Assembly: GCF_018885265.1 (NCBI RefSeq)
Contig: NZ_CP076538.1
Coordinates: 7,042,001-7,106,000, forward strand
Reading direction: 5' to 3'
Source: Amycolatopsis aidingensis
GTDB taxonomy: Bacteria > Actinomycetota > Actinomycetes > Mycobacteriales > Pseudonocardiaceae
DNA: 64,000 bases
Made by a program: the position numbers and the translations under genes. The stretch's first letter is position 1, and the number at the start of each line of letters is the position of its first letter. Positions 1-64,000 of this stretch are shown here, one piece after another. Below the pieces are notes generated by a model. It did no database searches. It was not told the DNA's origin and saw only the letters and a program-made list of their open reading frames with translations.

Positions 1-498
1 AGGTCACCCGGGACATGAACGTACGGCAACAACAAGATGACAGGTCAAACGGTTTTTTCTGTTCACCCACTCGCCCCAAGCCGCCCTGTCATGTAACAAT
101 CAACGTGCTGACACACCCCCGGTCAGCGCCTGTGGAGATCCCCTCCGGCCCCCGCGTTCCTCCCCCTGGCGCGGGGCCTCTCCATTGGTGCTCGACGCCT
201 GGGCGGCGTCTTCGCACCATCCTCGTATCTCCCGGGGGCCGAGCCCCCGGACCCCCACGGCGCGGGGTGGTTTCTGATCCAGCGTGGTTCCGTTGGTTGT
301 TGCGCTTGGGGTTGATACGGAGAGTTGTGGGGATTGACCTGTGGACCGTGTAGCTCCCCTGGATGGCCTAGGGAAATGGGTTTCTTGGCGACACGCCGTG
401 TGGGCCGTGTCACAGACGCTTTCTCGCCGAAACCCAACCGTTATCGTGTGCCTGTGCCTCTTCCATCGCTAGGACGCAGCCGCACCAACCTCAAAGCC
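1..498. other. Leading intergenic region with no convincing gene
   Basis: Reading frames cross this stretch but none shows the strong third-position GC bias of the real genes here. The only clear structure is a perfect hairpin at 232-250, listed separately. Confidence 0.6.
232..250. terminator. GC-rich perfect hairpin, possible terminator
   Basis: An 8-bp perfect inverted repeat (CCGGGGGC / GCCCCCGG) with a 3-nt loop. No U-tract follows on either strand, so it may be an intergenic hairpin rather than a factor-independent terminator. It may belong to a gene left of the window. Confidence 0.35.
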
Positions 499-870
499 GT
501 GAACCCCGGCCGGCACCGGAACACCGCCGCCAGGGAGGCGGCGGGGTCGGTCGAGGACCAGGAGCTGACCAGCTACCTGGCCGCGCTCGCACCGGACTCC
601 GACGACCCGGAGAGCACCGGCAGCGGGCGTCGCTTCGGCGAGGCGCAGGTGTACCAGCTCCGGCTCAACCTGATCGCCAGCGAACAGCTCAAGGAGCTCG
701 CCGCACAGCGCGACACCTCCCCGCAGGCGCTTGCCCAGGAGTGGATCCTCGAGCGCCTCTCCTGGGAGTCACAGGCGGCAGCGGAGCGGCGCCGTCCGCA
801 CAACGTCACCGAACCGCGGACCGACCAGCACTACTTCGACCACCAGTGGCCGGTGGCCGGAAGTCTCTGA
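499..870 (+). CDS. Ribbon-helix-helix-like small protein
   Basis: A protein of about 123 residues of unproven function. Residues about 50-90 read as a beta-strand (YQLRLNL) followed by two helices (SEQLKELAAQRD, PQALAQEWILERL), the order of a MetJ/Arc/CopG DNA-binding fold, so a small DNA-binding or antitoxin-like role is possible. No toxin gene lies beside it. The frame is open further upstream, but that part is not codon-biased, so GTG 499 was chosen; no good ribosome-binding site decides it. The C-terminal tail is charged and probably disordered. Confidence 0.5.
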   Translation: MNPGRHRNTAAREAAGSVEDQELTSYLAALAPDSDDPESTGSGRRFGEAQVYQLRLNLIASEQLKELAAQRDTSPQALAQEWILERLSWESQAAAERRRPHNVTEPRTDQHYFDHQWPVAGSL

Positions 871-1097
871 CAGCCTGCTTCCGGACTGGACTTTCACTGT
901 TCAGAGGGCGGGAAGAACTCGCGCGGCAACGCCCACGGTCGGCGAGGCCGGGCGCCTGAACAGCGAAGGTGACGACAGTGCCGGAGTCCGAGCCCGGCCG
1001 AGCTGACCGTGTCGCGAGTTCAGGAACAGGCGCTGACAGCGAGTTGTCAGAAGCGCACCGCAAGAAACGGCGCCGAGACACACCACAGACAAACACC

Positions 1098-1126
1098 GGG
1101 CCCCGGCGGAAACTCCGCCGGGGCCC
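1098..1126 (-). terminator. Terminator of the first cold-shock gene
   Basis: A perfect 13-bp GC stem (1098-1110 with 1114-1126) closed by a 3-nt loop sits 17 bp past the stop of the minus-strand cold-shock gene. A short T-rich stretch follows on that strand. Confidence 0.75.
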
Positions 1127-1143
1127 GAATGTCAGGTACGCAA

Positions 1144-1353
1144 TCAGCCCTGCAGGACGCGAACCTTCTGTGCCTGCGGGCCCTTCTGGCCCTGGCCGAC
1201 CTCGAACTCCACTCGCTGGTTCTCTTCGAGGGTGCGGAAGCCGCGCCCGTCGATCTCCGAGTAGTGCACGAAAACGTCGCCCTCGCCGCCGTCCTGGGCA
1301 ATGAAGCCGAAGCCCTTTTCGGCGTTGAACCACTTCACAGTGCCTTGCGCCAC
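1144..1353 (-). CDS. Cold-shock protein, CspA family
   Basis: A 69-residue single-domain nucleic-acid chaperone of the OB fold, about the usual family length. Both RNA-binding motifs are intact: RNP1 as KGFGFI (about residues 13-18) and RNP2 as VFVHY (about 27-31). It should bind single-stranded RNA/DNA in the cytoplasm and melt mRNA structure. The start is GTG. It is monocistronic, with its own hairpin terminator immediately downstream. A close paralogue lies at 11968-12171. Despite the name, such actinobacterial paralogues are often constitutive, so cold induction is not assumed. Confidence 0.95.
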
Positions 1354-1700
1354 CGTCTTTACTCCTCGTTACTGATCCGCATGGGGAGCCGCCATGGGCG
1401 GCCCCCGGGCCGTCCCGGGCAGTTCCAACGAGTCGAGCAAAGAGCTGCTTTGGCTCATGGCCCGCGTCAGAAGTTCCGCGAGTGTGAAGCCACGAACACG
1501 CAAAACGACGGCCTGAGGGCAGACTACCGGGAATCGGCCCCTTCTGGCCCCAAGGTCCATACGGTTGGACCAACGGAAGCGGAACCCCCTAACAGGTGGC
1601 ACGGATAGGCGACCAGCAACACACACCGTGTCGCCTTGTGACCCTAGTCACACCGGACGGTGTCAACGTTCCCGCGCGGTCGGGCGTCATCTGGGCAGAT
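1354..1700. other. Divergent intergenic region between cold-shock and L,D-transpeptidase genes
   Basis: About 350 bp between two divergently transcribed genes. It must hold both promoters and any 5' leader of the cold-shock mRNA. I see no coding sequence and no riboswitch I can name. Confidence 0.55.
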
Positions 1701-2936
1701 ATGGGGAGAAGGGGCATTCAGTTGACGCGAAGCGACATTTCCGGTTCGCGTCCGAGCGTTCTGCTCGTCCTGTTGCTGGCGACAGTGCTGGGATTGAGCG
1801 CGTGCTCGGGCGGATCCGAGGACGGCGGAACACCGGAACCGGACACCGCGACCACCGAGGCGAAACCCGCGGCGAAGGTACAGGCCCAGCCTGCCGACGG
1901 CGCCACCGATGTGGCGCCCGCCGACGACGTCCAGCTCTCGGTCGCCAATGGCACGATCCAGACGGTCGCGCTGACCAACCCGGAAGGCGAGCAGGTCAAG
2001 GGCGAGGCCAGCGCCGACAGCACGACCTGGACGGCCACCGAGCCGCTCGGCTACGGCAAGACCTACACCTGGTCCGGTACCGCCATCGGCTCCGATGGTG
2101 AGTCCACGCCGATCACCGGCAGCTTCACCACCGTCACCCCGCGCCAGCTGCTCAGGGCCACCCTGAACGTTGGCGACGACCGGACCTACGGCATCGCGAT
2201 GCCGATCAGCGTCACCTTCCGTGACGGCGCGGGCAAACCGGTCTCGGTCACCAACAAGGCCGCCATCGAGAAGGCGCTCAGCGTGGAGTCCACGCCGCAG
2301 ACCGAGGGCTCCTGGGCCTGGCTGCAGAACGACAGCTCGGTGCACTGGCGGCCGAAGGAGTACTGGCAGCCGCACACCAAGGTCACGGTGGACGCTCCGG
2401 TATACGGGATCGAGCTTTCCGACGGCGTGTACGGCAAGCAGGACCTGAAGGCGAGCTTCGAGATCGGCCGCTCGCAGATCGTCAAGGGCAACACCCAGAC
2501 GCACCGGATGCAGGTCATCCGGGACGGCAAGCAAGTGGCCGACTACCCGGTGAGCTACGGGCTGGACTCCGATCCCGGCCGGGTCACGCACAGCGGCACG
2601 CATGTGGTGATGAGCAAGCACCAGACGTACTTCATGAACAACCCCGGCTACGGCTACGAGGACTTCGAGGTGAAGTGGGCGGTGCGGATCTCGAACAACG
2701 GCGAGTTCACGCATGCGGCACCCTGGTCGGTTGGCGATCAGGGCAAGCGCAACGTCTCGCACGGCTGCCTCAACCTGTCCCCCGCCAACGCCAAGGAGTA
2801 CTACGACAGTGCGCTGATGGGCGACCCGGTGGAGATCGAGGGCAGCACCCAGCAGCTCGGCCCGCGGGATGGCGACTACCACGACTGGACCTACTCCTGG
2901 CAGGAGTGGACCGCGAAATCCGCCCTCGCCAGCTGA
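1701..2936 (+). CDS. Lipoprotein L,D-transpeptidase (Ig-like domain plus YkuD)
   Basis: A peptidoglycan-remodelling enzyme that makes 3-3 cross-links between meso-diaminopimelate stems on the outer face of the membrane. A signal peptide ends in a lipobox (LSAC, Cys35), so it is probably a lipoprotein. Ig-like domains of the mycobacterial LdtMt type follow (about 55-260), then the YkuD catalytic domain with SHGCLN at 2757-2774; the nucleophile is Cys356 and His354 precedes it. ATG 1701 is used, but TTG 1722 has a better-placed GGGAGAAGGGG ribosome-binding site and would shorten the protein by 7 residues. LdtMt-type enzymes are insensitive to most penicillins. Confidence 0.93.
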   Translation: MGRRGIQLTRSDISGSRPSVLLVLLLATVLGLSACSGGSEDGGTPEPDTATTEAKPAAKVQAQPADGATDVAPADDVQLSVANGTIQTVALTNPEGEQVKGEASADSTTWTATEPLGYGKTYTWSGTAIGSDGESTPITGSFTTVTPRQLLRATLNVGDDRTYGIAMPISVTFRDGAGKPVSVTNKAAIEKALSVESTPQTEGSWAWLQNDSSVHWRPKEYWQPHTKVTVDAPVYGIELSDGVYGKQDLKASFEIGRSQIVKGNTQTHRMQVIRDGKQVADYPVSYGLDSDPGRVTHSGTHVVMSKHQTYFMNNPGYGYEDFEVKWAVRISNNGEFTHAAPWSVGDQGKRNVSHGCLNLSPANAKEYYDSALMGDPVEIEGSTQQLGPRDGDYHDWTYSWQEWTAKSALAS

Positions 2937-2947
2937 CCAGCCGAATA

Positions 2948-3028
2948 CCCTGAACGTGGCGATCAGGACGCTCAACGTCGCGAACGGCACTATTGAGACA
3001 TCTGACGTCTCGAAAGCCACGTTCAGGG
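2948..3028. repeat. Long inverted repeat downstream of the L,D-transpeptidase gene
   Basis: A perfect 13-bp inverted repeat (CCCTGAACGTGGC at 2948-2960, complement at 3016-3028) encloses 55 nt. Inside lies a second small inverted repeat (GAGAC / GTCTC, from about 2995). The element begins 11 bp past the stop codon, so it could act as a terminator or 3'-mRNA stabiliser. It could also be a dispersed intergenic repeat. Confidence 0.7.
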
Positions 3029-3102
3029 TTTCAGGGCGGGCCTAGTGAGCGCTTGGCCACTTGATGTTCGGTATGGCGGGTGTGCCGGGTTAGCGTGGAC
3101 GG

Positions 3103-3708
3103 GTGAGTAGCTCGGCACAGTCACCGGCAGCCGAACCGGCCAGGGCCTGGCCACCGGTGGAGACGGAACCGGCCGTCCCGCACCCGAACGCCCCCGCGGC
3201 GGGCAGCAAGCTCGGGGTGCACTACGCGCAGTGCTTCGGCTGCGGGGACGAGCAGGAGGCCGGCCTGCACCTGCAGTCCACGGTCGGCGAGGGTCGCACG
3301 GTGCACTCCCAGTTCACCGTGACCGAGGCGCATCAGGGCGCACCGGGCCTCGCCCACGGTGGCCTGCTGGCCTGCGCTTTCGACGAGGCGCTCGGCGCCA
3401 CCGTCGGCAACCTGCTGCGCAAGCCCGCGGTCACCGGCAAGCTGGAGACCGACTTCCGCAGGCCGGTGCCGGTGGGCTCGACGCTGTACATCACCGCGAC
3501 GCTGGACGGGACCGCGGGCCGCAAGATCTACGTCAGCGCGGACGGCAGGCTGGACGCCGAGGACGGGCCGATCGCGGTCCGCGCCCGCGGGCTGTTCGTG
3601 ATGGTCGAACTGGAGCACTTCACCACGCACGGTGACCCGAACGCGCTGGAGAAGTTCCGTGAGGCGGCGGCCCGCGGCAACCGGGAGGACTGGAACATCA
3701 ACCCGTGA
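3103..3708 (+). CDS. PaaI-type hot-dog fold thioesterase
   Basis: A 201-residue protein. The first 35 residues are proline/alanine-rich and probably disordered, then a single hot-dog domain follows. The helix motif GLAHGGLLACAFDEALG (about 85-102) is the acyl-CoA thioesterase signature of the PaaI/THEM4 group, with the Asp-Glu of FDEA in the usual catalytic place. An unusual CFGCGDEQEAGLHL segment precedes it; the same Cys-x-x-Cys type of start is seen in other members of the group. It should hydrolyse cytoplasmic acyl-CoA thioesters; the substrate is unknown. The start is GTG. The next gene begins 25 bp later, so the two may be cotranscribed. Confidence 0.8.
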   Translation: MSSSAQSPAAEPARAWPPVETEPAVPHPNAPAAGSKLGVHYAQCFGCGDEQEAGLHLQSTVGEGRTVHSQFTVTEAHQGAPGLAHGGLLACAFDEALGATVGNLLRKPAVTGKLETDFRRPVPVGSTLYITATLDGTAGRKIYVSADGRLDAEDGPIAVRARGLFVMVELEHFTTHGDPNALEKFREAAARGNREDWNINP

Positions 3709-3732
3709 CCGGGGCTGGATAGGGTCGGTCTG

Positions 3733-4881
3733 GTGTTCCTGCTCCTCGCCGGGCTGCTGCTCGCGATTCTGCATCTCTACCTGTGGAAACGGCTGATCCG
3801 GGACACGCTGCCCCGAGGCCGGGTGCGCCTCGTGGCCACCGGCGTGCTGATCCTCCTCGTACTGGTGATGGTGGCCGCCCTCGCACTCGGCACCGCCCTG
3901 GATCCGGCCGTGGCGCAGTGGTTCGCCTGGCCCGGCTACCTGTGGCTGGCGGTCTTCTACTACCTGCTGCTCGGCCTGCTGGTGCTGGAGCTGCCCCGGC
4001 TGGCGCTGCGCCGGTGGGTCCGCCGCGCACCGGAGGAGCCGCCGAGGGGCGTCAGCAGGCGGGTGGCGCTGGCCCGCGGATCGGCGGCCGTGGCCGGGGT
4101 GGCCGCCGCCGGGCTGGTCGGCTACGGGGCCACGGTGGCGATGGGGCCGCCCTCGATCACCCGGGTGCCGATCACCCTGCGCAGGCTGGACCCGCGGGCA
4201 TCCGGTTGCCGGATCGCGCTGATCAGCGATATCCATCTCGGGCCGATCCTTGGCCACGGGTTCACCCAGCGGATCGTGGACATGGTCAACGCCGAGGGCC
4301 CGGACGCGGTGGCCATCGTCGGTGACCTGGTGGACGGGGACGTGCCCGCGCTGGCCGAGGCGGCCGCCCCGCTGGCGGAGCTGCGCAGCACGCACGGCAC
4401 CTTCTTCGTCACCGGCAACCACGAGTACTACGTGGGGTACCGGCAGTGGGTGGAGCATGTGCGCACCCTCGGCATCACGGCACTGCGCAACCAACGGGTC
4501 ACCATCACGCACAACGGCGGCCGGTTCGAGCTGGCCGGGGTGAACGACGCCACCGCATACCAGTGGCAGGACGCCGCCGATGTGGCCGCGGCCATGCGGG
4601 GCCGGGATCCGGAGCGCGCCGCGGTGCTGCTCGCGCACCAGCCGGTGGACGTGGCCGACGCGGTGGCGCAGGACGTGGACCTGCAGCTGTCCGGGCACAC
4701 CCACGGCGGGCAGCTCACCCCGTTCGAACTGCTGGTGAGCCTGCAGCAGGGCGCGGTGGCCGGGCACTACCGGTTCGGCGACACCCAGCTCTACGTCACC
4801 AGGGGAGCCGGGTTCTGGGGACCGCCGGTGCGGGTGGGCGCCCCGCCGGACATCACCATCGTCGAGCTGCGCTCCCCATAG
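3733..4881 (+). CDS. Membrane-anchored metallophosphoesterase
   Basis: A 382-residue protein with about three or four N-terminal membrane segments (within residues 1-140), then a calcineurin-like phosphoesterase domain. All metal-binding blocks are present: ISDIHLG, VGDLVDGD, GNHEYY, HQP and SGHTHGGQ. This YkuE-like arrangement suggests a two-metal enzyme acting on a phosphodiester near the membrane, possibly a lipid such as UDP-diacylglucosamine; the substrate is inferred only from the family. GTG start. It ends 24 bp before the convergent pknG gene with no obvious terminator between them. Confidence 0.88.
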   Translation: MFLLLAGLLLAILHLYLWKRLIRDTLPRGRVRLVATGVLILLVLVMVAALALGTALDPAVAQWFAWPGYLWLAVFYYLLLGLLVLELPRLALRRWVRRAPEEPPRGVSRRVALARGSAAVAGVAAAGLVGYGATVAMGPPSITRVPITLRRLDPRASGCRIALISDIHLGPILGHGFTQRIVDMVNAEGPDAVAIVGDLVDGDVPALAEAAAPLAELRSTHGTFFVTGNHEYYVGYRQWVEHVRTLGITALRNQRVTITHNGGRFELAGVNDATAYQWQDAADVAAAMRGRDPERAAVLLAHQPVDVADAVAQDVDLQLSGHTHGGQLTPFELLVSLQQGAVAGHYRFGDTQLYVTRGAGFWGPPVRVGAPPDITIVELRSP

Positions 4882-4904
4882 TTCCGATGCGGTGACAGCA
4901 GTCG

Positions 4905-7355
4905 TCAGGTGAGCGTGCGCGGGCGGACGGCGTTGGCCCGGTCGACCAGCTCGATCCGCTGGTCGGAGCTGCCGGCAAGGCGGGCAAGCGAGCGGTAGCA
5001 GCGCTCTAGCCCGAACCGGATGTCCCGGTCGGCGAGGGCGCAGCCGAGCACGGTGGCACCCGGGGTGACCTGCGTACCGCGGGCGTTCGCGCTGCGCAGC
5101 CAGTCGTGCGCGGCCTCGAGCACCTCGGCCGAGAGCCGGGCACGTCGCTCCGCGTCCAGCGAGAGCCGTTCCAGCTGGGCGGCGGCCTGCACCAGATCAC
5201 GCTCGGCGACCTGGCCCTGCTCCCCGTTCCTTGTCTTGATCTTTACCGCGGCGACCTGGGCGTCCACATGGTGCGTGGAGGCCACCGGGATGGACTCCAG
5301 CACCTCCACCGCACCGGCCCGGCCACCCTGCGCCAGGTACACCCTGGCCAGCCCGAAGGCGGCGCTCACGTAGGACCGGTCAGTGCGCCAGACCAGCTCG
5401 TAGAAGCGGGCGGCCGCGAAGTAGTCGCCGACGTACTCCGCGCTGACCCCGAGCGCCAGCTTCGGCGCGATCTCGCCGGGCAGGTCGTCGTACACCGTGT
5501 CGAAGGCCGCCTGGGCCACTCGCGGCCTGCCGCCGGCCAGCTCGATCAGCCCGCGGTACCAGTCGATCCGCCAGTCGTGCGGGTACCCGGCCTTGATCGC
5601 GAGGTACTGGGCGGCCTGCAGCTGGCGGCCTGCCTCGGCCAGCTCGCCGAGCTCGATCCTGGCGCGCACGATGCGCAGCCGGACCTCGATGGACTCCCGC
5701 GGCGCCCCGGCGAGGGCCTCGATCGCGGTACGCGGATCGGCCTGCAGCACGGTGGCCAGCACCCCCGCGCCCGCGTCCCCGGTGTCGATCTGCGGGATCG
5801 GCAGCCCGGTCACCACCTGGCCGGGGTCCGGGAGCGGAACCGGACTGCCCTGCACCCCCTGCTCGGGCAGCACCATGTCCACCCCGAAGGTCTTGGTCTC
5901 CGGGCCGAATACGGGGGAGACACCGGGGCGCGGCTCGCCGGTGCCCAGCGACATGATCTCGCGCAGCACCCCGGTGAGCTGGTCGGCCATGTCCTCGGCG
6001 GAGAGGAAGCGGCGGTCCGGGTCGGCATGCGTGGCGCGGCGCAGGAACCGGTAGTACGAGCCGAAAAGGGCGAACAGCGGGACCTCGTCCGGCCCGGGCA
6101 GGGTGGTCTTGTACTTGGTGGTGTAACCGGCGAACTCGAAGCTGAGCACGGCCAGGGTGCGGCCGACGGTGTAGAGGTCGGAGGCCACCGAGGCGCCGTG
6201 CTTGGGCAGCTCGGGGGCGCTGTAGCCGGTGGTGTAGAACAGCGGGCTCTCGTAGTCGTCCATCCGGCGCACCGCACCGAGGTCGATCAGCTTGAGCTGC
6301 TCGTGCGTCTGGATCACGTTGTCCGGCTTCAGGTCGCAGTACAGCAGCCCCTGGCTGTGCAGGTAACCCAGCGCGGGCAGGATCTCCAGCCCGTAGGCGA
6401 TGACCTGGCCGATCGGCAACGGCTCCGGGCGACCGGTCTCCCGGTGGTGCGCCAGCGCCAGCTGGCGCAGCGACTGGCCCCCGACGTACTCCATCACGAT
6501 GTAGCCGACCGAGGTGCCGGTGTGGTTGTCCGGATGCTGCACGAAGTTGTAGATCCGGACGATGTTCGGATGCTCGACCTCGGCGAGGAACCGGGTCTCG
6601 TTCACCGCGGCGGCCAGCGCGGTGGCGTCGCCGGTGTCGATCAGTCCCTTGAGCACGACCCAGCGGTCGCTGACGTTGCGGTCCTTGGCGAGGTAGATCC
6701 AGCCGAGCCCGCCGTAGGCCAGCGCGCCGAGCACCTCGTACTGCCCGCCGACCACCTCGCCGGGCCGCAGCTTCGGCAGAAAGGAGAACGAGGCGCCGCA
6801 CTTCGGGCACCTGCCCTCCGGCTCGCCCGGTTTGCCGTCCTTGCCCCGGCCGACCTTCGCCTGGCAGCTGCCGCAGAACCGTTTCTCCTCCGACACCACC
6901 GGGTTCGCCAGCACGGCCGATGCCGGGTCCCGGTAGGGCACCTGCGGCACGTCCACCAGGCCGGCACCGAGCCTGCCGCGGCGCGAGGTCCGCGCGGAAC
7001 TGCGCCGGGAGGTGCCGGGGAAGGTGCCGGGTCCGGTACCGGGCCCTGTTCCCGGCCACGAGCCCGGCTCGCTGCCAGGGGTGCTGCCGGGACCGGTGCC
7101 CGGCCTGCTGCCCCCGCTGGTGCTCGGCGGCAGCACGCTCTCCGTTCCGGGGTCCGGCAAGGGCACGTCCGAGCCCGGTTCCACCGCGGGTGCGGGCGGC
7201 GCGATACTCCTGGTCTCCGCGGGCGCGTTCAGCACACTGGTCAGCTGCGGGTCGCCGGCAGCTTGCTGCGGCTGTTGCTGCGGCTGCTGCTGGGGTGGGC
7301 GCGGGGGCTGCTGGGGCTGCCGCTGCTCGGGCTCACGCCAGACCTGGTCCGACAC
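4905..7355 (-). CDS. pknG: Serine/threonine protein kinase PknG
   Basis: An 816-residue soluble kinase. A long Pro/Gln/Gly-rich tail (1-145) is followed by a rubredoxin-like metal site (CGSC near 158 and CPKC near 181), the kinase domain (glycine loop near 206, YCDLKPDN near 340, IDLG near 357), then a TPR domain to the C-terminus. This is the domain order of mycobacterial PknG, which phosphorylates the FHA protein GarA/OdhI to balance 2-oxoglutarate use against glutamate synthesis. The catalytic loop has CDLKPDN rather than HRDLKPxN, as in other PknGs. GTG start with GGGAGG upstream. It is the last gene of the glnX-glnH-pknG operon, 12 bp after glnH. Confidence 0.95.
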   Translation of the reverse strand: MSDQVWREPEQRQPQQPPRPPQQQPQQQPQQAAGDPQLTSVLNAPAETRSIAPPAPAVEPGSDVPLPDPGTESVLPPSTSGGSRPGTGPGSTPGSEPGSWPGTGPGTGPGTFPGTSRRSSARTSRRGRLGAGLVDVPQVPYRDPASAVLANPVVSEEKRFCGSCQAKVGRGKDGKPGEPEGRCPKCGASFSFLPKLRPGEVVGGQYEVLGALAYGGLGWIYLAKDRNVSDRWVVLKGLIDTGDATALAAAVNETRFLAEVEHPNIVRIYNFVQHPDNHTGTSVGYIVMEYVGGQSLRQLALAHHRETGRPEPLPIGQVIAYGLEILPALGYLHSQGLLYCDLKPDNVIQTHEQLKLIDLGAVRRMDDYESPLFYTTGYSAPELPKHGASVASDLYTVGRTLAVLSFEFAGYTTKYKTTLPGPDEVPLFALFGSYYRFLRRATHADPDRRFLSAEDMADQLTGVLREIMSLGTGEPRPGVSPVFGPETKTFGVDMVLPEQGVQGSPVPLPDPGQVVTGLPIPQIDTGDAGAGVLATVLQADPRTAIEALAGAPRESIEVRLRIVRARIELGELAEAGRQLQAAQYLAIKAGYPHDWRIDWYRGLIELAGGRPRVAQAAFDTVYDDLPGEIAPKLALGVSAEYVGDYFAAARFYELVWRTDRSYVSAAFGLARVYLAQGGRAGAVEVLESIPVASTHHVDAQVAAVKIKTRNGEQGQVAERDLVQAAAQLERLSLDAERRARLSAEVLEAAHDWLRSANARGTQVTPGATVLGCALADRDIRFGLERCYRSLARLAGSSDQRIELVDRANAVRPRTLT

Positions 7356-7367
7356 TGCTACCTCCCG

Positions 7368-8330
7368 CTACCTGTACTCGGGCTGGGGCGGGCTCGCCGG
7401 ACCGAGCCGTTCGGCCACCCACTCGTCATAGCTCTGCTGCCACCGGCCGCCGCGTACCAGCTCGAGCACGTGGTTGACGAACCGCACCATGTCCTCGTTC
7501 TCCTTGGGGATGCCGACCCCGTACGGCTCCTCGGTGAAGGTCTCGCCGACGACCTTCGTGGTCGGATCCTGCGCGGCCATCCCGGCCAGGATGGTGTCGT
7601 CGGTGGACACCGCGGCCACCTGCCCCTGCTGCAGCATGACCAGGCAGTCCGACCAGTCGTTCACCTGCACCGGGATCGGGCCGGACACGGCCGCGATGTT
7701 CTTCAGCGAGGTGGAGCCCTTGGCCGCGCATACCCGCTCGCCTTCGAGGCCGGCCAGGCTGGTCACCGAGGATGTCTTGTCCACGAGCAGCCGCTGGCCC
7801 GCGACGTAGTACACCGAGGAGAAGTTGACCTTGTCCCGCCGCGCGCAGTTCACCGTGTAGGTCCGCACCACGACGTCCACCTCGCCGTTCATCAGCACAT
7901 CCTCGCGCTGGGCCGAGGTGATCGCCTGGAACCGGATCTTCTCCGGGTCACCGAAGATCGCCCTGGCGATCTCCTTGGCGATGTCGATGTCGAAGCCCTC
8001 GAGCTTGCCGGTGGTGGGGTTGCGGAAACCGAACAGGAAGGTGTTCTGGTCCACCCCGGCGACCAGATGCCCGCGCTCCCTGATTTCGGCCATTGTGGAC
8101 CCGGCGGGAATACCGGCCTGGGGCGGCAGGCTGGCCGTGGCGTTGCAGTCCGGCGACTCCGACTTCTCGCTGTCCACATCGACCGGACCGGAGCCCGCGG
8201 GCTCCGGGCGCTGCACCGAACCCACCGGCGCCGGATCGACCGGCTCGCCGGGCGAGCCGCAACCGGTGGCCAGCACCGCCAGCGTGCCCAGCACGGCGAA
8301 CAGTTTCCTTGGCAATCCCCGCTTGCTCAC
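7368..8330 (-). CDS. glnH: GlnH-type amino-acid-binding lipoprotein
   Basis: A 320-residue family 3 solute-binding protein. The signal peptide ends in LATGC (Cys24), so it is tethered to the outer membrane face. The bilobed binding domain spans about 70-310. No ABC permease or ATPase adjoins it; its neighbours are a four-segment membrane protein and PknG. In mycobacteria the same trio works as a sensor: GlnH binds aspartate/glutamate outside and passes the signal through GlnX to PknG. Transport is therefore unlikely to be its job. The GTG start overlaps the glnX stop as GTGA, indicating translational coupling. Confidence 0.92.
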   Translation of the reverse strand: MSKRGLPRKLFAVLGTLAVLATGCGSPGEPVDPAPVGSVQRPEPAGSGPVDVDSEKSESPDCNATASLPPQAGIPAGSTMAEIRERGHLVAGVDQNTFLFGFRNPTTGKLEGFDIDIAKEIARAIFGDPEKIRFQAITSAQREDVLMNGEVDVVVRTYTVNCARRDKVNFSSVYYVAGQRLLVDKTSSVTSLAGLEGERVCAAKGSTSLKNIAAVSGPIPVQVNDWSDCLVMLQQGQVAAVSTDDTILAGMAAQDPTTKVVGETFTEEPYGVGIPKENEDMVRFVNHVLELVRGGRWQQSYDEWVAERLGPASPPQPEYR

Positions 8331-9745
8331 CGATACTCCCTCAGCCGTTCCCTGATCCCCATCGTCACGCCGAGCGCGGCGATCACCGCCAGCACCGCGA
8401 ACCCGGGCGCGAGCAGGATCAGGGCACGGGACCCGTTCGTGGTGTCGTCCAGAAAGCCTTGCCGCGCGGCGTTGATCGCCTCAGCGAGGTGACCGTCCAG
8501 GCGGGTGAACGCCGCCGCCGCGCTCTGCTCGTCCGTGCTGTCCATCGCGAGCCCCACCGCCCGGTCGTGGTTGCCGGCCTGGTCCAGCGACCGGACCTCG
8601 GTGTGCGCACGCAGCCAGGCACTCGCGTCCTCCGCCGCGGCGGCCGTGGGCTCGGCGGCGGGTTCACCCGCGGTCAGGTTCCGCGCCCGCTCCAGCATGC
8701 CGCCCTCGCCGTCCGGCCCGGCCAGTTCGGCGCTCAGCTGCACGAACTCCTTCTCGTACTCATCGCCGCCGCCCCGTGCCACCAGGGTCAGGGTTTCGTC
8801 CGCCCGTGCCTTCAGCGCGGTGATCCTTGCCTGCACCAGCTGGTCCACCTGCTCGGTGCTGTCTCGGCCCGCGGACACCAGCACGCTCTGCACGATCAAA
8901 GCCGCAGCGGTCCACAGGATCGCCACCCCGACCGCGATCGTGGCCACCACCAGCCCGATGTTGAACACCCGGTTGGTGCTGCGCTTGATATGCACCTGCG
9001 CCGCGATCAGCGCGCCCAGCAGCGCCAGCACGAGCAGCGCGGTCAGCCACGGGAACCCGCTGGCGTCGTCCTGTTCCGCGGCCAGCCGCTGGGTGTCGAT
9101 CCGGTACAGCTCCTCGGCCGCCGGTAGCAGAGTGGAGCGCATCAGGTGCGAAGCCTCGCGCAGATAGGAGGCGCCGACCGGGAAACCCTGCAGGTTGTTC
9201 GCCCGTGCCTGCTCCACCAGTCCGGTGTAGACGGGCAACTGCTGGCTGAGGATGTCGACCTGGGTGGCCGCGTCGCCGACCCCCGCGGAGTCGGAGGCCG
9301 CCTTGGCCAGCGCGGCACCCGCCTTGGCGATATCCAGCTCGTACCGTTCCCGCAGTTGCCGCGGCTCACCCCCGGTGAACAGGAAGGAGCTGGCCGCGGT
9401 GGCATCGGCGTCGGAGAGCGAGCGGTACACCTCCTGCGCCGCGGCGGCGAGCGGTTCCCGGTGCTCGATCAGCCCGTCGATGGAGCCCTTGCGGTCCTGC
9501 ATGGCGATGGTGCCGAACACCCCGGTCAGCAGGGCGAGCACGATCAGCCCCACGGCGATCAGGGACAGCCTGCCGGGGGTGCGGCGCGTGGCGCGGACGA
9601 TCCGGCGTACGGCGCCCGCAGGCAACTCGGCAAGACCCGCCAGCCCGGACCGGGACTGCGCAGGCGCCCCATGGCCGCCCGGCCCCGGCGTGCCTGCGGC
9701 CTGCGCGCCGTGCTCCCCGGCAGCGCGGGTCGCGGTGCTCGTCAT
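8327..9745 (-). CDS. glnX: GlnX-type four-segment membrane sensor
   Basis: A 472-residue membrane protein matching the mycobacterial glnX gene in position and topology. An N-terminal Ala/Gly-rich cytoplasmic tail leads to a first membrane helix (about 45-70), a helical extracytoplasmic domain, two closely spaced helices in the middle, a second helical domain and a last helix close to the C-terminus. It probably relays GlnH binding to cytoplasmic PknG. ATG 9745 has GGAGGG 8 bp upstream, which decides it over the longer open frame. It is the first gene of the operon, so the promoter lies at about 9750-9860. Confidence 0.85.
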   Translation of the reverse strand: MTSTATRAAGEHGAQAAGTPGPGGHGAPAQSRSGLAGLAELPAGAVRRIVRATRRTPGRLSLIAVGLIVLALLTGVFGTIAMQDRKGSIDGLIEHREPLAAAAQEVYRSLSDADATAASSFLFTGGEPRQLRERYELDIAKAGAALAKAASDSAGVGDAATQVDILSQQLPVYTGLVEQARANNLQGFPVGASYLREASHLMRSTLLPAAEELYRIDTQRLAAEQDDASGFPWLTALLVLALLGALIAAQVHIKRSTNRVFNIGLVVATIAVGVAILWTAAALIVQSVLVSAGRDSTEQVDQLVQARITALKARADETLTLVARGGGDEYEKEFVQLSAELAGPDGEGGMLERARNLTAGEPAAEPTAAAAEDASAWLRAHTEVRSLDQAGNHDRAVGLAMDSTDEQSAAAAFTRLDGHLAEAINAARQGFLDDTTNGSRALILLAPGFAVLAVIAALGVTMGIRERLREYR

Positions 9746-9862
9746 TGTGTCTACCCTCCGCCCAGTCGCGAGACTCGCATGACCGTAGCCGAGTCCGCGG
9801 CGGGACACGCGGTTAGCCGGGTGGTCGGTTGAACATTCTCCCCGGCCGGCGCATCCGCGTGG

Positions 9863-10510
9863 TCAGGAACCGGACAGATCGTTGCGATACGCATACCGCA
9901 CGGCCTCGGCACGGTTACGAACACCGATCTTGGCGAAGGCATTGTTGATATGTGTCTTGACCGTTGTCTCGCCGATGAACAGCCGCCCGGCGATCTCGGC
10001 ATTGCTCAGCCCGGCGCCGATCAGCCCGAGCACCTCGGCCTCGCGAGCGGTGAGACCGTCCGGCGGCTTACGGTCGCCCGTCGGCGGGTCCAGCGCGGCG
10101 ACCAGCCTGCTGGAGACGTCCGCCGCGAAGGTCGACTGGCCGGCCGCGGCCGAGTGCAGCGCGGCGGTGATCTCGCCCCGGCCGGCGTCCTTGGTCAGGT
10201 AACCGCGCGCACCCGCACGCAGCGCGCCCGCGATCGAGTCGTCATCGGAATAGGTGGTGAGCACGACCACCGCGGTCCCTGGGAACTCCCGGTTGATCCG
10301 CTCGGTGGCCGCCACCCCGTCGAGCCCTGGCATCCGCAGGTCCATCAGCACCACGTCGGCCCGTTCCCGCGCCAGGGACTCCAGCGCCGCGGCCCCTTCG
10401 GCGGCGGACCCGGTCACCTGCACGCCCTCGACCAGCCCGAGCAGCGCAACCAGCCCTTCCCGGATCACCTGCTGGTCGTCCACGACGAGCACCCTGATCG
10501 GCTCACCCAT
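9863..10510 (-). CDS. NarL/LuxR-type response regulator
   Basis: A 215-residue response regulator. The receiver domain (1-120) has the acidic pair D11-D12 and phosphoacceptor Asp57 (in LMDLRMPG). The C-terminal LuxR-type helix-turn-helix (about 149-205) includes LTAREAEVLGLIGAGLSNAE. It overlaps the end of the histidine kinase gene by 8 nt, so the pair is translationally coupled and should form one two-component system. The signal and target genes are unknown. The small membrane protein just upstream of the kinase may be part of the same unit. Confidence 0.94.
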   Translation of the reverse strand: MGEPIRVLVVDDQQVIREGLVALLGLVEGVQVTGSAAEGAAALESLARERADVVLMDLRMPGLDGVAATERINREFPGTAVVVLTTYSDDDSIAGALRAGARGYLTKDAGRGEITAALHSAAAGQSTFAADVSSRLVAALDPPTGDRKPPDGLTAREAEVLGLIGAGLSNAEIAGRLFIGETTVKTHINNAFAKIGVRNRAEAVRYAYRNDLSGS

Positions 10511-11645
10511 CCGGTACCTCCGCGCTCACTCGCCAGGTCCGCCCCTCGCCGCCCGCGGTCAGGGTGCCACCGGCCAGCGCGATCCGCTCGCGTAGCCCGG
10601 TCAGCCCGAACCCCTGCGGGCGCACCACCTGGTTGCCGGTGCGCTCGTTCAGCACGCGCAGGGACACCCGGCCGGAGCCGAACTCCAGCACCATGGCGAC
10701 CGCCGCGCCGGGCGCATGCCGCGCGGCGTTGGTGAGCGCTTCCCTTGCGATCCCGGAAAGTGAGACGGCGGCGGCCGAGGACACCGCGCGCGGCACCCCC
10801 TCGGTGCGGAATTCCACCGGCGTGCCGTGGTCCGCGCGATGCCTGCCGGCGAGTTCGGCCAGTGCCTCGGTCAGCGCGGGCACGTCCTTACGTAGCGCGG
10901 CAACGGCGTTTCTCGCCTCGGCAAGCCCGTCCGCGGCCAGCCGCCGCGCGCGCCGCACCGTACCCAGTGATCCTTCCACATCGGACTTCTCGGCGAGTTG
11001 CGCCTCGGCGAGCTCCAGCTGGACGCCGAGGGCCCCGAGGGAATGCGCGAGCACATCGTGGATCTCCCGCGCGATCCGGGTGCGCTCGTCAAGCGCGGCG
11101 GCACGCGCGTGCTCCGCCTGGGCCAGGCGGGTCTGTTCGAGCAGTTGCTCGGCCTGCCGCGCCCGCACCCGGTCCTGCCGCTGGTGCAGGCCGAACAGCA
11201 TGAACAGCAACAGCACCCCCGGTGTCACCAGCGCCTCGGCGACCGGGGATCCGGCCAGTACGCCGGAGGCGGTGGCGAGCAGGGCGCCGCCCACCCCGGT
11301 CAGCACGATTGTGCTGACGCCGGGTGTCTCGAGCGCGGCGAACCTGCCGAGCGCGATGGCGCCGAGGATGGCCGGGGTCATGTCGGCCGCGGGCCCGGCC
11401 GCGAGTGCGGGCAGGGCCGCGGCCACCCCCAGCATGGCCGCAGAGAACCGGGGTGCCCTGGCCCCGGCGAGGACGAACACCGTCCAGCAGACGGCACAGG
11501 CGCCGTAGCAGGCCCAGATCCACGGCTCGTCCTCGCGCGCGGTGAGCAGGGTCACCGCGAGGAACACCGTGCCGAACACCTGCACCACCAGCCACCCTGG
11601 CGCGAGGTTGTCCGGCAGCCGCCATCGGCGCTTCGCTTCGGTCAT
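10503..11645 (-). CDS. Sensor histidine kinase, HisKA_3 type
   Basis: A 380-residue membrane kinase. Five or six hydrophobic helices fill the first 150 residues with no large outside domain, so it probably senses the membrane itself. The dimerisation/phosphoacceptor motif REIHDVLAHSLGAL follows, then an ATPase domain ending with the G-box GFGLTGLRER. This is the NarX/DesK-like class that pairs with LuxR-type regulators, as found directly downstream. ATG 11645 was chosen because the upstream continuation (Cys/Ser-rich) overlaps the small gene at 11680 and is not codon-biased; GGGAG abuts the start and is tighter than usual. Confidence 0.93.
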   Translation of the reverse strand: MTEAKRRWRLPDNLAPGWLVVQVFGTVFLAVTLLTAREDEPWIWACYGACAVCWTVFVLAGARAPRFSAAMLGVAAALPALAAGPAADMTPAILGAIALGRFAALETPGVSTIVLTGVGGALLATASGVLAGSPVAEALVTPGVLLLFMLFGLHQRQDRVRARQAEQLLEQTRLAQAEHARAAALDERTRIAREIHDVLAHSLGALGVQLELAEAQLAEKSDVEGSLGTVRRARRLAADGLAEARNAVAALRKDVPALTEALAELAGRHRADHGTPVEFRTEGVPRAVSSAAAVSLSGIAREALTNAARHAPGAAVAMVLEFGSGRVSLRVLNERTGNQVVRPQGFGLTGLRERIALAGGTLTAGGEGRTWRVSAEVPDG

Positions 11646-11679
11646 CTCCCGATTCTCGGCATCGGCCGCCCCGGCGCGC

Positions 11680-11823
11680 TCACCGGCCGGACAGGCTGGT
11701 GATGATCTCGACCAGGAGCAGCCGGTAGGCCAGGAAGCCGAGCAACAGCAGCACACCCACCCCGATCAGCAGGAGCAATGCCCGGCCGCCTGTGCGCTTG
11801 TCATCCCTACCCGTGTTGTCCAT
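11680..11823 (-). CDS. Small single-pass membrane protein
   Basis: A 47-residue protein with a charged head (MDNTGRDDKRTGGR) and one strong hydrophobic helix (about 16-40). I do not recognise a family. It lies 34 bp upstream of the histidine kinase gene on the same strand and could be cotranscribed as a small sensor accessory. The longer frame upstream is Pro/Ser-rich and unlikely to be translated. Confidence 0.5.
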   Translation of the reverse strand: MDNTGRDDKRTGGRALLLLIGVGVLLLLGFLAYRLLLVEIITSLSGR

Positions 11824-11910
11824 GAGGCGAACGCTAGGCCGCGGGGCGGGTGGAGCGGGACCACTCCGGGGTGGAGACGCGGGTGGAGATGAGGAGGGTG
11901 CAGACAAGAC

Positions 11911-11943
11911 GGTGCCCGCCACCTCGGTGAGGTGGCGGGCACC
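11911..11943 (-). terminator. Terminator of the second cold-shock gene
   Basis: A perfect 15-bp stem (11911-11925 with 11929-11943) and a 3-nt loop begin 24 bp past the stop codon, followed on the minus strand by a T-rich stretch. Confidence 0.8.
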
Positions 11944-11967
11944 GGGAAAAACGTCTGGGGGTCAGCC

Positions 11968-12171
11968 TCAGATGACGCTGACCGAGGTGGCCTGCGGGCC
12001 CTTCTGGCCCTGGCCGATCTCGAACTCAACGCGGGCGTTCTCCTCCAGGGTCCGGAAGCCGTTGCCCTTGATCTCCGAGTAGTGCACGAAGACGTCCCCG
12101 TCGCCCTGGTCGGGGGTGATGAAACCGAAGCCCTTCTCGGAGTTGAACCACTTAACGGTGCCCTGCGTCAT
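11968..12171 (-). CDS. Cold-shock protein, CspA family
   Basis: A 67-residue OB-fold RNA chaperone with intact RNP1 (KGFGFI) and RNP2 (VFVHY), closely related to the protein at 1144-1353. ATG 12171 gives the canonical [10 protein letters not shown] start; 12 extra upstream codons are open but would add an atypical hydrophobic head. Upstream lies an unusually A/T-rich stretch (12180-12200) that could be the ribosome-entry or cold-box-like leader of this mRNA. It is monocistronic, with a strong hairpin downstream. Confidence 0.95.
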
Positions 12172-12576
12172 GAAAATCTCCTGTGTGACAAAAAATAAGG
12201 ACGACACCGGCCGTAACCGAATGTCCTACACAGTCAAGCACACCCGGGCGCTGAACGCCAACGGATACCAGCCGAACGTGTGTGTGATAACTATCCTGAA
12301 CCGCCCGCGAACCGCCCGGACCAGCCAAGAAGAAATAATCTGAGTATGACGACGAGACTCGCCGGAATAATTACGAACGAGCCGGAAATGCGCCCAGTGG
12401 CCAAAACACGATTATTCCTATTGGGCGCTGCTGAGGCTCCGATCTACGAGCGGCTGACCGCGAAACGATGTGCGCCGAGAACGCTACCCGATCGGCAGGC
12501 CGTACGCCATGCCCCGCGCGGCCTCCTCGGGGTGAGACCGGAGTCACAGCGGGTACCGGTGCGTTAGCTTGCCCGC
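12172..12576. other. Divergent intergenic region, A/T-richer than average
   Basis: About 400 bp between the cold-shock gene and the thioesterase gene. It should hold both promoters and a cold-shock 5' leader. An inverted repeat GCGCCCA / TGGGCGC lies at about 12390-12429. A 73-codon frame from 12346 lacks codon bias and a ribosome-binding site and is not called. Confidence 0.5.
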
Positions 12577-12999
12577 ATGCAGACCTCCTACCCGCACTGG
12601 GAAACCGTGCCCACCCGGTGGAAGGACAACGATGTCTACGGGCACATGAACAACGCCGTGCACTACTCGATCATGGACACGGTCATCAACACCTGGCTGA
12701 TCCGCGAGGGTGGCCTGGACATCCATGCCGGCGACACGATCGGCCTGTGTGTGGAGTCGCACTGCAACTACCACGCCGCAACGGCCTTCCCCGAGTCGCT
12801 GGCTGTCGGTCTGCGGGTCGGCAAGCTCGGCGGCTCCAGCGTGCGGTACGAGGTCGGCATCTACCGCGAGGACCGGGAGACCGTGGTCGCCGAGGGGCAT
12901 TTCGTGCACGTGTTCGTGGACCGGGAGACCCGCAGGCCCCGGCCGATCAGTGGGCGGCTACGCGACTCGCTGGCGGCGCTGCTGGTGGAACCCGGGTGA
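12577..12999 (+). CDS. Acyl-CoA thioesterase, YbgC/4-hydroxybenzoyl-CoA type
   Basis: A 140-residue single hot-dog domain, the usual length for the family. The signature NDVYGHMNNAVHYSIMD (about 16-32) matches the DxxGHxNNxxY motif of YbgC/FadM thioesterases, with Asn in the first Asp position. The substrate is unknown. Its last 53 nt overlap the convergent end of the lanthipeptide ABC transporter gene, so antisense transcription across both 3' ends is likely. No functional link with the lanthipeptide is evident. Confidence 0.88.
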   Translation: MQTSYPHWETVPTRWKDNDVYGHMNNAVHYSIMDTVINTWLIREGGLDIHAGDTIGLCVESHCNYHAATAFPESLAVGLRVGKLGGSSVRYEVGIYREDRETVVAEGHFVHVFVDRETRRPRPISGRLRDSLAALLVEPG

Positions 13000-14707
13000 A
13001 CGAGCCCTCCCATGCCTGCATCAGCTCGGCATAGCGCGGCGAGGAGACCAGCAGCTCGTCGTGCCCGCCGAGCAGGGTGTCCCTGCCGTCCATCACCAGT
13101 ACCCGGTTGGCCCGCAGGGCGGAGCTGAGCCGGTGCGCGATCACCACGAGCACCCCGCCCCTGGCGGCGAAGGCGCGCTCGGCCCTTGCCTCGGCCGCCG
13201 CGTCCAGGTTGGCGGTGGCCTCGTCCAGCACGATCACCTCGGCCGGGCTGGCGTAGAGCCTGGCCAGCGCGAGCAGCTGCACCTCACCGGTGGACAGGCC
13301 CTCCCCGCCGTGCGCGACCGAGCCGTTCAACCCGCCCAGCCGTTCCAGCAGCCTGCTCGCGCCCACCGCCTCGGCGGCCGCGAGCAGGTGGGACTCGCTG
13401 GCCGACGGCGCGAACAGGGAGAGGTTCTCCCGGACCGTGCCCGCGAAGACATAGGACTCCTGCGGGGTGAGCGCGATCAGCCGGTGCCGTGCCTCCGGCC
13501 GGATCTCGCGTACCGGCACCCCGCCAAGCAGCACCTGCCCGCGCTGCGGGGCGAGCATTCCGGTGATCAGCCCGGCCAGGGTCGACTTGCCGATACCACT
13601 CGGCCCGACCACGGCAAGGTGATCACCGGGACCGAGCTCGAGGTCGAGGCCGGTGACAATGGGTTCGGCATGCGCGCCCCAGCCGAAGGTCAGCCCGCTG
13701 GCGACCAGTTCGCGGCCCTCCGGCACCCGGGTGCCGCCCTCCGGCGCGGGCTCGTCCCCGCCTGCCCCGGCCTCGCCCAGCCTGCGCAGCGCGACCAGCA
13801 GCCGCAGCACCACGGTGCTCGCCGTGGAAGCCAATCCCTGCAGGGCGGGTTGCATGGTGCTGGCCAGGTAGACCAGCGAGCCGAGCGCGGCGCCCGCGGT
13901 GAGCTGCCCGGCCGCGACCATGCCCGGCGCCATGACCAGCACCAGCACCAGCGGCACGAAGGCACCTACCGCGATCACCAGGGTGCGCATCGCGGTCGCA
14001 ACCGCCATCCGGACCTTCGCCCTGGCCTGAGCCTCGATCCGGGAGTCCACGGCGGCGATCGCGGCGGGTTCGGCCCCGCAGGCGACCACATCGCGCAGGC
14101 CGGCGAGCACCTCGCCCGCGGACTCGGCGGTCCCCTCGTCGGCGATCGCGAGTGCCCGCTGCCTGCTTGCCAGGGTGGGCAACAGGCCGACGAACACGGC
14201 CACCGACAGCACCACCGGCACCGCGACCGCCCAGGCCAGCGTCCCGGCCACGGTGAACAGCCCGGCGAGCGCGCTCACCGTGGTCACCACCATGCCCCGC
14301 GCCTGCACCAGCAGCCCGGCGGTGGCGTCCCGGATCACCTCGATGTGCTGGGTGATCCGGGCGACCCCACTGGCGTCCGGCCGGTGCCGGTGCGCGGCGC
14401 CGCCGCGCAGCACCCCGCGCACCACGGCGCCGACCATGGTGTCGCGCAGCGGCTCGATGATGCTGCCGAGCCGCCGCCAGACCAGCCGGGAGCCGAACGC
14501 GCCGAGCACGGCGACCGCGCCGAAGACCAGCAGCCAGCCAACGCCGATGGCAGGCCGGCCTGCCCCGAACCCGTCGTCCACGGCGAGCTGGACCAGCCGC
14601 CCGGACAGGAAGGCGGGGGCGCCTTCCAGCACGGAGCAGACCAGCAGCACCAGGCCACCGCGCCACTGCTTGCCGAGCGTCGTCCAGTACAGCTTCGTGA
14701 CCGTCAC
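12947..14707 (-). CDS. ABC half-transporter of the lanthipeptide operon (RamB-like)
   Basis: A 586-residue fused membrane/ATPase half-transporter. Six membrane helices (about 10-300) precede the ATPase domain with Walker A GPSGIGKST, signature LSTGEVQ (Thr replaces the usual Ser/Gly at the third position) and Walker B VIVLDEATANLD. The GTG start at 14707 overlaps the stop of the partner gene as GTGA, so the two halves are made in step and probably form a heterodimer that exports the modified lanthipeptide. The frame continues far upstream inside the partner gene, but that part is a shadow. No peptidase C39 domain is present. Confidence 0.9.
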   Translation of the reverse strand: MTVTKLYWTTLGKQWRGGLVLLVCSVLEGAPAFLSGRLVQLAVDDGFGAGRPAIGVGWLLVFGAVAVLGAFGSRLVWRRLGSIIEPLRDTMVGAVVRGVLRGGAAHRHRPDASGVARITQHIEVIRDATAGLLVQARGMVVTTVSALAGLFTVAGTLAWAVAVPVVLSVAVFVGLLPTLASRQRALAIADEGTAESAGEVLAGLRDVVACGAEPAAIAAVDSRIEAQARAKVRMAVATAMRTLVIAVGAFVPLVLVLVMAPGMVAAGQLTAGAALGSLVYLASTMQPALQGLASTASTVVLRLLVALRRLGEAGAGGDEPAPEGGTRVPEGRELVASGLTFGWGAHAEPIVTGLDLELGPGDHLAVVGPSGIGKSTLAGLITGMLAPQRGQVLLGGVPVREIRPEARHRLIALTPQESYVFAGTVRENLSLFAPSASESHLLAAAEAVGASRLLERLGGLNGSVAHGGEGLSTGEVQLLALARLYASPAEVIVLDEATANLDAAAEARAERAFAARGGVLVVIAHRLSSALRANRVLVMDGRDTLLGGHDELLVSSPRYAELMQAWEGSFTRVPPAAPPASRVAAH

Positions 14708-16407
14708 GATGTACCCGTCCCGGCTTCGGTCTCTTCCTCGGTGAACACGGATCGGTACTCCGGCTCGGACCACAGCTCGGCATGCGGCGCGCAGGCCCGG
14801 ATCCGGCCATCCTCCAGCCACAGCACCCGGTCGGCGCGGCGCGCGGTGCCCGCCCGGTGGGTGACCACCACCCTGGTCCGGCCTGGCAGGGTCGACTCGA
14901 TCGCGTCCTCCACCATGCTCTCGGTGACGGTGTCCAGGCTGCCGGTGGCCTCGTCCAGCACCAGCAGTCGCGGCTTGCGCGCCAGCGCTCGCGCCAGCCC
15001 CAGCCGTTGTGCCTCCCCGCCGGAGAGCGGGGTCTGCTCCAGTGGGGTGCGGTAGCCCTCCGGCAGCCGCACCACCAGGTCGTGCACCTGGGCGGCACGG
15101 CAGGCCTCCCGCACCGCGGACGGGCCGGCCCAGCTGCCATAGGCCACCGCATCCTGCACGGTCGCTCCGAGCAGTGCGGGCCGCTCGAAGGCGTGCCCTA
15201 CGGCGGCCCGTACGTCCTCGGCCGGGAGCTGGTCCACCGGAACCCCGTGCAGCAGCGCCGCACCCCGGTCCGGCGGCCGCAGTCCGCCGAGCACGGCGGC
15301 CAGCGCCGTCTTGCCGGCACCCGACCTGCCGACCACGGCAAGGCTGGTGCCCGCAGGCACGGTGAGGTCGATGCCCTCCAGCGCGCCGTCCACCCCGACA
15401 CCGCGCAGCTCGATCTCGCCATGGCCCGCGGGCAGTGGCCGGTCGCCGTCCCGCGGCAACGGGGAGTCGAGTACCTCGGCCAGCCGGGTGCCGCAGCCGC
15501 GCGCCCTGGACAACGTGGTGAGCAGCGGGATCTGCTGGACCAGGCTCATCCCGAGGACCACGTAGCCGAGCGCGGCGAGCACATCGCCGATGGAGAGCCT
15601 GCCGGCGAGCACCCCGAAACCCGCGGCGGTGAGCACGCCGAGCTGCACCGCGGGCAGCAGCAGCCCGGCCCGCCAGACCATCCGGGCCTGGGTGCGCCAC
15701 ATGCCGATCCCGGCCGCGGCCAGCCGGGGCAGCGGGCGCAGCACGCGGGCAGCCTCCCGCTCCGCGGTGCCGGAGGCCGCGATGGTGCGCAGCCCGCCGA
15801 CCGCGTCCAGCAGCCGGGCCGAGAGGTCCCCGGAAACCTGCTGGTAGGAGAGCACGTCGGCGGCGGTGAGCCGCAGGTGGGAGCGGGCGAGCAGGAGCGC
15901 GATCGGCACGCTGCCGAGGAACACCACGGCCAGCCGCCAGTCCAGCAGGGCCAGCAGCACGATCGCGCCGGTGGAGACGACCACGGCGGAGCACAGCTGC
16001 ACCAGGATCGAGGAGATCTCGGCTGCGCCCGCGCAGTCGGTGGTCACCCTGCTGACCGCGTCGCCCGCGACGAAGGGGGAACGGGTGCCGAGGCCGGTCA
16101 GCTGCCGGGTGAGCCTGCGGCGCAGCCACGCGCCCGCGCCCGCGGTCACCCTGGCGGTGATGATCACGGCGGCCACATCGGCGACGATCTCGGAGATGCC
16201 GAGGGTGAGCAGCCAGAGCACCTGGGGCCAGGAGCGCTCGGCGGCGACCGCCGCGTCCACGGCGTCGGCGAGCGCACCCGGCAGCAACAGCCCGGCCGTG
16301 GTGGCGATCACGGCCATCAGAGCGAGTAGCAGCAGCCGAGGGGGGTCGTGCCGCAGGACCGCGAGCAGCACCCGGTCACCAGGCGCACGCACGCTCGTTA
16401 GTCCCAC
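14704..16407 (-). CDS. ABC half-transporter of the lanthipeptide operon (RamA-like)
   Basis: A 567-residue half-transporter with six membrane helices, then the ATPase domain (Walker A GRSGAGKTA, signature PLSGGEAQ, Walker B LLVLDEATGSLD). It pairs with the downstream half-transporter. The start is GTG 16407 or the adjacent GTG 16410; AAGGAGG lies 6 bp before 16407. As in ramCSAB operons, the order is kinase-cyclase, precursor, then two transporters. A strong hairpin between precursor and this gene probably lowers its expression relative to the precursor. It lacks a protease domain, so leader removal must be done elsewhere. Confidence 0.9.
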   Translation of the reverse strand: MGLTSVRAPGDRVLLAVLRHDPPRLLLLALMAVIATTAGLLLPGALADAVDAAVAAERSWPQVLWLLTLGISEIVADVAAVIITARVTAGAGAWLRRRLTRQLTGLGTRSPFVAGDAVSRVTTDCAGAAEISSILVQLCSAVVVSTGAIVLLALLDWRLAVVFLGSVPIALLLARSHLRLTAADVLSYQQVSGDLSARLLDAVGGLRTIAASGTAEREAARVLRPLPRLAAAGIGMWRTQARMVWRAGLLLPAVQLGVLTAAGFGVLAGRLSIGDVLAALGYVVLGMSLVQQIPLLTTLSRARGCGTRLAEVLDSPLPRDGDRPLPAGHGEIELRGVGVDGALEGIDLTVPAGTSLAVVGRSGAGKTALAAVLGGLRPPDRGAALLHGVPVDQLPAEDVRAAVGHAFERPALLGATVQDAVAYGSWAGPSAVREACRAAQVHDLVVRLPEGYRTPLEQTPLSGGEAQRLGLARALARKPRLLVLDEATGSLDTVTESMVEDAIESTLPGRTRVVVTHRAGTARRADRVLWLEDGRIRACAPHAELWSEPEYRSVFTEEETEAGTGTS

Positions 16408-16436
16408 CACGCCCCTCCTTGGGGAAGAATGAGTGA

Positions 16437-16473
16437 CGCGGGAGCGGCACACTTGGCCTGTGCCGCTCCCGCG
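16437..16473 (-). terminator. Hairpin between lanthipeptide precursor and transporter genes
   Basis: A perfect 15-bp stem (16437-16451 with 16459-16473) with a 7-nt loop, 47 bp after the precursor stop and 30 bp before the transporter start. It most likely acts as a partial terminator or mRNA 3' stabiliser, giving more precursor than transporter. Confidence 0.8.
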
Positions 16474-16519
16474 CCCTCGCGTTACCGTCCGAATCGGCGC
16501 TTCAGCGCCGGAGCGAACC

Positions 16520-16663
16520 TCAGTGGCAGGTCAGCAGGCTGACGGTGCTGTTCGCGCAGGAGGCGATCAGGCTCAGGTTGCTGCCGCCACCGCCGTGGCT
16601 CGGGCCGCCGTACTCCGGCGCGTCGGCGGACTCGAGGTTCTGCAGGTCGAGAACGTGCTCCAT
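16520..16663 (-). CDS. Class III lanthipeptide precursor, SapB/RamS-like
   Basis: A 47-residue peptide read directly from the sequence. The leader (MEHVLDLQNLESADAPEY) carries the LDLQ-type recognition motif of class III leaders. After a Gly-rich stretch (GGPSHGGGG), the core holds two ring motifs: SNLSLIASC (residues 28-36, Ser-x2-Ser-x4-Cys) and STVSLLTC (39-46, Ser-x2-Ser-x3-Cys), ending in His47. Two tandem SxxS...C motifs of mainly Leu/Val/Ala residues are the pattern of SapB, the surfactant that lets Streptomyces hyphae leave the surface. AAAGGAA lies about 7 bp before ATG 16663. It begins 21 bp after the kinase-cyclase stop. Confidence 0.92.
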   Translation of the reverse strand: MEHVLDLQNLESADAPEYGGPSHGGGGSNLSLIASCANSTVSLLTCH

Positions 16664-16684
16664 CAGTATTTCCTTTCGGGTTAC

Positions 16685-19330
16685 TTACTTTCCTCCGGCC
16701 GGGGATTGACCGGGGGTCCGGGGAGGACGGCCAGGGGTGCCCAGGAAGGGCAGCACCGGCCCATGACCGTCCACAGTGGAGGCGAGCGCGAGCAGCAGCC
16801 CCGCGCCGCCGGTCTTCAGGTCCATGGAGAGCCGCAGCAGCTGGTTGCCGGGGACCGCGATCCCGTCCTCGCCGAACGGGATGCCGTGCCAGGCCAGCCG
16901 GGAAAGGTGCCGGTTGACCGACTCGGCCAGCACCGGATCGGGCGCGCGCCGGTCGGCCTCGGCCAGGGTGACCATCAGGCCCGCACGGCCGAACAGCAGG
17001 CTGGGGTGGACGACGAACTCGCCGCGGCAGGCCTTGAGCAGTTCCGGGATCCGCGCGGCGCTCTCCGCTCCCGGCCGGTACTCGGCCAGCTCACCGGCCA
17101 CGATCGCGACCCCCGCGCTGCCGATGGCCAGGTAGGGCAGGGTGCGCGCGCCGCCGTCGCGTACCTGCAGCGAACCGTCGTCGGCCAGGACGCCTTCGGC
17201 GAGGTCCCGTTGTAGTGCCTGTTCGGCGAGGTCCAGCCAGGACTCCTCGCCGGTGTCGTCGTACAGCCGCAGGAACAGCAGGGCCGGGCCGGACCAGCCG
17301 TGCAGCAGCCCTGCCCTGGCGAAACCGCCGGGCGCCTCGGCTCCGGCCACCGCCTCGGCCAGCCGGTCACCGATCCGCATCGCGTGCGCCCGGAAGTCCG
17401 CGTCCTGCCGGGTGGCGGCGAAGTGCCGCAGGTTGAGCGCGATCCCGGCGAGGCCACCGTCCAGGCTGTGGTCCTGGGTCTGCTCCACCAGGTTGGCGGC
17501 ACCGTCCAGCACCGCGGTGGCCTCCTCGGAGTGCCCGAGGTTCTCCAGCACGTAGGCGATGCCGTGCGCGCCGTCGTAGAAGCCCGGCCGGGCGGGCCGC
17601 TCCCGGCGCACCGCCTCGATCAGCCAGCGTTCGTGCTCGGGGTAGCGGCCGGCACCGGTGACCTCCAGCGCATGCAGCACCCCGGCCGCGCCGTAGCCGA
17701 AGCAGGTGCCGCCGACGCGGAACTGCTCGATGTCACCGGGGAACAGCCGGTCGGCACGCTCCGGGGTGGCGCTGGCAAGGATGGCCTCGGCCAGCGACTT
17801 GCGCACCATGCCCCAGTCCGGTTCCGGCTGGTCCAGTTCGGTACTGGCCGGGGCGAGGCGTGCCCCCTGCTCGTCCCGCGGGGCGAGCACGTTCAGCACG
17901 GACTCGCCGAAGCCCGCCGGCACCGGGAAGCGCCGTTCGACGAACTCGACCAGCGGGAACAGCTTCGCGGGCGAGAGCTCGAGCAGCGCGTTGACCGGAA
18001 GGAACAGCCACAGGCGCAGCGCGGCGAGCGCGTACTCGTCGATCTGGAATCCGGTGCGGTCCCGTGGCGCCCGGAAGCCGGGGGCGCCGAGCGCGGGCCT
18101 GCCGCCGGTGTCCACCGGAGCGGCCAGCTCGAAGTCGATCAGTGAGATCCGCGGCGACCCGGCGGTGTGCTTGGTGTCCCCGGCCTCTTGGCCTTCTTGG
18201 CCTGCCTCGTCGTCCACCATGATGTTCAGCGCGTGCAGATCGCCGAAGACGACCCCGCGCTCGTGCACCTCGGAGATCAGCCTGGTCACCGAGTCGAGCA
18301 GGCCGAGGGCACGCCGGGTGTAGTCGGCCACCTCCCGCTCGTCGATGTCCCCACGGGTCAGCGGGTAGTTGCGGGACAGCCAGGAACCAAGGGGGCGCCC
18401 GCGCACGTACTCCATGGCGAGGAAATGGTGCTCCCACACGGTGAACAGGTCGTACACCTCGGGAATGCCCTCGATGCCCGCCAGCCGGGTGAGGATGTCG
18501 TACTCGCGCTGCAGGCGGGTCACCGCGTCGGCCTGGTCGCGGTCCAGGCCGGCGTGCGGTCGGCCCTCCTTGAGCACGAGCTCCTTGCCGTCCGCCAACC
18601 GCTCGGCCTGGTACACGCCACCGCCGTTGGAGAAGTGCAGGGATCTCGTCACCCGGTAGGGGAAGTCGGCGGGGTCGCCGCCCTTGCGCGCCGCGACATG
18701 CGGCTCGAGGCACTCCGGAAGGTCGACCCAGTCCGGGACCACAAAACTGGGACCACGTTTGTCGGGTACCAGGGTGCCGTCCGATTTGCGGATCGCCAGG
18801 ACCCGGGTACCATCCGCTTCCACCCACCGTTCGACGAACCCGCCGTAGCGCACGAAGAGCGGCCCTTTACCATAACGAAGATCACTCAGAATATAGGGGC
18901 CTTCCTCGCCGTCGAGTTTCCCCGAAAGATCGGCGAGCACCCGCTCGAACTGACCGTCGTCGGCCGGGTAGATGGTTATTAACTTCCCACTCGCCGAACG
19001 CGGAGCGTATTTGGAATTACGAGCGAGCAGGATCGACCGGGTGCGCAGGTACTTGAAGGAGATCTTATGTGCGAGACAGTACTCGTGAACCGTCGTCAAC
19101 ACCCGTTCGGCGTTGTCGAGACAAGCGGAAACATGGATCTTCCAACCCTGCTCGGGCAGAGGCCCCGAGGTGGGACGCAGCATGCGCCACACCCCCATGT
19201 CCTCCCGTAGCCAGCCGGAATCCGGTTGCTCAAGTTCGTGCCCCAGCACATCCTCCGCCGTGGCGGACTCCCGCTGCTCGTCGAAGAACAGCGGATCCGC
19301 GAAGCAAAAAGCCTCATAACGGAGATCCAT
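16685..19330 (-). CDS. lanKC: Class III lanthipeptide synthetase, kinase-lyase-cyclase (RamC/LanKC-like)
   Basis: An 881-residue trifunctional enzyme that dehydrates Ser in the precursor core and closes the rings. The N-terminal third is the lyase-type region of LanKC. The kinase domain has a lysine motif LVLKEG near 250 and the catalytic block VVFGDLHALN near 363. A LanC-like cyclase fold runs from about 520 to the end (LHGWSGPALL, DLKTGGAGLL). The zinc-binding Cys-Cys-His set of class I/II/IV cyclases is not visible, as expected for class III. ATG 19330 has GGAAAGG 8 bp upstream. It heads the operon; paired inverted repeats about 230-280 bp upstream may regulate it. Confidence 0.94.
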   Translation of the reverse strand: MDLRYEAFCFADPLFFDEQRESATAEDVLGHELEQPDSGWLREDMGVWRMLRPTSGPLPEQGWKIHVSACLDNAERVLTTVHEYCLAHKISFKYLRTRSILLARNSKYAPRSASGKLITIYPADDGQFERVLADLSGKLDGEEGPYILSDLRYGKGPLFVRYGGFVERWVEADGTRVLAIRKSDGTLVPDKRGPSFVVPDWVDLPECLEPHVAARKGGDPADFPYRVTRSLHFSNGGGVYQAERLADGKELVLKEGRPHAGLDRDQADAVTRLQREYDILTRLAGIEGIPEVYDLFTVWEHHFLAMEYVRGRPLGSWLSRNYPLTRGDIDEREVADYTRRALGLLDSVTRLISEVHERGVVFGDLHALNIMVDDEAGQEGQEAGDTKHTAGSPRISLIDFELAAPVDTGGRPALGAPGFRAPRDRTGFQIDEYALAALRLWLFLPVNALLELSPAKLFPLVEFVERRFPVPAGFGESVLNVLAPRDEQGARLAPASTELDQPEPDWGMVRKSLAEAILASATPERADRLFPGDIEQFRVGGTCFGYGAAGVLHALEVTGAGRYPEHERWLIEAVRRERPARPGFYDGAHGIAYVLENLGHSEEATAVLDGAANLVEQTQDHSLDGGLAGIALNLRHFAATRQDADFRAHAMRIGDRLAEAVAGAEAPGGFARAGLLHGWSGPALLFLRLYDDTGEESWLDLAEQALQRDLAEGVLADDGSLQVRDGGARTLPYLAIGSAGVAIVAGELAEYRPGAESAARIPELLKACRGEFVVHPSLLFGRAGLMVTLAEADRRAPDPVLAESVNRHLSRLAWHGIPFGEDGIAVPGNQLLRLSMDLKTGGAGLLLALASTVDGHGPVLPFLGTPGRPPRTPGQSPAGGK

Positions 19331-19557
19331 CACACAACCTTTCCGTCCCGCGACGGTATCTTTCGGCCACGCTCAACCCCTCCGGGCAAGGAAGATCCGC
19401 ATTGCGTATCCCGCAACCGATTACCGCAACGTCCGGACCATCCGCACAACGCCTATCCCACAACAATGGGAAGGCCTGAGCCAATCCGCCATCTCAGCGG
19501 TTCGGCTGGGCTGTTCAGGGTACGAAAAATCTCCTACACCCCGGCCGGGACAAAACA

Positions 19558-19610
19558 GTGAGTGGGCACGTCACTCACCGATATCACCCGGATGAGTCGT
19601 AACACTCATC
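19558..19610. promoter_or_regulatory. Two adjacent inverted repeats upstream of lanKC
   Basis: GTGAGTG-N7-CACTCAC (19558-19578) and GATGAGT-N6-ACTCATC (19591-19610), both perfect, share TGAGT/ACTCA half-sites and lie 33 bp apart start to start. They lie about 230-280 bp upstream of lanKC and the same distance from the rightward gene, so the regulated promoter is uncertain. A dimeric activator or repressor is implied. Confidence 0.55.
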
Positions 19611-19803
19611 TGCACTCCACCAATGCAGGTGACAGCTGTGTGAATGCCTGCCCCTTTTTCACACTAAAGAGGAGCAGAACCGCCGGGCACTACTAACGAG
19701 TATGCGATAAAGGCCGACTTTGTCGTGCACCTGGCTGAGTGTCGACCACCCGGACGCAGCATCCTCCGCCGTACCATCGGCTGGCCCAAGGGGACAGGTA
19801 TAC

Positions 19804-19818
19804 ACTACCGCTTGTAGT
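19804..19818. promoter_or_regulatory. BlaI-type operator, copy 1
   Basis: ACTAC-CGCTT-GTAGT, a perfect 5-bp inverted repeat with 5-bp spacer, ends 21 bp before the GTG start of the membrane-protein gene at 19840. It has the same half-sites and spacing as the site at 20969-20983 and resembles the TACTACA/TGTAGTA operators bound by BlaI/MecI repressors. A blaI gene lies 2 kb away. Confidence 0.7.
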
Positions 19819-19839
19819 AGTTTTGCTGGACGGAGGATC

Positions 19840-20205
19840 GTGGTCACCTGGCTCGCGACGGCGGTCGCGCTGTGTTCACTGGCCGTCGCCTGCTGGAGCT
19901 TCGTCTCGGCGGCAAGGGGCCGCTCGCCGAAGGACCCGCTGCTGGTCGCGATCGCGGTGCTGGAGGTCCTGCTGCTGGCGCAGGTTGTGGTGGCCGTCGT
20001 GCTGCTGATCTCCGGGGATCGCCCTGGCAGCATGGCCACGTTCATCGCCTACCTCATCGGCTCGCTCGCCGTGCTGCCGGTGGCGACGCTGTGGGCGCTG
20101 GCCGAGCGGAGCAGGTCGAGCACGGTGGTGCTCGGGGTGGCCTGCGTGACCGTGCCGGTGTTGATCCTGCGAATGCACGAGGTATGGGGAGGTGCTGGTG
20201 CCTGA
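19840..20205 (+). CDS. Small multi-pass membrane protein
   Basis: A 121-residue protein with about four membrane helices and almost no soluble part; the family is unrecognised. GTG 19840 is preceded by GGAGG with short spacing; the longer upstream frame would run through the operator and is rejected. It overlaps the next gene by 8 nt, so the two are cotranslated and may work as a complex. The BlaI-type operator just upstream suggests it is repressed by the nearby BlaI and released through BlaR. Confidence 0.65.
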   Translation: MVTWLATAVALCSLAVACWSFVSAARGRSPKDPLLVAIAVLEVLLLAQVVVAVVLLISGDRPGSMATFIAYLIGSLAVLPVATLWALAERSRSSTVVLGVACVTVPVLILRMHEVWGGAGA

Positions 20206-20620
20206 GGACCGTGCCGAGCGCGCCGCGCCCCGGACCGCGAGTGGGCCGGGGCGGGTGCTGGTTGCGGTGTACGCGATCTTCGCGGTCGCGGCGACCTCCC
20301 GGGCGGCGGTGCAGATCGCGACCCGCTTCGAGGAGGCACCGCTGGCCTACCTGCTGTCCGCGTTCGCGGCCGTGGTGTACCTGCTGGCCACCCTCGCGCT
20401 CGCCCGTTCCGGCCGGGCGTGGTGGCGGATCGCGCTGGCCGCCTGCAGCGTGGAACTGGCCGGGGTGCTCACCGTGGGCACGTTGACCGTGTTCGACGCC
20501 GCGGCCTTCCCGGATGCCACGGTGTGGTCCAACTACGGACGGGGCTACCTGTTCATCCCACTGGTACTGCCCGCGATCGGCCTGTACTGGCTGCGCCGGA
20601 CCGGGCGGGCTACCAGATAA
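20198..20620 (+). CDS. Small multi-pass membrane protein
   Basis: A 140-residue protein with a polar N-terminal head (about 1-18) and four predicted membrane helices; the family is unrecognised. GTG 20198 has GGGGAGG 6 bp upstream and is preferred to GTG 20192. It overlaps the preceding membrane-protein gene by 8 nt, and its last 11 nt overlap the convergent gene at 20610. It probably shares the BlaI-type promoter upstream of 19840. Confidence 0.65.
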   Translation: MPEDRAERAAPRTASGPGRVLVAVYAIFAVAATSRAAVQIATRFEEAPLAYLLSAFAAVVYLLATLALARSGRAWWRIALAACSVELAGVLTVGTLTVFDAAAFPDATVWSNYGRGYLFIPLVLPAIGLYWLRRTGRATR

Positions 20621-20957
20621 CGGCGATCGCGACGTTCGCGATGGTCAGCAGGGTGATCGCGGTCAGCAGGTTCCGGCTCGCGGCCTGCTTGCGCACGGCG
20701 GTGTAGCCCAGCACCAGCACGATCAGGGCGATCAGCAGCTTCACGCCGATCTTGATGTGGTTGACCTCGGCGCCGACCAGGTCGGCCGAGGCGATCCCGA
20801 CCATCGCCACCCCGGTGACCAGCTGGGTGGCCGCGCTGTGCGCGATGATCGTGAACGCCTTGGGGGTCTGGGCATAGGCGTAGGTCATCAATCCGCTCAG
20901 GATCCCGGCCATACCGAGCAGATGCAGAACCACGAGCAGGTCGTAGACGATTTCCAT
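20610..20957 (-). CDS. Small membrane protein under a BlaI-type operator
   Basis: A 115-residue protein with four membrane helices. The helix pattern (DLLVVLHLLGMAGILSG near the start, later NHIKIGVKLLIALIVLVLG) resembles small membrane proteins of the DoxX/CopD-like size class, but I cannot assign a function. A perfect palindrome at 20969-20983 lies 11 bp before the ATG, in the 32-bp gap after the blaR stop, so it can have its own regulated promoter. Confidence 0.75.
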   Translation of the reverse strand: MEIVYDLLVVLHLLGMAGILSGLMTYAYAQTPKAFTIIAHSAATQLVTGVAMVGIASADLVGAEVNHIKIGVKLLIALIVLVLGYTAVRKQAASRNLLTAITLLTIANVAIAVIW

Positions 20958-20968
20958 GCCGGAAATGT

Positions 20969-20983
20969 ACTACATAACGTAGT
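20969..20983. promoter_or_regulatory. BlaI-type operator, copy 2
   Basis: ACTAC-ATAAC-GTAGT, extending to TACTAC...GTAGTA at 20968-20984. It sits between the blaR stop and the start of the small membrane-protein gene. Half-sites and 5-bp spacing are identical to copy 1 at 19804-19818, which argues that one repressor binds both. Confidence 0.75.
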
Positions 20984-20989
20984 ATGTCT

Positions 20990-21910
20990 TCAGGCGGGCA
21001 CCACGAACAGGCTGGCCGAGGTGCCGAGCGCGACCAGGGCGACCAGTACCGCCAGCAGCCGGATCGGTGCCGCCGAGTGCCCCGCCCACGCGGCATGCAC
21101 CGGTTGCCGTAGCCGCCGGATCCGGGTCTCGACATTGTCGTCGATAGCGGCAAGCGCACCGGCCGGTGTGCCGCCGGAACCATTGCGGTGGAACCGCTCC
21201 AGCGCGCTGGCGAGTGGTTCCGCGCCGTGCTGGCTGGCCGCGCGGTCGTCGGCGCACATCTCCACCAGCAGCGCGATGGCGGCGCAGACCCTGCCGAGCA
21301 GGCGGCCATGTGGCCACAACCGGTGCAGCGCGTGGAAGGGTGCGAGCACCAGGTCGTGCCGCTCGCGGGCGTGTGCCCGCTCGTGGGCGAGCACCGCGTC
21401 CAGCTCGACGCCGGTGAGCAGGTGCCGGGCGCCCGCGCTGACCACGATGCGCGGCGTGCGGCCGGGCAGGCAGTAGGCGACGGCGATCGGGTGGTCCACC
21501 ACCAGCGCGTCGGCCGCGGAGTGCGCGACCAGGTTCAGGATCGCGCGGTGCCGGGCCCGCAGGCGGTTGGTACGCAGCAGGCAGACGATCTGGTTGCCGA
21601 TCAGCCAGCAGGCCAGGGCCAGCCCGGCGGCCGCGATGCCGAGATGCGCCGGATCAACCGTGCGCCAGAGCTCGCCGGCGGCCAGGTCGGCCGCCAGCGC
21701 GCCGAGCGCGGGCACCAGCCCGAGTTCGTAGGGTGCGAGCCCGATGCCGAGCAGGGCACCCACGGTCGAGACCACCACGGTGAGCCCGACCACCTGCCAG
21801 AGCACCAGCGCGGTACGGGGGTGCGCATGCGTCCAGCGGCCGTGCCACAGCCACAGCACCACGACCGCGGCCACCAGGAGCGCCGCGAGGTGGTGCAGGA
21901 CGATGGTCAC
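20990..21910 (-). CDS. BlaR1/MecR1-like M56 membrane metallopeptidase
   Basis: A 306-residue protein of the M56 family. Several membrane helices flank a cytoplasmic zinc-protease domain with HERAH (near residue 176; HExxH pattern) followed by more helices. It lacks the extracellular penicillin-binding domain of true BlaR1, ending soon after the last helix, so the inducer is unlikely to be read by a classical beta-lactam sensor domain. On signal it should lead to cleavage of the cognate BlaI repressor. The GTG start overlaps the blaI stop as GTGA. Confidence 0.88.
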   Translation of the reverse strand: MTIVLHHLAALLVAAVVVLWLWHGRWTHAHPRTALVLWQVVGLTVVVSTVGALLGIGLAPYELGLVPALGALAADLAAGELWRTVDPAHLGIAAAGLALACWLIGNQIVCLLRTNRLRARHRAILNLVAHSAADALVVDHPIAVAYCLPGRTPRIVVSAGARHLLTGVELDAVLAHERAHARERHDLVLAPFHALHRLWPHGRLLGRVCAAIALLVEMCADDRAASQHGAEPLASALERFHRNGSGGTPAGALAAIDDNVETRIRRLRQPVHAAWAGHSAAPIRLLAVLVALVALGTSASLFVVPA

Positions 21911-22281
21911 CGGGCGTCCCCCTCGTCCCGTGGCGGGGCGAGCGCCTTGCGCAGCGCGTCGGCCTCGTCGCTGCTGACCGAGTGCGCGAACCGCACCAGT
22001 GCCGAGTCCCGGTCCCCGGTGAGCGCGAGCGCCTCCAGCATCAGCTCGGCGACGTACTCCTCCCTGCTGGCCAGCGGCGCGTACAACCAGGCCCGGCCGG
22101 CCCGCTCGCGCCGCACGATGTTCTTGGCCGCCAGCCTGCTGAGCACGGTCATCACCGTGGTGTAGGCGAGGTCCCGGTCGGCGAGCCCCTCGTGCACGGC
22201 GCGCACGCTCAGCGGTTCGCCATGTGCCCACAGCACATCCATCACCGCGCGCTCCAGCTCGCCGAGCCTGCCCACCAGCAC
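21907..22281 (-). CDS. blaI: BlaI/MecI-family transcriptional repressor
   Basis: A 124-residue winged-helix repressor with the family core GELERAVMDVLWAHGEPLSV at the N-terminus and the recognition-helix region YTTVMTVLSRLAAKNIV; the C-terminal half is the dimerisation arm. GTG 22281 (or 22275) follows AGGAG; the long upstream frame is not coding and passes through a 21-bp repeat. It is translationally coupled to the M56 peptidase gene. Two perfect ACTAC-N5-GTAGT palindromes nearby are the likely binding sites; none is seen in front of blaI itself. Confidence 0.93.
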   Translation of the reverse strand: MLVGRLGELERAVMDVLWAHGEPLSVRAVHEGLADRDLAYTTVMTVLSRLAAKNIVRRERAGRAWLYAPLASREEYVAELMLEALALTGDRDSALVRFAHSVSSDEADALRKALAPPRDEGDAR

Positions 22282-22325
22282 CCCTCTCCTGTCTCTCCTC
22301 GCCCCATCATCCCACCCCGGCCCAT

Positions 22326-22468
22326 CGGCGTGTTTGCCCTCCACATCCGCGCGTTTGCCGTTCCCGCGCACGCGTTGGCCCTTCCCGCACGCGAGCCCCT
22401 GCTCCGGCAAGCGTGTTGGCCGCCCAGGTAACCGAGTTTGCCGCTCACGTAGGCGAGTTTGCCGTTCC
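22326..22468. repeat. Degenerate 21-bp tandem repeat upstream of blaI
   Basis: Seven units with near-perfect 21-bp period; the core on the minus strand is CGGCAAACnCGC. Forward-strand cores (GTTTGCC or GTTGGCC) start at 22332, 22353, 22374, a degenerate 22395, then 22415, 22436 and 22457. The array fills the gap between blaI and the Nudix gene and overlaps the 3' end of the latter. Twenty-one bp is two DNA turns, so all units face the same side of the helix. Confidence 0.75.
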
Positions 22469-22921
22469 GGTGCCCGGGGTGGCGGCACCCCTAACCGCCA
22501 CACCGTGCTCGAGGTAGGTGGACACAGACGCTTCGATCGATGACCGGATCCGGCGGCACAACCGGTCGATGGTGAGCCCTTCGAGTTCGTCAACGTCCAC
22601 GTATCGTGTTTCGTCGATCTCGCCGTCCGCGAAGCTGAAAACGGCATCGGATGGCAACTGCCCGGAGAAGAGAAACAACAGCTTGTCACCATCCTTCACC
22701 GATGGCGCCCAGTCCACCGCGAGCAGGTGCCCGATCCGGACGTCCACACCGAGTTCCTCGCGTACCTCCCGAATCGCCGCGTCGCGTGGCGACTCGCCCT
22801 GAGTCACGTACCCACCGGGGACGTCCCAGTAGTCCTTGTAGGTCGGCCGCACGAGGAGCACGCGGGACTGGTCGTCGATGCAGATCACGCCAGCGGCGAC
22901 ACGAGGAGTGGAGATTGTCAC
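22445..22921 (-). CDS. Nudix hydrolase
   Basis: A 158-residue Nudix-fold hydrolase of nucleoside-diphosphate-linked substrates. The Nudix box is complete: GGYVTQGESPRDAAIREVRE then ELGV (about 37-60), with REVREEL carrying the Mg-binding glutamates. The preceding YKDYWDVPGG is typical of MutT/ADP-ribose-type members; the substrate cannot be told. The GTG start lies 16 bp after the pruC stop on the same strand. Its last about 20 codons run into the 21-bp repeat array and read as a low-complexity tail, so the original C-terminus may have been shorter. Confidence 0.9.
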   Translation of the reverse strand: MTISTPRVAAGVICIDDQSRVLLVRPTYKDYWDVPGGYVTQGESPRDAAIREVREELGVDVRIGHLLAVDWAPSVKDGDKLLFLFSGQLPSDAVFSFADGEIDETRYVDVDELEGLTIDRLCRRIRSSIEASVSTYLEHGVAVRGAATPGTGTANSPT

Positions 22922-22937
22922 GACTTCGGGTAACCAA

Positions 22938-24554
22938 TCAGTCGGCCCTGGTCACCAGCAGGAGCTGGAGGTGGCAGGACAGCCGGGCTCGCGGGTCGTC
23001 CAGGTCGATCCCGCTCACCTTCCCGGCCCGGCGCACCCGGTGCCGCAGGGTGTTCGGGTGGATGTGCAGCTTGCCCGCGGCCGAGCGCACGTCGCCCATG
23101 GCGTCCAGGTAGGCCAGCAGGGAGCCCGCCAGGTCGCTGCCGTGGGCCGCGTCGTGCTCGCGCAGCGCCGCGACCCCGGGGTCACGCAGGTCCGGCTTGC
23201 CTGCCAGCAGGGTGAGGGTCTCGCCGAGCAGCACCTCGGCACGCAGCTGCGCGATGGTGGCCACCCGGGCATCCGGCTTGCGGGCCATGGCGTCCAGCAC
23301 CCGGTCGGCCTCGGCCCGGGAAGCCGCCACCGCGCCCAGCGTGCCCACCGGCGAGCCGATCCCCGCCTGCACCCTGGTGCCGACCCTGCGGCGCAGCACG
23401 TCGACGATGTCGGCGGCGAGCGCGGAGACCGCCCGCTCCTGGCGGGCCGTGACCTCCGGCAGCACGGCGTAGACCCGCGACCCGATCGTGCCGACCAGGG
23501 CAGCCCTGCGGTAGGAGGTCGCGTGCACCGACACCACGGTGCCCGCCTCCGCCAGGTGCAGCTCGTGCGCGGGCAGGTCCGGTCCGGTGGGCAGAGCGAA
23601 GGCGAGCACGGCCGCGGAAGTCGCCGGATCCAGGCCGAGGTGCCCGGCCACCAGGTCGGCGCTGGCTCGCCCGTCCAGCAGTCCGGGCAGCAGGTCCCGG
23701 CCGGGTCCGGCGGGATGGGCGTCGCTGCGGTGCCGCAGCAGCTGCATCGCCGCCATCCGGGCGGCCCCCACCAGCGCGCGCTCCGCCCGGTCGGCGAACG
23801 GTTCGCGGCCCTCCTGCACCCAGATCGTGCCGAGGTGGTGCGAGCCCGCCCTGATCCCGATCGCCAGCCTGCGCCGGATGCCCAGCTCGGGATTCTCGTC
23901 GATCCGCACGACCTCCTCACCAGCCCGCAGCCGCTGGAAGATGCCCCATTCCCTGAGCATCGCCAGGTAGGCCTCGGGACCTTCCCAACCGAGGATGGAC
24001 AGCCTGCGCAGCTCGTCCACCTCGTCATCGGAGCGGGAGTAGGCAAGCACCCGGTTGCCTGCGTCCTCGATGCTGACGCTGCCGCCGGTCAGCACGGCGA
24101 CGGTCTGCGCGAGCGAGAACAGGTCGCCCAGCGGCATGTCCGCGCCGAAGCCCGCAGAAAGGGCGGCGCTGTCCAGCACCTCGCGCAGCAGGGTCTCCAG
24201 CTGCTCCCACCGCACCCCCGGCCGGACGGCGAGCAGCGCGATCCCGGCCTCGGCCGCGGCGGCACGCAGGTCCTCGGCATGCCCGTCCTGGCCTGCCTTG
24301 ACCGCGGTGGCCACCGCACCGCCGCGGGCGGCGGCCCGGACGAACCGGATGGCGTCCCGGCCTCGCGCGCCGATCACCAGCACCAGCTCGGCCGGGTAGG
24401 CACCCGGTTGGTCGTCCGGATCGAGGATGGAAACCCCGCGCACCCGCAGGTCCAGCCCCGCCCCGGCGACATGCAGGTCGACCAGGGGATCACCGACCGA
24501 GACGAGCAACTGGCGCAGGGTGACCCCGCCGGTGGACCGGGCATCCTCGACCAT
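22938..24554 (-). CDS. pruC: PucR-family regulator of proline utilisation (PruC-like)
   Basis: A 538-residue regulator. The N-terminal PucR sensing domain (from VTLRQLLVSV, about 10-130) is followed by a GGDEF-like middle region and a C-terminal PucR helix-turn-helix (AAGKLHIHPNTLRHRVRRAG). It is divergent from pruA-pruB, as is Rv1186c/PruC in mycobacteria, which activates proline dehydrogenase and P5C dehydrogenase genes. ATG 24554 was chosen; the 19 codons above it lie within the operator region. Two near-identical palindromes at 24569-24610 are probable binding sites. Confidence 0.9.
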   Translation of the reverse strand: MVEDARSTGGVTLRQLLVSVGDPLVDLHVAGAGLDLRVRGVSILDPDDQPGAYPAELVLVIGARGRDAIRFVRAAARGGAVATAVKAGQDGHAEDLRAAAAEAGIALLAVRPGVRWEQLETLLREVLDSAALSAGFGADMPLGDLFSLAQTVAVLTGGSVSIEDAGNRVLAYSRSDDEVDELRRLSILGWEGPEAYLAMLREWGIFQRLRAGEEVVRIDENPELGIRRRLAIGIRAGSHHLGTIWVQEGREPFADRAERALVGAARMAAMQLLRHRSDAHPAGPGRDLLPGLLDGRASADLVAGHLGLDPATSAAVLAFALPTGPDLPAHELHLAEAGTVVSVHATSYRRAALVGTIGSRVYAVLPEVTARQERAVSALAADIVDVLRRRVGTRVQAGIGSPVGTLGAVAASRAEADRVLDAMARKPDARVATIAQLRAEVLLGETLTLLAGKPDLRDPGVAALREHDAAHGSDLAGSLLAYLDAMGDVRSAAGKLHIHPNTLRHRVRRAGKVSGIDLDDPRARLSCHLQLLLVTRAD

Positions 24555-24568
24555 CGCACCCCTTTGTT

Positions 24569-24610
24569 CGATCGGACAGTGGGTACCCCGAAAAGGTAGC
24601 CGATCGGACA
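24569..24610. promoter_or_regulatory. Twin palindromes in the pruC/pruA promoter region
   Basis: CGATCGGACA occurs at 24569-24578 and again at 24601-24610, 32 bp (about three helical turns) apart. Each copy is centred on a palindrome (TGTTCGATCGGACA with one mismatch, and CCGATCGG). They lie directly upstream of pruC and about 65-105 bp upstream of pruA, fitting a divergent operator for PruC. Confidence 0.7.
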
Positions 24611-24674
24611 ACCACTGGCCGGGCCGCGCTGCCTAACGTCAGCGGGAAACGTTCCCGCGCAGGAGGCACCCCGA

Positions 24675-26300
24675 ATGGACGCGATCACCACCACGCCCGC
24701 GCCCCGCAACGAACCCGTGCGGGACTACGCCCCCGGCTCCCCGGAACGGGAGAGCCTGGTCGCCAAGGTCAGCGAACTGGCAGGCAAGCAGCACGAGCTC
24801 ACCGTGACGATCGACGGTGAGCAGCGACTCGGTGGTGGCAGGCAGATCGACGTCGTGCAGCCGCACCGGCATGCGCATGTCCTCGGCAGCATGGGCAACG
24901 CCACACAGGCGGACGCCAAGTCCGCGGTGCAGGCCGCGCTGCGGGCGGCCGAGTCCTGGCGGCGGTTGCCCTTCGACGAGCGCGCCGCGGTGCTGCTGCG
25001 GGCGGCCGACCTGCTCTGCGGCCCGTGGCGGGACACCCTGAACGCCGCCACCATGCTCGGGCAGTCCAAGACGGTGCAGCAGGCCGAGATCGACTCCGCC
25101 TGTGAGCTGGCCGACTTCTGGCGGTTCAACGTGCACTACGCGCGGCAGATCCTGACCGAGCAGCCGGTCAGCTCGCCCGGGGTGTGGAACCGGCTGGACT
25201 ACCGCCCGCTGGAGGGGTTCGTCTACGCCGTCACCCCGTTCAACTTCACCGCCATCGCCGGCAACCTGCCCACCGCGCCCGCGCTGATGGGCAACACCGT
25301 GCTGTGGAAGCCCGCGCCGACCCAGGGCCTCGCCGCGCACCTCACCATGCGGCTGCTGGAGGAGGCAGGCATGCCGCCAGGGGTGATCAACCTGCTCACC
25401 GGGGACGGCATCGAGGTCTCCGAGGTGGTGCTGAACGACCCGGCGCTGGCCGGCCTGCACTTCACCGGTTCCTCGCAGACCTTCCAGCACCTGTGGGCCA
25501 CGGTGGGCACGAACATCGCGAACTACCACACCTACCCGCGGCTGGTCGGCGAGACCGGCGGCAAGGACTTCGTGCTGGCGCACCCCTCCGCCGATATCGA
25601 CGTGCTGCGCACCGCGCTGGTCCGCGGCGCCTTCGAGTTCCAGGGCCAGAAATGCTCGGCAGCCTCCCGCGCGTTCGTGCCCCGCTCGGTGTGGGACCGG
25701 ATGCGGGACGACTTTGTGTCCGAAGTGGACTCACTGAGCATGGGAGAGGTTACCGACCTCGGCAACTTCATGGGCGCGGTGATCGACCGGCGCAGCTTCG
25801 ACCGGCTCGCGGGCGTGCTGAAGATGGCCCACACCGACCCCACCCTGGAGGTCGTGGCCGGGGGAACCGCCGACGACTCGGCAGGCTACTTCGTCCGGCC
25901 CACCGTGCTGGTCGGCTCCGACCCCACACACGAGGTGTTCCGCACCGAGTACTTCGGGCCGGTGCTGGCGGTGCACGTATACCCGGACGAGGACTTCGAG
26001 CGGATCCTGCGGGAGCTGGACCAGGGCACCTCGTACGGGCTCACCGGTGCGTTCATCGCGCGGGACCGGCAGGCCATCGCGCGGGCGAGCGAGGCGCTGC
26101 GGTTCAGCGCGGGCAACTTCTACGTCAACGACAAGCCGACCGGCGCCGTGGTCGGCCAGCAACCCTTCGGCGGAGCCAGGGCCTCGGGCACCAATGACAA
26201 GGCCGGATCGGTCTACAACCTGCTGCGCTGGGCCAGCCCGCGCACGATCAAGGAGAACTTCGTCCCGCCGGTCACCTCCGGCTACCCGCACCAACGCTGA
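24675..26300 (+). CDS. pruA: L-glutamate gamma-semialdehyde (P5C) dehydrogenase
   Basis: A 541-residue NAD-dependent aldehyde dehydrogenase that oxidises glutamate semialdehyde/P5C to glutamate, the second step of proline breakdown. The catalytic Cys327 lies in FQGQKCSAASRAFVP; the general-base region GETGGKDF and the NAD-binding segment with KPAPTQGL are in place. Length and motifs fit the stand-alone PruA/RocA type, not fused PutA. AGGAGG precedes ATG 24675. It is followed 13 bp later by proline dehydrogenase; substrate channelling between the two is known in this family. Confidence 0.96.
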   Translation: MDAITTTPAPRNEPVRDYAPGSPERESLVAKVSELAGKQHELTVTIDGEQRLGGGRQIDVVQPHRHAHVLGSMGNATQADAKSAVQAALRAAESWRRLPFDERAAVLLRAADLLCGPWRDTLNAATMLGQSKTVQQAEIDSACELADFWRFNVHYARQILTEQPVSSPGVWNRLDYRPLEGFVYAVTPFNFTAIAGNLPTAPALMGNTVLWKPAPTQGLAAHLTMRLLEEAGMPPGVINLLTGDGIEVSEVVLNDPALAGLHFTGSSQTFQHLWATVGTNIANYHTYPRLVGETGGKDFVLAHPSADIDVLRTALVRGAFEFQGQKCSAASRAFVPRSVWDRMRDDFVSEVDSLSMGEVTDLGNFMGAVIDRRSFDRLAGVLKMAHTDPTLEVVAGGTADDSAGYFVRPTVLVGSDPTHEVFRTEYFGPVLAVHVYPDEDFERILRELDQGTSYGLTGAFIARDRQAIARASEALRFSAGNFYVNDKPTGAVVGQQPFGGARASGTNDKAGSVYNLLRWASPRTIKENFVPPVTSGYPHQR

Positions 26301-26313
26301 CAAGGAGTCACCC

Positions 26314-27240
26314 ATGCTCCGTTCCGCACTGATCGCCGCCTCGAAGTCGGCCGGGGTCCGCAGCCTGGCCGAACGCACCCCGCTGGTCCGCCCGATCGTG
26401 GACCGGTTCGTGGCGGGCACCGGTGTCGAGGCCGCCATCCACACGGCGGCCGAACTCAGCACCGACCGGTTCGTATCCCTGGACCACCTCGGTGAGGACA
26501 CCGGGGACCGGGCCCAGGCCGACGCCACCGTGCAGGCCTACCGTGCGCTGCTCGCCCGGCTCGCGGACACCGGTCTCGCATCGCGGGCCGAGGTCTCGGT
26601 GAAGCTGTCCGCACTGGGCCAGGCGCTGGCCATCGACGGCGACAAGATCGCGCTGGAGAACGCCCGGCTGATCTGCGCGGCGGCCACGGCGGCAGGCACC
26701 ACCGTCACGGTCGACATGGAGGACCACACCACCACCGACTCCACCTTGGCCATCGTGCGCGACCTGCGGCTGGACTACCCGGACACCGGCGCGGTACTAC
26801 AGGCATACCTGCGGCGCACCGAGGCGGACTGCCGGGATCTCGCCGGGCCGGGGTCCAGGGTGCGGTTGTGTAAGGGCGCCTATAACGAACCGGAGTCGGT
26901 CGCCTTCCGGGACAAGTCCGAAGTGGACAAGTCCTATGTGCGCTGCCTGCGAGTACTGATGGCGGGCGAGGGTTACCCGATGGTGGCCACCCACGACCCG
27001 AGGTTGATCGACATCGGCAAGGAGCTGGCGCGGCGGGCCGGTCGCGGCGGCACGGACTACGAGTTCCAGATGCTGTACGGCATCCGGCAGGCCGAACAGC
27101 GGGCGCTCGCCGCCTCCGGGCTGCGGATGCGGGTGTACGTGCCCTACGGCACGGAGTGGTTCCCGTACTTCATGCGCAGGCTCGGCGAGCGGCCCGCGAA
27201 CCTGGCCTTCTTCGCCCGCTCCTTCCTCACCAGGAGCTGA
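26314..27240 (+). CDS. pruB: Proline dehydrogenase
   Basis: A 308-residue flavoenzyme with a TIM-barrel fold that oxidises L-proline to P5C and feeds electrons to the quinone pool. Recognisable blocks are VSVKLSALGQ, VTVDMEDHTTTD, VRLCKGAYNEPE, MVATHDP, EFQMLYGIR and VYVPYGTEW. It is the short monofunctional form. AAGGAG lies 6 bp before ATG 26314; the longer open frame upstream is a shadow of pruA. It forms an operon with pruA under PruC control and is closed by a strong terminator. Confidence 0.96.
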   Translation: MLRSALIAASKSAGVRSLAERTPLVRPIVDRFVAGTGVEAAIHTAAELSTDRFVSLDHLGEDTGDRAQADATVQAYRALLARLADTGLASRAEVSVKLSALGQALAIDGDKIALENARLICAAATAAGTTVTVDMEDHTTTDSTLAIVRDLRLDYPDTGAVLQAYLRRTEADCRDLAGPGSRVRLCKGAYNEPESVAFRDKSEVDKSYVRCLRVLMAGEGYPMVATHDPRLIDIGKELARRAGRGGTDYEFQMLYGIRQAEQRALAASGLRMRVYVPYGTEWFPYFMRRLGERPANLAFFARSFLTRS

Positions 27241-27250
27241 GCCGGACCGG

Positions 27251-27290
27251 GGGTCGTGCGTGTGCCATCCGGGCGGGACACGCACGACCC
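27251..27290. terminator. Terminator between pruB and the convergent metallothionein-like gene
   Basis: A perfect 13-bp stem (27251-27263 with 27278-27290) and a 14-nt loop begin 10 bp after the pruB stop. The convergent gene ends 18 bp beyond, so the hairpin can serve both strands. Confidence 0.85.
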
Positions 27291-27307
27291 TCGCCCTGCC
27301 AACAGGC

Positions 27308-27565
27308 TCAGGCCGAGGTGGTGGTCACCGCGTCCCGCGCCTCCTTGCCGGTCGGGCCTGCCTGCCGGGCGCAGTGGGCGCAGCAGTAGAACCGGCCGTC
27401 CACCTGCACGCCGTGGCCGATCACCCGGCAACTGCAGTGCTCGCAGATGGGCGCGAGCCGGTTGATGGCGCATTCGAAGGAGTCGAACGTGTGCCTGCCG
27501 CCATCACGGGTGTGGACCTCGAACGCCAGGTCGTAGTCGTTGCCGCAGACCTCGCAGGTCGCCAT
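27308..27565 (-). CDS. Metallothionein-like Cys-rich metal-binding protein
   Basis: An 85-residue protein with nine cysteines. An N-terminal CEVC pair and FECA precede a core of the form CEHCSCRV ... RFYCCAHCAR (about 41-66). That core matches the arrangement of cyanobacterial SmtA-type metallothionein (CxxCxC...YYCCxxCA). It may bind zinc in a small cluster for storage or transfer. The N-terminal half is not found in SmtA and may be a separate zinc-binding treble-clef element. It is monocistronic; no metal regulator is adjacent. Confidence 0.7.
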   Translation of the reverse strand: MATCEVCGNDYDLAFEVHTRDGGRHTFDSFECAINRLAPICEHCSCRVIGHGVQVDGRFYCCAHCARQAGPTGKEARDAVTTTSA

Positions 27566-27638
27566 GGTGGATCACCCTTCCGTCTCGGATGCGGGTGTAG
27601 TGATTCCCGCATGGATGCCACCCGAAACCCGGAGTGGA

Positions 27639-28427
27639 TCAGCGGCCGGTGAACCGGGCCTCCCGCCGTTCGACGAAACTCTGCAGCCCTTCCCTGGCGT
27701 CCTCGCTGGCCAGGATGCCGGGCAGCAGCTCACGCAGGTGATCGGCCGCGGCCCGCTCGGACTCGGCGCGCTGCGCGAGGCGGGCGTTGGCCAGGGTGCC
27801 CTGCACGCCGAGCGGGGCCTGCGCTGCGATCACCCTGGCCAGCTCGGTGGCGCGTTCGAGCTGCTCGCCTGCCGGGACGACCTCCTGGACCAGCCCGATG
27901 CGGTGGGCCTCGGCCGCGCCGAACTCCTCCCCGGTGAGCAGGAAGCGCATGGCGTTGCCCCAGCCGAGCTGCGCGGGAGCACGCAGGGTCGCCCCGCCGA
28001 ATGGCAGGATGCCCCGGCCGATCTCCAGCTGCCGGAACCGCACGTCCTCGGCCGACACCACGATGTCGCTGGCCAGCGCGAGCTCGATGGACAGGGTGAA
28101 GGCGATGCCCTGCACGGCGAGGACCACCGGCTTACCGACCGGCTCGTTCCACAACCCGAACGGGTCATGCCTGCCGTCCCCGGAGAGCGCGCCAGGGCCG
28201 TGCTCGGCCACGGCGGGCGAGACGTCGGCGAGATCCAGTCCGGCGCAGAAGTGGTCGCCGTGCCCGAAGAGCACGCCGGCCCGCAGCTCGGGGTCGTCGG
28301 CAAGCTGGTCGTAGGCCGCGCTGACCGCGGAGATCGTCGCCAGGTCCCAAGCATTGCGTTTCTCCGGCCGGTTCACCCCGATGAGCAGCACATGACCGTC
28401 CCGCTGCACGGTGACTCGCTCAGACAT
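27639..28427 (-). CDS. Crotonase / enoyl-CoA hydratase family protein
   Basis: A 262-residue crotonase-fold enzyme. The oxyanion-hole segments DHFCAGLDLADV (about 58-69) and VQGIAFTLSIELALASDI are present. The second canonical glutamate region reads GILPFGGATLR, so the exact hydratase activity is uncertain and it may act on another acyl-CoA. AGGAGG precedes ATG 28427. The longer frame upstream overlaps the quinone oxidoreductase gene and is a shadow. It lies 50 bp after that oxidoreductase on the same strand and may be cotranscribed. Confidence 0.88.
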   Translation of the reverse strand: MSERVTVQRDGHVLLIGVNRPEKRNAWDLATISAVSAAYDQLADDPELRAGVLFGHGDHFCAGLDLADVSPAVAEHGPGALSGDGRHDPFGLWNEPVGKPVVLAVQGIAFTLSIELALASDIVVSAEDVRFRQLEIGRGILPFGGATLRAPAQLGWGNAMRFLLTGEEFGAAEAHRIGLVQEVVPAGEQLERATELARVIAAQAPLGVQGTLANARLAQRAESERAAADHLRELLPGILASEDAREGLQSFVERREARFTGR

Positions 28428-28477
28428 CCATCCTCCTACTGGTCGGTAACTACCCGACACAGTAGGCGGTTCCCTGC

Positions 28478-29467
28478 TCAGGGCCGCAACACCACCTTGC
28501 CGGTGGTGCGCCGGTTCTCCAGCGCGGTGTGCGCCGTGGACGCCTCGGCCAGCGCGAATGGCTCGTGCACCAGCGGGGTCAGCCTGCCATCGGCCAGCGC
28601 GGCCAGCGACTCCTCCTCCAGCCCGCGCAGGCCGCCGGGCCTGCGCTGCCACAGCCGGGGACCCAGTGCGACCGAGGCGGTCAGCCCGCGGGAGAACAGG
28701 TCGGTGGTGTCGAGCCGCACCGGATCCTGCCCACGGGCCCAGCCGAACATGATGATCCGGCCGCCGGCGCCGAGCAGGTCGAAGGCCGCCCGGCCGGCGC
28801 GCCCGCCCACGCCGTCCAGCACCGCGGTGACCTCCCGCCCGTCCAGCCATTCCCGCACCCGCTCCGGCCAGTCCTCCTCGGTGTAGTCGGCGGAGAAGGT
28901 CGCCCCGAGCTCCCCGACCCTGGCGACCTTCTCCGCACCCCCAGCCAGCCCGACCACGGTGGCGCCGATATTGCGCGCCTCCTGCACCAGCAGGTTGCCG
29001 ATCCCGCCCGCGGCGGCGGGCACCAGGACGACATCCTCCGCGGTCAGCTGCGCCACATGCAGGATGCCGATGGTGGTGCGGCCGGTGCCGATCATCGCCA
29101 CGGCCGCCTCCTCGCTCACCCCGTCCGGTAACGCATGCAGCGAACCGGCCTTGGCGAGGACCCGCTCGGCGTAACCTCCGTTCGCCTGACCGAGATGCAC
29201 CACGACCCGCCTGCCGAGCCAGTCCCCTTCCACCCGCTCGCCGATCTCGTCCACCACCCCGGCCACTTCCCGGCCCGGGGTCATCGGCAGCTCCGGGGGC
29301 GCGAACGGACCACCGGACCCGCCCTGCCGGATCGTGGTGTCCACCACGTGCACCCCGGCCGCCGACACCGCGACGCGGACCTCACCGGGTCCCGGCCGCG
29401 GATCCTCGACCTCCTCGTAGCGCAGGTTCTCGGCCGGGCCGAACGCGTACTGGCGGATGGCGTACAT
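28478..29467 (-). CDS. Medium-chain dehydrogenase, quinone oxidoreductase type
   Basis: A 329-residue MDR-superfamily enzyme that reduces quinones or activated double bonds with NADPH. The N-terminal GroES-like half includes TPGREVAGVV; the Rossmann motif is AAAGGIGNLLVQEA (about 149-162). No zinc-ligand Cys/His set of alcohol dehydrogenases is present, as expected for the QOR subgroup. ATG start. The upstream region 29505-29535 contains CTAG-rich repeats (TAGAACCTCGAGCTAGCTAGA) that could be an operator. Confidence 0.88.
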   Translation of the reverse strand: MYAIRQYAFGPAENLRYEEVEDPRPGPGEVRVAVSAAGVHVVDTTIRQGGSGGPFAPPELPMTPGREVAGVVDEIGERVEGDWLGRRVVVHLGQANGGYAERVLAKAGSLHALPDGVSEEAAVAMIGTGRTTIGILHVAQLTAEDVVLVPAAAGGIGNLLVQEARNIGATVVGLAGGAEKVARVGELGATFSADYTEEDWPERVREWLDGREVTAVLDGVGGRAGRAAFDLLGAGGRIIMFGWARGQDPVRLDTTDLFSRGLTASVALGPRLWQRRPGGLRGLEEESLAALADGRLTPLVHEPFALAEASTAHTALENRRTTGKVVLRP

Positions 29468-29598
29468 GGCGGGTCTCCGTACTGTTCGCTGCTCATCGAC
29501 TGCGCTCGACGCTAGAACCTCGAGCTAGCTAGAAGTCAACCGCGCGGAGCACCGGCGGTAACCTTGGTCGGTTCGGCCGACGCGATGGGAGGTCCCGG

Positions 29599-30795
29599 AT
29601 GACTCGGCACGTACTCATCGCGGGCGGCGGTATCGCCGGTTCGGCGGCTGCGCTGGCGCTGCGCAGGGCCGGGATGGCCGTGACCGTGTACGAGGCGCGG
29701 CTGGATGCGGGCGACTATTCCGGAGCCGCACTCCGGCTGCCCCGCAACGGGCTGGACGCGCTGCGGGCGATCGAGGCGCACCAGGCCGTCGTCGCGGTGT
29801 CCGCCCCGCTACCCCGGACCGAGCTGCTTTCCGGGACCGGCAGGCTCCTCGGCACGGTGGCCCTCAGCACCGGGTCCGAGCAGGAGCAACCACGTGCGCT
29901 GACCAGGGCGCAGCTGGCCGGGGCGCTGCGCGCGGAGGCCGTCCGGCAGGGCGCGCGGCTCGAACTCGGCAGGAGCCTGCGCACGGCCGAGCGGACCGGC
30001 AGCGGGGTGCTGGCCACCTTCGCCGATAGCGGCACCGCGGAGGGCGAGGTGCTGATCGGGGCGGACGGGGTGCACTCCACCGTGCGCGGCCTGGTCGATC
30101 CGGCCGCGCCGGAGCCGCGTTTCTGCGGTACGCACATCCGCTACGGCTACACCCCGCGGACCGTGCAGGCCCCGCCCGCACCGGAGGCTTTCCGGATCTT
30201 CTGGGGCCGGAACGCGACCTTCGGCTACACCAGCGCCACCGGGGACTACTACTGGTTCGCCGGTATCCCGGCGCGAGAGCCGTTACCCACCACCGCGGCG
30301 GCCGAACTGGAGGGCAGCAGGCAGTGGCTGCTCGGGCTATTCCGCCGCGACCGCACACCCGCCACGGCGATCATCCGGGACGCCGAGGTCATCCTCGCAA
30401 CCAACCCGCGAGCGGTACCCGGCCTTTCCAGCTGGCACAACGGGTCCATGGTGGTGATCGGGGACGCCGCGCATGCCGTTCCGCCCGCCACCGAGCAGGG
30501 CGCGGCGCTGGCCATCGAGGACGCCGTGGTGCTCGCCCAAAGCCTGCGGGACGCCGGGGACACCGGGCAGGCGCTCAGCGCCTTCGAGGCGGCACGCCGG
30601 GAGCGGGTCGAGCGGGTGGCCGCCCGCGGTGCCGGACAGACCGCGCGGCTGCGGGCCAGGACCGGCTGGCTGGCCCGGCGGAAACGCGACCGGGCGATGG
30701 CGGAGGCGGTACGCGGCGGCGCGCTGGCGCCACCGGCCTGGCTGCATGATTTCCACCTGGACTGGGAGGAACGGACCTCCGGGACGGGAGACTAA
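29599..30795 (+). CDS. FAD-dependent monooxygenase, PHBH-like
   Basis: A 398-residue group A flavoprotein monooxygenase. It has the N-terminal dinucleotide motif GGGIAGSAAAL, the mid-sequence block GADGVHSTVR that contacts FAD, and the C-terminal GDAAHAVPPATEQGAALAIE that closes the FAD site. It should hydroxylate an aromatic or related substrate using NAD(P)H and O2; the substrate is not evident from the neighbours. GGAGG lies about 10 bp upstream of ATG 29599. Its stop overlaps the convergent lipoprotein gene by 4 bp. Confidence 0.88.
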   Translation: MTRHVLIAGGGIAGSAAALALRRAGMAVTVYEARLDAGDYSGAALRLPRNGLDALRAIEAHQAVVAVSAPLPRTELLSGTGRLLGTVALSTGSEQEQPRALTRAQLAGALRAEAVRQGARLELGRSLRTAERTGSGVLATFADSGTAEGEVLIGADGVHSTVRGLVDPAAPEPRFCGTHIRYGYTPRTVQAPPAPEAFRIFWGRNATFGYTSATGDYYWFAGIPAREPLPTTAAAELEGSRQWLLGLFRRDRTPATAIIRDAEVILATNPRAVPGLSSWHNGSMVVIGDAAHAVPPATEQGAALAIEDAVVLAQSLRDAGDTGQALSAFEAARRERVERVAARGAGQTARLRARTGWLARRKRDRAMAEAVRGGALAPPAWLHDFHLDWEERTSGTGD

Positions 30796-31295
30796 GCCAC
30801 TTCGGCCACGTACCGCACCGTGGCGTCCCGCCAGGAGGTGGTCACCTCCCAGCAGCCTGCCGCCAGGGACCGGAACACCGTCGGCCACCATTCGGACGGG
30901 GTGGTCTGCGCCGCGCGGGCGTACCCGCCCGTCTCCGCCCGGACCGAGCCGGAGCCGTCCAGGCGTCGCGCCCGCACCGTGGGCGGTCCGTCGGCTTCGG
31001 TCAGCCTGCCGTCCTCGGTGGTGACCGTCGGGTACTTGACGACATGGTTGGCGTCCTCGGCACGCTGGGTCCTGGAGTCGTCCAGCCACCACGCATGCAC
31101 CCACAGGCCGTCCCGGCCGTGCCAGGGGGCTTCGCGGGTGGACTGCCGGAGTATCGAGGGCATCGAGTCCGGCCGCTCCGGCATGGTGACCGCGCAGTCC
31201 GGCTTCCCGGCATCGCCCGGTTCCGCCGGGCCGGGGCTGCACCCGGCCGCGCCGCAGGCCACCACGGCGAGCAGAACGGGGAACAGGACACGCAT
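30792..31295 (-). CDS. Lipoprotein of unknown function
   Basis: A 167-residue protein starting with a signal peptide (MRVLFPVLLAVVACGAAGC) that ends in a lipobox, so it should be anchored outside the membrane. The mature part has conserved-looking Trp residues (WWLDDSRTQ, SEWWPTVFRSLAAGCWEV) but no family I recognise. ATG 31295 was preferred over a longer frame because it places the signal peptide at the N-terminus. It is convergent with the monooxygenase, with a 4-bp overlap. Confidence 0.72.
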   Translation of the reverse strand: MRVLFPVLLAVVACGAAGCSPGPAEPGDAGKPDCAVTMPERPDSMPSILRQSTREAPWHGRDGLWVHAWWLDDSRTQRAEDANHVVKYPTVTTEDGRLTEADGPPTVRARRLDGSGSVRAETGGYARAAQTTPSEWWPTVFRSLAAGCWEVTTSWRDATVRYVAEVA

Positions 31296-31463
31296 TGCCG
31301 GAAGTGTGACACGAGCCACTGACCCGGAACAACGGTGCCTGCCTGGCGACCGGGACCCTGTCTGGCGACCACTATGAACTCAATCGCGACCGGCCACCGC
31401 CACCGTGCCTAGCATCACACCTCCCCGGTGCGAGGGCGCACCGCAGACCAACGGAGGTCGCCC

Positions 31464-32909
31464 GTGGATACGCGTCAGCCGGCGAATCGGCCGTACCGGA
31501 TCACGGTGGTGGCCACCCTGCTGGTGGCCGCCCTCGGCAGTGGTCTGCCTGCCAGTGGCGCCGAGCCACCCGCGGCGCGCGAACGTCCTGCTCCTGGGGC
31601 CTGCCCTGAGGAGATCACGGTGCCCGCGAGGTGCTACTCCGGGCGGGACGGCCATGGTGCCTACTACTCGATCGCCATCCCGCGGCGGTGGAACGGATCC
31701 CTGGTGCTGCACGCCCACGGCGGGCCCGGCCTGACCACGGGTTCGGATCCGGAACGCAGCGGCAAGGACCTCGCCCGGTGGGCGGTAATGGTGCGCGAGG
31801 GCTACGCCTGGGCCGGATCGGCTTACCGGCGCGGTGGCTACGGGGTGCGGATGGCCGCCGAGGACACCGAGAACCTGCGGCGACTGTTCGTGCGGAACTT
31901 CGGCCTGCCACACACGACCCTGCTGCACGGGCAGTCCTGGGGCGGGAACGTGGCGGCGAAGGTCGCCGAGATCCACGGCACCTGGCCGCGGCGCCGGTAT
32001 GACGGCGTGTTGCTGACCAACGGGATGCTCGCAGGCGGCTCGCGGGGCTACGACTACCGGCTGGACCTGCGGGTGGTCTACCAGTACTACTGCGGCAACC
32101 ACCCGCGTCCCACCGAACCGCAGTATCCACTGTGGATGGGTCTGCGCGCGGACTCCACGATGACCAAGGCCGGGCTGCGCGCCAGGATCCAGGAGTGCAC
32201 CGGTTTCGCGTCGGCACCGGGCGAGCGAACCCCGCGGCAGCGGCGGAACCTGAGCGATATCCTCGCCGTGACCGGGATTCCGGAACGCACGCTGGAATCT
32301 CACCTGCGTTTCGCGACCTTCACCTTCCGCGATATCGTGCACAACCGGCTCGGCGGCCGGAATCCCTTCAGCAACCGGACCATCCGCTACACCGGTTCGC
32401 ATGACGACGCGGCACTCAACGCCGGTGTACAACGGTTCACCGCGGACCCTTCCGCGGTACGGGACCTTTCCTTCGACAGCGACCCCACCGGGGCCGTCTC
32501 GATTCCGGTGCTCACCCTGCACGCGATCGACGACCCGACCGCGTTCGTCGAACACGAGGCGGCCTACCGTGCCAGCCTGCGCGGCTCGCGCGCAGATGGA
32601 AGGCTCGTGCAGACCTTCACCAGGGAGGACGAGCACAGCACACTGAGCACTTCCGAGTACGCGACGGCCATCGACGAGCTGGCGACCTGGGTACGCACCG
32701 GCCGCAAGCCCGCGCCCGCCGATATCGCCGCCGCCTGCCCGGCACATGACGAGGCCTACCGCACCAGATGCTTCTACGACCCCGGGTACGTCCCCGCCGC
32801 GTACTCGTCCCTGGCGTACCCGCGCCCCGGCGGCACGCACTGGCCCGCGCTCTCCCCGCTGGCGGAATGGCTGCTGCGATTCCGGCCCGGCGTGGGAATC
32901 CCGGCCTGA
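31464..32909 (+). CDS. Secreted alpha/beta-hydrolase
   Basis: A 481-residue alpha/beta-hydrolase fold protein with a signal peptide ending near ASGAEPPAA (about 30-40). The oxyanion block LHAHGGPG and nucleophile elbow GQSWGG are clear. It resembles secreted actinobacterial peptidase/esterase-like hydrolases, but the substrate is unknown. Several cysteines (RCYSG, IQECTG, AACPAH, TRCFYD) are probably disulfide-bonded outside the cell. GTG 31464 has GGAGG 6 bp upstream. Confidence 0.82.
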   Translation: MDTRQPANRPYRITVVATLLVAALGSGLPASGAEPPAARERPAPGACPEEITVPARCYSGRDGHGAYYSIAIPRRWNGSLVLHAHGGPGLTTGSDPERSGKDLARWAVMVREGYAWAGSAYRRGGYGVRMAAEDTENLRRLFVRNFGLPHTTLLHGQSWGGNVAAKVAEIHGTWPRRRYDGVLLTNGMLAGGSRGYDYRLDLRVVYQYYCGNHPRPTEPQYPLWMGLRADSTMTKAGLRARIQECTGFASAPGERTPRQRRNLSDILAVTGIPERTLESHLRFATFTFRDIVHNRLGGRNPFSNRTIRYTGSHDDAALNAGVQRFTADPSAVRDLSFDSDPTGAVSIPVLTLHAIDDPTAFVEHEAAYRASLRGSRADGRLVQTFTREDEHSTLSTSEYATAIDELATWVRTGRKPAPADIAAACPAHDEAYRTRCFYDPGYVPAAYSSLAYPRPGGTHWPALSPLAEWLLRFRPGVGIPA

Positions 32910-32940
32910 ACGAAGCCCGGCGGACCCACCACTGTGGACG

Positions 32941-33486
32941 CTAGACCGCGGGAGCCGGACCCGCCGTGACGGCACCGACTTCGAGGGCGCGGTGTCCCGG
33001 CCTGGCGTCGATCCCGCCGAGGGACCAGTTCAGCCCGATCTCCGGATCGATGTGGTCGCCATGCGGGTTGCGGTCCGACGGCACCGTCACGGTGATCGTG
33101 TCCGGCGTCTGCTGCTGCCCTGCCGGGCCGATCGCCGTCCAGTGCAGCGGCACATAGGCCGACCCGCCGCTGTTCAGCCCGACCGCGGGGGCGTCCTCCG
33201 GGGCGGTGTGCCGGACCCGCACGCCCGCGGCGCCGGTGACATCGACCGGCAGCGTGCCGGGCAGCACGCAACGTTCCCCCTGCCTGGCGGTGAACTCGAT
33301 CGCACCGTGCCGCGAGCCCATCCCGGCTCCGCCGTACACCAGCTTGGTACTCACCTGGTTGGCGGTGCACTCGAAAACGGTCGGCTCCGCACTGGCGGCA
33401 CCGGCCGCGAAGGTGGCGACCCCGGCGGTCACCCCGGCGACGGCGAGGGCCGCGGTGGTCCGGCGGATCATGCTGCGTGTGGTCAT
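32941..33486 (-). CDS. Secreted DUF4232-like protein
   Basis: A 181-residue protein with a Sec signal peptide (about 1-33, cleavage near ASAEP). The mature domain has the DUF4232 pattern: an early CTANQV block, FTARQGERCVLPG and a C-terminal beta-rich part. Two cysteines would form the usual disulfide. The function of the family is unknown. ATG 33486 follows GGAAGGAAAG; longer upstream frames are not codon-biased. It ends 31 bp from the convergent alpha/beta-hydrolase gene. Confidence 0.78.
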   Translation of the reverse strand: MTTRSMIRRTTAALAVAGVTAGVATFAAGAASAEPTVFECTANQVSTKLVYGGAGMGSRHGAIEFTARQGERCVLPGTLPVDVTGAAGVRVRHTAPEDAPAVGLNSGGSAYVPLHWTAIGPAGQQQTPDTITVTVPSDRNPHGDHIDPEIGLNWSLGGIDARPGHRALEVGAVTAGPAPAV

Positions 33487-33764
33487 CGGCTTTCCTTCCC
33501 TGCGCTGGCCGTCCGGGCTTGCCGCCCGGCGGCAGGGGACCGGAGGTGATCCTTCACCTCCGGTCGCTCTCACCGGGGTAGATGTCCACACCCCCGGCGC
33601 CGATGCCCCTGGGTGGGATCGGCCCCAGAAAAGCAACCTCCGGCCGGTCCCGGCCGTCAGCACAATCTCTACCCTTGCGTGAGGATAGGGTTGTGGCGAC
33701 CAGGGGCACCGGCCCCGCGTGGCCGGTACGGTGGTCGGATCCAGGCGCGGGAAGCGAGGTTGGC

Positions 33765-34181
33765 GTGGCCGAACACATGCAGATCGGCGAGGTGGCCGAG
33801 CGCACCGGCCTGTCCCTGCGCACGATCCGGTACTACGAGGAGGTCGGGCTCGTCCGGCCGAGTGCACGCAGCCAGGGCGGCTTCCGGCTGTACACCGATC
33901 CGGACGTGGCACGCCTGCTGCTGATCAAGCGGATGAAGCCACTCGGGTTCCAGCTCGAGGAGATGCGGGAGCTGCTGGCGGTGTTGCGGCCGGACGATAC
34001 CGGCGCGGCAGGGGCCGGTGGACTTGGCGCTGAGGAGGCGGAGCGGCTGCGCGGGTTCAGCGAGGCCGCCGAGCGGCGGTGTGCCGAGTTGCGCGCCAAA
34101 CTGGAGGACGCCGAGGCGTTCGCCGGGATGCTGCGGCGGCGACTCGATGAGCGGACCTCCGGCGCGGTGCGCAGCGGTTGA
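33765..34181 (+). CDS. MerR-family transcriptional regulator
   Basis: A 138-residue MerR regulator. The winged helix (MQIGEVAERTGLSLRTIRYY, about 5-24, then EEVGLVRPSARS) is followed by a coiled-coil dimerisation helix (about 85-130). No cysteine lies in the effector region, so a metal ligand is unlikely. GTG 33765 has GAGG 6 bp upstream; ATG 33777 is the alternative. No divergent target gene with a MerR-type spacer is obvious. Confidence 0.9.
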   Translation: MAEHMQIGEVAERTGLSLRTIRYYEEVGLVRPSARSQGGFRLYTDPDVARLLLIKRMKPLGFQLEEMRELLAVLRPDDTGAAGAGGLGAEEAERLRGFSEAAERRCAELRAKLEDAEAFAGMLRRRLDERTSGAVRSG

Positions 34182-34264
34182 TATCGGGCAGGAAGCCCCA
34201 CAGGTCCAGCCCGGGCCAACCGCCGCGGGAGCGTACTGTGACGTGAGAGTAGAGTTCGAACGCA

Positions 34265-35860
34265 ATGGCCCAGCAGAGCACGGACGTCGTGGCCGAGGCA
34301 GGCAGGCGGCGTACCTTCGCGGTGATCAGTCATCCGGATGCCGGTAAGTCCACCCTGACCGAGGCACTGGCGTTGCATGCCGAGGTGATCTCCGAGGCGG
34401 GTGCGGTGCATGGCAAGTCGGGTCGGCGGGGTGTGGTGTCGGACTGGCTGGAGATGGAGCGCAGCAGGGGGATCTCGATCACCTCGGCGGCGTTGCAGTT
34501 CGCCTACGGCGACGCGGTGATCAATCTGCTGGACACCCCGGGGCACGCGGATTTCTCGGAGGACACCTACCGGGTGCTGTCGGCGGTGGATTCGGCCGTC
34601 ATGTTGCTGGACGCGGCCAAGGGGCTGGAGCCACAGACGTTGAAGTTGTTCGACGTGTGCCGGTACCGGGGTATTCCGGTGATCACCTTCATCAACAAGT
34701 GGGACCGGCCCGGCCGGGAGGCGCTGGAGCTGTGTGACGAGCTGGTGGAGCGGATCGGGTTGCAGCCGATGCCGCTGACCTGGCCGGTGGGGATCGCGGG
34801 GGACTTCCACGGGGTGCTGGATCTGGCCGATGGCTCGTTCGTGCGCTACACCCGCACCGCCGGTGGCGCCACCCTCGCCCCGGAGGAACGGATGGACGCC
34901 ACCCGGGCCGAGGCCGAGGAGGGCGTGGACTGGCACCGGGCGCACGAGGAGTCGGAGCTGGCCGTCGGCTCGGGCGGGGACTTCGACGCCGCGGCGTTCC
35001 TCGCGGGGACCGCGACGCCGGTGCTGTTCGGCGCGGCGGTGCTGAACTTCGGGGTGCGGCACCTGCTGGATCTGCTGGTGGAGCTGGCCCCGCGCCCGTC
35101 GGCCCGGCTGGATGTGGACGAGCGCCCGCGGGAGCTGGACGCGCCGTTCTCCGCGTTCGTGTTCAAGGTGCAGTCCGGAATGGATCCGTCGCATCGGGAC
35201 CAGGTCGCCTTCGCCAGGGTGTGTTCCGGGGTGTTCGAGCGGGGGATGGTGGTCACCAACGCCTCCACCGCACGCCCGTTCGCCACCAAGTACGCGCAGC
35301 AGGTCTTCGGCCAGCAGCGCTCCACGGTGGAGGTGGCGTACCCCGGAGACGTGATCGGCCTGGTGAACGCCTCCGCCCTGCGGGTGGGCGACACGCTGTA
35401 CGACGGCAAACCGGCTGTGCGCTTCCCCGGCCTGCCCAGCTTCGCGCCCTCCCATTTCGCCACCGCCCGGCCCGCGGACCTGAGCCGGGCCAAGCAGTTC
35501 CGCAAGGGCATCGAGCAGCTGGAGTCCGAGGGCGTGGTGCAGGTGCTGCGTTCCGACCTGCGCGGGGACGCCGTGCCGGTCTTCGCCGCGGTCGGGCCGA
35601 TGCAGTTCGAGGTCGCCGCGCACCGGCTGGAACACGAGTTCAAGTCCCCGGTCAAGCTGGACCGGCTGCCCTACACCGCGGTCCGCAGGCTCGCCGACTC
35701 GGGGCAGCGGGGCGTGGTCGACGGTGCTCGCCGCTGTGAGGTCCTCACCCGCACCGACGGCGCGGAACTGGCGTTGTTCGAGGACGAGATGACGATGCGC
35801 ATCCTGCTGCGGCAGAACCCCGAGCTCGCGCTCGAGCCGCTCGTGGCCGAAGGCGCCTGA
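34265..35860 (+). CDS. prfC: Peptide chain release factor 3
   Basis: A 531-residue translational GTPase that recycles RF1/RF2 after peptide release. G1 is HPDAGKST, G2/G3 include RGISITSAALQF and DTPGHADF, and G4 is NKWD. Length and domain order fit RF3, not EF-G, which is about 700 residues. It is monocistronic; GAACGCA precedes ATG 34265 without a strong ribosome-binding site. Codon use is strongly GC-biased, typical of a core gene. Confidence 0.96.
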   Translation: MAQQSTDVVAEAGRRRTFAVISHPDAGKSTLTEALALHAEVISEAGAVHGKSGRRGVVSDWLEMERSRGISITSAALQFAYGDAVINLLDTPGHADFSEDTYRVLSAVDSAVMLLDAAKGLEPQTLKLFDVCRYRGIPVITFINKWDRPGREALELCDELVERIGLQPMPLTWPVGIAGDFHGVLDLADGSFVRYTRTAGGATLAPEERMDATRAEAEEGVDWHRAHEESELAVGSGGDFDAAAFLAGTATPVLFGAAVLNFGVRHLLDLLVELAPRPSARLDVDERPRELDAPFSAFVFKVQSGMDPSHRDQVAFARVCSGVFERGMVVTNASTARPFATKYAQQVFGQQRSTVEVAYPGDVIGLVNASALRVGDTLYDGKPAVRFPGLPSFAPSHFATARPADLSRAKQFRKGIEQLESEGVVQVLRSDLRGDAVPVFAAVGPMQFEVAAHRLEHEFKSPVKLDRLPYTAVRRLADSGQRGVVDGARRCEVLTRTDGAELALFEDEMTMRILLRQNPELALEPLVAEGA

Positions 35861-36107
35861 CCGGCCGGTCCCAGCATGCGGTCGCCGCACGGTGATCCCG
35901 CCCTCATCTCGCGGTACGAGCGCGACGAGCGGCCGATCTCTCGTCTAACGTGAGGTGAGAGTTGCGGCGATCATGGTCGCCGCCGTCGCCAGGGGTCGCC
36001 GACGCCCCCGCCGTCTTCCCAGTCCGTTCCATCCGTGGCCGCCGCGTTTCCCGCCGGTGGCGGCCGCTTCGCGCCCCAGGGCGCCCGACTATGTCTGGTT
36101 GAACGTC

Positions 36108-37610
36108 GTGCCGTCTTCCCGTTCCGTCGCACCCGCGCGTCTTCGTGGCGTCCTGCCGCCCTGGCTGGCGTCACCGAGGATCGCCGGTACCGAGATCCTG
36201 TCCGGCCTGGTGGTCGCGCTGGCGCTGATCCCGGAGGCGATCTCGTTCTCCATCATCGCGGGGGTGGACCCGAGCGTCGGGCTGTTCGCCTCGTTCGTGA
36301 TGGCGGTGGTGATCTCCTTCGTGGGTGGCAGGCCGGCGATGATCTCGGCGGCGACCGGCGCCATCGCGCTGGTCGTGGCCCCGCTCGCGCGGGAACACGG
36401 GCTGGGTTACCTGCTGGCGGCCGTCGTCCTCGGTGGGTTGTTCCAGGTCACGCTCGGCGCGCTGGGGATCGCCAGGCTGATGCGGTTCATGCCGCGCAGT
36501 GTGATGGTCGGTTTCGTGAACGCGCTGGCCATCCTGATCTTCATGGCGCAGGTTCCGGAACTGGTGGATGTGCCGTGGCCGGTGTACCCGCTGTTCGGCG
36601 GTGGCCTGCTGATCATGGTGCTGTTCGCCAAACTGACCAAGGCTGTGCCCGCGCCGCTGGTGTCCATTGTGGCGCTGACCGCGCTGACGGTCGGCGCCGG
36701 GATCGCAGTACCGACCGTCGGCGACAAGGGCCAGCTGCCCTCCGCGCTGCCCACCCCGGGAATCCCGGACGTTCCGTTCACTATGGACACACTGGCGCTG
36801 GTGGCGCCGTACGCGCTGGCGTTCGCGCTGGTGGGCCTGATGGAGTCGCTCATGACGGCGAAACTCGTGGACGACATCACCGACACGCATTCCAACAAGA
36901 CCCGCGAGTCCATCGGGCAGGGCGTGGCCAACATCGTGACCGGCTTCTTCGGCGGTATGGGCGGCTGCGCGATGATCGGCCAGACCATGATCAATGTCAA
37001 GAGCGGCGCCCGCACGCGGCTGTCCACCTTCCTGGCCGGGGTGTTCCTGCTGATCCTGTGCCTGGTCTTCGGCCCGGTCGTGTCCGATATCCCGATGGCG
37101 GCGCTGGTGGCGGTCATGGTGCTGGTGGCGTTCAGTACCTTCGACTGGCACAGCATCGCCCCCGCGACGCTGCGGCGCATGCCCATCGGGGAGACCTCGG
37201 TCATGGTGGTCACCGTGGCCACCGTGGTGGCCACGCACAACCTGGCCATCGGCGTGGTCACCGGCACGCTCACCGCGCTGGTCCTCTTCGCCCGCAGGGT
37301 GGCCCACCTCGTCGAGGTCAGCGCGATCACCGACCCGGAAGGAACGCAGGTCGTGTACGCGGTCACCGGCGAGCTGTTCTTCGCCTCCAGCAACGATCTG
37401 GTCTACCAGTTCGACTACACCGGCGACCCGGACAGCGTCGTCATCGACCTCACCGACGCGCATATCTGGGACGCCTCCACCGTCGCCGCGCTGGACGCCA
37501 TCACCACCAAGTACCAGGCGCGCGGCAAATCGGTCGAGATAGTCGGGCTCAACAAGCGCAGTGCCGTGATGCACGACCGCCTCACCGGTGAGCTCGCCGG
37601 CAGCCACTGA
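36108..37610 (+). CDS. SulP-family anion transporter with STAS domain
   Basis: A transporter of about 500 residues with the SLC26/SulP membrane domain (about 10-12 helices) and a C-terminal STAS domain (about 405-490) including LTDAHIWDASTVAALD. The family moves sulfate, bicarbonate or other anions, usually with Na+ or H+; no neighbouring gene narrows the substrate. The start is unsure: GTG 36108 is used because the frame above it (down to GTG 35955) is Arg/Pro-rich and not codon-biased. No strong ribosome-binding site decides it. Confidence 0.9.
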   Translation: MPSSRSVAPARLRGVLPPWLASPRIAGTEILSGLVVALALIPEAISFSIIAGVDPSVGLFASFVMAVVISFVGGRPAMISAATGAIALVVAPLAREHGLGYLLAAVVLGGLFQVTLGALGIARLMRFMPRSVMVGFVNALAILIFMAQVPELVDVPWPVYPLFGGGLLIMVLFAKLTKAVPAPLVSIVALTALTVGAGIAVPTVGDKGQLPSALPTPGIPDVPFTMDTLALVAPYALAFALVGLMESLMTAKLVDDITDTHSNKTRESIGQGVANIVTGFFGGMGGCAMIGQTMINVKSGARTRLSTFLAGVFLLILCLVFGPVVSDIPMAALVAVMVLVAFSTFDWHSIAPATLRRMPIGETSVMVVTVATVVATHNLAIGVVTGTLTALVLFARRVAHLVEVSAITDPEGTQVVYAVTGELFFASSNDLVYQFDYTGDPDSVVIDLTDAHIWDASTVAALDAITTKYQARGKSVEIVGLNKRSAVMHDRLTGELAGSH

Positions 37611-37669
37611 GATGGCACCCGGCACACGGGCTACCCTGCCGGGATGAACACGGAGACGGGGCGGATCAG

Positions 37670-38392
37670 GTGAGCGCGCGGTTCGCCGAGCTGGACTGGT
37701 GCCCGACGCCGATGGGTGAGCTCGTGCTGCGCCGGAGGTGGGATCCCACCTTCGGCAAGGAGGTCTACGAGATCAAGCTCGGCGATGAGTTCCTGATGTC
37801 GAGCCTGTTCACCGTCGCCGAGCTGGAGCTGGGACGCCGCCCCCTCGCCGCGCTGGAGGGCACCGGACTCGAGGTCGCCGTGGGCGGGCTCGGCCTCGGC
37901 TACACCGCGCAGGCGGTGCTGGAGCACCCGAACGTGTCCACCCTCGTGGTCGTCGACGCCCTCGCCGAGGTGATCGGCTGGCACGAGCGCGGGCTGATCC
38001 CCGCCGGGGAGAGCCTGACCGCGGATCCACGCTGCTCGTTCGTGCACGGTGACTTCTTCACGCTGCTGCGCTCGCCGGAAGGGCTCGACCCGGCGGTTCC
38101 CGGCAGGAGGTTCGACGCGGTACTGGTGGACATCGACCACTCCCCGCGGCACGTGCTGCACCCCGGGCATGCCGGGTTCTACCAGCGGGCCGGCCTGGCG
38201 CGGCTCGGCGAGCACCTGCGCCCTGGCGGGGTGTTCGCCCTGTGGTCGAACGACCCGCCCGACGAGGAGTTCCTGGCCGCACTCACGCACTGCTTCGCCG
38301 AAGCGCGTTCCGAGGTCGTCACCTTCGACAACCCGCTCCAGCACCGCGCGGCAACGGCCACCCTCTACCTCGCGAAGGTCGGACCAGCCTGA
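37670..38392 (+). CDS. Spermidine-synthase-like methyltransferase-fold protein
   Basis: A 240-residue Rossmann-fold protein. The motif VAVGGLGLGYTAQAVLEHP (about 67-85), an acidic end of strand 2 (VVDALAEVI) and VLVDIDHSP match the polyamine synthase/SAM-methyltransferase fold. The signature needed for putrescine aminopropylation is not clear, so the name rests on fold. GTG start. Convergent with the MFS gene, with 10 bp between. Confidence 0.75.
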   Translation: MSARFAELDWCPTPMGELVLRRRWDPTFGKEVYEIKLGDEFLMSSLFTVAELELGRRPLAALEGTGLEVAVGGLGLGYTAQAVLEHPNVSTLVVVDALAEVIGWHERGLIPAGESLTADPRCSFVHGDFFTLLRSPEGLDPAVPGRRFDAVLVDIDHSPRHVLHPGHAGFYQRAGLARLGEHLRPGGVFALWSNDPPDEEFLAALTHCFAEARSEVVTFDNPLQHRAATATLYLAKVGPA

Positions 38393-38402
38393 ACGGTTCC
38401 GG

Positions 38403-39692
38403 TCATGGTTGCCGGTCCGGCCGGGACCCGGCGGCTCGCGGCACCGGCGGCGGGGTGCGGACGAACACCGCGGCCACGGTAACCGCGAGCGGAAGTGCGG
38501 TGGCCACCAGCAGGATGGGGCGGTAGCTGGTGGCCTGCTCGCGGCCGATGGCGAGCAGCAGCGGGCCGAAGGCGGAGGCACCGACCGTGACCGAGTGCAC
38601 CACCCCGCGGATAGCCCCGAGGTGACGCAGGCCGAAGCAGCGGGGGAAGGCGACGGCTTCCAGGGTGCGGATGCCGTTGCCGCACGCGCCAAGGGCCAGC
38701 CCGTAGAGCACCGCGGTGAACCCAGGCGTGAGCCATCCCGCCCCGGCGGTGGCCATGGCGAGCACGGCCATGGTGACGATGATGAGTACCCGGTCGGAGA
38801 ACCGGTCGGCCAGCCAGCCGAGGCCGAAGCTGGCGATCAGCCCGGCGATGGTCTGCGGCAGGAAGGTCGCGGCGGCCTCGGCCGCGGAGAGGCCACGCTC
38901 GCCGAGCAGCGAGACCTGGTGGAAGTTCAGGCCCGTGGCGACCAGTGCGCAGACACCGACTCCGGCGGTGACGACCCAGAACATCCCGGTCCGCGCCGCC
39001 TGGCCGAGGGTCCAGTCCACCGGCGGCAGCGAGCTGCCGCGGGCGGGCCCGGCCACATCCTCGGCCGCGGGCCGCGGGGGGATGCGCCGGGGCAGCAGCA
39101 GGAGGGCGGCCGGGATGACCAGTGCCCAGACGGCCAGGCCCTCGATCACCCAGACCTGCCGCCACCCCCAGTCCGACACCAGCCGTTCCAGCAGCATCGG
39201 GGTCAACGAGATTCCGGCCGTGCCGATCGCGGAGGCGAGCCCGACGGCGAAGCCACGGCGCCGGTGCACGTAGATCGCCACCGTGGTGGTGGCGACCAGG
39301 TTGAGCGCACCCTGGCCCCCGACCCGGATGCCGATGAACGCCGCGGTCAGCCCGGTGATCTCGGAGGCCGCGGTCGCGCTGATCAGGATCGCGCCGAAGC
39401 ACAGCGCGATGGCGGCCATCACCCGCCGGGGCCCGTAGCGGTCGAGCACGCGGCCGAGCACGGGCATCACGAACGCGCCGGTCAGCGACCCGATCAGGTA
39501 GGCCGTCGACACGGCCGAGCGGGAGACGCCGAGATCACGGATGAGCGGGTCGACGAACACCGAGACCGCCGGGGTCTGCCCCGGCGCGGTGAGGGCCAGC
39601 GCGACCGCGGCGGCCGTGACCACCCGGGGCAGATGGGCACGCCCCGGAGCCCAGGCGGACTGCGGTTGCGTGGCGGTGGTGCCGGTGCGCAC
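38403..39692 (-). CDS. Major facilitator superfamily transporter
   Basis: A 429-residue transporter with twelve predicted membrane helices. The loop 2-3 motif GRVLDRYGPRR is the MFS signature. It resembles the oxalate/formate-like and monocarboxylate MFS group in layout, but the substrate is not determined. GTG 39692 follows GGAAGGAACG; a longer frame upstream is Pro/Gly-rich and rejected. It is divergent from helR. Confidence 0.88.
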   Translation of the reverse strand: MRTGTTATQPQSAWAPGRAHLPRVVTAAAVALALTAPGQTPAVSVFVDPLIRDLGVSRSAVSTAYLIGSLTGAFVMPVLGRVLDRYGPRRVMAAIALCFGAILISATAASEITGLTAAFIGIRVGGQGALNLVATTTVAIYVHRRRGFAVGLASAIGTAGISLTPMLLERLVSDWGWRQVWVIEGLAVWALVIPAALLLLPRRIPPRPAAEDVAGPARGSSLPPVDWTLGQAARTGMFWVVTAGVGVCALVATGLNFHQVSLLGERGLSAAEAAATFLPQTIAGLIASFGLGWLADRFSDRVLIIVTMAVLAMATAGAGWLTPGFTAVLYGLALGACGNGIRTLEAVAFPRCFGLRHLGAIRGVVHSVTVGASAFGPLLLAIGREQATSYRPILLVATALPLAVTVAAVFVRTPPPVPRAAGSRPDRQP

Positions 39693-40045
39693 GGACGTTC
39701 CTTCCTGCGGTCGTCGCGGTCCGGCTGGCAGCACGTATCGCCCCGAACCCGAAGGCCCGGGCGACGCCGCGGGTGCGGCGGCTGCTCCGGCCGGGTTCGG
39801 TTCTGCTCGGTCGGGATGCACCGGTGGCCGATGCCGGCAGGACGCCAGGAGGAAGTCCTCGGGCCGGTCCCGGCAGGCGCCGGATCAGTGACGGGCAACG
39901 GGCACCATAGCTGCCACGGCGACGACCCGAAACCATGATCGTTTCCGGTGCTGCCCGCTCCGCGCCGCCATGAGCCGCGGGCCGCCGTGTCCGGCAGGCC
40001 GGCCGCGCTGCTACCCTACCCTAACGTGACAGGAGATTTCCCGGC
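39693..40045. other. Divergent intergenic region between MFS and helR genes
   Basis: About 350 bp carrying promoters in both directions; no gene. A palindromic rifamycin-associated element, which precedes some helR genes, is not seen here. Confidence 0.5.
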
Positions 40046-42235
40046 GTGCCGCGCCCACGGCCGGAACCGGAGCGGGCATTGACGGACGCGCAGACGCGAG
40101 ACGAAGCCCGGGAGCGCCGATACCTCGCCGAGACCGTACAGCTGCTGCGCACGGAGCTGGAGCGGCTTACCGGTGACATCGACGAGTCCGCGCGCACCAT
40201 CGAGGAGCGGAAGAAGCACCTGTGGGACAACCTGCGGGACATGGACTTCGCGGAGAAGGCCAACTTCCGCGGCGAGGTGGACATGTCGGTCCGGCTCGCC
40301 GAGCACGCGGTGCTGCGGCGCAAGCGGATCGAGCGGTTGCTGGAGTCGCCCTACTTCGGGCGGGTCGACTTCCACACCCGGGGTGAGGTGCAGGCCAGGC
40401 CCTACTACATCGGTGTGCACAACTTCTCGGACCCCGAGACGCAGGAGATCGTGATCCACGACTGGCGTGCGCCGGTGTCCAGCCTCTACTACGACTTCGA
40501 GTCGGGCGAGGCGTTCTTCGAGACCCCGGCTGGCACGGCCCATGGGGAGATCACCGGCAAGCGCCAGTACAAGATCCGGGGTGGGCGCCTGGAGTACATG
40601 TTCGACAGCACGCTCAACATCGGCGACGAGGTGCTGCAACGGGAGCTGGGGCAGTCCGCCGACGACCGGATGAAGAACATCGTCGCGACCATCCAGCGCG
40701 AGCAGAACGCGGTGATCCGCAACGAGGCGGCACGGGTGCTGATCCTGCAGGGCGTGGCGGGCTCGGGGAAGACGTCGATCGCCCTGCATCGGGTGGCGTT
40801 CCTGCTGTACCGCTTCAAGGACACCCTCTCCTCCGACAACGTCATGATCCTCTCCCCGAACAAGGTGTTCGGGGACTACATCGCCGATGTGCTTCCCGAG
40901 CTGGGCGAGGAGCAGGTCGCGGAGATCGACTTCGACACGATTGCAGCCAGGTTCCTGGCGAAGGTCACCGGCTACGAGACGTTCAGCGAGCAGGTGGTCA
41001 CGCTGCTCGACCAGGTCGACGACGCGGCGGCCGCACGCATGCGCTACAAGGCCACGCCCGAGTTCGTCGCCCGCCTCGAGGACTGGATCGCCTCCCGCGC
41101 GCACGAGGAGTTCACGCCAGCAGACATCGAGCGCAAGCACAAACGGCTCTCCGCGGACTGGGTGGCCGACCTCTTCCACGAGTCGCCGGCCCTTCCGGTC
41201 TTCACCCGGCTCGACCGCGTCGCCAATGCCGCTGTGCACAAGCTCAAACACGAGGTGCTGGACAAGGGTGGCAAGTGGGCCGCCGCCGACACCGCCAGCA
41301 TCCGCAGGCAGGTTCGCGCCATGTTCCCCTACCAGGACGCGTTCGCCATCTACCGGGCGTTCTACACCGCCGACCCGGCCCGGCGCGGCCTGTTCCAGCC
41401 ACTCGGGCGGAAAAAGATCGAGTACGCTGACGTGTTTCCGCTGATCTACACCATGATCAGGACATCCCGGCAGGAGAGCTACGGCCACATCCGGCACCTG
41501 CTGGTCGACGAGATGCAGGACTACACGCCCATCCAGTACGCGGTGCTGCGCGAGCTCTTCTCCTGCCAGATGACGATCCTCGGCGACTCCAGCCAGTCGG
41601 TGAACCCGTTCAGCTCATCCTCCCTTGCCACCATCCACAGCATCTTCCCGCAAGCCCACTGCCTGGAGCTGTGCAAGAGCTACCGCTCCACCAGCGAGAT
41701 CACCGAGTTCGCCCAGAACATCTCCCGCAACGACAAGCTCGTCCCGATCGAGCGCCACGGGCTGCCACCCCAGGTCATCGCCTGCACCGACCGGCGGGAC
41801 CAGCAGGCGCGGATTCTGACCCTCATCAAGCAGCACGAGCACAGCGATCACCATTCCCTCGGCATCATCTGCAAAACCGTCGACCAGGCGACAACGCTCG
41901 CCACGGTCCTGTCCGAGGCCGGTGTCGAGCTGACCTTCCTTGACTACGACAGCACCTCGTTCGCCGGCGGCATCATCATCACCTCGGCACACATCGCCAA
42001 GGGACTGGAGTTCGACACCGTGATCGTCCCGCAGGTGGACGAGGACAACTACGCCACCGACATGGACAGGTCCATGCTCTACATCGCCTGCACCAGAGCC
42101 ATGCACGAACTCCACCTGACCCACGATGGACCGCTCACCCGCCTCCTGGCGTTCGCCACAGAACCCACGAGCGGCGCGGACCACACCCAGGCGGCAAAGA
42201 TCCACGACCGGGCGCCGGACGCACGAGTGGGCTGA
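40046..42235 (+). CDS. helR: RNA-polymerase-recycling ATPase HelR (UvrD/HelD family)
   Basis: A 729-residue UvrD-like ATPase. A long N-terminal coiled coil (about 20-75) leads to a split motor with Walker A VAGSGKTS near 238 and Walker B DEMQDYTP, and motif VI-like IACTRAMHEL near the end. HelR/HelD proteins pull stalled or antibiotic-bound RNA polymerase off DNA; Streptomyces HelR protects against rifampicin. GTG 40046 follows AGGAG. Part of the coding region upstream of 40560 closely resembles the family N-terminal clamp (FRGEVDMSVRLAEHAVLRRK). Confidence 0.9.
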   Translation: MPRPRPEPERALTDAQTRDEARERRYLAETVQLLRTELERLTGDIDESARTIEERKKHLWDNLRDMDFAEKANFRGEVDMSVRLAEHAVLRRKRIERLLESPYFGRVDFHTRGEVQARPYYIGVHNFSDPETQEIVIHDWRAPVSSLYYDFESGEAFFETPAGTAHGEITGKRQYKIRGGRLEYMFDSTLNIGDEVLQRELGQSADDRMKNIVATIQREQNAVIRNEAARVLILQGVAGSGKTSIALHRVAFLLYRFKDTLSSDNVMILSPNKVFGDYIADVLPELGEEQVAEIDFDTIAARFLAKVTGYETFSEQVVTLLDQVDDAAAARMRYKATPEFVARLEDWIASRAHEEFTPADIERKHKRLSADWVADLFHESPALPVFTRLDRVANAAVHKLKHEVLDKGGKWAAADTASIRRQVRAMFPYQDAFAIYRAFYTADPARRGLFQPLGRKKIEYADVFPLIYTMIRTSRQESYGHIRHLLVDEMQDYTPIQYAVLRELFSCQMTILGDSSQSVNPFSSSSLATIHSIFPQAHCLELCKSYRSTSEITEFAQNISRNDKLVPIERHGLPPQVIACTDRRDQQARILTLIKQHEHSDHHSLGIICKTVDQATTLATVLSEAGVELTFLDYDSTSFAGGIIITSAHIAKGLEFDTVIVPQVDEDNYATDMDRSMLYIACTRAMHELHLTHDGPLTRLLAFATEPTSGADHTQAAKIHDRAPDARVG

Positions 42236-42330
42236 CCCGGTACCTGCCTCGAACGGTTCCAAAGCTCACGAATCCGCAACGGTCTGTGAATCCGAGCTGA
42301 CCGCGTGCCGTACCTCGTCACAGTATCGCC

Positions 42331-42924
42331 ATGGGAGACGGCAGAACCATCGCGATCACCACCGGGCTGGCCGCCTTCGCGTTCGTCGTGCTCGTCGGGA
42401 ACGGGCTCGCCCTCGACGTCCTGTCGCCGATGATCGGTTCGCGGGCCGCGGCCTGGATCGCCGGCTGCGCCACCTGGCCGCAATGGTGGGTCCTTCCGAA
42501 TATCGTGACCATCGCGGCGTCGTTGGCCGCCGTGCGGGTGACCTACAAGGTGATGCTCCGCATCGTCGATCGCTGGCACCTGAATCGGATCGCCGCGTTC
42601 GGCGCCGCCTGGTTCGCGACGATCTGCGGCGGCGTCGTCGGCGGCACCATCCAGTGGCTGGTGCGAACGGCCTTCGTCGTGCTGGGAAACATCCTAGACC
42701 TGGTGATCCCCGATTTCGACGAGATACTGGAGAACCCGCACTACCTCATCCCCTACCTCGGAAATCTGGCCGAGGCCGAGGACATCTACCACGAAACGCA
42801 GTACCCGGATTTCCTGCTGCCGCTGGGAATCGGCACCACCTGGGGCGTGCTGGCCGGGCTGATCATGGTCGCTCCCGCGGCGCTGCTCGCGGCACTGCTC
42901 GCGACCCGCCGCCGAGACTGGTGA
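42331..42924 (+). CDS. Membrane protein of unknown function
   Basis: A 197-residue protein with about four membrane helices and a polar loop rich in Asp/Glu (DEILENPHYLIPYLGNLAEA) between helices three and four. I do not recognise a family. No clear ribosome-binding site precedes ATG 42331. It lies 95 bp after helR and 163 bp before the P450 gene, all on the plus strand. Confidence 0.55.
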   Translation: MGDGRTIAITTGLAAFAFVVLVGNGLALDVLSPMIGSRAAAWIAGCATWPQWWVLPNIVTIAASLAAVRVTYKVMLRIVDRWHLNRIAAFGAAWFATICGGVVGGTIQWLVRTAFVVLGNILDLVIPDFDEILENPHYLIPYLGNLAEAEDIYHETQYPDFLLPLGIGTTWGVLAGLIMVAPAALLAALLATRRRDW

Positions 42925-43087
42925 GCGTTCCCGACCGCGAGAACCGATGCAATCGATCCCGCTGGGCAAGCTCGAAGTAGCTGCCGAGCCCATCTGGTCA
43001 GAACCATGAGGCAGGGGCGGCTGTGCAGGAGATCGGCGCGGGCTCACGCCGGGAACGAGAAGAACTACCCCACTGCTGGAGGTCCGG

Positions 43088-44314
43088 ATGAATGGCCGCT
43101 GCCCGTACCCGTTGGACGTCACCGGCCAGGACGTCCACGGCGAAGCGAAGGCACTGCGGGAACAGGGATCGGGCATCGCCATGGTCGAACTTCCCGGAAG
43201 CATCAGGGGCTGGGTCGTTGTCGCGCACGAGCTGGCCATGGAGTTGCTGATCAGTCCGAAGGTATCGAAGAACCCGCGATTGCATTGGCCTGCATGGATA
43301 AGCGGGGAGGTCGGCACTGACTGGCCGTTGGCCAGCTGGACCGAGATGCGGAATATGGCGACCGCTTACGGGACCGAGGTCCAGCGGTTGCGCAGCCCCA
43401 TCGTCAAGGCGTTCACCTCCAGACGAGTGCGCACCATGGAGCCGTACATCGAACGTACGGTGCGGCACCTGCTCGACGAGCTCACCAGGGCGCCCCTGGA
43501 TGAGGTGCTCGATCTGAAGCGGGACTTCGCGTACCGGTTGCCCGCGACGGTCATCTGCGATCTTTTCGGGGTACCGGAACAGGATCGTGCGGCGTTGTTG
43601 GGCAGCGGCGAGAACGCACCGGACTCATCGGTCAGCCCGGAAAAGGCCGAGGCCGACATCCGCGCCTGGCACGAGCAGTTCAGCAAGCTGATCGCGTTCA
43701 AGCGAGCGAACCCCGCGGACGATCTCACCACCGATTTGATCAACGCCGACGTGCTGACCGATGAAGAGCTGATCGGCACCCTGTTCAGCGTGCTGGGCGC
43801 CGGCTCCGAGACGGTGGTCATCCTCATCACGCACGCCGTGCTCAACCTGCTCACCCACCCAGAACAGCTGGCGATCCTCCGGGAGGGCCGCGCCACCTGG
43901 GAGGACGTCATCGAGGAGACGCTCCGCGTCGAGTCGCCGATCAACCTGCAGCCGCTCCGTTTCGCCGTAGCGGATCTGCACATCGGCGACGTGGTGGTCC
44001 CGAAGGGAGACCCCATCATGTTGGGGTACGCCGCGATCGGCCGGGACCCGGACGTCCACGGCGCCAGCGCGGACGACTGGGACATCACCAGGGCGGACAA
44101 GCGGCACCTGAGCTTCGGGCATGGCGTGCACTACTGCTTCGGCGCGCCGCTCGCCCGGCTGGAAGCCAGGATCGCGTTGCCTGCGCTGTTCGAACGATTC
44201 CCCGACATGCGGCTGGCAGTCGAACCGAAGGACCTCGAACCGCAGGGCACGTTCGTCACCAACGGTCACAAGGCCTTGCCGGTCGTGCTGCGCTCCGGAG
44301 CCGCCACCGGGTGA
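43088..44314 (+). CDS. Cytochrome P450 monooxygenase
   Basis: A 408-residue soluble P450. The I-helix reads GAGSETVV, the K-helix EETLR holds ExxR, and the heme loop FGHGVHYCFGAPLAR places Cys350 as the iron ligand. An acidic glutamate replaces the more usual Asp after AGSE, within the normal range. It should oxidise a small molecule or peptide using an external ferredoxin; none is encoded nearby. GGAGG lies about 5 bp before ATG 43088. It is convergent with an amidotransferase gene, suggesting an accessory biosynthetic pair. Confidence 0.93.
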   Translation: MNGRCPYPLDVTGQDVHGEAKALREQGSGIAMVELPGSIRGWVVVAHELAMELLISPKVSKNPRLHWPAWISGEVGTDWPLASWTEMRNMATAYGTEVQRLRSPIVKAFTSRRVRTMEPYIERTVRHLLDELTRAPLDEVLDLKRDFAYRLPATVICDLFGVPEQDRAALLGSGENAPDSSVSPEKAEADIRAWHEQFSKLIAFKRANPADDLTTDLINADVLTDEELIGTLFSVLGAGSETVVILITHAVLNLLTHPEQLAILREGRATWEDVIEETLRVESPINLQPLRFAVADLHIGDVVVPKGDPIMLGYAAIGRDPDVHGASADDWDITRADKRHLSFGHGVHYCFGAPLARLEARIALPALFERFPDMRLAVEPKDLEPQGTFVTNGHKALPVVLRSGAATG

Positions 44315-44338
44315 AGGAAGCCGAAGGGCGGGTGCTGG

Positions 44339-46189
44339 TCAGAGGTCGACGGACACGTTGTAGGTCTCCAGCCAGGCGTTGAGCCAGAGCGGGGTTTCCA
44401 GATCGATCCGGTCGATCTGCGAACTCGTCTCACTCCGCGGTCGTCCCAAGCGCTGTCGCACGCCTTCCGGATCGAGCAGGGGCAGGATCGGTGCGGTCCC
44501 GCCGGCCACCACCTCGGCGAACTCGTCACGCAGGTTATGCTCGTAACCAGCGTCGGCGGTGGTGGGATACGGACTCTTCACCCGCTGCGCGATCGACTCC
44601 GGCAACAGGTCCGCGGTCGCGTGCCGCAGCAGGCTTTTTTCCCTGCCATCGAAGTTCTTCATCGCCCATGGCGCGTTGAAAACGTACTCCACCAGCCGGT
44701 GATCGCAGAACGGCACGCGAACCTCGAGGCCGACCGCCATACTGATCCGATCCTTCCGATCGAGCAACGCGGGAAGGAAACGGGTCAGATTGAGGTAGCT
44801 CACCTCTCGCATCCGCTTTTCCAGACCCGTCTCCCCCGGCGCTACCGGCGTCTCGGCGATAGCGCTGTGGTAGCTGTCCAGCCGATGGGCCGGCAGGTCG
44901 AGCCGGGTGAGCAGACCACGATCGAGCAGCGGGGTGCCGTCAAGGAAGGGGCCGGTCGTACTGGTCAGCCATGGGAAGGTCTCCGCAGTGAGCACTTCCG
45001 GGTCATGGAACCAGCGGTAACCACCGAACACCTCGTCCGCGGACTCTCCGGACAACGCCACTGTCGAGTGTTCCCGAATGGACCGGAACAGCAGATACAG
45101 GGAGGGCCACGTGTCACCGAAATACATCGGTGGTAAGTCGGTCGCGCCGAGCACGGCCTTGCGAATCTCCGGAGCCGTGAGGTCGTCGCTGTCCAGCAGC
45201 ACCTCCGTGTGATCAGCGGACACATGGTCCACCAGTTCCCGCACGAACGGCGCGTCCGGGGTGGGCCGCATCGGGTCAGGGACGAAGGTCTCCGCCACGC
45301 CGAGGAAGTCGACCGAGAACGAGCGAACCGCCTCGGATCCCTTGCCGGCAAGGGACTTGGCCGCGATCGCGGTGATCACCGACGAGTCGAGGCCACCGGA
45401 GAGCAGGCTGCACAACGGCACATCCGCGATCAGCTGCCGCTCGACGATGTCTTCCAGGAGCTCCCGGACGGTTTCGATGGTCCGTGGCAAGGGATCCGCG
45501 TGCTCGTGTGCCTCCAGCTTCCAGTAACAGTGCTTGGTCAGCCCCTCCCGCCGCAGCCGGACCAGATGGCCGGGCCGGACCTCGTACATGCCCTTGAAAA
45601 TCGCTTGTTCGGGGGTTCCCACCAGGTCGAGCAGTTCACGCAGTCCGTTGGCGTCCACCCGGGGCGTGACCATGGGATGAGCCAGGATCGCCTTGGGCTC
45701 GGAGCCGAAAATCACGCCATCCGGAGTCGGGAAGTAGTACAGCGGCTTGACACCCATCCGGTCGCGGACCAGCAGCAGCTCCTCCCTTCGCACGTCCCAG
45801 ATCGCGAAGGCGTACATCCCGTTGAGCCGGTCCACCATCGCCGCGCCCCACTCCAGATACGAACGCAACAGCACCTCGGTGTCACTCTGGGTACGAAACC
45901 TGTGGCCACGGGCCTTCAGCTGCGCGCGCAGCTCCAAGTAGTTGTAGATCTCCCCGCTGAAGGTCAGCACTGCCAGTGTGCGCTCGTTCTCAGCCACCGT
46001 CATGGGCTGACGGCCGCCGGGCAGATCGATGATCGACAACCGGCGATGCCCGATGGCGGCGCGCGGGCTCAGCCATATTCCCTCATCATCGGGCCCGCGA
46101 CGGGCCATCGTCTCGGTCATGGCCTGAACGGTCTCCCGTTCATCCGAGAGATCACGCTGGTAGTCCACCCACCCCACGACGCCGCACAT
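44339..46189 (-). CDS. asnB: Asparagine-synthetase-like glutamine amidotransferase
   Basis: A 616-residue class II glutamine amidotransferase plus AMP-forming synthetase. Cys2 (after Met, in MCGVVGWVDY) is the N-terminal nucleophile that frees ammonia from glutamine. The PPi loop SGGLDSSV near 250-260 marks the synthetase domain. Such proteins make asparagine, or amidate carboxylic acids in secondary metabolism. AAGGGAG precedes the ATG. Its position beside a P450 and next to an IS element, away from nitrogen genes, suggests a specialised role, but housekeeping AsnB is not excluded. A small possible gene overlaps its start. Confidence 0.9.
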   Translation of the reverse strand: MCGVVGWVDYQRDLSDERETVQAMTETMARRGPDDEGIWLSPRAAIGHRRLSIIDLPGGRQPMTVAENERTLAVLTFSGEIYNYLELRAQLKARGHRFRTQSDTEVLLRSYLEWGAAMVDRLNGMYAFAIWDVRREELLLVRDRMGVKPLYYFPTPDGVIFGSEPKAILAHPMVTPRVDANGLRELLDLVGTPEQAIFKGMYEVRPGHLVRLRREGLTKHCYWKLEAHEHADPLPRTIETVRELLEDIVERQLIADVPLCSLLSGGLDSSVITAIAAKSLAGKGSEAVRSFSVDFLGVAETFVPDPMRPTPDAPFVRELVDHVSADHTEVLLDSDDLTAPEIRKAVLGATDLPPMYFGDTWPSLYLLFRSIREHSTVALSGESADEVFGGYRWFHDPEVLTAETFPWLTSTTGPFLDGTPLLDRGLLTRLDLPAHRLDSYHSAIAETPVAPGETGLEKRMREVSYLNLTRFLPALLDRKDRISMAVGLEVRVPFCDHRLVEYVFNAPWAMKNFDGREKSLLRHATADLLPESIAQRVKSPYPTTADAGYEHNLRDEFAEVVAGGTAPILPLLDPEGVRQRLGRPRSETSSQIDRIDLETPLWLNAWLETYNVSVDL

Positions 46190-46401
46190 ATCGTCTCCCT
46201 TCTGCGAGAGTGAAGGCTCTGACTCCAGAGGCAGGCCTCCTCCAGCGCTATGAAACGCGGCAGCACCTTGCTCCGAGTCCGTTCGGAGGTGAATCCCCGG
46301 TCATGGTTGGACGGCAACATCTCGTTGCCGTCCAACAGGTCACGCGATGCCTCGGCGGCCGTCCGGTAGCCCGGGCCCGCTTCGATGTCTACCGTGCTCA
46401 T
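46117..46401 (-). CDS. Possible small gene overlapping the asnB start
   Basis: A 94-codon frame starting MSTVDIEAGPGYRTAAEASR, with an AGGGA-type ribosome-binding site. Codons have high third-position GC from the start to about the point where asnB begins, then lose it as the frame runs 73 nt into asnB. So the first about 70 residues look coding and the last third looks like a read-through shadow. It may be a short protein, a precursor peptide, or a fragment truncated by a past rearrangement. Family unrecognised. Confidence 0.35.
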   Translation of the reverse strand: MSTVDIEAGPGYRTAAEASRDLLDGNEMLPSNHDRGFTSERTRSKVLPRFIALEEACLWSQSLHSRRRETICAASWGGWTTSVISRMNGRPFRP

Positions 46402-46644
46402 CAGCATCCCTGCCGTTGTCGGCATCCGGCCGCCGTTCGATCGTCAGCGAATGGCCCGGAGCCTAGCGAGACCTCCGGGGGACCGGCTTCTCTGACGTTG
46501 CCCGGTCGGCGTCGCCTTCGCGGCAACACACGGTCATGTACGCCCGCTCACCAACGCGTGAACCGCCATTCAGAGGGCAGATGAGCGGGCCGCATCCACG
46601 ATCCGGGGCCAGATCCCCGGAATGAGCTCGCGGCTGTCGGTTCC

Positions 46645-46682
46645 GGCTGAATACTGACCCCCTGGTTCCGCTTGGGTTCCAG
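46645..46682 (+). repeat. Left terminal inverted repeat of the IS30-like element
   Basis: Contains GAATACTGACCC followed by the CCGCTTGGGTTCCAG block, imperfectly matching the right end in the opposite orientation. Confidence 0.75.
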
Positions 46683-46720
46683 TGCTTGTCGCAACACTCC
46701 TGGTAGAAGAGGGCGTGCTG

Positions 46721-47893
46721 ATGGCGAGGCGTGGAGCGAAGCGGCGGCTGGATCTTGAGTCGCGGTACTGGCAGTTGATCCTGTCGGGGGTAGGGACGGT
46801 CGAGGCGTGCCAGATCATCGGGATCGGCCGTAAGACCGGCTACCGCTGGCGGGCGGAGAACGGCGGGCTCCCACCTGCGTTGGTCGCCGAGGAGGCCCGT
46901 TCGAGCCGATATCTGTCCCGGTCCGAACGGCAGCGGATCGCCACCCTGCGGGCCCAGAAACTGTCGATCCGGGAGATCGCGCGGCGGATTTGCCGTCACG
47001 CTTCCACGGTCAGCCGGGAGCTGCGCCGCAACGTCCGGCCGCATGATCAAGGGCGCTACGACGCTGACCTGGCGCATTCCCGGGCCCGGCAACGTGCGCG
47101 TCGGCCGCGCCAGGCTCGGTTGATCCAGGATTCGCAGCTGCGGGCGGCCGTGCAGGCGAAGCTTGAGCTGGAGTGGAGTCCCGAGCAGATCGCCAACTAT
47201 CTGCGGTCCGCTTTCCCTGATCACGCCAGCTGGCACGTGTGCCACGAAACGATCTACCAAGCGCTCTACCACGGTGGCAAGGGCGGTCTGAGCCGCCGGC
47301 TCACGCAGCGTCTGCGTACCGGCCGGGCGTTGCGCAAGCGTCGCCGCCGCGCTGATCAGCGACGGAGCCGGTTCGTCGCGCCCACTCTGCTGATCGAGCA
47401 CCGCCCGGCGGCGGCCCACGAGCGGACCCGCGTTGGTGATTGGGAAGGTGACCTCATCGTGGGCCGCGGCAACCAGTCGGCCATCGCCACCCTTGTCGAC
47501 CGCTCCAGCCGCCTCCTGCGTCTGGTTCACCTGCCCGGCAACCGCGGCGCCGACACGGTCCGCGACGCCCTGATCGCTGTCCTGGGCGCCCTTCCCGAAG
47601 CAGCGCGACTGACGTTGACCTGGGACCAAGGATCCGAAATGGCCTACCACGAACAGATCGCACCGCTGCTGCGTGAAGGTGTGTTCTTCGCGCACCCAGG
47701 AAGTCCATGGCAGCGCGGCACGAACGAGAACACGAATGGCTTGCTGCGCCAGTACTTTCCCAAACGCACCGACCTCGCGATCCATACGCCCGAGCACCTC
47801 GGCATGGTCGAGCACAAGCTCAACCACCGGCCACGCAAGACACTCGGATGGCGGACACCCGCCGAGGTCTTCCACAACGCCGTGGCATCATAG
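46721..47893 (+). CDS. IS30-family transposase
   Basis: A 390-residue DDE transposase. An N-terminal helix-turn-helix (IREIARRICRHASTVSREL) precedes the catalytic core with VGDWEGDLIVG (first Asp), TWDQGSEM (second Asp) and GTNENTNGLLRQYF (Glu), the standard IS30 spacing. ATG 46721 was chosen over GTG 46682 inside the terminal repeat. The gene is intact, so the element could still move. Confidence 0.93.
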   Translation: MARRGAKRRLDLESRYWQLILSGVGTVEACQIIGIGRKTGYRWRAENGGLPPALVAEEARSSRYLSRSERQRIATLRAQKLSIREIARRICRHASTVSRELRRNVRPHDQGRYDADLAHSRARQRARRPRQARLIQDSQLRAAVQAKLELEWSPEQIANYLRSAFPDHASWHVCHETIYQALYHGGKGGLSRRLTQRLRTGRALRKRRRRADQRRSRFVAPTLLIEHRPAAAHERTRVGDWEGDLIVGRGNQSAIATLVDRSSRLLRLVHLPGNRGADTVRDALIAVLGALPEAARLTLTWDQGSEMAYHEQIAPLLREGVFFAHPGSPWQRGTNENTNGLLRQYFPKRTDLAIHTPEHLGMVEHKLNHRPRKTLGWRTPAEVFHNAVAS

Positions 47894-47927
47894 ACCCCGT
47901 CACCGTTGCGACGACCGCTCGAATTCG

Positions 47928-47967
47928 CCCTGGAACCCAAGCGGACCAGGCGGGTCACGATTCGACC
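47928..47967 (-). repeat. Right terminal inverted repeat of the IS30-like element
   Basis: Reverse complement reads GAATCGTGACCC, then CCTGGT and CCGCTTGGGTTCCAG, matching the left end with small indels. Confidence 0.75.
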
Positions 47968-48260
47968 GGCGTTGACAGCGGCGTCTGCGTCCGGTTGCTG
48001 CCTGTTGGCGTCGGGCTCGCCTCGATCATCGAACAAGATCGACTGCGGTTTAACGCTGCTGAACGTTTAACACCTACGTCGCTTCCGGGTGTGTGCGTGG
48101 CTCAGGAACTCATCTTGAATGACAGAGAGCACGCCGTTTACAGCATGTCACGAGATGCGATAAGTGAGAGAAGGTGCGGATCGATGGCAGCATCCGAAGT
48201 ACCGACCGAGGAACACTCGAAGCGTGAGTTGCCGACGGTCGGCCGATACGGACGATCGCG
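47968..48260. other. Leader region of the terpene cluster
   Basis: About 290 bp of lower GC than average upstream of the prenyltransferase gene. It contains two GTTTAAC copies (about 48050-48070) and a short coupled frame at 48184-48264, listed separately. It is the likely promoter region for the operon. Confidence 0.45.
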
Positions 48261-48264
48261 ATGA
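48184..48264 (+). CDS. Possible 26-residue leader peptide coupled to the prenyltransferase gene
   Basis: A frame reading MAASEVPTEEHSKRELPTVG and six more residues, with GAGAGAAGG upstream of ATG 48184. Its stop overlaps the ATG of the prenyltransferase as ATGA, the arrangement used for translational coupling. It is too short to recognise a function and could be a regulatory leader or chance frame. Confidence 0.3.
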   Translation: MAASEVPTEEHSKRELPTVGRYGRSR

Positions 48265-49286
48265 CGACCACGCGCGTTGACGTCGAGGCGGTCTTAAGGC
48301 GGGCGCGGGCGGTTCTGTACCCCGCCTTGCGTGAGGCGGTGGACACCTTGCCAGCCCCGCATCGCGCTGTGGCTCGCTACCACTTCGGGTGGTGTGACGA
48401 GAACGGTGTCGCTGTCCGCGGGTCGCCAGGCAAGGCCGTTCGGCCGGCGGTGGCGTTTCTGGCTTGCGAGGCAGTGGGTACTGCTGGCCGCCGTGCGACG
48501 GCGGCCGCGGTGGCCGTGGAACTGGCGCACAACTTCTCGCTACTGCACGACGATGTGATCGATGCGGATCTGACCCGGCGACACCGGACCACGGTGTGGT
48601 CGATGTTCGGGATACCGACGGCGATCCTGACCGGTAGCGCCCTGATGGCCCTGGGGGTGCAAGTCCTCGCCGCGGCTTCCTCGCCTAGTGCCGGAGCAGA
48701 TGTCGCTGCGTTGACTCTGGCGGTGCAGCGGCTGCTGGAAGGCCAGGCGATCGACTCCGAGTTCGAGGATCGTACCGACGTTGAGCTGTCTGAGTGCGTA
48801 GCGATGTCCGAGGCCAAAACCGCAGCGTTGCTCGGATGTTCAGCCCTTCTGGGAGCACGGGCCGGTGGCGGCACGGACGCGCAGGTCGCGGCACTGCGCG
48901 ACTTCGGTGAGCATCTTGGGTTGGTCTTCCAACTAGTCGATGACCTGCTGGGTATCTGGGGTGACCCGGCGGCTACCGGCAAACCCGTGCGTTCGGACCT
49001 CCGTGCGTACAAGAAGTCTCTGCCAGTAGTGGCTGCCCTTTGCTCCGGGACCCGAGCCGGGCAGGAGCTGGCCGAGCTGTACTTCCGGGAGAGTGAGTGG
49101 ACGGAGAACGATCTGGAGCTGGCCGCCGAATTGGTCGACCAGGCGGGGGGCCGCAGCTGGGTCCAGCGCGAAGTCGCCCGGCAACTCGATCTCGCCAGCG
49201 CATGCCTGACCTCGGCTGACCTGGCTCCCCGAGCCGTGGTCGAACTGGATGCCCTTGCCACGATGCTCGCCGCCCGGGATGCGTGA
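48261..49286 (+). CDS. Short-chain polyprenyl diphosphate synthase
   Basis: A 341-residue trans-prenyltransferase. The first Asp-rich motif DDVID (in HNFSLLHDDVIDADLTRRH) and second VDDLLGIWGD are intact, so it should join IPP to DMAPP in the cytoplasm. A Phe lies five residues before the first Asp motif; this restricts chain length in related enzymes, but does not settle GPP against GGPP. Its neighbours need GPP. ATG 48261 overlaps the preceding short frame as ATGA. It begins the terpene cluster. Confidence 0.92.
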   Translation: MTTTRVDVEAVLRRARAVLYPALREAVDTLPAPHRAVARYHFGWCDENGVAVRGSPGKAVRPAVAFLACEAVGTAGRRATAAAVAVELAHNFSLLHDDVIDADLTRRHRTTVWSMFGIPTAILTGSALMALGVQVLAAASSPSAGADVAALTLAVQRLLEGQAIDSEFEDRTDVELSECVAMSEAKTAALLGCSALLGARAGGGTDAQVAALRDFGEHLGLVFQLVDDLLGIWGDPAATGKPVRSDLRAYKKSLPVVAALCSGTRAGQELAELYFRESEWTENDLELAAELVDQAGGRSWVQREVARQLDLASACLTSADLAPRAVVELDALATMLAARDA

Positions 49287-49568
49287 TGGGACGGAAGTGC
49301 CGGGAACCGGCTGGCGTGGCTACCCGGTCATCTATGCGCTCTTCGACGCGTGCGCGGTGTTCCTGGCGGTTATCGAAGCGGAGCATTCCGGTCTTGGCCG
49401 CCGAGAGCGGCTTGCGGCGACCTGCCGCCGGTGCGGTCATCGCCTACACACCGCGTCGTTCGTTCGCGCCACCACAGGCCACCTGCGAAACCACTCCGGC
49501 AGGGCCAGTGTCGAACCGACCATGCCGTCCTTCGGGCATCAGCCCGCAACATACCGAGGGAGACCACG

Positions 49569-50561
49569 ATGCTGACCATCGGAGACCTATACTGCCCCGG
49601 GCCTGTGCGTGACGATCGAGCATTGGGTGACGAGGTCGAAGACCGCTTGATCGACTGGGCCGGGCAGGTGGGAATCTACCCTGGACGGCTCGACTCGCTC
49701 CGCGCCTGCGAGTTCGGCCGGTTGATCATGCTGACCCATCCAGCCACCGACGACCCAGATCGACTACTCGCGGCCACCAAATGTGTGGTGGCGGAGTGGG
49801 CCACGGACGACTACTACATCGACGAGGTGTCCCTCGGTAGCGATCCGCGGATCGTCGGTTCTCGCTTGGCGAACCTGTACGCCGTGGTGGACCCCGTCGA
49901 TCTGTCGACGGGATATATGCCGCGGTTCGAACAGTACGTCCGACGGGAGCCGATAGCGACAGCGTTCCGTTCCGCTATCGAGCACCTGGCCCGCTACGCG
50001 ACCACGTCACAGATGGGTCGATTTTACCACCAAATGGCGATCTTGTTCGTGGCCTGGAACCAACAGGCGGACTGGCGTCGCAACAAACGGATCCCGCCGG
50101 TGTGGGAGTACCTCGTGCAGCGCCACCACAACAGTTACCTGCCGCCCATGATCCTGATCGACCCAGTCGCCGGTTACGAACTGCCGGCCGCTGAGTATTT
50201 CGACCCGCGGATTCGCCGCACGTTCACCAGAGCCGGCTTCGCCAATGTCCTCCACAACGACCTGCACTCGGCTGCCAAGGAGACGGACACTGACCTCAAT
50301 CTCCTCACCGTGCTCGCCGCTGAGGAACACTGTTCGACCCAGGAGGCCGTCGCCCGCACCGTGCAGATCCACAACGAGTTGATGCATACCTTCGAGGAGG
50401 AGGCCGTGGCGCTGGCTCGCTCAGGCTCACCAGCGCTGCGACGTTTCCTATCCGACACCTGGGCTTGGCTTGCGGGTAGCCGCGAATGGCACGCCACGTC
50501 CAGTCGTTACCACGAACGCGCGCACGCGCCCTCTGCACCACCACCCGATCGGCAAGCATGA
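49569..50561 (+). CDS. Homoterpene cyclase, 2-methylisoborneol-synthase type
   Basis: A 330-residue class I terpene cyclase. The metal motif reads WATDDYYIDE (DDxxxD) and the NSE triad NDLHSAAKETD; the terminal RY-type pair is RYH (about 322). The start LYCPGPVRDDRALGDEVEDR closely follows 2-methylisoborneol synthases, which cyclise 2-methyl-GPP. It lacks the long Pro-rich N-terminal extension of the Streptomyces enzymes (used for encapsulin loading). AGGGAG sits 6 bp before ATG 49569; upstream codons are not biased. 2-methylenebornane synthase is an alternative product. Confidence 0.85.
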   Translation: MLTIGDLYCPGPVRDDRALGDEVEDRLIDWAGQVGIYPGRLDSLRACEFGRLIMLTHPATDDPDRLLAATKCVVAEWATDDYYIDEVSLGSDPRIVGSRLANLYAVVDPVDLSTGYMPRFEQYVRREPIATAFRSAIEHLARYATTSQMGRFYHQMAILFVAWNQQADWRRNKRIPPVWEYLVQRHHNSYLPPMILIDPVAGYELPAAEYFDPRIRRTFTRAGFANVLHNDLHSAAKETDTDLNLLTVLAAEEHCSTQEAVARTVQIHNELMHTFEEEAVALARSGSPALRRFLSDTWAWLAGSREWHATSSRYHERAHAPSAPPPDRQA

Positions 50562-50581
50562 CTAACTAATAAGGAGTTCTC

Positions 50582-51427
50582 GTGACAACCTCCGACGTAC
50601 TACGCACCGACTATCAGAGGTCAATCGCAAAATACTGGGACGAGGAGCGCGATCCGGTTAACCTCCGACTCGGCGATGTTGATGGTTTCTATCATCATCA
50701 CTACGGAATCGGCGAGGTCGACGTCAGCGTGCTGGCCGGCCCGGAAGACGCTCGCGATGAACGGATCATTGCTGAGCTACACCGGCTGGAAAGTGCCCAA
50801 GCGAGCCTTCTGCTCGACCACTTAGGGCCCGTCGCTTCCACAGATTCCCTGCTGGACGCAGGCTCCGGGCGCGGTGGTACAAGCTTCCTCGCCCATCAGC
50901 GTTTCGGCTGCCGGGTCGACGGCGTCTCGATCTCTCAAACGCAGGTCGAATTCGCCAACGCCCAGGCTGCCAAGCGCGAAGTCGCCAGCAAGGTCCGGTT
51001 CCACTTTCGCAACATGCTCGAAACCGGCCTGGCCACCGGATCCCGTCAGGGAATCTGGACGAATGAGACGACCATGTACGTCGATGTGTTTGAACTGTAC
51101 AACGAGTTCGCGCGGCTACTTCGGTTCGGAGGGCGCTACGTCAATATAACTGGTTGTTACAACGACCTCACTGGCGGAAGGTCGAAGGCCGTGAGTCAAA
51201 TCGACGAGCGATACACCTGTAGCGTCCACCCTCGCAGCCGATACTTCAAGGCACTAGCGGAGAATAATCTTGTGCCCATCGCGGTGGTCGACCTGACAGC
51301 TCAAACGATTCCATACTGGGAACTTCGGGCGAGATCATCCGTGGCCACAGGCGTCGAAGAATCATTTCTCGCTGCCTATCGCGAAGGCAGCTTCCACTAT
51401 CTTCTCATCGCCGCCGACAAAGTCTGA
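50582..51427 (+). CDS. Geranyl diphosphate 2-C-methyltransferase
   Basis: A 281-residue SAM-dependent enzyme that adds a methyl to C2 of geranyl diphosphate, making the C11 substrate of the adjacent cyclase. The distinctive N-terminal segment VNLRLGDVDGFYHHHYGIG and the SAM motif LLDAGSGRGGTS are both those of GPP methyltransferases. GTG 50582 has AAGGAG 5 bp upstream, 20 bp after the cyclase stop. Together with the cyclase it defines the pathway as C11 homoterpene. Confidence 0.93.
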   Translation: MTTSDVLRTDYQRSIAKYWDEERDPVNLRLGDVDGFYHHHYGIGEVDVSVLAGPEDARDERIIAELHRLESAQASLLLDHLGPVASTDSLLDAGSGRGGTSFLAHQRFGCRVDGVSISQTQVEFANAQAAKREVASKVRFHFRNMLETGLATGSRQGIWTNETTMYVDVFELYNEFARLLRFGGRYVNITGCYNDLTGGRSKAVSQIDERYTCSVHPRSRYFKALAENNLVPIAVVDLTAQTIPYWELRARSSVATGVEESFLAAYREGSFHYLLIAADKV

Positions 51428-51590
51428 AAGCATGGCCATGCACACAGTACCCCGATTTCCGAATAACCTTACCATACTGATTAACTCAAACCGAAAGCAC
51501 TCCGATTGACGCTATTCTCCACGTTTTAAAAGTAAATTGCTTGGTGGCTTGTACGGCACTCTCAGGCCTGCTCGAGGGAAGGGATACGAG

Positions 51591-52862
51591 GTGAACATTA
51601 CCCCACCAAATACCGACCCGCGCGAGAATGCCCGGCGACGGCACGATCCCGACAGTGTGCTGGTCGCGGATAGGATACTACGAGCGAGCATGGGAGACAT
51701 CGCGTGTCCGGCGGCGGATCTGCTTGACGGCGAGATACGCAGGCTTGGTATGGCCACGATCCGAGGTGCTGTGTCCGCGGACGCCGCGGACCGCGGGCCT
51801 GCGGGGCAGACCGTGTTGACTACCCAGCTGCGTGAGGGCGGCCGCGTGGTGGGGTTGGGAGTCGCCGCAGCTGGGCGTGAAGGTGGCGTCGCTGCCCGCG
51901 CGGCGCTGGCGTCGTGGGTCGCTGTCACCGGTGCTCGGCGCATCCTCCTGGCCGCGCCCCGGTCGTTCTGCGCCGGGGTGGAGCGGGCGATCGATGTCGT
52001 GAAGAAGTTGCTGGACCAGCGGCGACCCCCCATTTACGTCCGAAAACAGATCGTGCACAACCGGCATGTGGTGGCTGATCTGGAGGCGCGTGGGGTGGTG
52101 TTCGTCGATGAGCTCGACGCGGTGCCGGATGCGGCGACGGTGGTGTTCTCCGCGCACGGCGTGTCGCCTGCGGTCCGGGCGGAAGCAGCTCGCCGTCGGA
52201 TGGAGGTCGTTGACGCGGCTTGCCCGTTGGTCTCCAAGGTGCATACCGAGGCTCGGCGATTCGCGGCCCGTGGTGACACGGTCGTGCTCGTCGGCCATGC
52301 AGGGCACGAAGAGGTCGAGGGCACACTCGGCGAGGCACCGGAGCAGATGGTCTTGGTACAAGATGTCGCGGAGGTGGCGGCACTCGTTGTTCCCGATCCG
52401 GAGCGAGTGTCGTATCTGACCCAGACGACCTTGGCGGTGGACGAGACCACGGAGATCATCGACGCATTGCACGCCAGGTTTCCGGCTCTGCGTGGTCCTG
52501 CCTCCGACGACATCTGCTACGCCACCACCAACCGGCAGGACGCTCTGATGACTATTGCGGACGAGTCCGACCTAGTTCTCGTTGTTGGTTCGGTGAATTC
52601 GTCCAACTCTCAACGGCTCGTGGAACTGACGCGCCGGCACGGCACTTCTGCCTACCTCATCGACGCTCCTGGGGACATCCGGCCCGAATGGCTCAACCAG
52701 GTCAGCGTGGTGGGGTTGACCGCGGGCGCATCCGCACCACCCGGGCTGGTGGATTCGGTCATCGACGCCTTGTCCGGTCTGGGCCCGGTCACGGTGTCCG
52801 AACGGGAAACCACCCGGGAGGACATCCATTTCGCCCTTCCCTCCCCTGTGAGGCATTCATGA
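51591..52862 (+). CDS. ispH: HMBPP reductase (IspH) with an N-terminal extension
   Basis: A 423-residue iron-sulfur enzyme for the last MEP step, reducing HMBPP to IPP and DMAPP. The three cluster Cys are at Cys127 (SFCAGV), in DAACPLVSK and in DICYATTN. The core begins only at about residue 120: actinobacterial IspH normally starts near there, so this protein carries about 115 extra residues of unknown function that include [23 protein letters not shown] 51591 follows AAGGGA. The stop overlaps dxs as ATGA. Confidence 0.92.
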
Positions 52863-54757
52863 GCGCGAGCCCTCTCCTGCCCGAACCCCGGTTGCGCCGA
52901 GTCGTCGAAGCCGCAGAACTGCGTGATCTGTCCGAGGACGAGCTCATCGGCTTGGCATCGGAGATACGGGAGTTCCTGGTTGACCACGTCTCCCGGACGG
53001 GCGGACACCTTGGTCCGAATCTGGGTGTGGTCGAGTTGACCATCGCCTTGCACCGGGTGTTCAACTCGCCGAGAGACGCACTGGTTTTCGACACCGGCCA
53101 CCAAACTTACGTACACAAGATGCTCACCGGCCGTTCCGAGCGGTTCGGTTCGCTGCGCCAGCAAGGAGGGTTGTCGGGCTATCCCTTCCGCGCCGAGTCG
53201 GTACACGACCTCGTCGAGAACTCCCATGCTTCGACGGCGCTCTCCTATGCCGATGGCCTGGCGAAGGCGTTCGCGCTGCGCGGTGAGCACGACCGTACCG
53301 TCGTTGCCGTGGTGGGTGACGGAGCGCTCACCGGCGGGATGAGCTGGGAAGCGCTCAACAACATCAGCTCGGCCCGGAACCGGCCACTGGTCATCGTGCT
53401 CAACGACAACGGCCGCTCTTACTCGGCCACCGTCGGCGGCTTGCCCTACCACTTGTGCAGACTTCGCGAGTCCAGCGACAACCGGCTGCACGACTATACC
53501 TTGAAAAGTCGCCGCAACATTTTCGAGGATCTGGGCCTGGCGTATCTCGGTCCGGTCGACGGCCACGATATCGGCGACCTCGAACACTCGCTGCGACGAG
53601 CCAGAGCGCTCGACCGGCCCGTCGTGGTGCATGCGGTCACCGTCAAAGGGAAAGGCTATCCGCCTGCCGAGCAGGACCCCACCGATCGCCTACATGCCGT
53701 CGGCGTGATCGACCCTGCTACCGGCCGCCCGCCCGCCGCGAGCAAGTCGAGTTGGACGTCGGTGTTCACCGACGAACTGCTCGCCCTCGGCGCACGCCGC
53801 GCCGATGTGGTCTGCCTGACCGCGGCGATGATCGGGCCGACCGGGCTCGCCCCCTTCGCCAAGGCCTACCCCTCGCGAGTCTTCGACGTAGGAATCGCCG
53901 AGCAACATGCGGTCACCTCGGCCGCCGGTCTGGCGCTAGGCGGGATGCACCCGGTCATCGCAGTCTATGCGACATTCCTGAACCGGGCCTTCGACCAGGT
54001 TCTGATGGACGTCGCACTGCACGGCTTACCGGTCACCTTCGTCCTCGACCGGGCTGGGGTCACCGGTCCGGACGGCCCCAGCCATCACGGGATGTGGGAC
54101 CTGTCGGTGTTGCGGGCCGTCCCGGGCCTACGGGTGGCGGCACCCCGCGACCCCACCCGGCTCCGGACACTGCTGGCCGAAGCCCTGGCCGTCGAAGATC
54201 GTCCCACAGTGTTGCGGTTCCCCAAGGGCGCGGCAGGCCCGGACGTCCCTGTCGTGCAGGACTTCAACGGAATCGATCTGCTGCATACGCCCAACAGTCG
54301 GGATGTCCTGCTCGTCAGCGTCGGAGCTTGCGCGGACGACGGGGTGCGTGCGGCCGAATCTCTCCAGGCTCGCGGGATCGGCGTCACTGTCGCCGATCCC
54401 CGTTGGATCAACCCGGTCAGCACCGAGTTGGTCGGCTTGGCCGCGGAGCATCGCCTGGTGGTGTGCGTAGAAGACAACGTCCGGATCGGCGGTACCGCCT
54501 CCGGGCTGGCGCAGGCCGTCACCGATGCCCGACTCGGCACCCCCGTTCACGCGCTCGGCTTGCCGTGCGACTTCCTGCCCCATGGGTCCCGTACGGATCT
54601 CCTGAGCCAGCACAACTTGGACGCTTCCGGGATCGCCGACACCATCACCGAGCTCTGGACGGGAGGCAGTTGTGAGCACTGTTCCGCTGGGAATACCCAT
54701 GGTTTCGGCAACCAGCACTCGGCGCGAAAGTCGCCAGGTCGTCATCGGCCGGGGTAA
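52859..54757 (+). CDS. dxs: 1-deoxy-D-xylulose-5-phosphate synthase
   Basis: A 632-residue thiamine-diphosphate enzyme for the first, rate-limiting MEP step (pyruvate plus glyceraldehyde 3-phosphate). The cofactor motif [16 protein letters not shown] and the catalytic-glutamate block [16 protein letters not shown] are intact; length is normal. ATG 52859 overlaps the ispH stop. It overlaps the next gene (ispG) by 86 nt. As this is a cluster copy, a second housekeeping dxs probably exists elsewhere. Confidence 0.95.
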
Positions 54758-55805
54758 GTCGGCCGTGCCAGTCGGCGGGGGCGCACCGGTATCCGTACAG
54801 TCCATGACCACCACGCTCACCTCGAACGTCGACTCCACCCTGCAGCAAATCGCCGAGCTCACCGCGGCGGGGTGCGAGATCGTCCGGGTTGCCGTCCCCT
54901 CGCAAGACGACGCCGACGCGCTGCCCGCCATCGCTGCCAAGGCGACCATCCCGGTTATCGCTGACATCCACTTCCAACCCCGCTACGTCTTCGCTGCTAT
55001 CGACGCGGGCTGCGCCGCCGTCCGAGTCAACCCGGGGAACATCAAGAAGTTCGACGACAGAGTCGCCGAGATCGCCGCCGCGGCCGCAGCGGCGAGTACT
55101 CCGATTCGCATCGGTGTCAACGCCGGATCACTCGACAAAAGGATCATCGCCAAGTACGGAAGCGCTACCCCTGAAGCACTGGTTGAATCCGCGCTGTGGG
55201 AGTGCGCCCTGTTCGAAGAACACGGTTTCACCGATCTCAAGATCTCGGTGAAACATCACGACCCGATGGTCATGGTCACCGCCTACCGCCTCCTTGCGCA
55301 ACGCTGCGACTATCCTCTCCATCTCGGCGTCACCGAAGCAGGCCCACCGCCACAGGGCATCGTCAAATCCGCGGCCGCGTTCGCGATCCTGCTGCACGAA
55401 GGGATCGGCGACACCATCCGGGTCTCGCTGTCCGCTCCACCGATCGAGGAAGTCAAGGTAGGCAGCCAGATTCTGGAGTCCCTCGGACTTCGACCCCGCC
55501 GACTGGAGATCGTGTCCTGTCCCTCCTGCGGTCGCGCCCAGGTCGACGTCTACACCCTCGCCGACAAGGTCACCGCAGCATTCCAGGATTTCCCCGTTCC
55601 CCTTCGGGTGGCTGTGATGGGTTGCGTGGTCAACGGCCCCGGCGAGGCGCGCGAAGCCGACCTCGGCGTCTCTTCCGGCAATGGCAAAGGCCAGATCTTC
55701 GTCAAGGGAGAAATCATCAAGACCGTTCCCGAGAGCCAGATCGTCGAAACCCTTCTCGAAGAGGCGATGAAGCTCGTGGATCTCGACGCAGAGGACACCA
55801 GCTAG
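54672..55805 (+). CDS. ispG: 4-hydroxy-3-methylbut-2-en-1-yl diphosphate synthase (IspG)
   Basis: A 377-residue [4Fe-4S] enzyme for the sixth MEP step (MEcPP to HMBPP). The family start SVQSMTTT, the barrel block [11 protein letters not shown] and the cluster cysteines in SCPSCGR and CVVNGPGE are all present. GTG 54672 follows GGGAGG and lies inside dxs, an 86-nt overlap suggesting coupled translation. It is the last gene of the plus-strand operon. Confidence 0.95.
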
Positions 55806-56289
55806 CCTGTCGGCATCGTGCGACCGCGACCCGCGCACGCCTTCCGGGCCCACCCCACGGCGAGGCGTCGTGCGTCGCACCGACGCTCCCCTGCTTGCCG
55901 ATCGCCTCCAGCAGGCAGGCCACCCGCTGCGTCTCGCCAGCCTGCTCAACATCGACGTCCGCAGCACTCACTACCCAAGTTGGTCGGAGCTCTGCAATCG
56001 AAGTAAATGTCATCGCGGTTACCTCCGCGGCCGATATCGATCGCCTTGGCCACTTGGACGCGGACAGGGTGTCTTCGTCGTGGCACCCGGAACCACACCC
56101 GAGGACCGCATCGGCCCGATCACACATCCGCGTCAGATGCAGGCAATCCGGTATCTTCGGCAGTCACCGTGGGCATTCTCACCACCGAATCAGCACCGGT
56201 TGGCATCTTCGGAGAACTCCTGGCACCTCTCTGAGTTCCTCGCTCCGGCACCTCCACCCGCGAGCGTCCGCTTGCCCACGCTCAACCTG
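55806..56289. other. Intergenic region with a possible gene remnant
   Basis: About 480 bp between ispG and the convergent regulator. A frame starting GTG 55870 (VRRTDAPLLADRLQQAGHPL) keeps high third-position GC for about 40 codons, then loses it at about 56000, suggesting a decayed gene. No terminator hairpin is convincing. Confidence 0.45.
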
Positions 56290-57651
56290 CTATGAATGAT
56301 CGTGCGCGTTCAACTCCGCAACTCGGCGACTCAGCGCCTGCACCTCGGGTCGGCCCGCGTGCGAACGGATCCTCGCACGCAACGTGGCCACCGCGCGATC
56401 CGCACGGCGGGACCGCAAACGCGGGTAATCGTCAAGAAAACGACGCCACGTACTGCAAGCCAGTTCCAGCTGTCCGCCGTCGAGCTGCAACTCGGCCAGC
56501 CTGGCAAGAGTGATTGCCCGGGAGCGATGTTCCGCCGACGGCCGACGACGTATCGAGCTCTTCAAGGCCGCGGCGGCCGCGCGCCGATCCCCCAGATGAG
56601 CTCGCACCGCCGCATGCTGATGCCAAAAGGAAGCATGATGGTATGCACCCACCACACTGTGATCACTACTCGCCCGGTCAAGCACCGCCTCGGTCCGCCC
56701 GAGATGAGCGAGCGCCGTCTGGCCGTCGCCCGCCGACGCCTCCGCCACCGCACACTGACCGAACAGAAACGCCTGGACCCGCCTCGAAACACGGTCGGCC
56801 GCAGCATCCGCAGCGGCCTCGGCTAGGTCAACAGCCTGACGGAAATGGCCTAGCATTCTGGCCTGAACACTCAACGCCCGCAAAGCACAAGCATACCCGA
56901 GGACGTCGCCAGCATCCCCAGCCAACCGCAGGCTGATGAGATAATACCGCTGTGCGGCACCATGAAACTCATCATCAAAACACATGAAACCGCACAGGTA
57001 CGTCAGCTTCGCGGCAACAGCGCACAGGTCGCGGCGTGTCGAGGGACTTGCATCGGACCGCAACCACGGCGTGATCGTCGAACGGAGATAGCTTGCCAAC
57101 GCGATACGACCATAGCCACCCCCGAAAGCGGCGTCAGCGTCGGCAAACAGCCTGGCCATAGCCACCGCCGATCTCACCTCCGCCTGTCCGATCTTGCCCA
57201 CCGCCGATGGGCTTGTCGATGTGCTGGCCGCCGCCGCAGACGTCAACTCGCTCCACCCCGGAACCGACAGGGACGCTAGACGATAGGCATACCCGATCGA
57301 ACCGGAATCGCGTGACGCTCCGCTTTCACTCAACCCGACCAGTTGGGCACCGACGTCCTCACCCCATAACGGATGACGATCCAGACCAGCCGCAGGCCCC
57401 AGCCCCAGCGCCTGCACCGTGATGGGCCGATTGAGCCGACGAGACAGAACCTCTGCCAACAACTCCGGGACCGGCGGCCGTGGGCGTACGCCAGACACCC
57501 ACTGGGTCACCGACGCTCGCCGATATCGAAGCCTCAGCCCCGCTTCCGCACCCACCTCGTTGACCGCTCGAACCAAGGCGTCACCGGTAAAGCCCGCCTC
57601 GGCGATCAATAGACGCAGCAGTTCGTTGGGCCTCCGCGGCGACGGCATCAC
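56290..57651 (-). CDS. TPR-type transcriptional regulator, NsdA-like
   Basis: A 453-residue protein. The N-terminal helix-turn-helix (ELLRLLIAEAGFTGDALVRA, then VTQWVSGVRPRPP) is like XRE/phage-repressor domains; a long alpha-helical TPR region follows (about 150-440). Streptomyces NsdA-type proteins with this layout control sporulation and antibiotic production. It is convergent with the terpene operon and is the only regulator beside it, so it is a candidate controller. ATG 57651 (or the following ATG). Confidence 0.75.
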   Translation of the reverse strand: MMPSPRRPNELLRLLIAEAGFTGDALVRAVNEVGAEAGLRLRYRRASVTQWVSGVRPRPPVPELLAEVLSRRLNRPITVQALGLGPAAGLDRHPLWGEDVGAQLVGLSESGASRDSGSIGYAYRLASLSVPGWSELTSAAAASTSTSPSAVGKIGQAEVRSAVAMARLFADADAAFGGGYGRIALASYLRSTITPWLRSDASPSTRRDLCAVAAKLTYLCGFMCFDDEFHGAAQRYYLISLRLAGDAGDVLGYACALRALSVQARMLGHFRQAVDLAEAAADAAADRVSRRVQAFLFGQCAVAEASAGDGQTALAHLGRTEAVLDRASSDHSVVGAYHHASFWHQHAAVRAHLGDRRAAAAALKSSIRRRPSAEHRSRAITLARLAELQLDGGQLELACSTWRRFLDDYPRLRSRRADRAVATLRARIRSHAGRPEVQALSRRVAELNAHDHS

Positions 57652-58441
57652 GTCTCCATCGGCAGCTTCCAGTGCTGGAAAGGAAGATCACGGCAGGTAA
57701 ATACTCTAACGTCCGTTGAACGACTATTGCTCACGCATCCACCTCAGGGATAGACCCATCCAGGTAGTATGCCCACAGCTAAGCAACAGAAGTCGTCACT
57801 CGGAGTAATATCACCAATTGATATTGCGAACTACTAATTCATGTGAGTTAAGTTGCGACATATAATGGGTACGGACAGCCGGGACTGTCGAGCCGAGATT
57901 GGCCGCGAGGGCGGCGACATGCGTAACGATGTGAGTCGAAGACAGTGGTGTCGGATGCGGTGGGCGAGGTCGAGGTGGCGCGGGATCGGGACTCCAGTTC
58001 GACCCGGAAATCGTAAGAACCGGCAGCGTGACCTGGAGGAGCGATCAGGTGACCAGGGAGACGGCGGAGTAGCACGGCCGTTGTGTTCGGTTTACGCTGC
58101 GGTGTTATCGACGCTGTGCAGGTAAAGATCCGCCCAGCTCCACGCGACCTGCCGCAACGGCCGATTACTGGAGCCCACCAGCTCGACCGCATCCCGTCGA
58201 CACCGATCCGGATACCCCGACGAACGCGACCCAGCAGACATCCTCACCCAGAACACCAGCCTCTGGAAACAAGGGGTCCGCGCCACAAGGTGCCCACGGC
58301 CAAATTCTGGATGGACACTCAATGTTGAAACTGATCACCCGTCAGGGGGTTTCTGGCTTTTCATGCACGTTCCACCGTGCTCCGCGACAAGAAGCGTGTG
58401 AGTATTCGCCTGTCTCGTTGTTCTGGTGAGGTGGGTGTCTC
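57652..58441. other. Intergenic region of lower GC with transposase debris
   Basis: About 790 bp without an intact gene. It holds the promoter of the regulator (left) and of the repeat protein (right). An A/T-rich core lies at about 57700-57850. A transposase fragment is listed separately. Confidence 0.5.
58092..58241 (-). pseudogene. Remnant of an IS3-type transposase OrfA
   Basis: A short frame containing YPDRCRRDAVELVGSSNRPL then RQVA, matching the conserved start of IS3-family OrfA helix-turn-helix proteins (YPxEFRRDAVxLxRSSGRPxRQVA). The rest of the domain and OrfB are missing. It signals past insertion activity here. Confidence 0.45.
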
Positions 58442-61400
58442 GTGTCAGTTCTGGGCAGGTTCGGTCGGTTGGTGGTGCTCGTGGCGATCGCCGCGGGCAG
58501 CTTGATCGTGGGCACCGGGTCCGCCCCAGCCGGGGTGGTCGAGCCGTTCGACCTTTCCTTCAACAAGGTCGTCTACGGCGACTTCGTCTACGCGGGCAAC
58601 GGTGCGCTGCGCTGCCCGGTCGCCGGGGACGGTGCGCCCACCACCGGAACCGGCAACACCCCGGCGGCCTGTGCGGACACCGCAGCCCGCGGGGACATCC
58701 GGGTCAATGACAACTTCTTCATGCAGTGGGCCGACGTGGACGCCGACCCGGCCACGTTCAACTCCAGCCGCGCCGCGGTGACCATCCCGCCAGGGGCCAA
58801 GGTCGAGTTCGCCCGGCTGAACTGGGCCGGTCACACCGGCGTCTACATCAACCGGCCGGGCTCCCCCTCGCCGGTCCGGATGTGCCAGAGCCGCAACTCC
58901 GACACCGCGGCCGTCCTGCCGCCGGGCAGCCCGGCCCAGCAGCAGGTCCGGCTGGACGTGGGCGGCCGGTCCATCGACGTCGCCCCTGCCTCCTACACCG
59001 AGGACCCGTCCTCGACCTTCAGCGGCGCCGCCCAGTACTACTCCGCCCATGCCGACGTCACCGCCGCGTTCGCCGGGACGCCTACCGGGTCCGCCGTGGA
59101 CGTCACCGTCGGAAACGTCTGGGCGCCGAAGGGGTTCGGCTGCATGGGCGGCTGGTCCGTCGCGGTCGTCTACTCCTACGCCGAGCGCAATCCCGAGTAC
59201 GCCCCCAGCAAGCGGGAGGTGTTCGTCTACGACGGGCACGTCCGGCAGAACAGCTCCGACCCGACGACCACCACGACGATCAGCGGCTTCCGCGCGGCCG
59301 CGGCCGACGCCAGGGTCGCGGTCACCGCATACGAGGGCGACTGGGGCATCTCCGGGGACAGGTTCCTCATCAACGACAACGCCACCCCGGAACCCGCGAC
59401 CAGCGGTATGGACAACTACTTCGTGTCGAACGCCGACGGCGCGACCGCGCCCGCGGTGGCGAACAACTTCAGCGTGGACGCCAAGTCCTTCGGCACCGCC
59501 GCGATACCGGCCGGGGCAACGAGTGCCCGGCTCGGCTTCGGCACCAGCGGTGACTCCTACCTGGCGCAGAACCTCGTCTTCTCAACGTCCGTGCCGGAGT
59601 TGCAGATCAGCAAGACCGCCGCCCCGCCGGTGGTGCACGAGGGTGATGAGGTGACCTTCACGATCACGGTCACCAATCCCAGCGGCGCGCCCGCCCGCGA
59701 CGTCCGGGTGACCGACCAGTCGTATCCCGGGTGTGCTCGGGAGATCGGCACCCTGGCGGGCGGCGCCAGCCACAGCCATACTTGCACGACCACCGCCAGT
59801 GCGGACGACGTGACCAACACGGCCACCGTCACCGGCACGTCCGCGCTGGACGATCCGCTGGAAGGCACCGCGAACGCCACAGTGGACGTCATCAACCCCG
59901 CCATCGGGATCACCAAGACGGCCGACAAGCCCGCCTACCGCGCCGGGGACACCGTCACGTTCACCATCACCGTGACCAACACCGGTGACACGCCGCTGGA
60001 TCCGGTCACCGTCGCCGACGAGCGGACTCCCGGCTGCGCCCGCACGCTGGGTGCCCTCGAACCCGCCGGGCAACACACGTTCACCTGCCAGGCGACCGCA
60101 CCGATCGCCGGTGACCTGAACAGCGCCACCGCCACCGGCACCGACCGGCTCGGCAAGTCCGTTACCGCGACCGACGACGCCCCGGTGCCGCCGATCGACC
60201 CGGCGATCGAGGTCACCAAGGCCGCCGACCCTGAGGTCGTCCGGGCAGGTGAACCCGTCACCTGGACGGTCACGGTGACGAACACCGGCGACTCCCCGCT
60301 GGACCCGGTGACCGTCACCGATGACGTCACCGCCGCTTGTGGCCGAACCCTGAACGGCCCGCTCGAAGCGGGCGCGACGCGGCAGTACACCTGCACCGCC
60401 AACCTTGGCCAGACGACGACGAACACGGTCACTGCCGACGGCACCGACCGGTCCGGTCAGCACGTCACCGACACCGCGCAGGCGACCGTGACCGTGGTCA
60501 ACGCGTCGCTGACCATCCAGAAGGAGGCCGAACCCGGCACCGTGCGGGAGGGTGATCCGGTCACTTTCACCATCACAGTGACCAACAGCGGTGACACGCC
60601 ACTTACCGACGTCACCGTCGCTGACGAGCGGGCTCCCGGCTGCGCCCGCACGTTCGACACCCTTCCCGCCGGCGCGGTCGAGAGTTACGAGTGCACGACG
60701 ACCGCACCCGCGGAGGGCATCGTCAACACCGCGACGGTGACCGGCACCGACCCGACGGGCCGCCCGGTCACCGCGTCCGATGACGCCGAGGTGGCGGTGA
60801 TTCACCCCGGAATCGCGATTACGAAGGAGGCCACTCCGTCCCAGGTGCGCGAGGGGGACACCGTGACGTTCACGATCGTCGTGACCAACACCGGCGACGT
60901 GCCGCTGACCGAGGTCACGGTGATCGACGACCGGACCGAGGGCTGCGCCCGCACGCTGGCCCAGCCCCTGGGACCGGGCGACAGCGAACGCATCGAATGC
61001 ACCACGACGGCCGCTGCGGAAGGCGTCACCAACACGGCCACGGTGACCGGCAACGACCCGACCGGGCGCCCAGTGACCGCCACCGACGAGGCGAGCTTCA
61101 CCGTGCAGCAACCAGGTCTGGGGATCGTGAAGGACGTCAATGGCGGACCGTTCCGGGCCGGTGACCAGGTGACATTCACGATCACGGTGACCAATACCGG
61201 TGACGTGCCGCTGACCGCCGTCACGGTGGCCGACGAGGCGGCCCCTGATTGCGCCCGCACCATCCGCACGCTCGAGTCCGGCGCGGCAAGAACCTATGAA
61301 TGCACAATGACGGCCCCGGAGGACGACACCACCAACATGGCGATCGTGACCGGCACCCCGCCGACCGGCCCGCCCGTGGACGACACGGCGGACGCGGACG

Positions 61401-62545
61401 TCGACGTGGTCCATCCCGGGATCACGGTCACCAAGGACGCCTCGCCCACGCAAGTCCGGCCGGGCGACACCGTCACTTTCACCATCGTCGTGACCAACAC
61501 CGGCGACACCACGCTGACCGGCCTCACCGTGGCCGACGACCAGGCGGCCGACTGCAACCGGATTCTGGACGAACCCCTGGAGCCCGGTGCGTCTGTGCGA
61601 TACGAGTGCGAGATCGTCGCCCAGCGGGACTTCACCAACACCGCCACCGCGCGCGGTTCCGACCCGACCGGCCGCGAGGTCACCGGAACCGACGACGCCG
61701 AGGTCGACGTAATCGGGCCCGGGATCACCGTCACCAAGATCGGGCCCGCCAAGCCGCTGCTGCCCGGCCAGGCCGCCGCGTTCACCGTGGCCGTCACCAA
61801 CACCGGCGACGTACCGCTGACCGACGTGACGCTGGACGATCCGGTCGCCCCTGGCTGTTCAGTGAACGTCGGCACGCTGGCGCCAGGCGAGTCCGCCGCC
61901 CCAGTGACGTGCCAGTTGCTCATGGGCGACGAGGACCGCACCAACAGTGTGACCGCGAGCGGGAACGACCCCACCGGAAGGGCCGTCACCGACATCGACT
62001 CCGCCGTGGTGACGGTGGCAGAACCGGGCATCGAACTGACCAAGGAGGCGACACCGGCCGTCGCGAAGCCGGGAGCCACGATCACCTTCACGATCACCGT
62101 GACGAACACCGGCACCGTGGACCTCACTACGGTCCGGGTAACCGACCCGACCGTGCCCGCCTGCGACCGGACCTTCGCCCTGCTGCCGGTAGGCGAGCAG
62201 CGCGACTGGACGTGCACCGTCACGGCACCGACTTCCGGAACACTGGGCAACACGGCGGCGGTGAGCGGCGAGCCGGACACCGAAGTGCCCGGCGACCCGG
62301 TTGTCAGCTCCGACACGGCGCAGGTCCGAGTTGAGGAGCCGGACCAGCCGGGTGTCCCCGAGCCCCCGGACGGCTCGGACCGGCCGACCCCAGGCTCAGG
62401 ACCGGACCGGGGCTCGCTAGCCGACACCGGTGTCGACCCGGTGCCGACCAGCCTGCTTGGCACCGGCCTGCTCCTTGCCGGGGCCGCCCTGGTGCTGCGG
62501 GTAGGCAAACGTCGGCAACACCGCCGGGGACACGAGCAGGCGTAG
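58442..62545 (+). CDS. Large wall-anchored protein with nine DUF11-like repeats
   Basis: A 1367-residue surface protein. A signal peptide (about 1-33) is followed by a 340-residue N-terminal domain. Nine tandem repeats of about 100 residues (about 380-1300) come next, each beginning like GITVTKDASPTQVRPGDTVT with TFTITVTNTGD and a pair of cysteines. The C-terminus has a sorting signal variant LADTG (near 1326), a hydrophobic helix and a Lys/Arg tail, fitting class E sortase anchoring. It is probably a stalk or adhesin. GTG 58442 has no strong ribosome-binding site. Confidence 0.88.
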   Translation: MSVLGRFGRLVVLVAIAAGSLIVGTGSAPAGVVEPFDLSFNKVVYGDFVYAGNGALRCPVAGDGAPTTGTGNTPAACADTAARGDIRVNDNFFMQWADVDADPATFNSSRAAVTIPPGAKVEFARLNWAGHTGVYINRPGSPSPVRMCQSRNSDTAAVLPPGSPAQQQVRLDVGGRSIDVAPASYTEDPSSTFSGAAQYYSAHADVTAAFAGTPTGSAVDVTVGNVWAPKGFGCMGGWSVAVVYSYAERNPEYAPSKREVFVYDGHVRQNSSDPTTTTTISGFRAAAADARVAVTAYEGDWGISGDRFLINDNATPEPATSGMDNYFVSNADGATAPAVANNFSVDAKSFGTAAIPAGATSARLGFGTSGDSYLAQNLVFSTSVPELQISKTAAPPVVHEGDEVTFTITVTNPSGAPARDVRVTDQSYPGCAREIGTLAGGASHSHTCTTTASADDVTNTATVTGTSALDDPLEGTANATVDVINPAIGITKTADKPAYRAGDTVTFTITVTNTGDTPLDPVTVADERTPGCARTLGALEPAGQHTFTCQATAPIAGDLNSATATGTDRLGKSVTATDDAPVPPIDPAIEVTKAADPEVVRAGEPVTWTVTVTNTGDSPLDPVTVTDDVTAACGRTLNGPLEAGATRQYTCTANLGQTTTNTVTADGTDRSGQHVTDTAQATVTVVNASLTIQKEAEPGTVREGDPVTFTITVTNSGDTPLTDVTVADERAPGCARTFDTLPAGAVESYECTTTAPAEGIVNTATVTGTDPTGRPVTASDDAEVAVIHPGIAITKEATPSQVREGDTVTFTIVVTNTGDVPLTEVTVIDDRTEGCARTLAQPLGPGDSERIECTTTAAAEGVTNTATVTGNDPTGRPVTATDEASFTVQQPGLGIVKDVNGGPFRAGDQVTFTITVTNTGDVPLTAVTVADEAAPDCARTIRTLESGAARTYECTMTAPEDDTTNMAIVTGTPPTGPPVDDTADADVDVVHPGITVTKDASPTQVRPGDTVTFTIVVTNTGDTTLTGLTVADDQAADCNRILDEPLEPGASVRYECEIVAQRDFTNTATARGSDPTGREVTGTDDAEVDVIGPGITVTKIGPAKPLLPGQAAAFTVAVTNTGDVPLTDVTLDDPVAPGCSVNVGTLAPGESAAPVTCQLLMGDEDRTNSVTASGNDPTGRAVTDIDSAVVTVAEPGIELTKEATPAVAKPGATITFTITVTNTGTVDLTTVRVTDPTVPACDRTFALLPVGEQRDWTCTVTAPTSGTLGNTAAVSGEPDTEVPGDPVVSSDTAQVRVEEPDQPGVPEPPDGSDRPTPGSGPDRGSLADTGVDPVPTSLLGTGLLLAGAALVLRVGKRRQHRRGHEQA

Positions 62546-62879
62546 CCGCGACCAGGCGCGTCCGACGAAGAGTGCCGATCTTCGGTCCGCGATCCAGGCG
62601 GACTATGCGGAAGTGACGGCGTGGCATGCGCCGTCGCCGTCGACGCGGGCAATGATCCGGCTGGCGTGGATGCAGATGGCGGTTCGGTGGCGTCGCTGAC
62701 GGCGGACAAGCCTGCCACCAGCGAGGTCCCGGATCCGTCATGGACGATCTGGATGCGAGGCCAGGCTGATGACGGAACTGCGGTTCTACGGTAGTTGCGC
62801 AGATCAGTGATGAGCAGACGGGTGCAGGGGCTGGACTCCCATGGGGCACCGGCGGCCAGGACTGCGGTCACCGCGGCGG
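62546..62879. other. Debris region after the repeat protein
   Basis: No intact gene. A fragment reading KSADLRSAIQADYAEVTAWH and on to a stop at 62697-62699 looks coding (biased third positions) but has no start and no family I recognise. Confidence 0.45.
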
Positions 62880-63042
62880 CGGGCAGCGCGGAGCGGCACT
62901 TCTTAGCTGGCGGCCAGCACTGCAGGCGTTACGCCGTTATCTGGAGCGTCGGGAGTCGCGGCCGGCGCATCTTCTGGAGTACGCGCGTCAGCTGGGTGTG
63001 GAAGGCCCGGTGGCGAGCGCGGTGGACGTGGTGTTGAGCTGA
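62880..63042 (+). pseudogene. AbiEi antitoxin remnant (C-terminal part)
   Basis: An in-frame stretch ending at TGA 63040-63042 reads ALRRYLERRESRPAHLLEYA then RQLGVEGPVASAVDVVLS. This is the C-terminal helical segment typical of AbiEi-type antitoxins. No intact N-terminal winged helix is found upstream. The stop overlaps the AbiEii start as TGATG, the expected coupling. Confidence 0.6.
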
Positions 63043-63279
63043 TGCCTGATCCTTCTCGCGCCACCATCGCGGGCGCGGTGTTCCAGGACTTGCGCAAGCT
63101 GGCCCGCGCAAGGGCGCGGCACCGATGAGCTGCTGGTGTTCTATGTATTAGAACGCTTCCTCTACCGGTTGTCCCGATCACCGTACGCCGACCACTTCAC
63201 TCTCAAGGGCGGATTGCTGTTGGCGACGCTGGACGCGCGGCGGCCGACTCGGGACGGCGACCGGGACCGGCCAGGGTGA
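63042..63279 (+). pseudogene. AbiEii nucleotidyltransferase toxin remnant, frameshifted
   Basis: ATG 63042 opens MPDPSRATIAGAVFQDLRKL, then the frame breaks near 63107. One-base shift restores TDELLVFYVLERFLYRL and FTLKGGLLLATLDARRPTRD, the conserved AbiEii toxin block where KGG and the DARRPTRD region form the nucleotidyltransferase site. It then ends early at 63279 with DGDRDRPG in place of the DxD motif. Loss of the active site and frameshift make it non-functional. Confidence 0.75.
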
Positions 63280-63475
63280 GCGCTAGCTGAGTGGCGCCTG
63301 GAAGGCTTAAGCACCGATCTCGACGGGATCGGTGAGGGGTATCTGCGGCTTCGGTACTCGGCAACACCAGAGGGATCGTGATCATGGACCTGGGTTTCAA
63401 GGTTAATAGCATGGAAGACATCCACCCGGGGCACCCGCATACCGGGGCAACCCGCACAGATGAGAGGGCAGGACA

Positions 63476-63841
63476 ATAGGTATCTACGTATCGGTCAGGG
63501 GATGGCTTGAGTGCGACGAAAAGCAGCGCACGGCCATCCAGGAGGTCATCTCTTCGCACGACGACGGCTTCTACACAGGCGGCTGGTGTATGCCCACCAA
63601 GCCCGTCAACTGGACCTGCTACATCTTTTACGGCGGCGACATCCGACAGCAGGCGGTTGATTGGCTGCTCGACCAGCTCAGGGCCATCGCACGGCTCCCA
63701 GCCTCCGACGCGGACGATGACCTCGTCCGGGGGATGTTCCTCGCCAGCCACGAGATCGACGGCATGAGCGAGTGGCAGATCCGCGGAGGCCAGGTGCACA
63801 TCACGTCGGCTGACGACCGATACCGCTACCTGGATGACTAG
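63476..63841 (+). pseudogene. Small protein gene whose start codon is lost or non-canonical
   Basis: An open, codon-biased frame of about 121 codons reads IYVSVRGWLECDEKQ... through NWTCYIFYGGDIRQQAVDWL to TAG 63841. The only in-frame ATG is internal (63590, giving 83 residues), yet the coding pattern extends upstream to about 63476. There the codon is ATA, following GAGGG. A mutated ATG (ATA) fits best; use of 63590 would drop a third of the protein. The family resembles small cytoplasmic proteins often encoded near phage or polymorphic-toxin immunity genes; function unknown. Confidence 0.55.
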
Positions 63842-63877
63842 CGCCGCCCCACCCCATTCCGAGAGTTCGGATATCTG

Positions 63878-64000
63878 ATGTCGCCAAAACATCTCGCGGA
63901 GGCACAGCGCGACCAGGTGCGTACGGCCACGAGCAACGTGTTCGCGCTGCAGACGGCCAAGGCCGACGACTCAGCAGATCAGCAGGCTGACCGGGCTTGG
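63878..64000 (+). CDS. Possible start of a gene cut by the window edge
   Basis: An open frame from ATG 63878 begins MSPKHLAEAQRDQVRTATSN and has no stop before the window ends. The sequence is helical and polar. Too little is visible to name it. Confidence 0.35.
   Translation, partial: MSPKHLAEAQRDQVRTATSNVFALQTAKADDSADQQADRAW

Follow-up and report, generated by a model that had tools for sequence, protein, structure and literature searches.

A class III lanthipeptide operon in Amycolatopsis

Analysis of a 64,000-nt stretch of the Amycolatopsis aidingensis genome (hereafter, the window) confirmed the presence of a SapB/AmfS-family operon on its minus strand, extending from 19333 to 12947 in the order lanKC–lanA–hairpin–lanT1–lanT2 (Table 1). 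The class III lanthipeptide operon proposed in the initial annotation, placed at 16520–19330, indeed holds its first two genes within this span, but its real extent reaches to 12947 and adds two ABC transporter genes. Synthetase, precursor and two ABC genes are ordered as in ram/amf operons. Among 67 loci from relatives that spanned 7.9 kb or more, with certain genomes counted twice, 61 had the same synthetase–precursor–T1–T2 order.

Table 1 Features of the lanthipeptide operon and its flank, in window coordinates
Feature	Position	Strand	Evidence or annotation
lanKC, RamC/AmfT-like class III lanthionine synthetase, 882 aa	16685..19333	-	RamC_N, kinase and LanC-like domains
lanA, RamS/AmfS-like LanA precursor, 47 aa	16520..16663	-	LDLQ leader; predicted rings S28/S31/C36 (x4) and S39/S42/C46 (x3)
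Hairpin, 17 pairs including one G-U, between the lanA stop and lanT1	16435..16475	-	Fold z, terminator scan, alignment, pair counts, pairing-only stems, genome search
lanT1, ABC half-transporter 1, RamA/RamB-like	14704..16452	-	PF00664 and PF00005; synteny
lanT2, ABC half-transporter 2	12947..14707	-	PF00664 and PF00005; synteny
4HBT thioesterase-like gene, convergent flank	12577..12999	+	PF13279

The two transporter genes overlap by 4 bases. In the list of open reading frames, lanT1 starts at GTG 16452, inside the hairpin; a start at GTG 16410 or 16407, behind AAGGAGGGG, is likelier. The convergent thioesterase-like gene overlaps lanT2 with its 3′ end and is present beside many Amycolatopsis-type loci; we regard it as a flanking neighbor and do not propose its membership in the pathway.

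LanKC, translated from GTG 19333 or ATG 19330, matched the class III model NF038151 with 1039.7 bits (equivalog cut-off, 575), whereas its score against the class IV LanL model NF038150 (357.2) fell under the cut-off of 650. Pfam matches comprised PF25816 (RamC_N), PF00069 and PF05147. The best matches among solved structures were class III LanKCs, 8sao among them (E about 1e-85). Its DFE aligned with that of a solved LanKC; this kinase motif is reported to be conserved in labionin-forming LanKCs (PMC10604976). At E ≤ 1e-3, the genome (one contig, 7.66 Mb) contained a single match to the LanKC protein. Best-segment identities to related synthetases were 70% in Qaidamihabitans albus, 67% in Prauserella, 61–69% in most Amycolatopsis and 59% in Umezawaea; two further Amycolatopsis synthetase loci, at 41–42%, are of a different kind. 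The gene contains one TTA (codon 118), the sole one among nine window genes checked, which raises the possibility of developmental tRNA control. A TTA occupies the homologous column in 11 of 77 synthetase genes, with 28 TTA codons among 66,292 overall, and ten of these 11 genes belong to close Amycolatopsis relatives, so that shared descent explains most of the conservation.

The precursor gene starts 21 nt past the lanKC stop, is preceded by the ribosome-binding-site-like GAAAGGAAA and encodes MEHVLDLQNLESADAPEYGGPSHGGGGSNLSLIASCANSTVSLLTCH. As initially described, this 47-residue peptide follows the RamC-like enzyme and combines an LDLQ leader motif (residues 5–8) with two SxxS...C cores (S28-N-L-S31-L-I-A-S-C36 and S39-T-V-S42-L-L-T-C46), that is, the LxLQ leader and paired SxxSxnC motifs of the SapB/AmfS (RamS) family. 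Matches to Pfam RamS (PF19402; 57.2 bits, cut-off 24.3) and NCBIfam SapB/AmfS (NF033212; 58.3 bits, cut-off 25) were far beyond chance, and the class III lanthipeptide model NF038159 (39.6 bits, cut-off 30) was matched as well. The gene had been considered too short for routine gene calling, which is true only historically: as the RamS and NF033212 models detect it above their cut-offs, the precursor is visible to current annotation. A literature search with the core peptide strings found no paper. Gene content and order, family membership, the paired SxxSxnC motifs (n being 4 in the first and 3 in the second) and the conserved inverted repeat described below are all evident at the level of the DNA.

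An enlarged first ring specific to one clade

In the window precursor, four residues separate the second Ser from the Cys of the first ring motif (SxxSx4C) and three those of the second. All 28 unique Streptomyces precursors (30 of 47 match places read) had x3/x3 spacing, bearing out the suggested extra residue in the first ring compared with SapB. The window precursor departs from this Streptomyces-type spacing, which the family models do not require. The core reads SNLSLIASCANSTVSLLTCH in the window, as opposed to SRASLLLCGDSSLSITTCN, presumably the SapB core, in Streptomyces loci such as L105. An x4 first ring was present in 34 of 48 unique Pseudonocardiaceae precursors and in none of the 28 from Streptomyces; it falls within the class III range published as SxxSx{2,5}C (PMC11251773). 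Reading of the family's precursor match places covered 50, plus 40 by eye, all at E 1e-6 or stronger.

On a quick synthetase tree (77 rows, long branches), a clade of 51 rows, supported at 99% (SH-aLRT), is x4 throughout bar two x3 rows (L175, L176), and one x4 row (L079) lies outside. Ring size requires a minimum of five changes on this tree, with one row counted in state 2. The larger first ring is thus likely to be an ancient trait of this clade that switched a few times later.

From the motifs, four dehydrations are expected. Comparison of 44 x4/x3 cores, in which Ser and Cys are invariant by construction of the search pattern, revealed residues other than Ser or Thr at core position 8 (Ser35) in 20 cases (P13, A3, G2, H1, N1) and at position 18 (Thr45) in 17 (A9, L5, G3); hence, neither Ser35 nor Thr45 need be dehydrated. 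Position 13 (Thr40) was Thr or Ser in 43 of the 44 cores, and a fifth dehydration at this residue may be compatible with such conservation. The computed [M+H]+ for the core minus four waters is 1961.96 (S28–H47) or 2018.98 (G27–H47). Loss of four waters has been reported for a variant of durhapeptin that carries two SXXSXXXC motifs (PMC13380574). The pN/pS of 0.40 over 29 unique core sequences is biased downward, as the pattern fixed most residues, and was not used as support.

The precursors read also include a recurring subgroup that carries one more Cys, within an SCPSN/SCPSD segment immediately preceding the two rings (L046–L050, L142–L144, L147, L149–L151, L153, L155, L156, L161). At L164 (genome G114), a second precursor-like ORF has the first-ring Cys replaced by Tyr (SNLSLLTHY...), possibly representing a decaying or divergent copy.

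Product and genomic context

SapB and AmfS play a role in aerial growth, and by analogy the window peptide may act as a SapB-like morphogen. Such genes also underlie class III peptides whose activity is different or not known. The same biosynthesis could yield a non-morphogen, erythreapeptin-like class III lanthipeptide with signaling, antimicrobial or unknown activity. We take this to be a genuine possibility: erythreapeptin production was predicted in 2018 for 21 Amycolatopsis strains (PMC5859366), ramR was found only in streptomycetes according to PMC4255298, and the activity of durhapeptin is reported as strain-selective (PMC13380574). It is countered by the precursor's score on the SapB/AmfS model (58.3 vs. 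39.6 bits on the general class III model), by the ram-like gene order and by the TTA in the synthetase gene, a feature of many Streptomyces amf-like clusters (PMC4255298).

The interval 9863–11756, beyond a cold-shock (CSD) protein gene (11968–12207, minus strand), encodes a LuxR-type response regulator together with a histidine kinase; the pair is not found beside the operon in relatives. Matches to it in relatives (42–46% and 36–38% identity in the Amycolatopsis loci) are located upstream of the synthetase instead, at a distance of several kb, and its reading as a RamR counterpart therefore found no support. At 4905–9808 (minus strand), the gene for a PknG-type kinase adjoins those for a solute-binding protein and for a 493-aa protein that matched no Pfam family.

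Chaplins gave no match in the window genome, as compared with 13 in a Streptomyces control (L074), none in A. regifaucium or Qaidamihabitans and one weak match in Umezawaea. Across the family, 73 of 200 genomes had chaplin matches at E ≤ 1e-3, but only two matches were strong (76–80 bits). None of the remainder, which fell mostly in long frames and included those of three genomes from the same genus (22–24 bits), exceeded 38.9 bits. With none in the window genome and few strong ones in the family, chaplins were discarded as a marker of SapB context. Given the lack of a match here and the 13 matches in the control, one may speculate that a SapB-like peptide could matter more in this host.

A conserved hairpin follows the precursor gene

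A terminator scan flagged the hairpin past lanA, which has a 7-nt loop, as terminator-like, and the 118-nt stretch holding it folded with a z of –5.63. When 64 unique Pseudonocardiaceae stretches were searched by pairing only, the strongest stem carried GAGCGGC...GCCGCTC in 50, and the same stem core was present in 44 of the 50 stretches whose precursor is of the x4 form. The six misses include two artefacts (the window stretch had been cut short; in L090, whose motif is present in L027, another stem scored higher), and four remain (L036, L039, L178, L179). Of 97 unique stretches from Pseudonocardiaceae, 61 matched a sequence pattern for the hairpin, against none of 27 from Streptomyces and none of 3 others. 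Stems of at least 11 pairs after the precursor were nevertheless near-universal (94/97, 25/27 and 3/3, respectively, against a shuffled mean of about 8.7) and beat all 40 shuffles in 88/97, 19/27 and 3/3 cases. The leader filter of the pattern search had dropped five loci, two of which contain the hairpin as judged by a hairpin model (L045, L140) and three do not (L039, L139, L069). At least three x4 relatives (L036, L039 and L139) gave no match to this model, and L158 only a weak one.

We aligned 56 of the 57 unique hairpins, leaving out L158 because its loop differs. In this alignment, 94.4% of cells pair, eight pairs have changed on both sides and 105 cells are double changes. The covariation score was 0.306, compared with at most 0.087 for slid partners, with the outer pairs covarying; two weaker measures were reached by shuffles (double-change pairs in 76 of 500, pair types in 24 of 500). 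Since the rows were chosen with a pattern fixing GCGGC, one A and GCCGC, invariance of the core is partly by construction, and the pairing-only search serves as the check.

Genome-wide, the hairpin model matched 71 of 200 family genomes. In 50 of these, the best match scored at least 50.9 bits and lay, by eye, beside the precursor match, an association that is partly circular because those copies trained the model. Among the 30 candidates scored per genome under strict filters, no place away from the precursor exceeded 46.4 bits, a limited basis for denying a second copy. Of the matches lacking a precursor match, four were inspected: those in G141 (L183), G181 (L184) and G043 (L185) had no LanKC in the stretch examined, and the one in G109 (L186) has a LanKC next door. 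Other low-scoring matches fell in G142, G163 and G136, among others. The model thereby led to the LanKC locus at L186:4202 (minus strand), which holds a Cys-rich precursor-like ORF without a SapB/AmfS model match. An Rfam search over 10000–20500 left the hairpin unmatched and returned only a sub-threshold cspA match over the cold-shock gene and two chance-level matches. No title on a hairpin or terminator at ramS or other lanthipeptide genes was found among the literature matches listed, which were mostly off-topic and constitute weak evidence of absence.

In the simplest reading, the hairpin probably is a leaky terminator/attenuator or a 3′ stabilizer favoring the precursor mRNA. The x4 relatives without a model match and the small size of the T enrichment past the stem speak against such a role. 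If it were instead an ordinary terminator of the lanKC–lanA transcript, the transporters would have their own promoter. The terminator-like flag on the 17-pair stem and a modest T enrichment past it (0.26 vs. 0.15) are in keeping with this, yet a T-rich patch is present in 20 and absent in 41 of 61 copies, less than 30 nt separate the stem from the likely transporter start, and a scan of 12500–20000 (a weak test in actinobacteria) found no sigma-70-like promoter, so that we consider an ordinary terminator rather doubtful. A more far-reaching proposal holds that the hairpin is an Rfam-unmatched, sequence-conserved RNA element tied to ring-1-expanded precursors across Pseudonocardiaceae, that it acts not as a plain terminator but via a specific factor to set precursor-to-transporter stoichiometry, and that lineages without classical chaplins rely on the x4/x3 peptide as their main surface-active morphogen; taken jointly, these claims appear unlikely. 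Least probable of all is a DNA operator for a dimeric regulator. In its favor, the stem core keeps its sequence beyond pairing (as in the 50 of 64 pairing-only stretches), symmetric changes would also maintain a DNA palindrome, and 20 of the 56 copies have lost one inner pair (columns 19/31). Against it, the repeat sits within the operon past a stop codon, the five outermost pairs include G-U pairing, Streptomyces has sequence-unrelated strong hairpins at the same place, and the sense strand scores higher in the 50 strongest matches bar G061 (weaker exceptions: G023, G010).

Proposed pathway and relation to known systems

The explanation we favor, at a probability of about 0.72, is a complete ram/amf-type operon making a two-ring peptide with a colony-surface role, lanA expression being favored by the hairpin. 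LanKC would bind the LDLQ leader of the precursor, phosphorylate and then eliminate Ser28, Ser31, Ser39 and Ser42, and the addition of Cys36 and Cys46 would form two rings, either as labionins or as lanthionine plus dehydroalanine. The rings of SapB and AmfS are reported to contain lanthionine and no labionin (PMC13380574), and ring chemistry is hence not readable from the sequence. Further points against this explanation are the response regulator/histidine kinase pair, which relatives lack beside the operon, and RamR, reported from streptomycetes only. The ABC pair would export the peptide, and leader trimming would probably fall to peptidases encoded outside the cluster, in line with a report on other class III peptides (PMC8960859); the window genome has four M1-family peptidase matches, none tied to the lanKC–lanA pathway. 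By partly stopping or protecting transcripts past lanA, the hairpin may supply the small substrate in excess over the transporters. The product would be an amphipathic peptide at the colony surface in aerial growth, by analogy with SapB/AmfS.

In SapB/ramCSAB of S. coelicolor and AmfS/amf of S. griseus, the synthetase gene likewise lies beside the precursor gene, with two adjacent ABC genes (PMC4255298), and the LDLQ leader, the two SxxSxnC motifs and the matches to curated RamS and SapB/AmfS models add to the likeness. Differences concern the first ring (x4 vs. x3), the sequence of the hairpin after lanA, the regulator RamR, reported only from streptomycetes (PMC4255298), and the lack of a chaplin match in the window genome. 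The erythreapeptin clusters predicted in Amycolatopsis (PMC5859366) are probably of this operon type too, within one and the same genus. Durhapeptin (PMC13380574) shares the SapB/AmfS family, a class III synthetase, two SxxSxnC motifs and, in a variant, the four-water loss, but is described with two x3 motifs and a three-gene cluster with a single transporter gene, durT.

The precursor model matched 98 of 200 sampled family genomes, including 10 of 11 from the same genus (its own counted), and 36 of 61 Streptomyces-group genomes. With more than 4,000 SapB/AmfS family sequences listed by NCBI according to a 2026 paper (PMC13380574) and the 2018 predictions for Amycolatopsis, this kind of system was already known; the points worth testing are the clade-specific larger ring and the conserved hairpin. 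These observations extend the anatomy of the SapB/AmfS family beyond Streptomyces, with a ring-size change that can be placed on the synthetase tree and a strong hairpin 3′ of the precursor gene in most members examined. If the peptide is a morphogen, SapB-like function would become testable in lineages without recognizable classical chaplins, free of the parallel chaplin system of Streptomyces.
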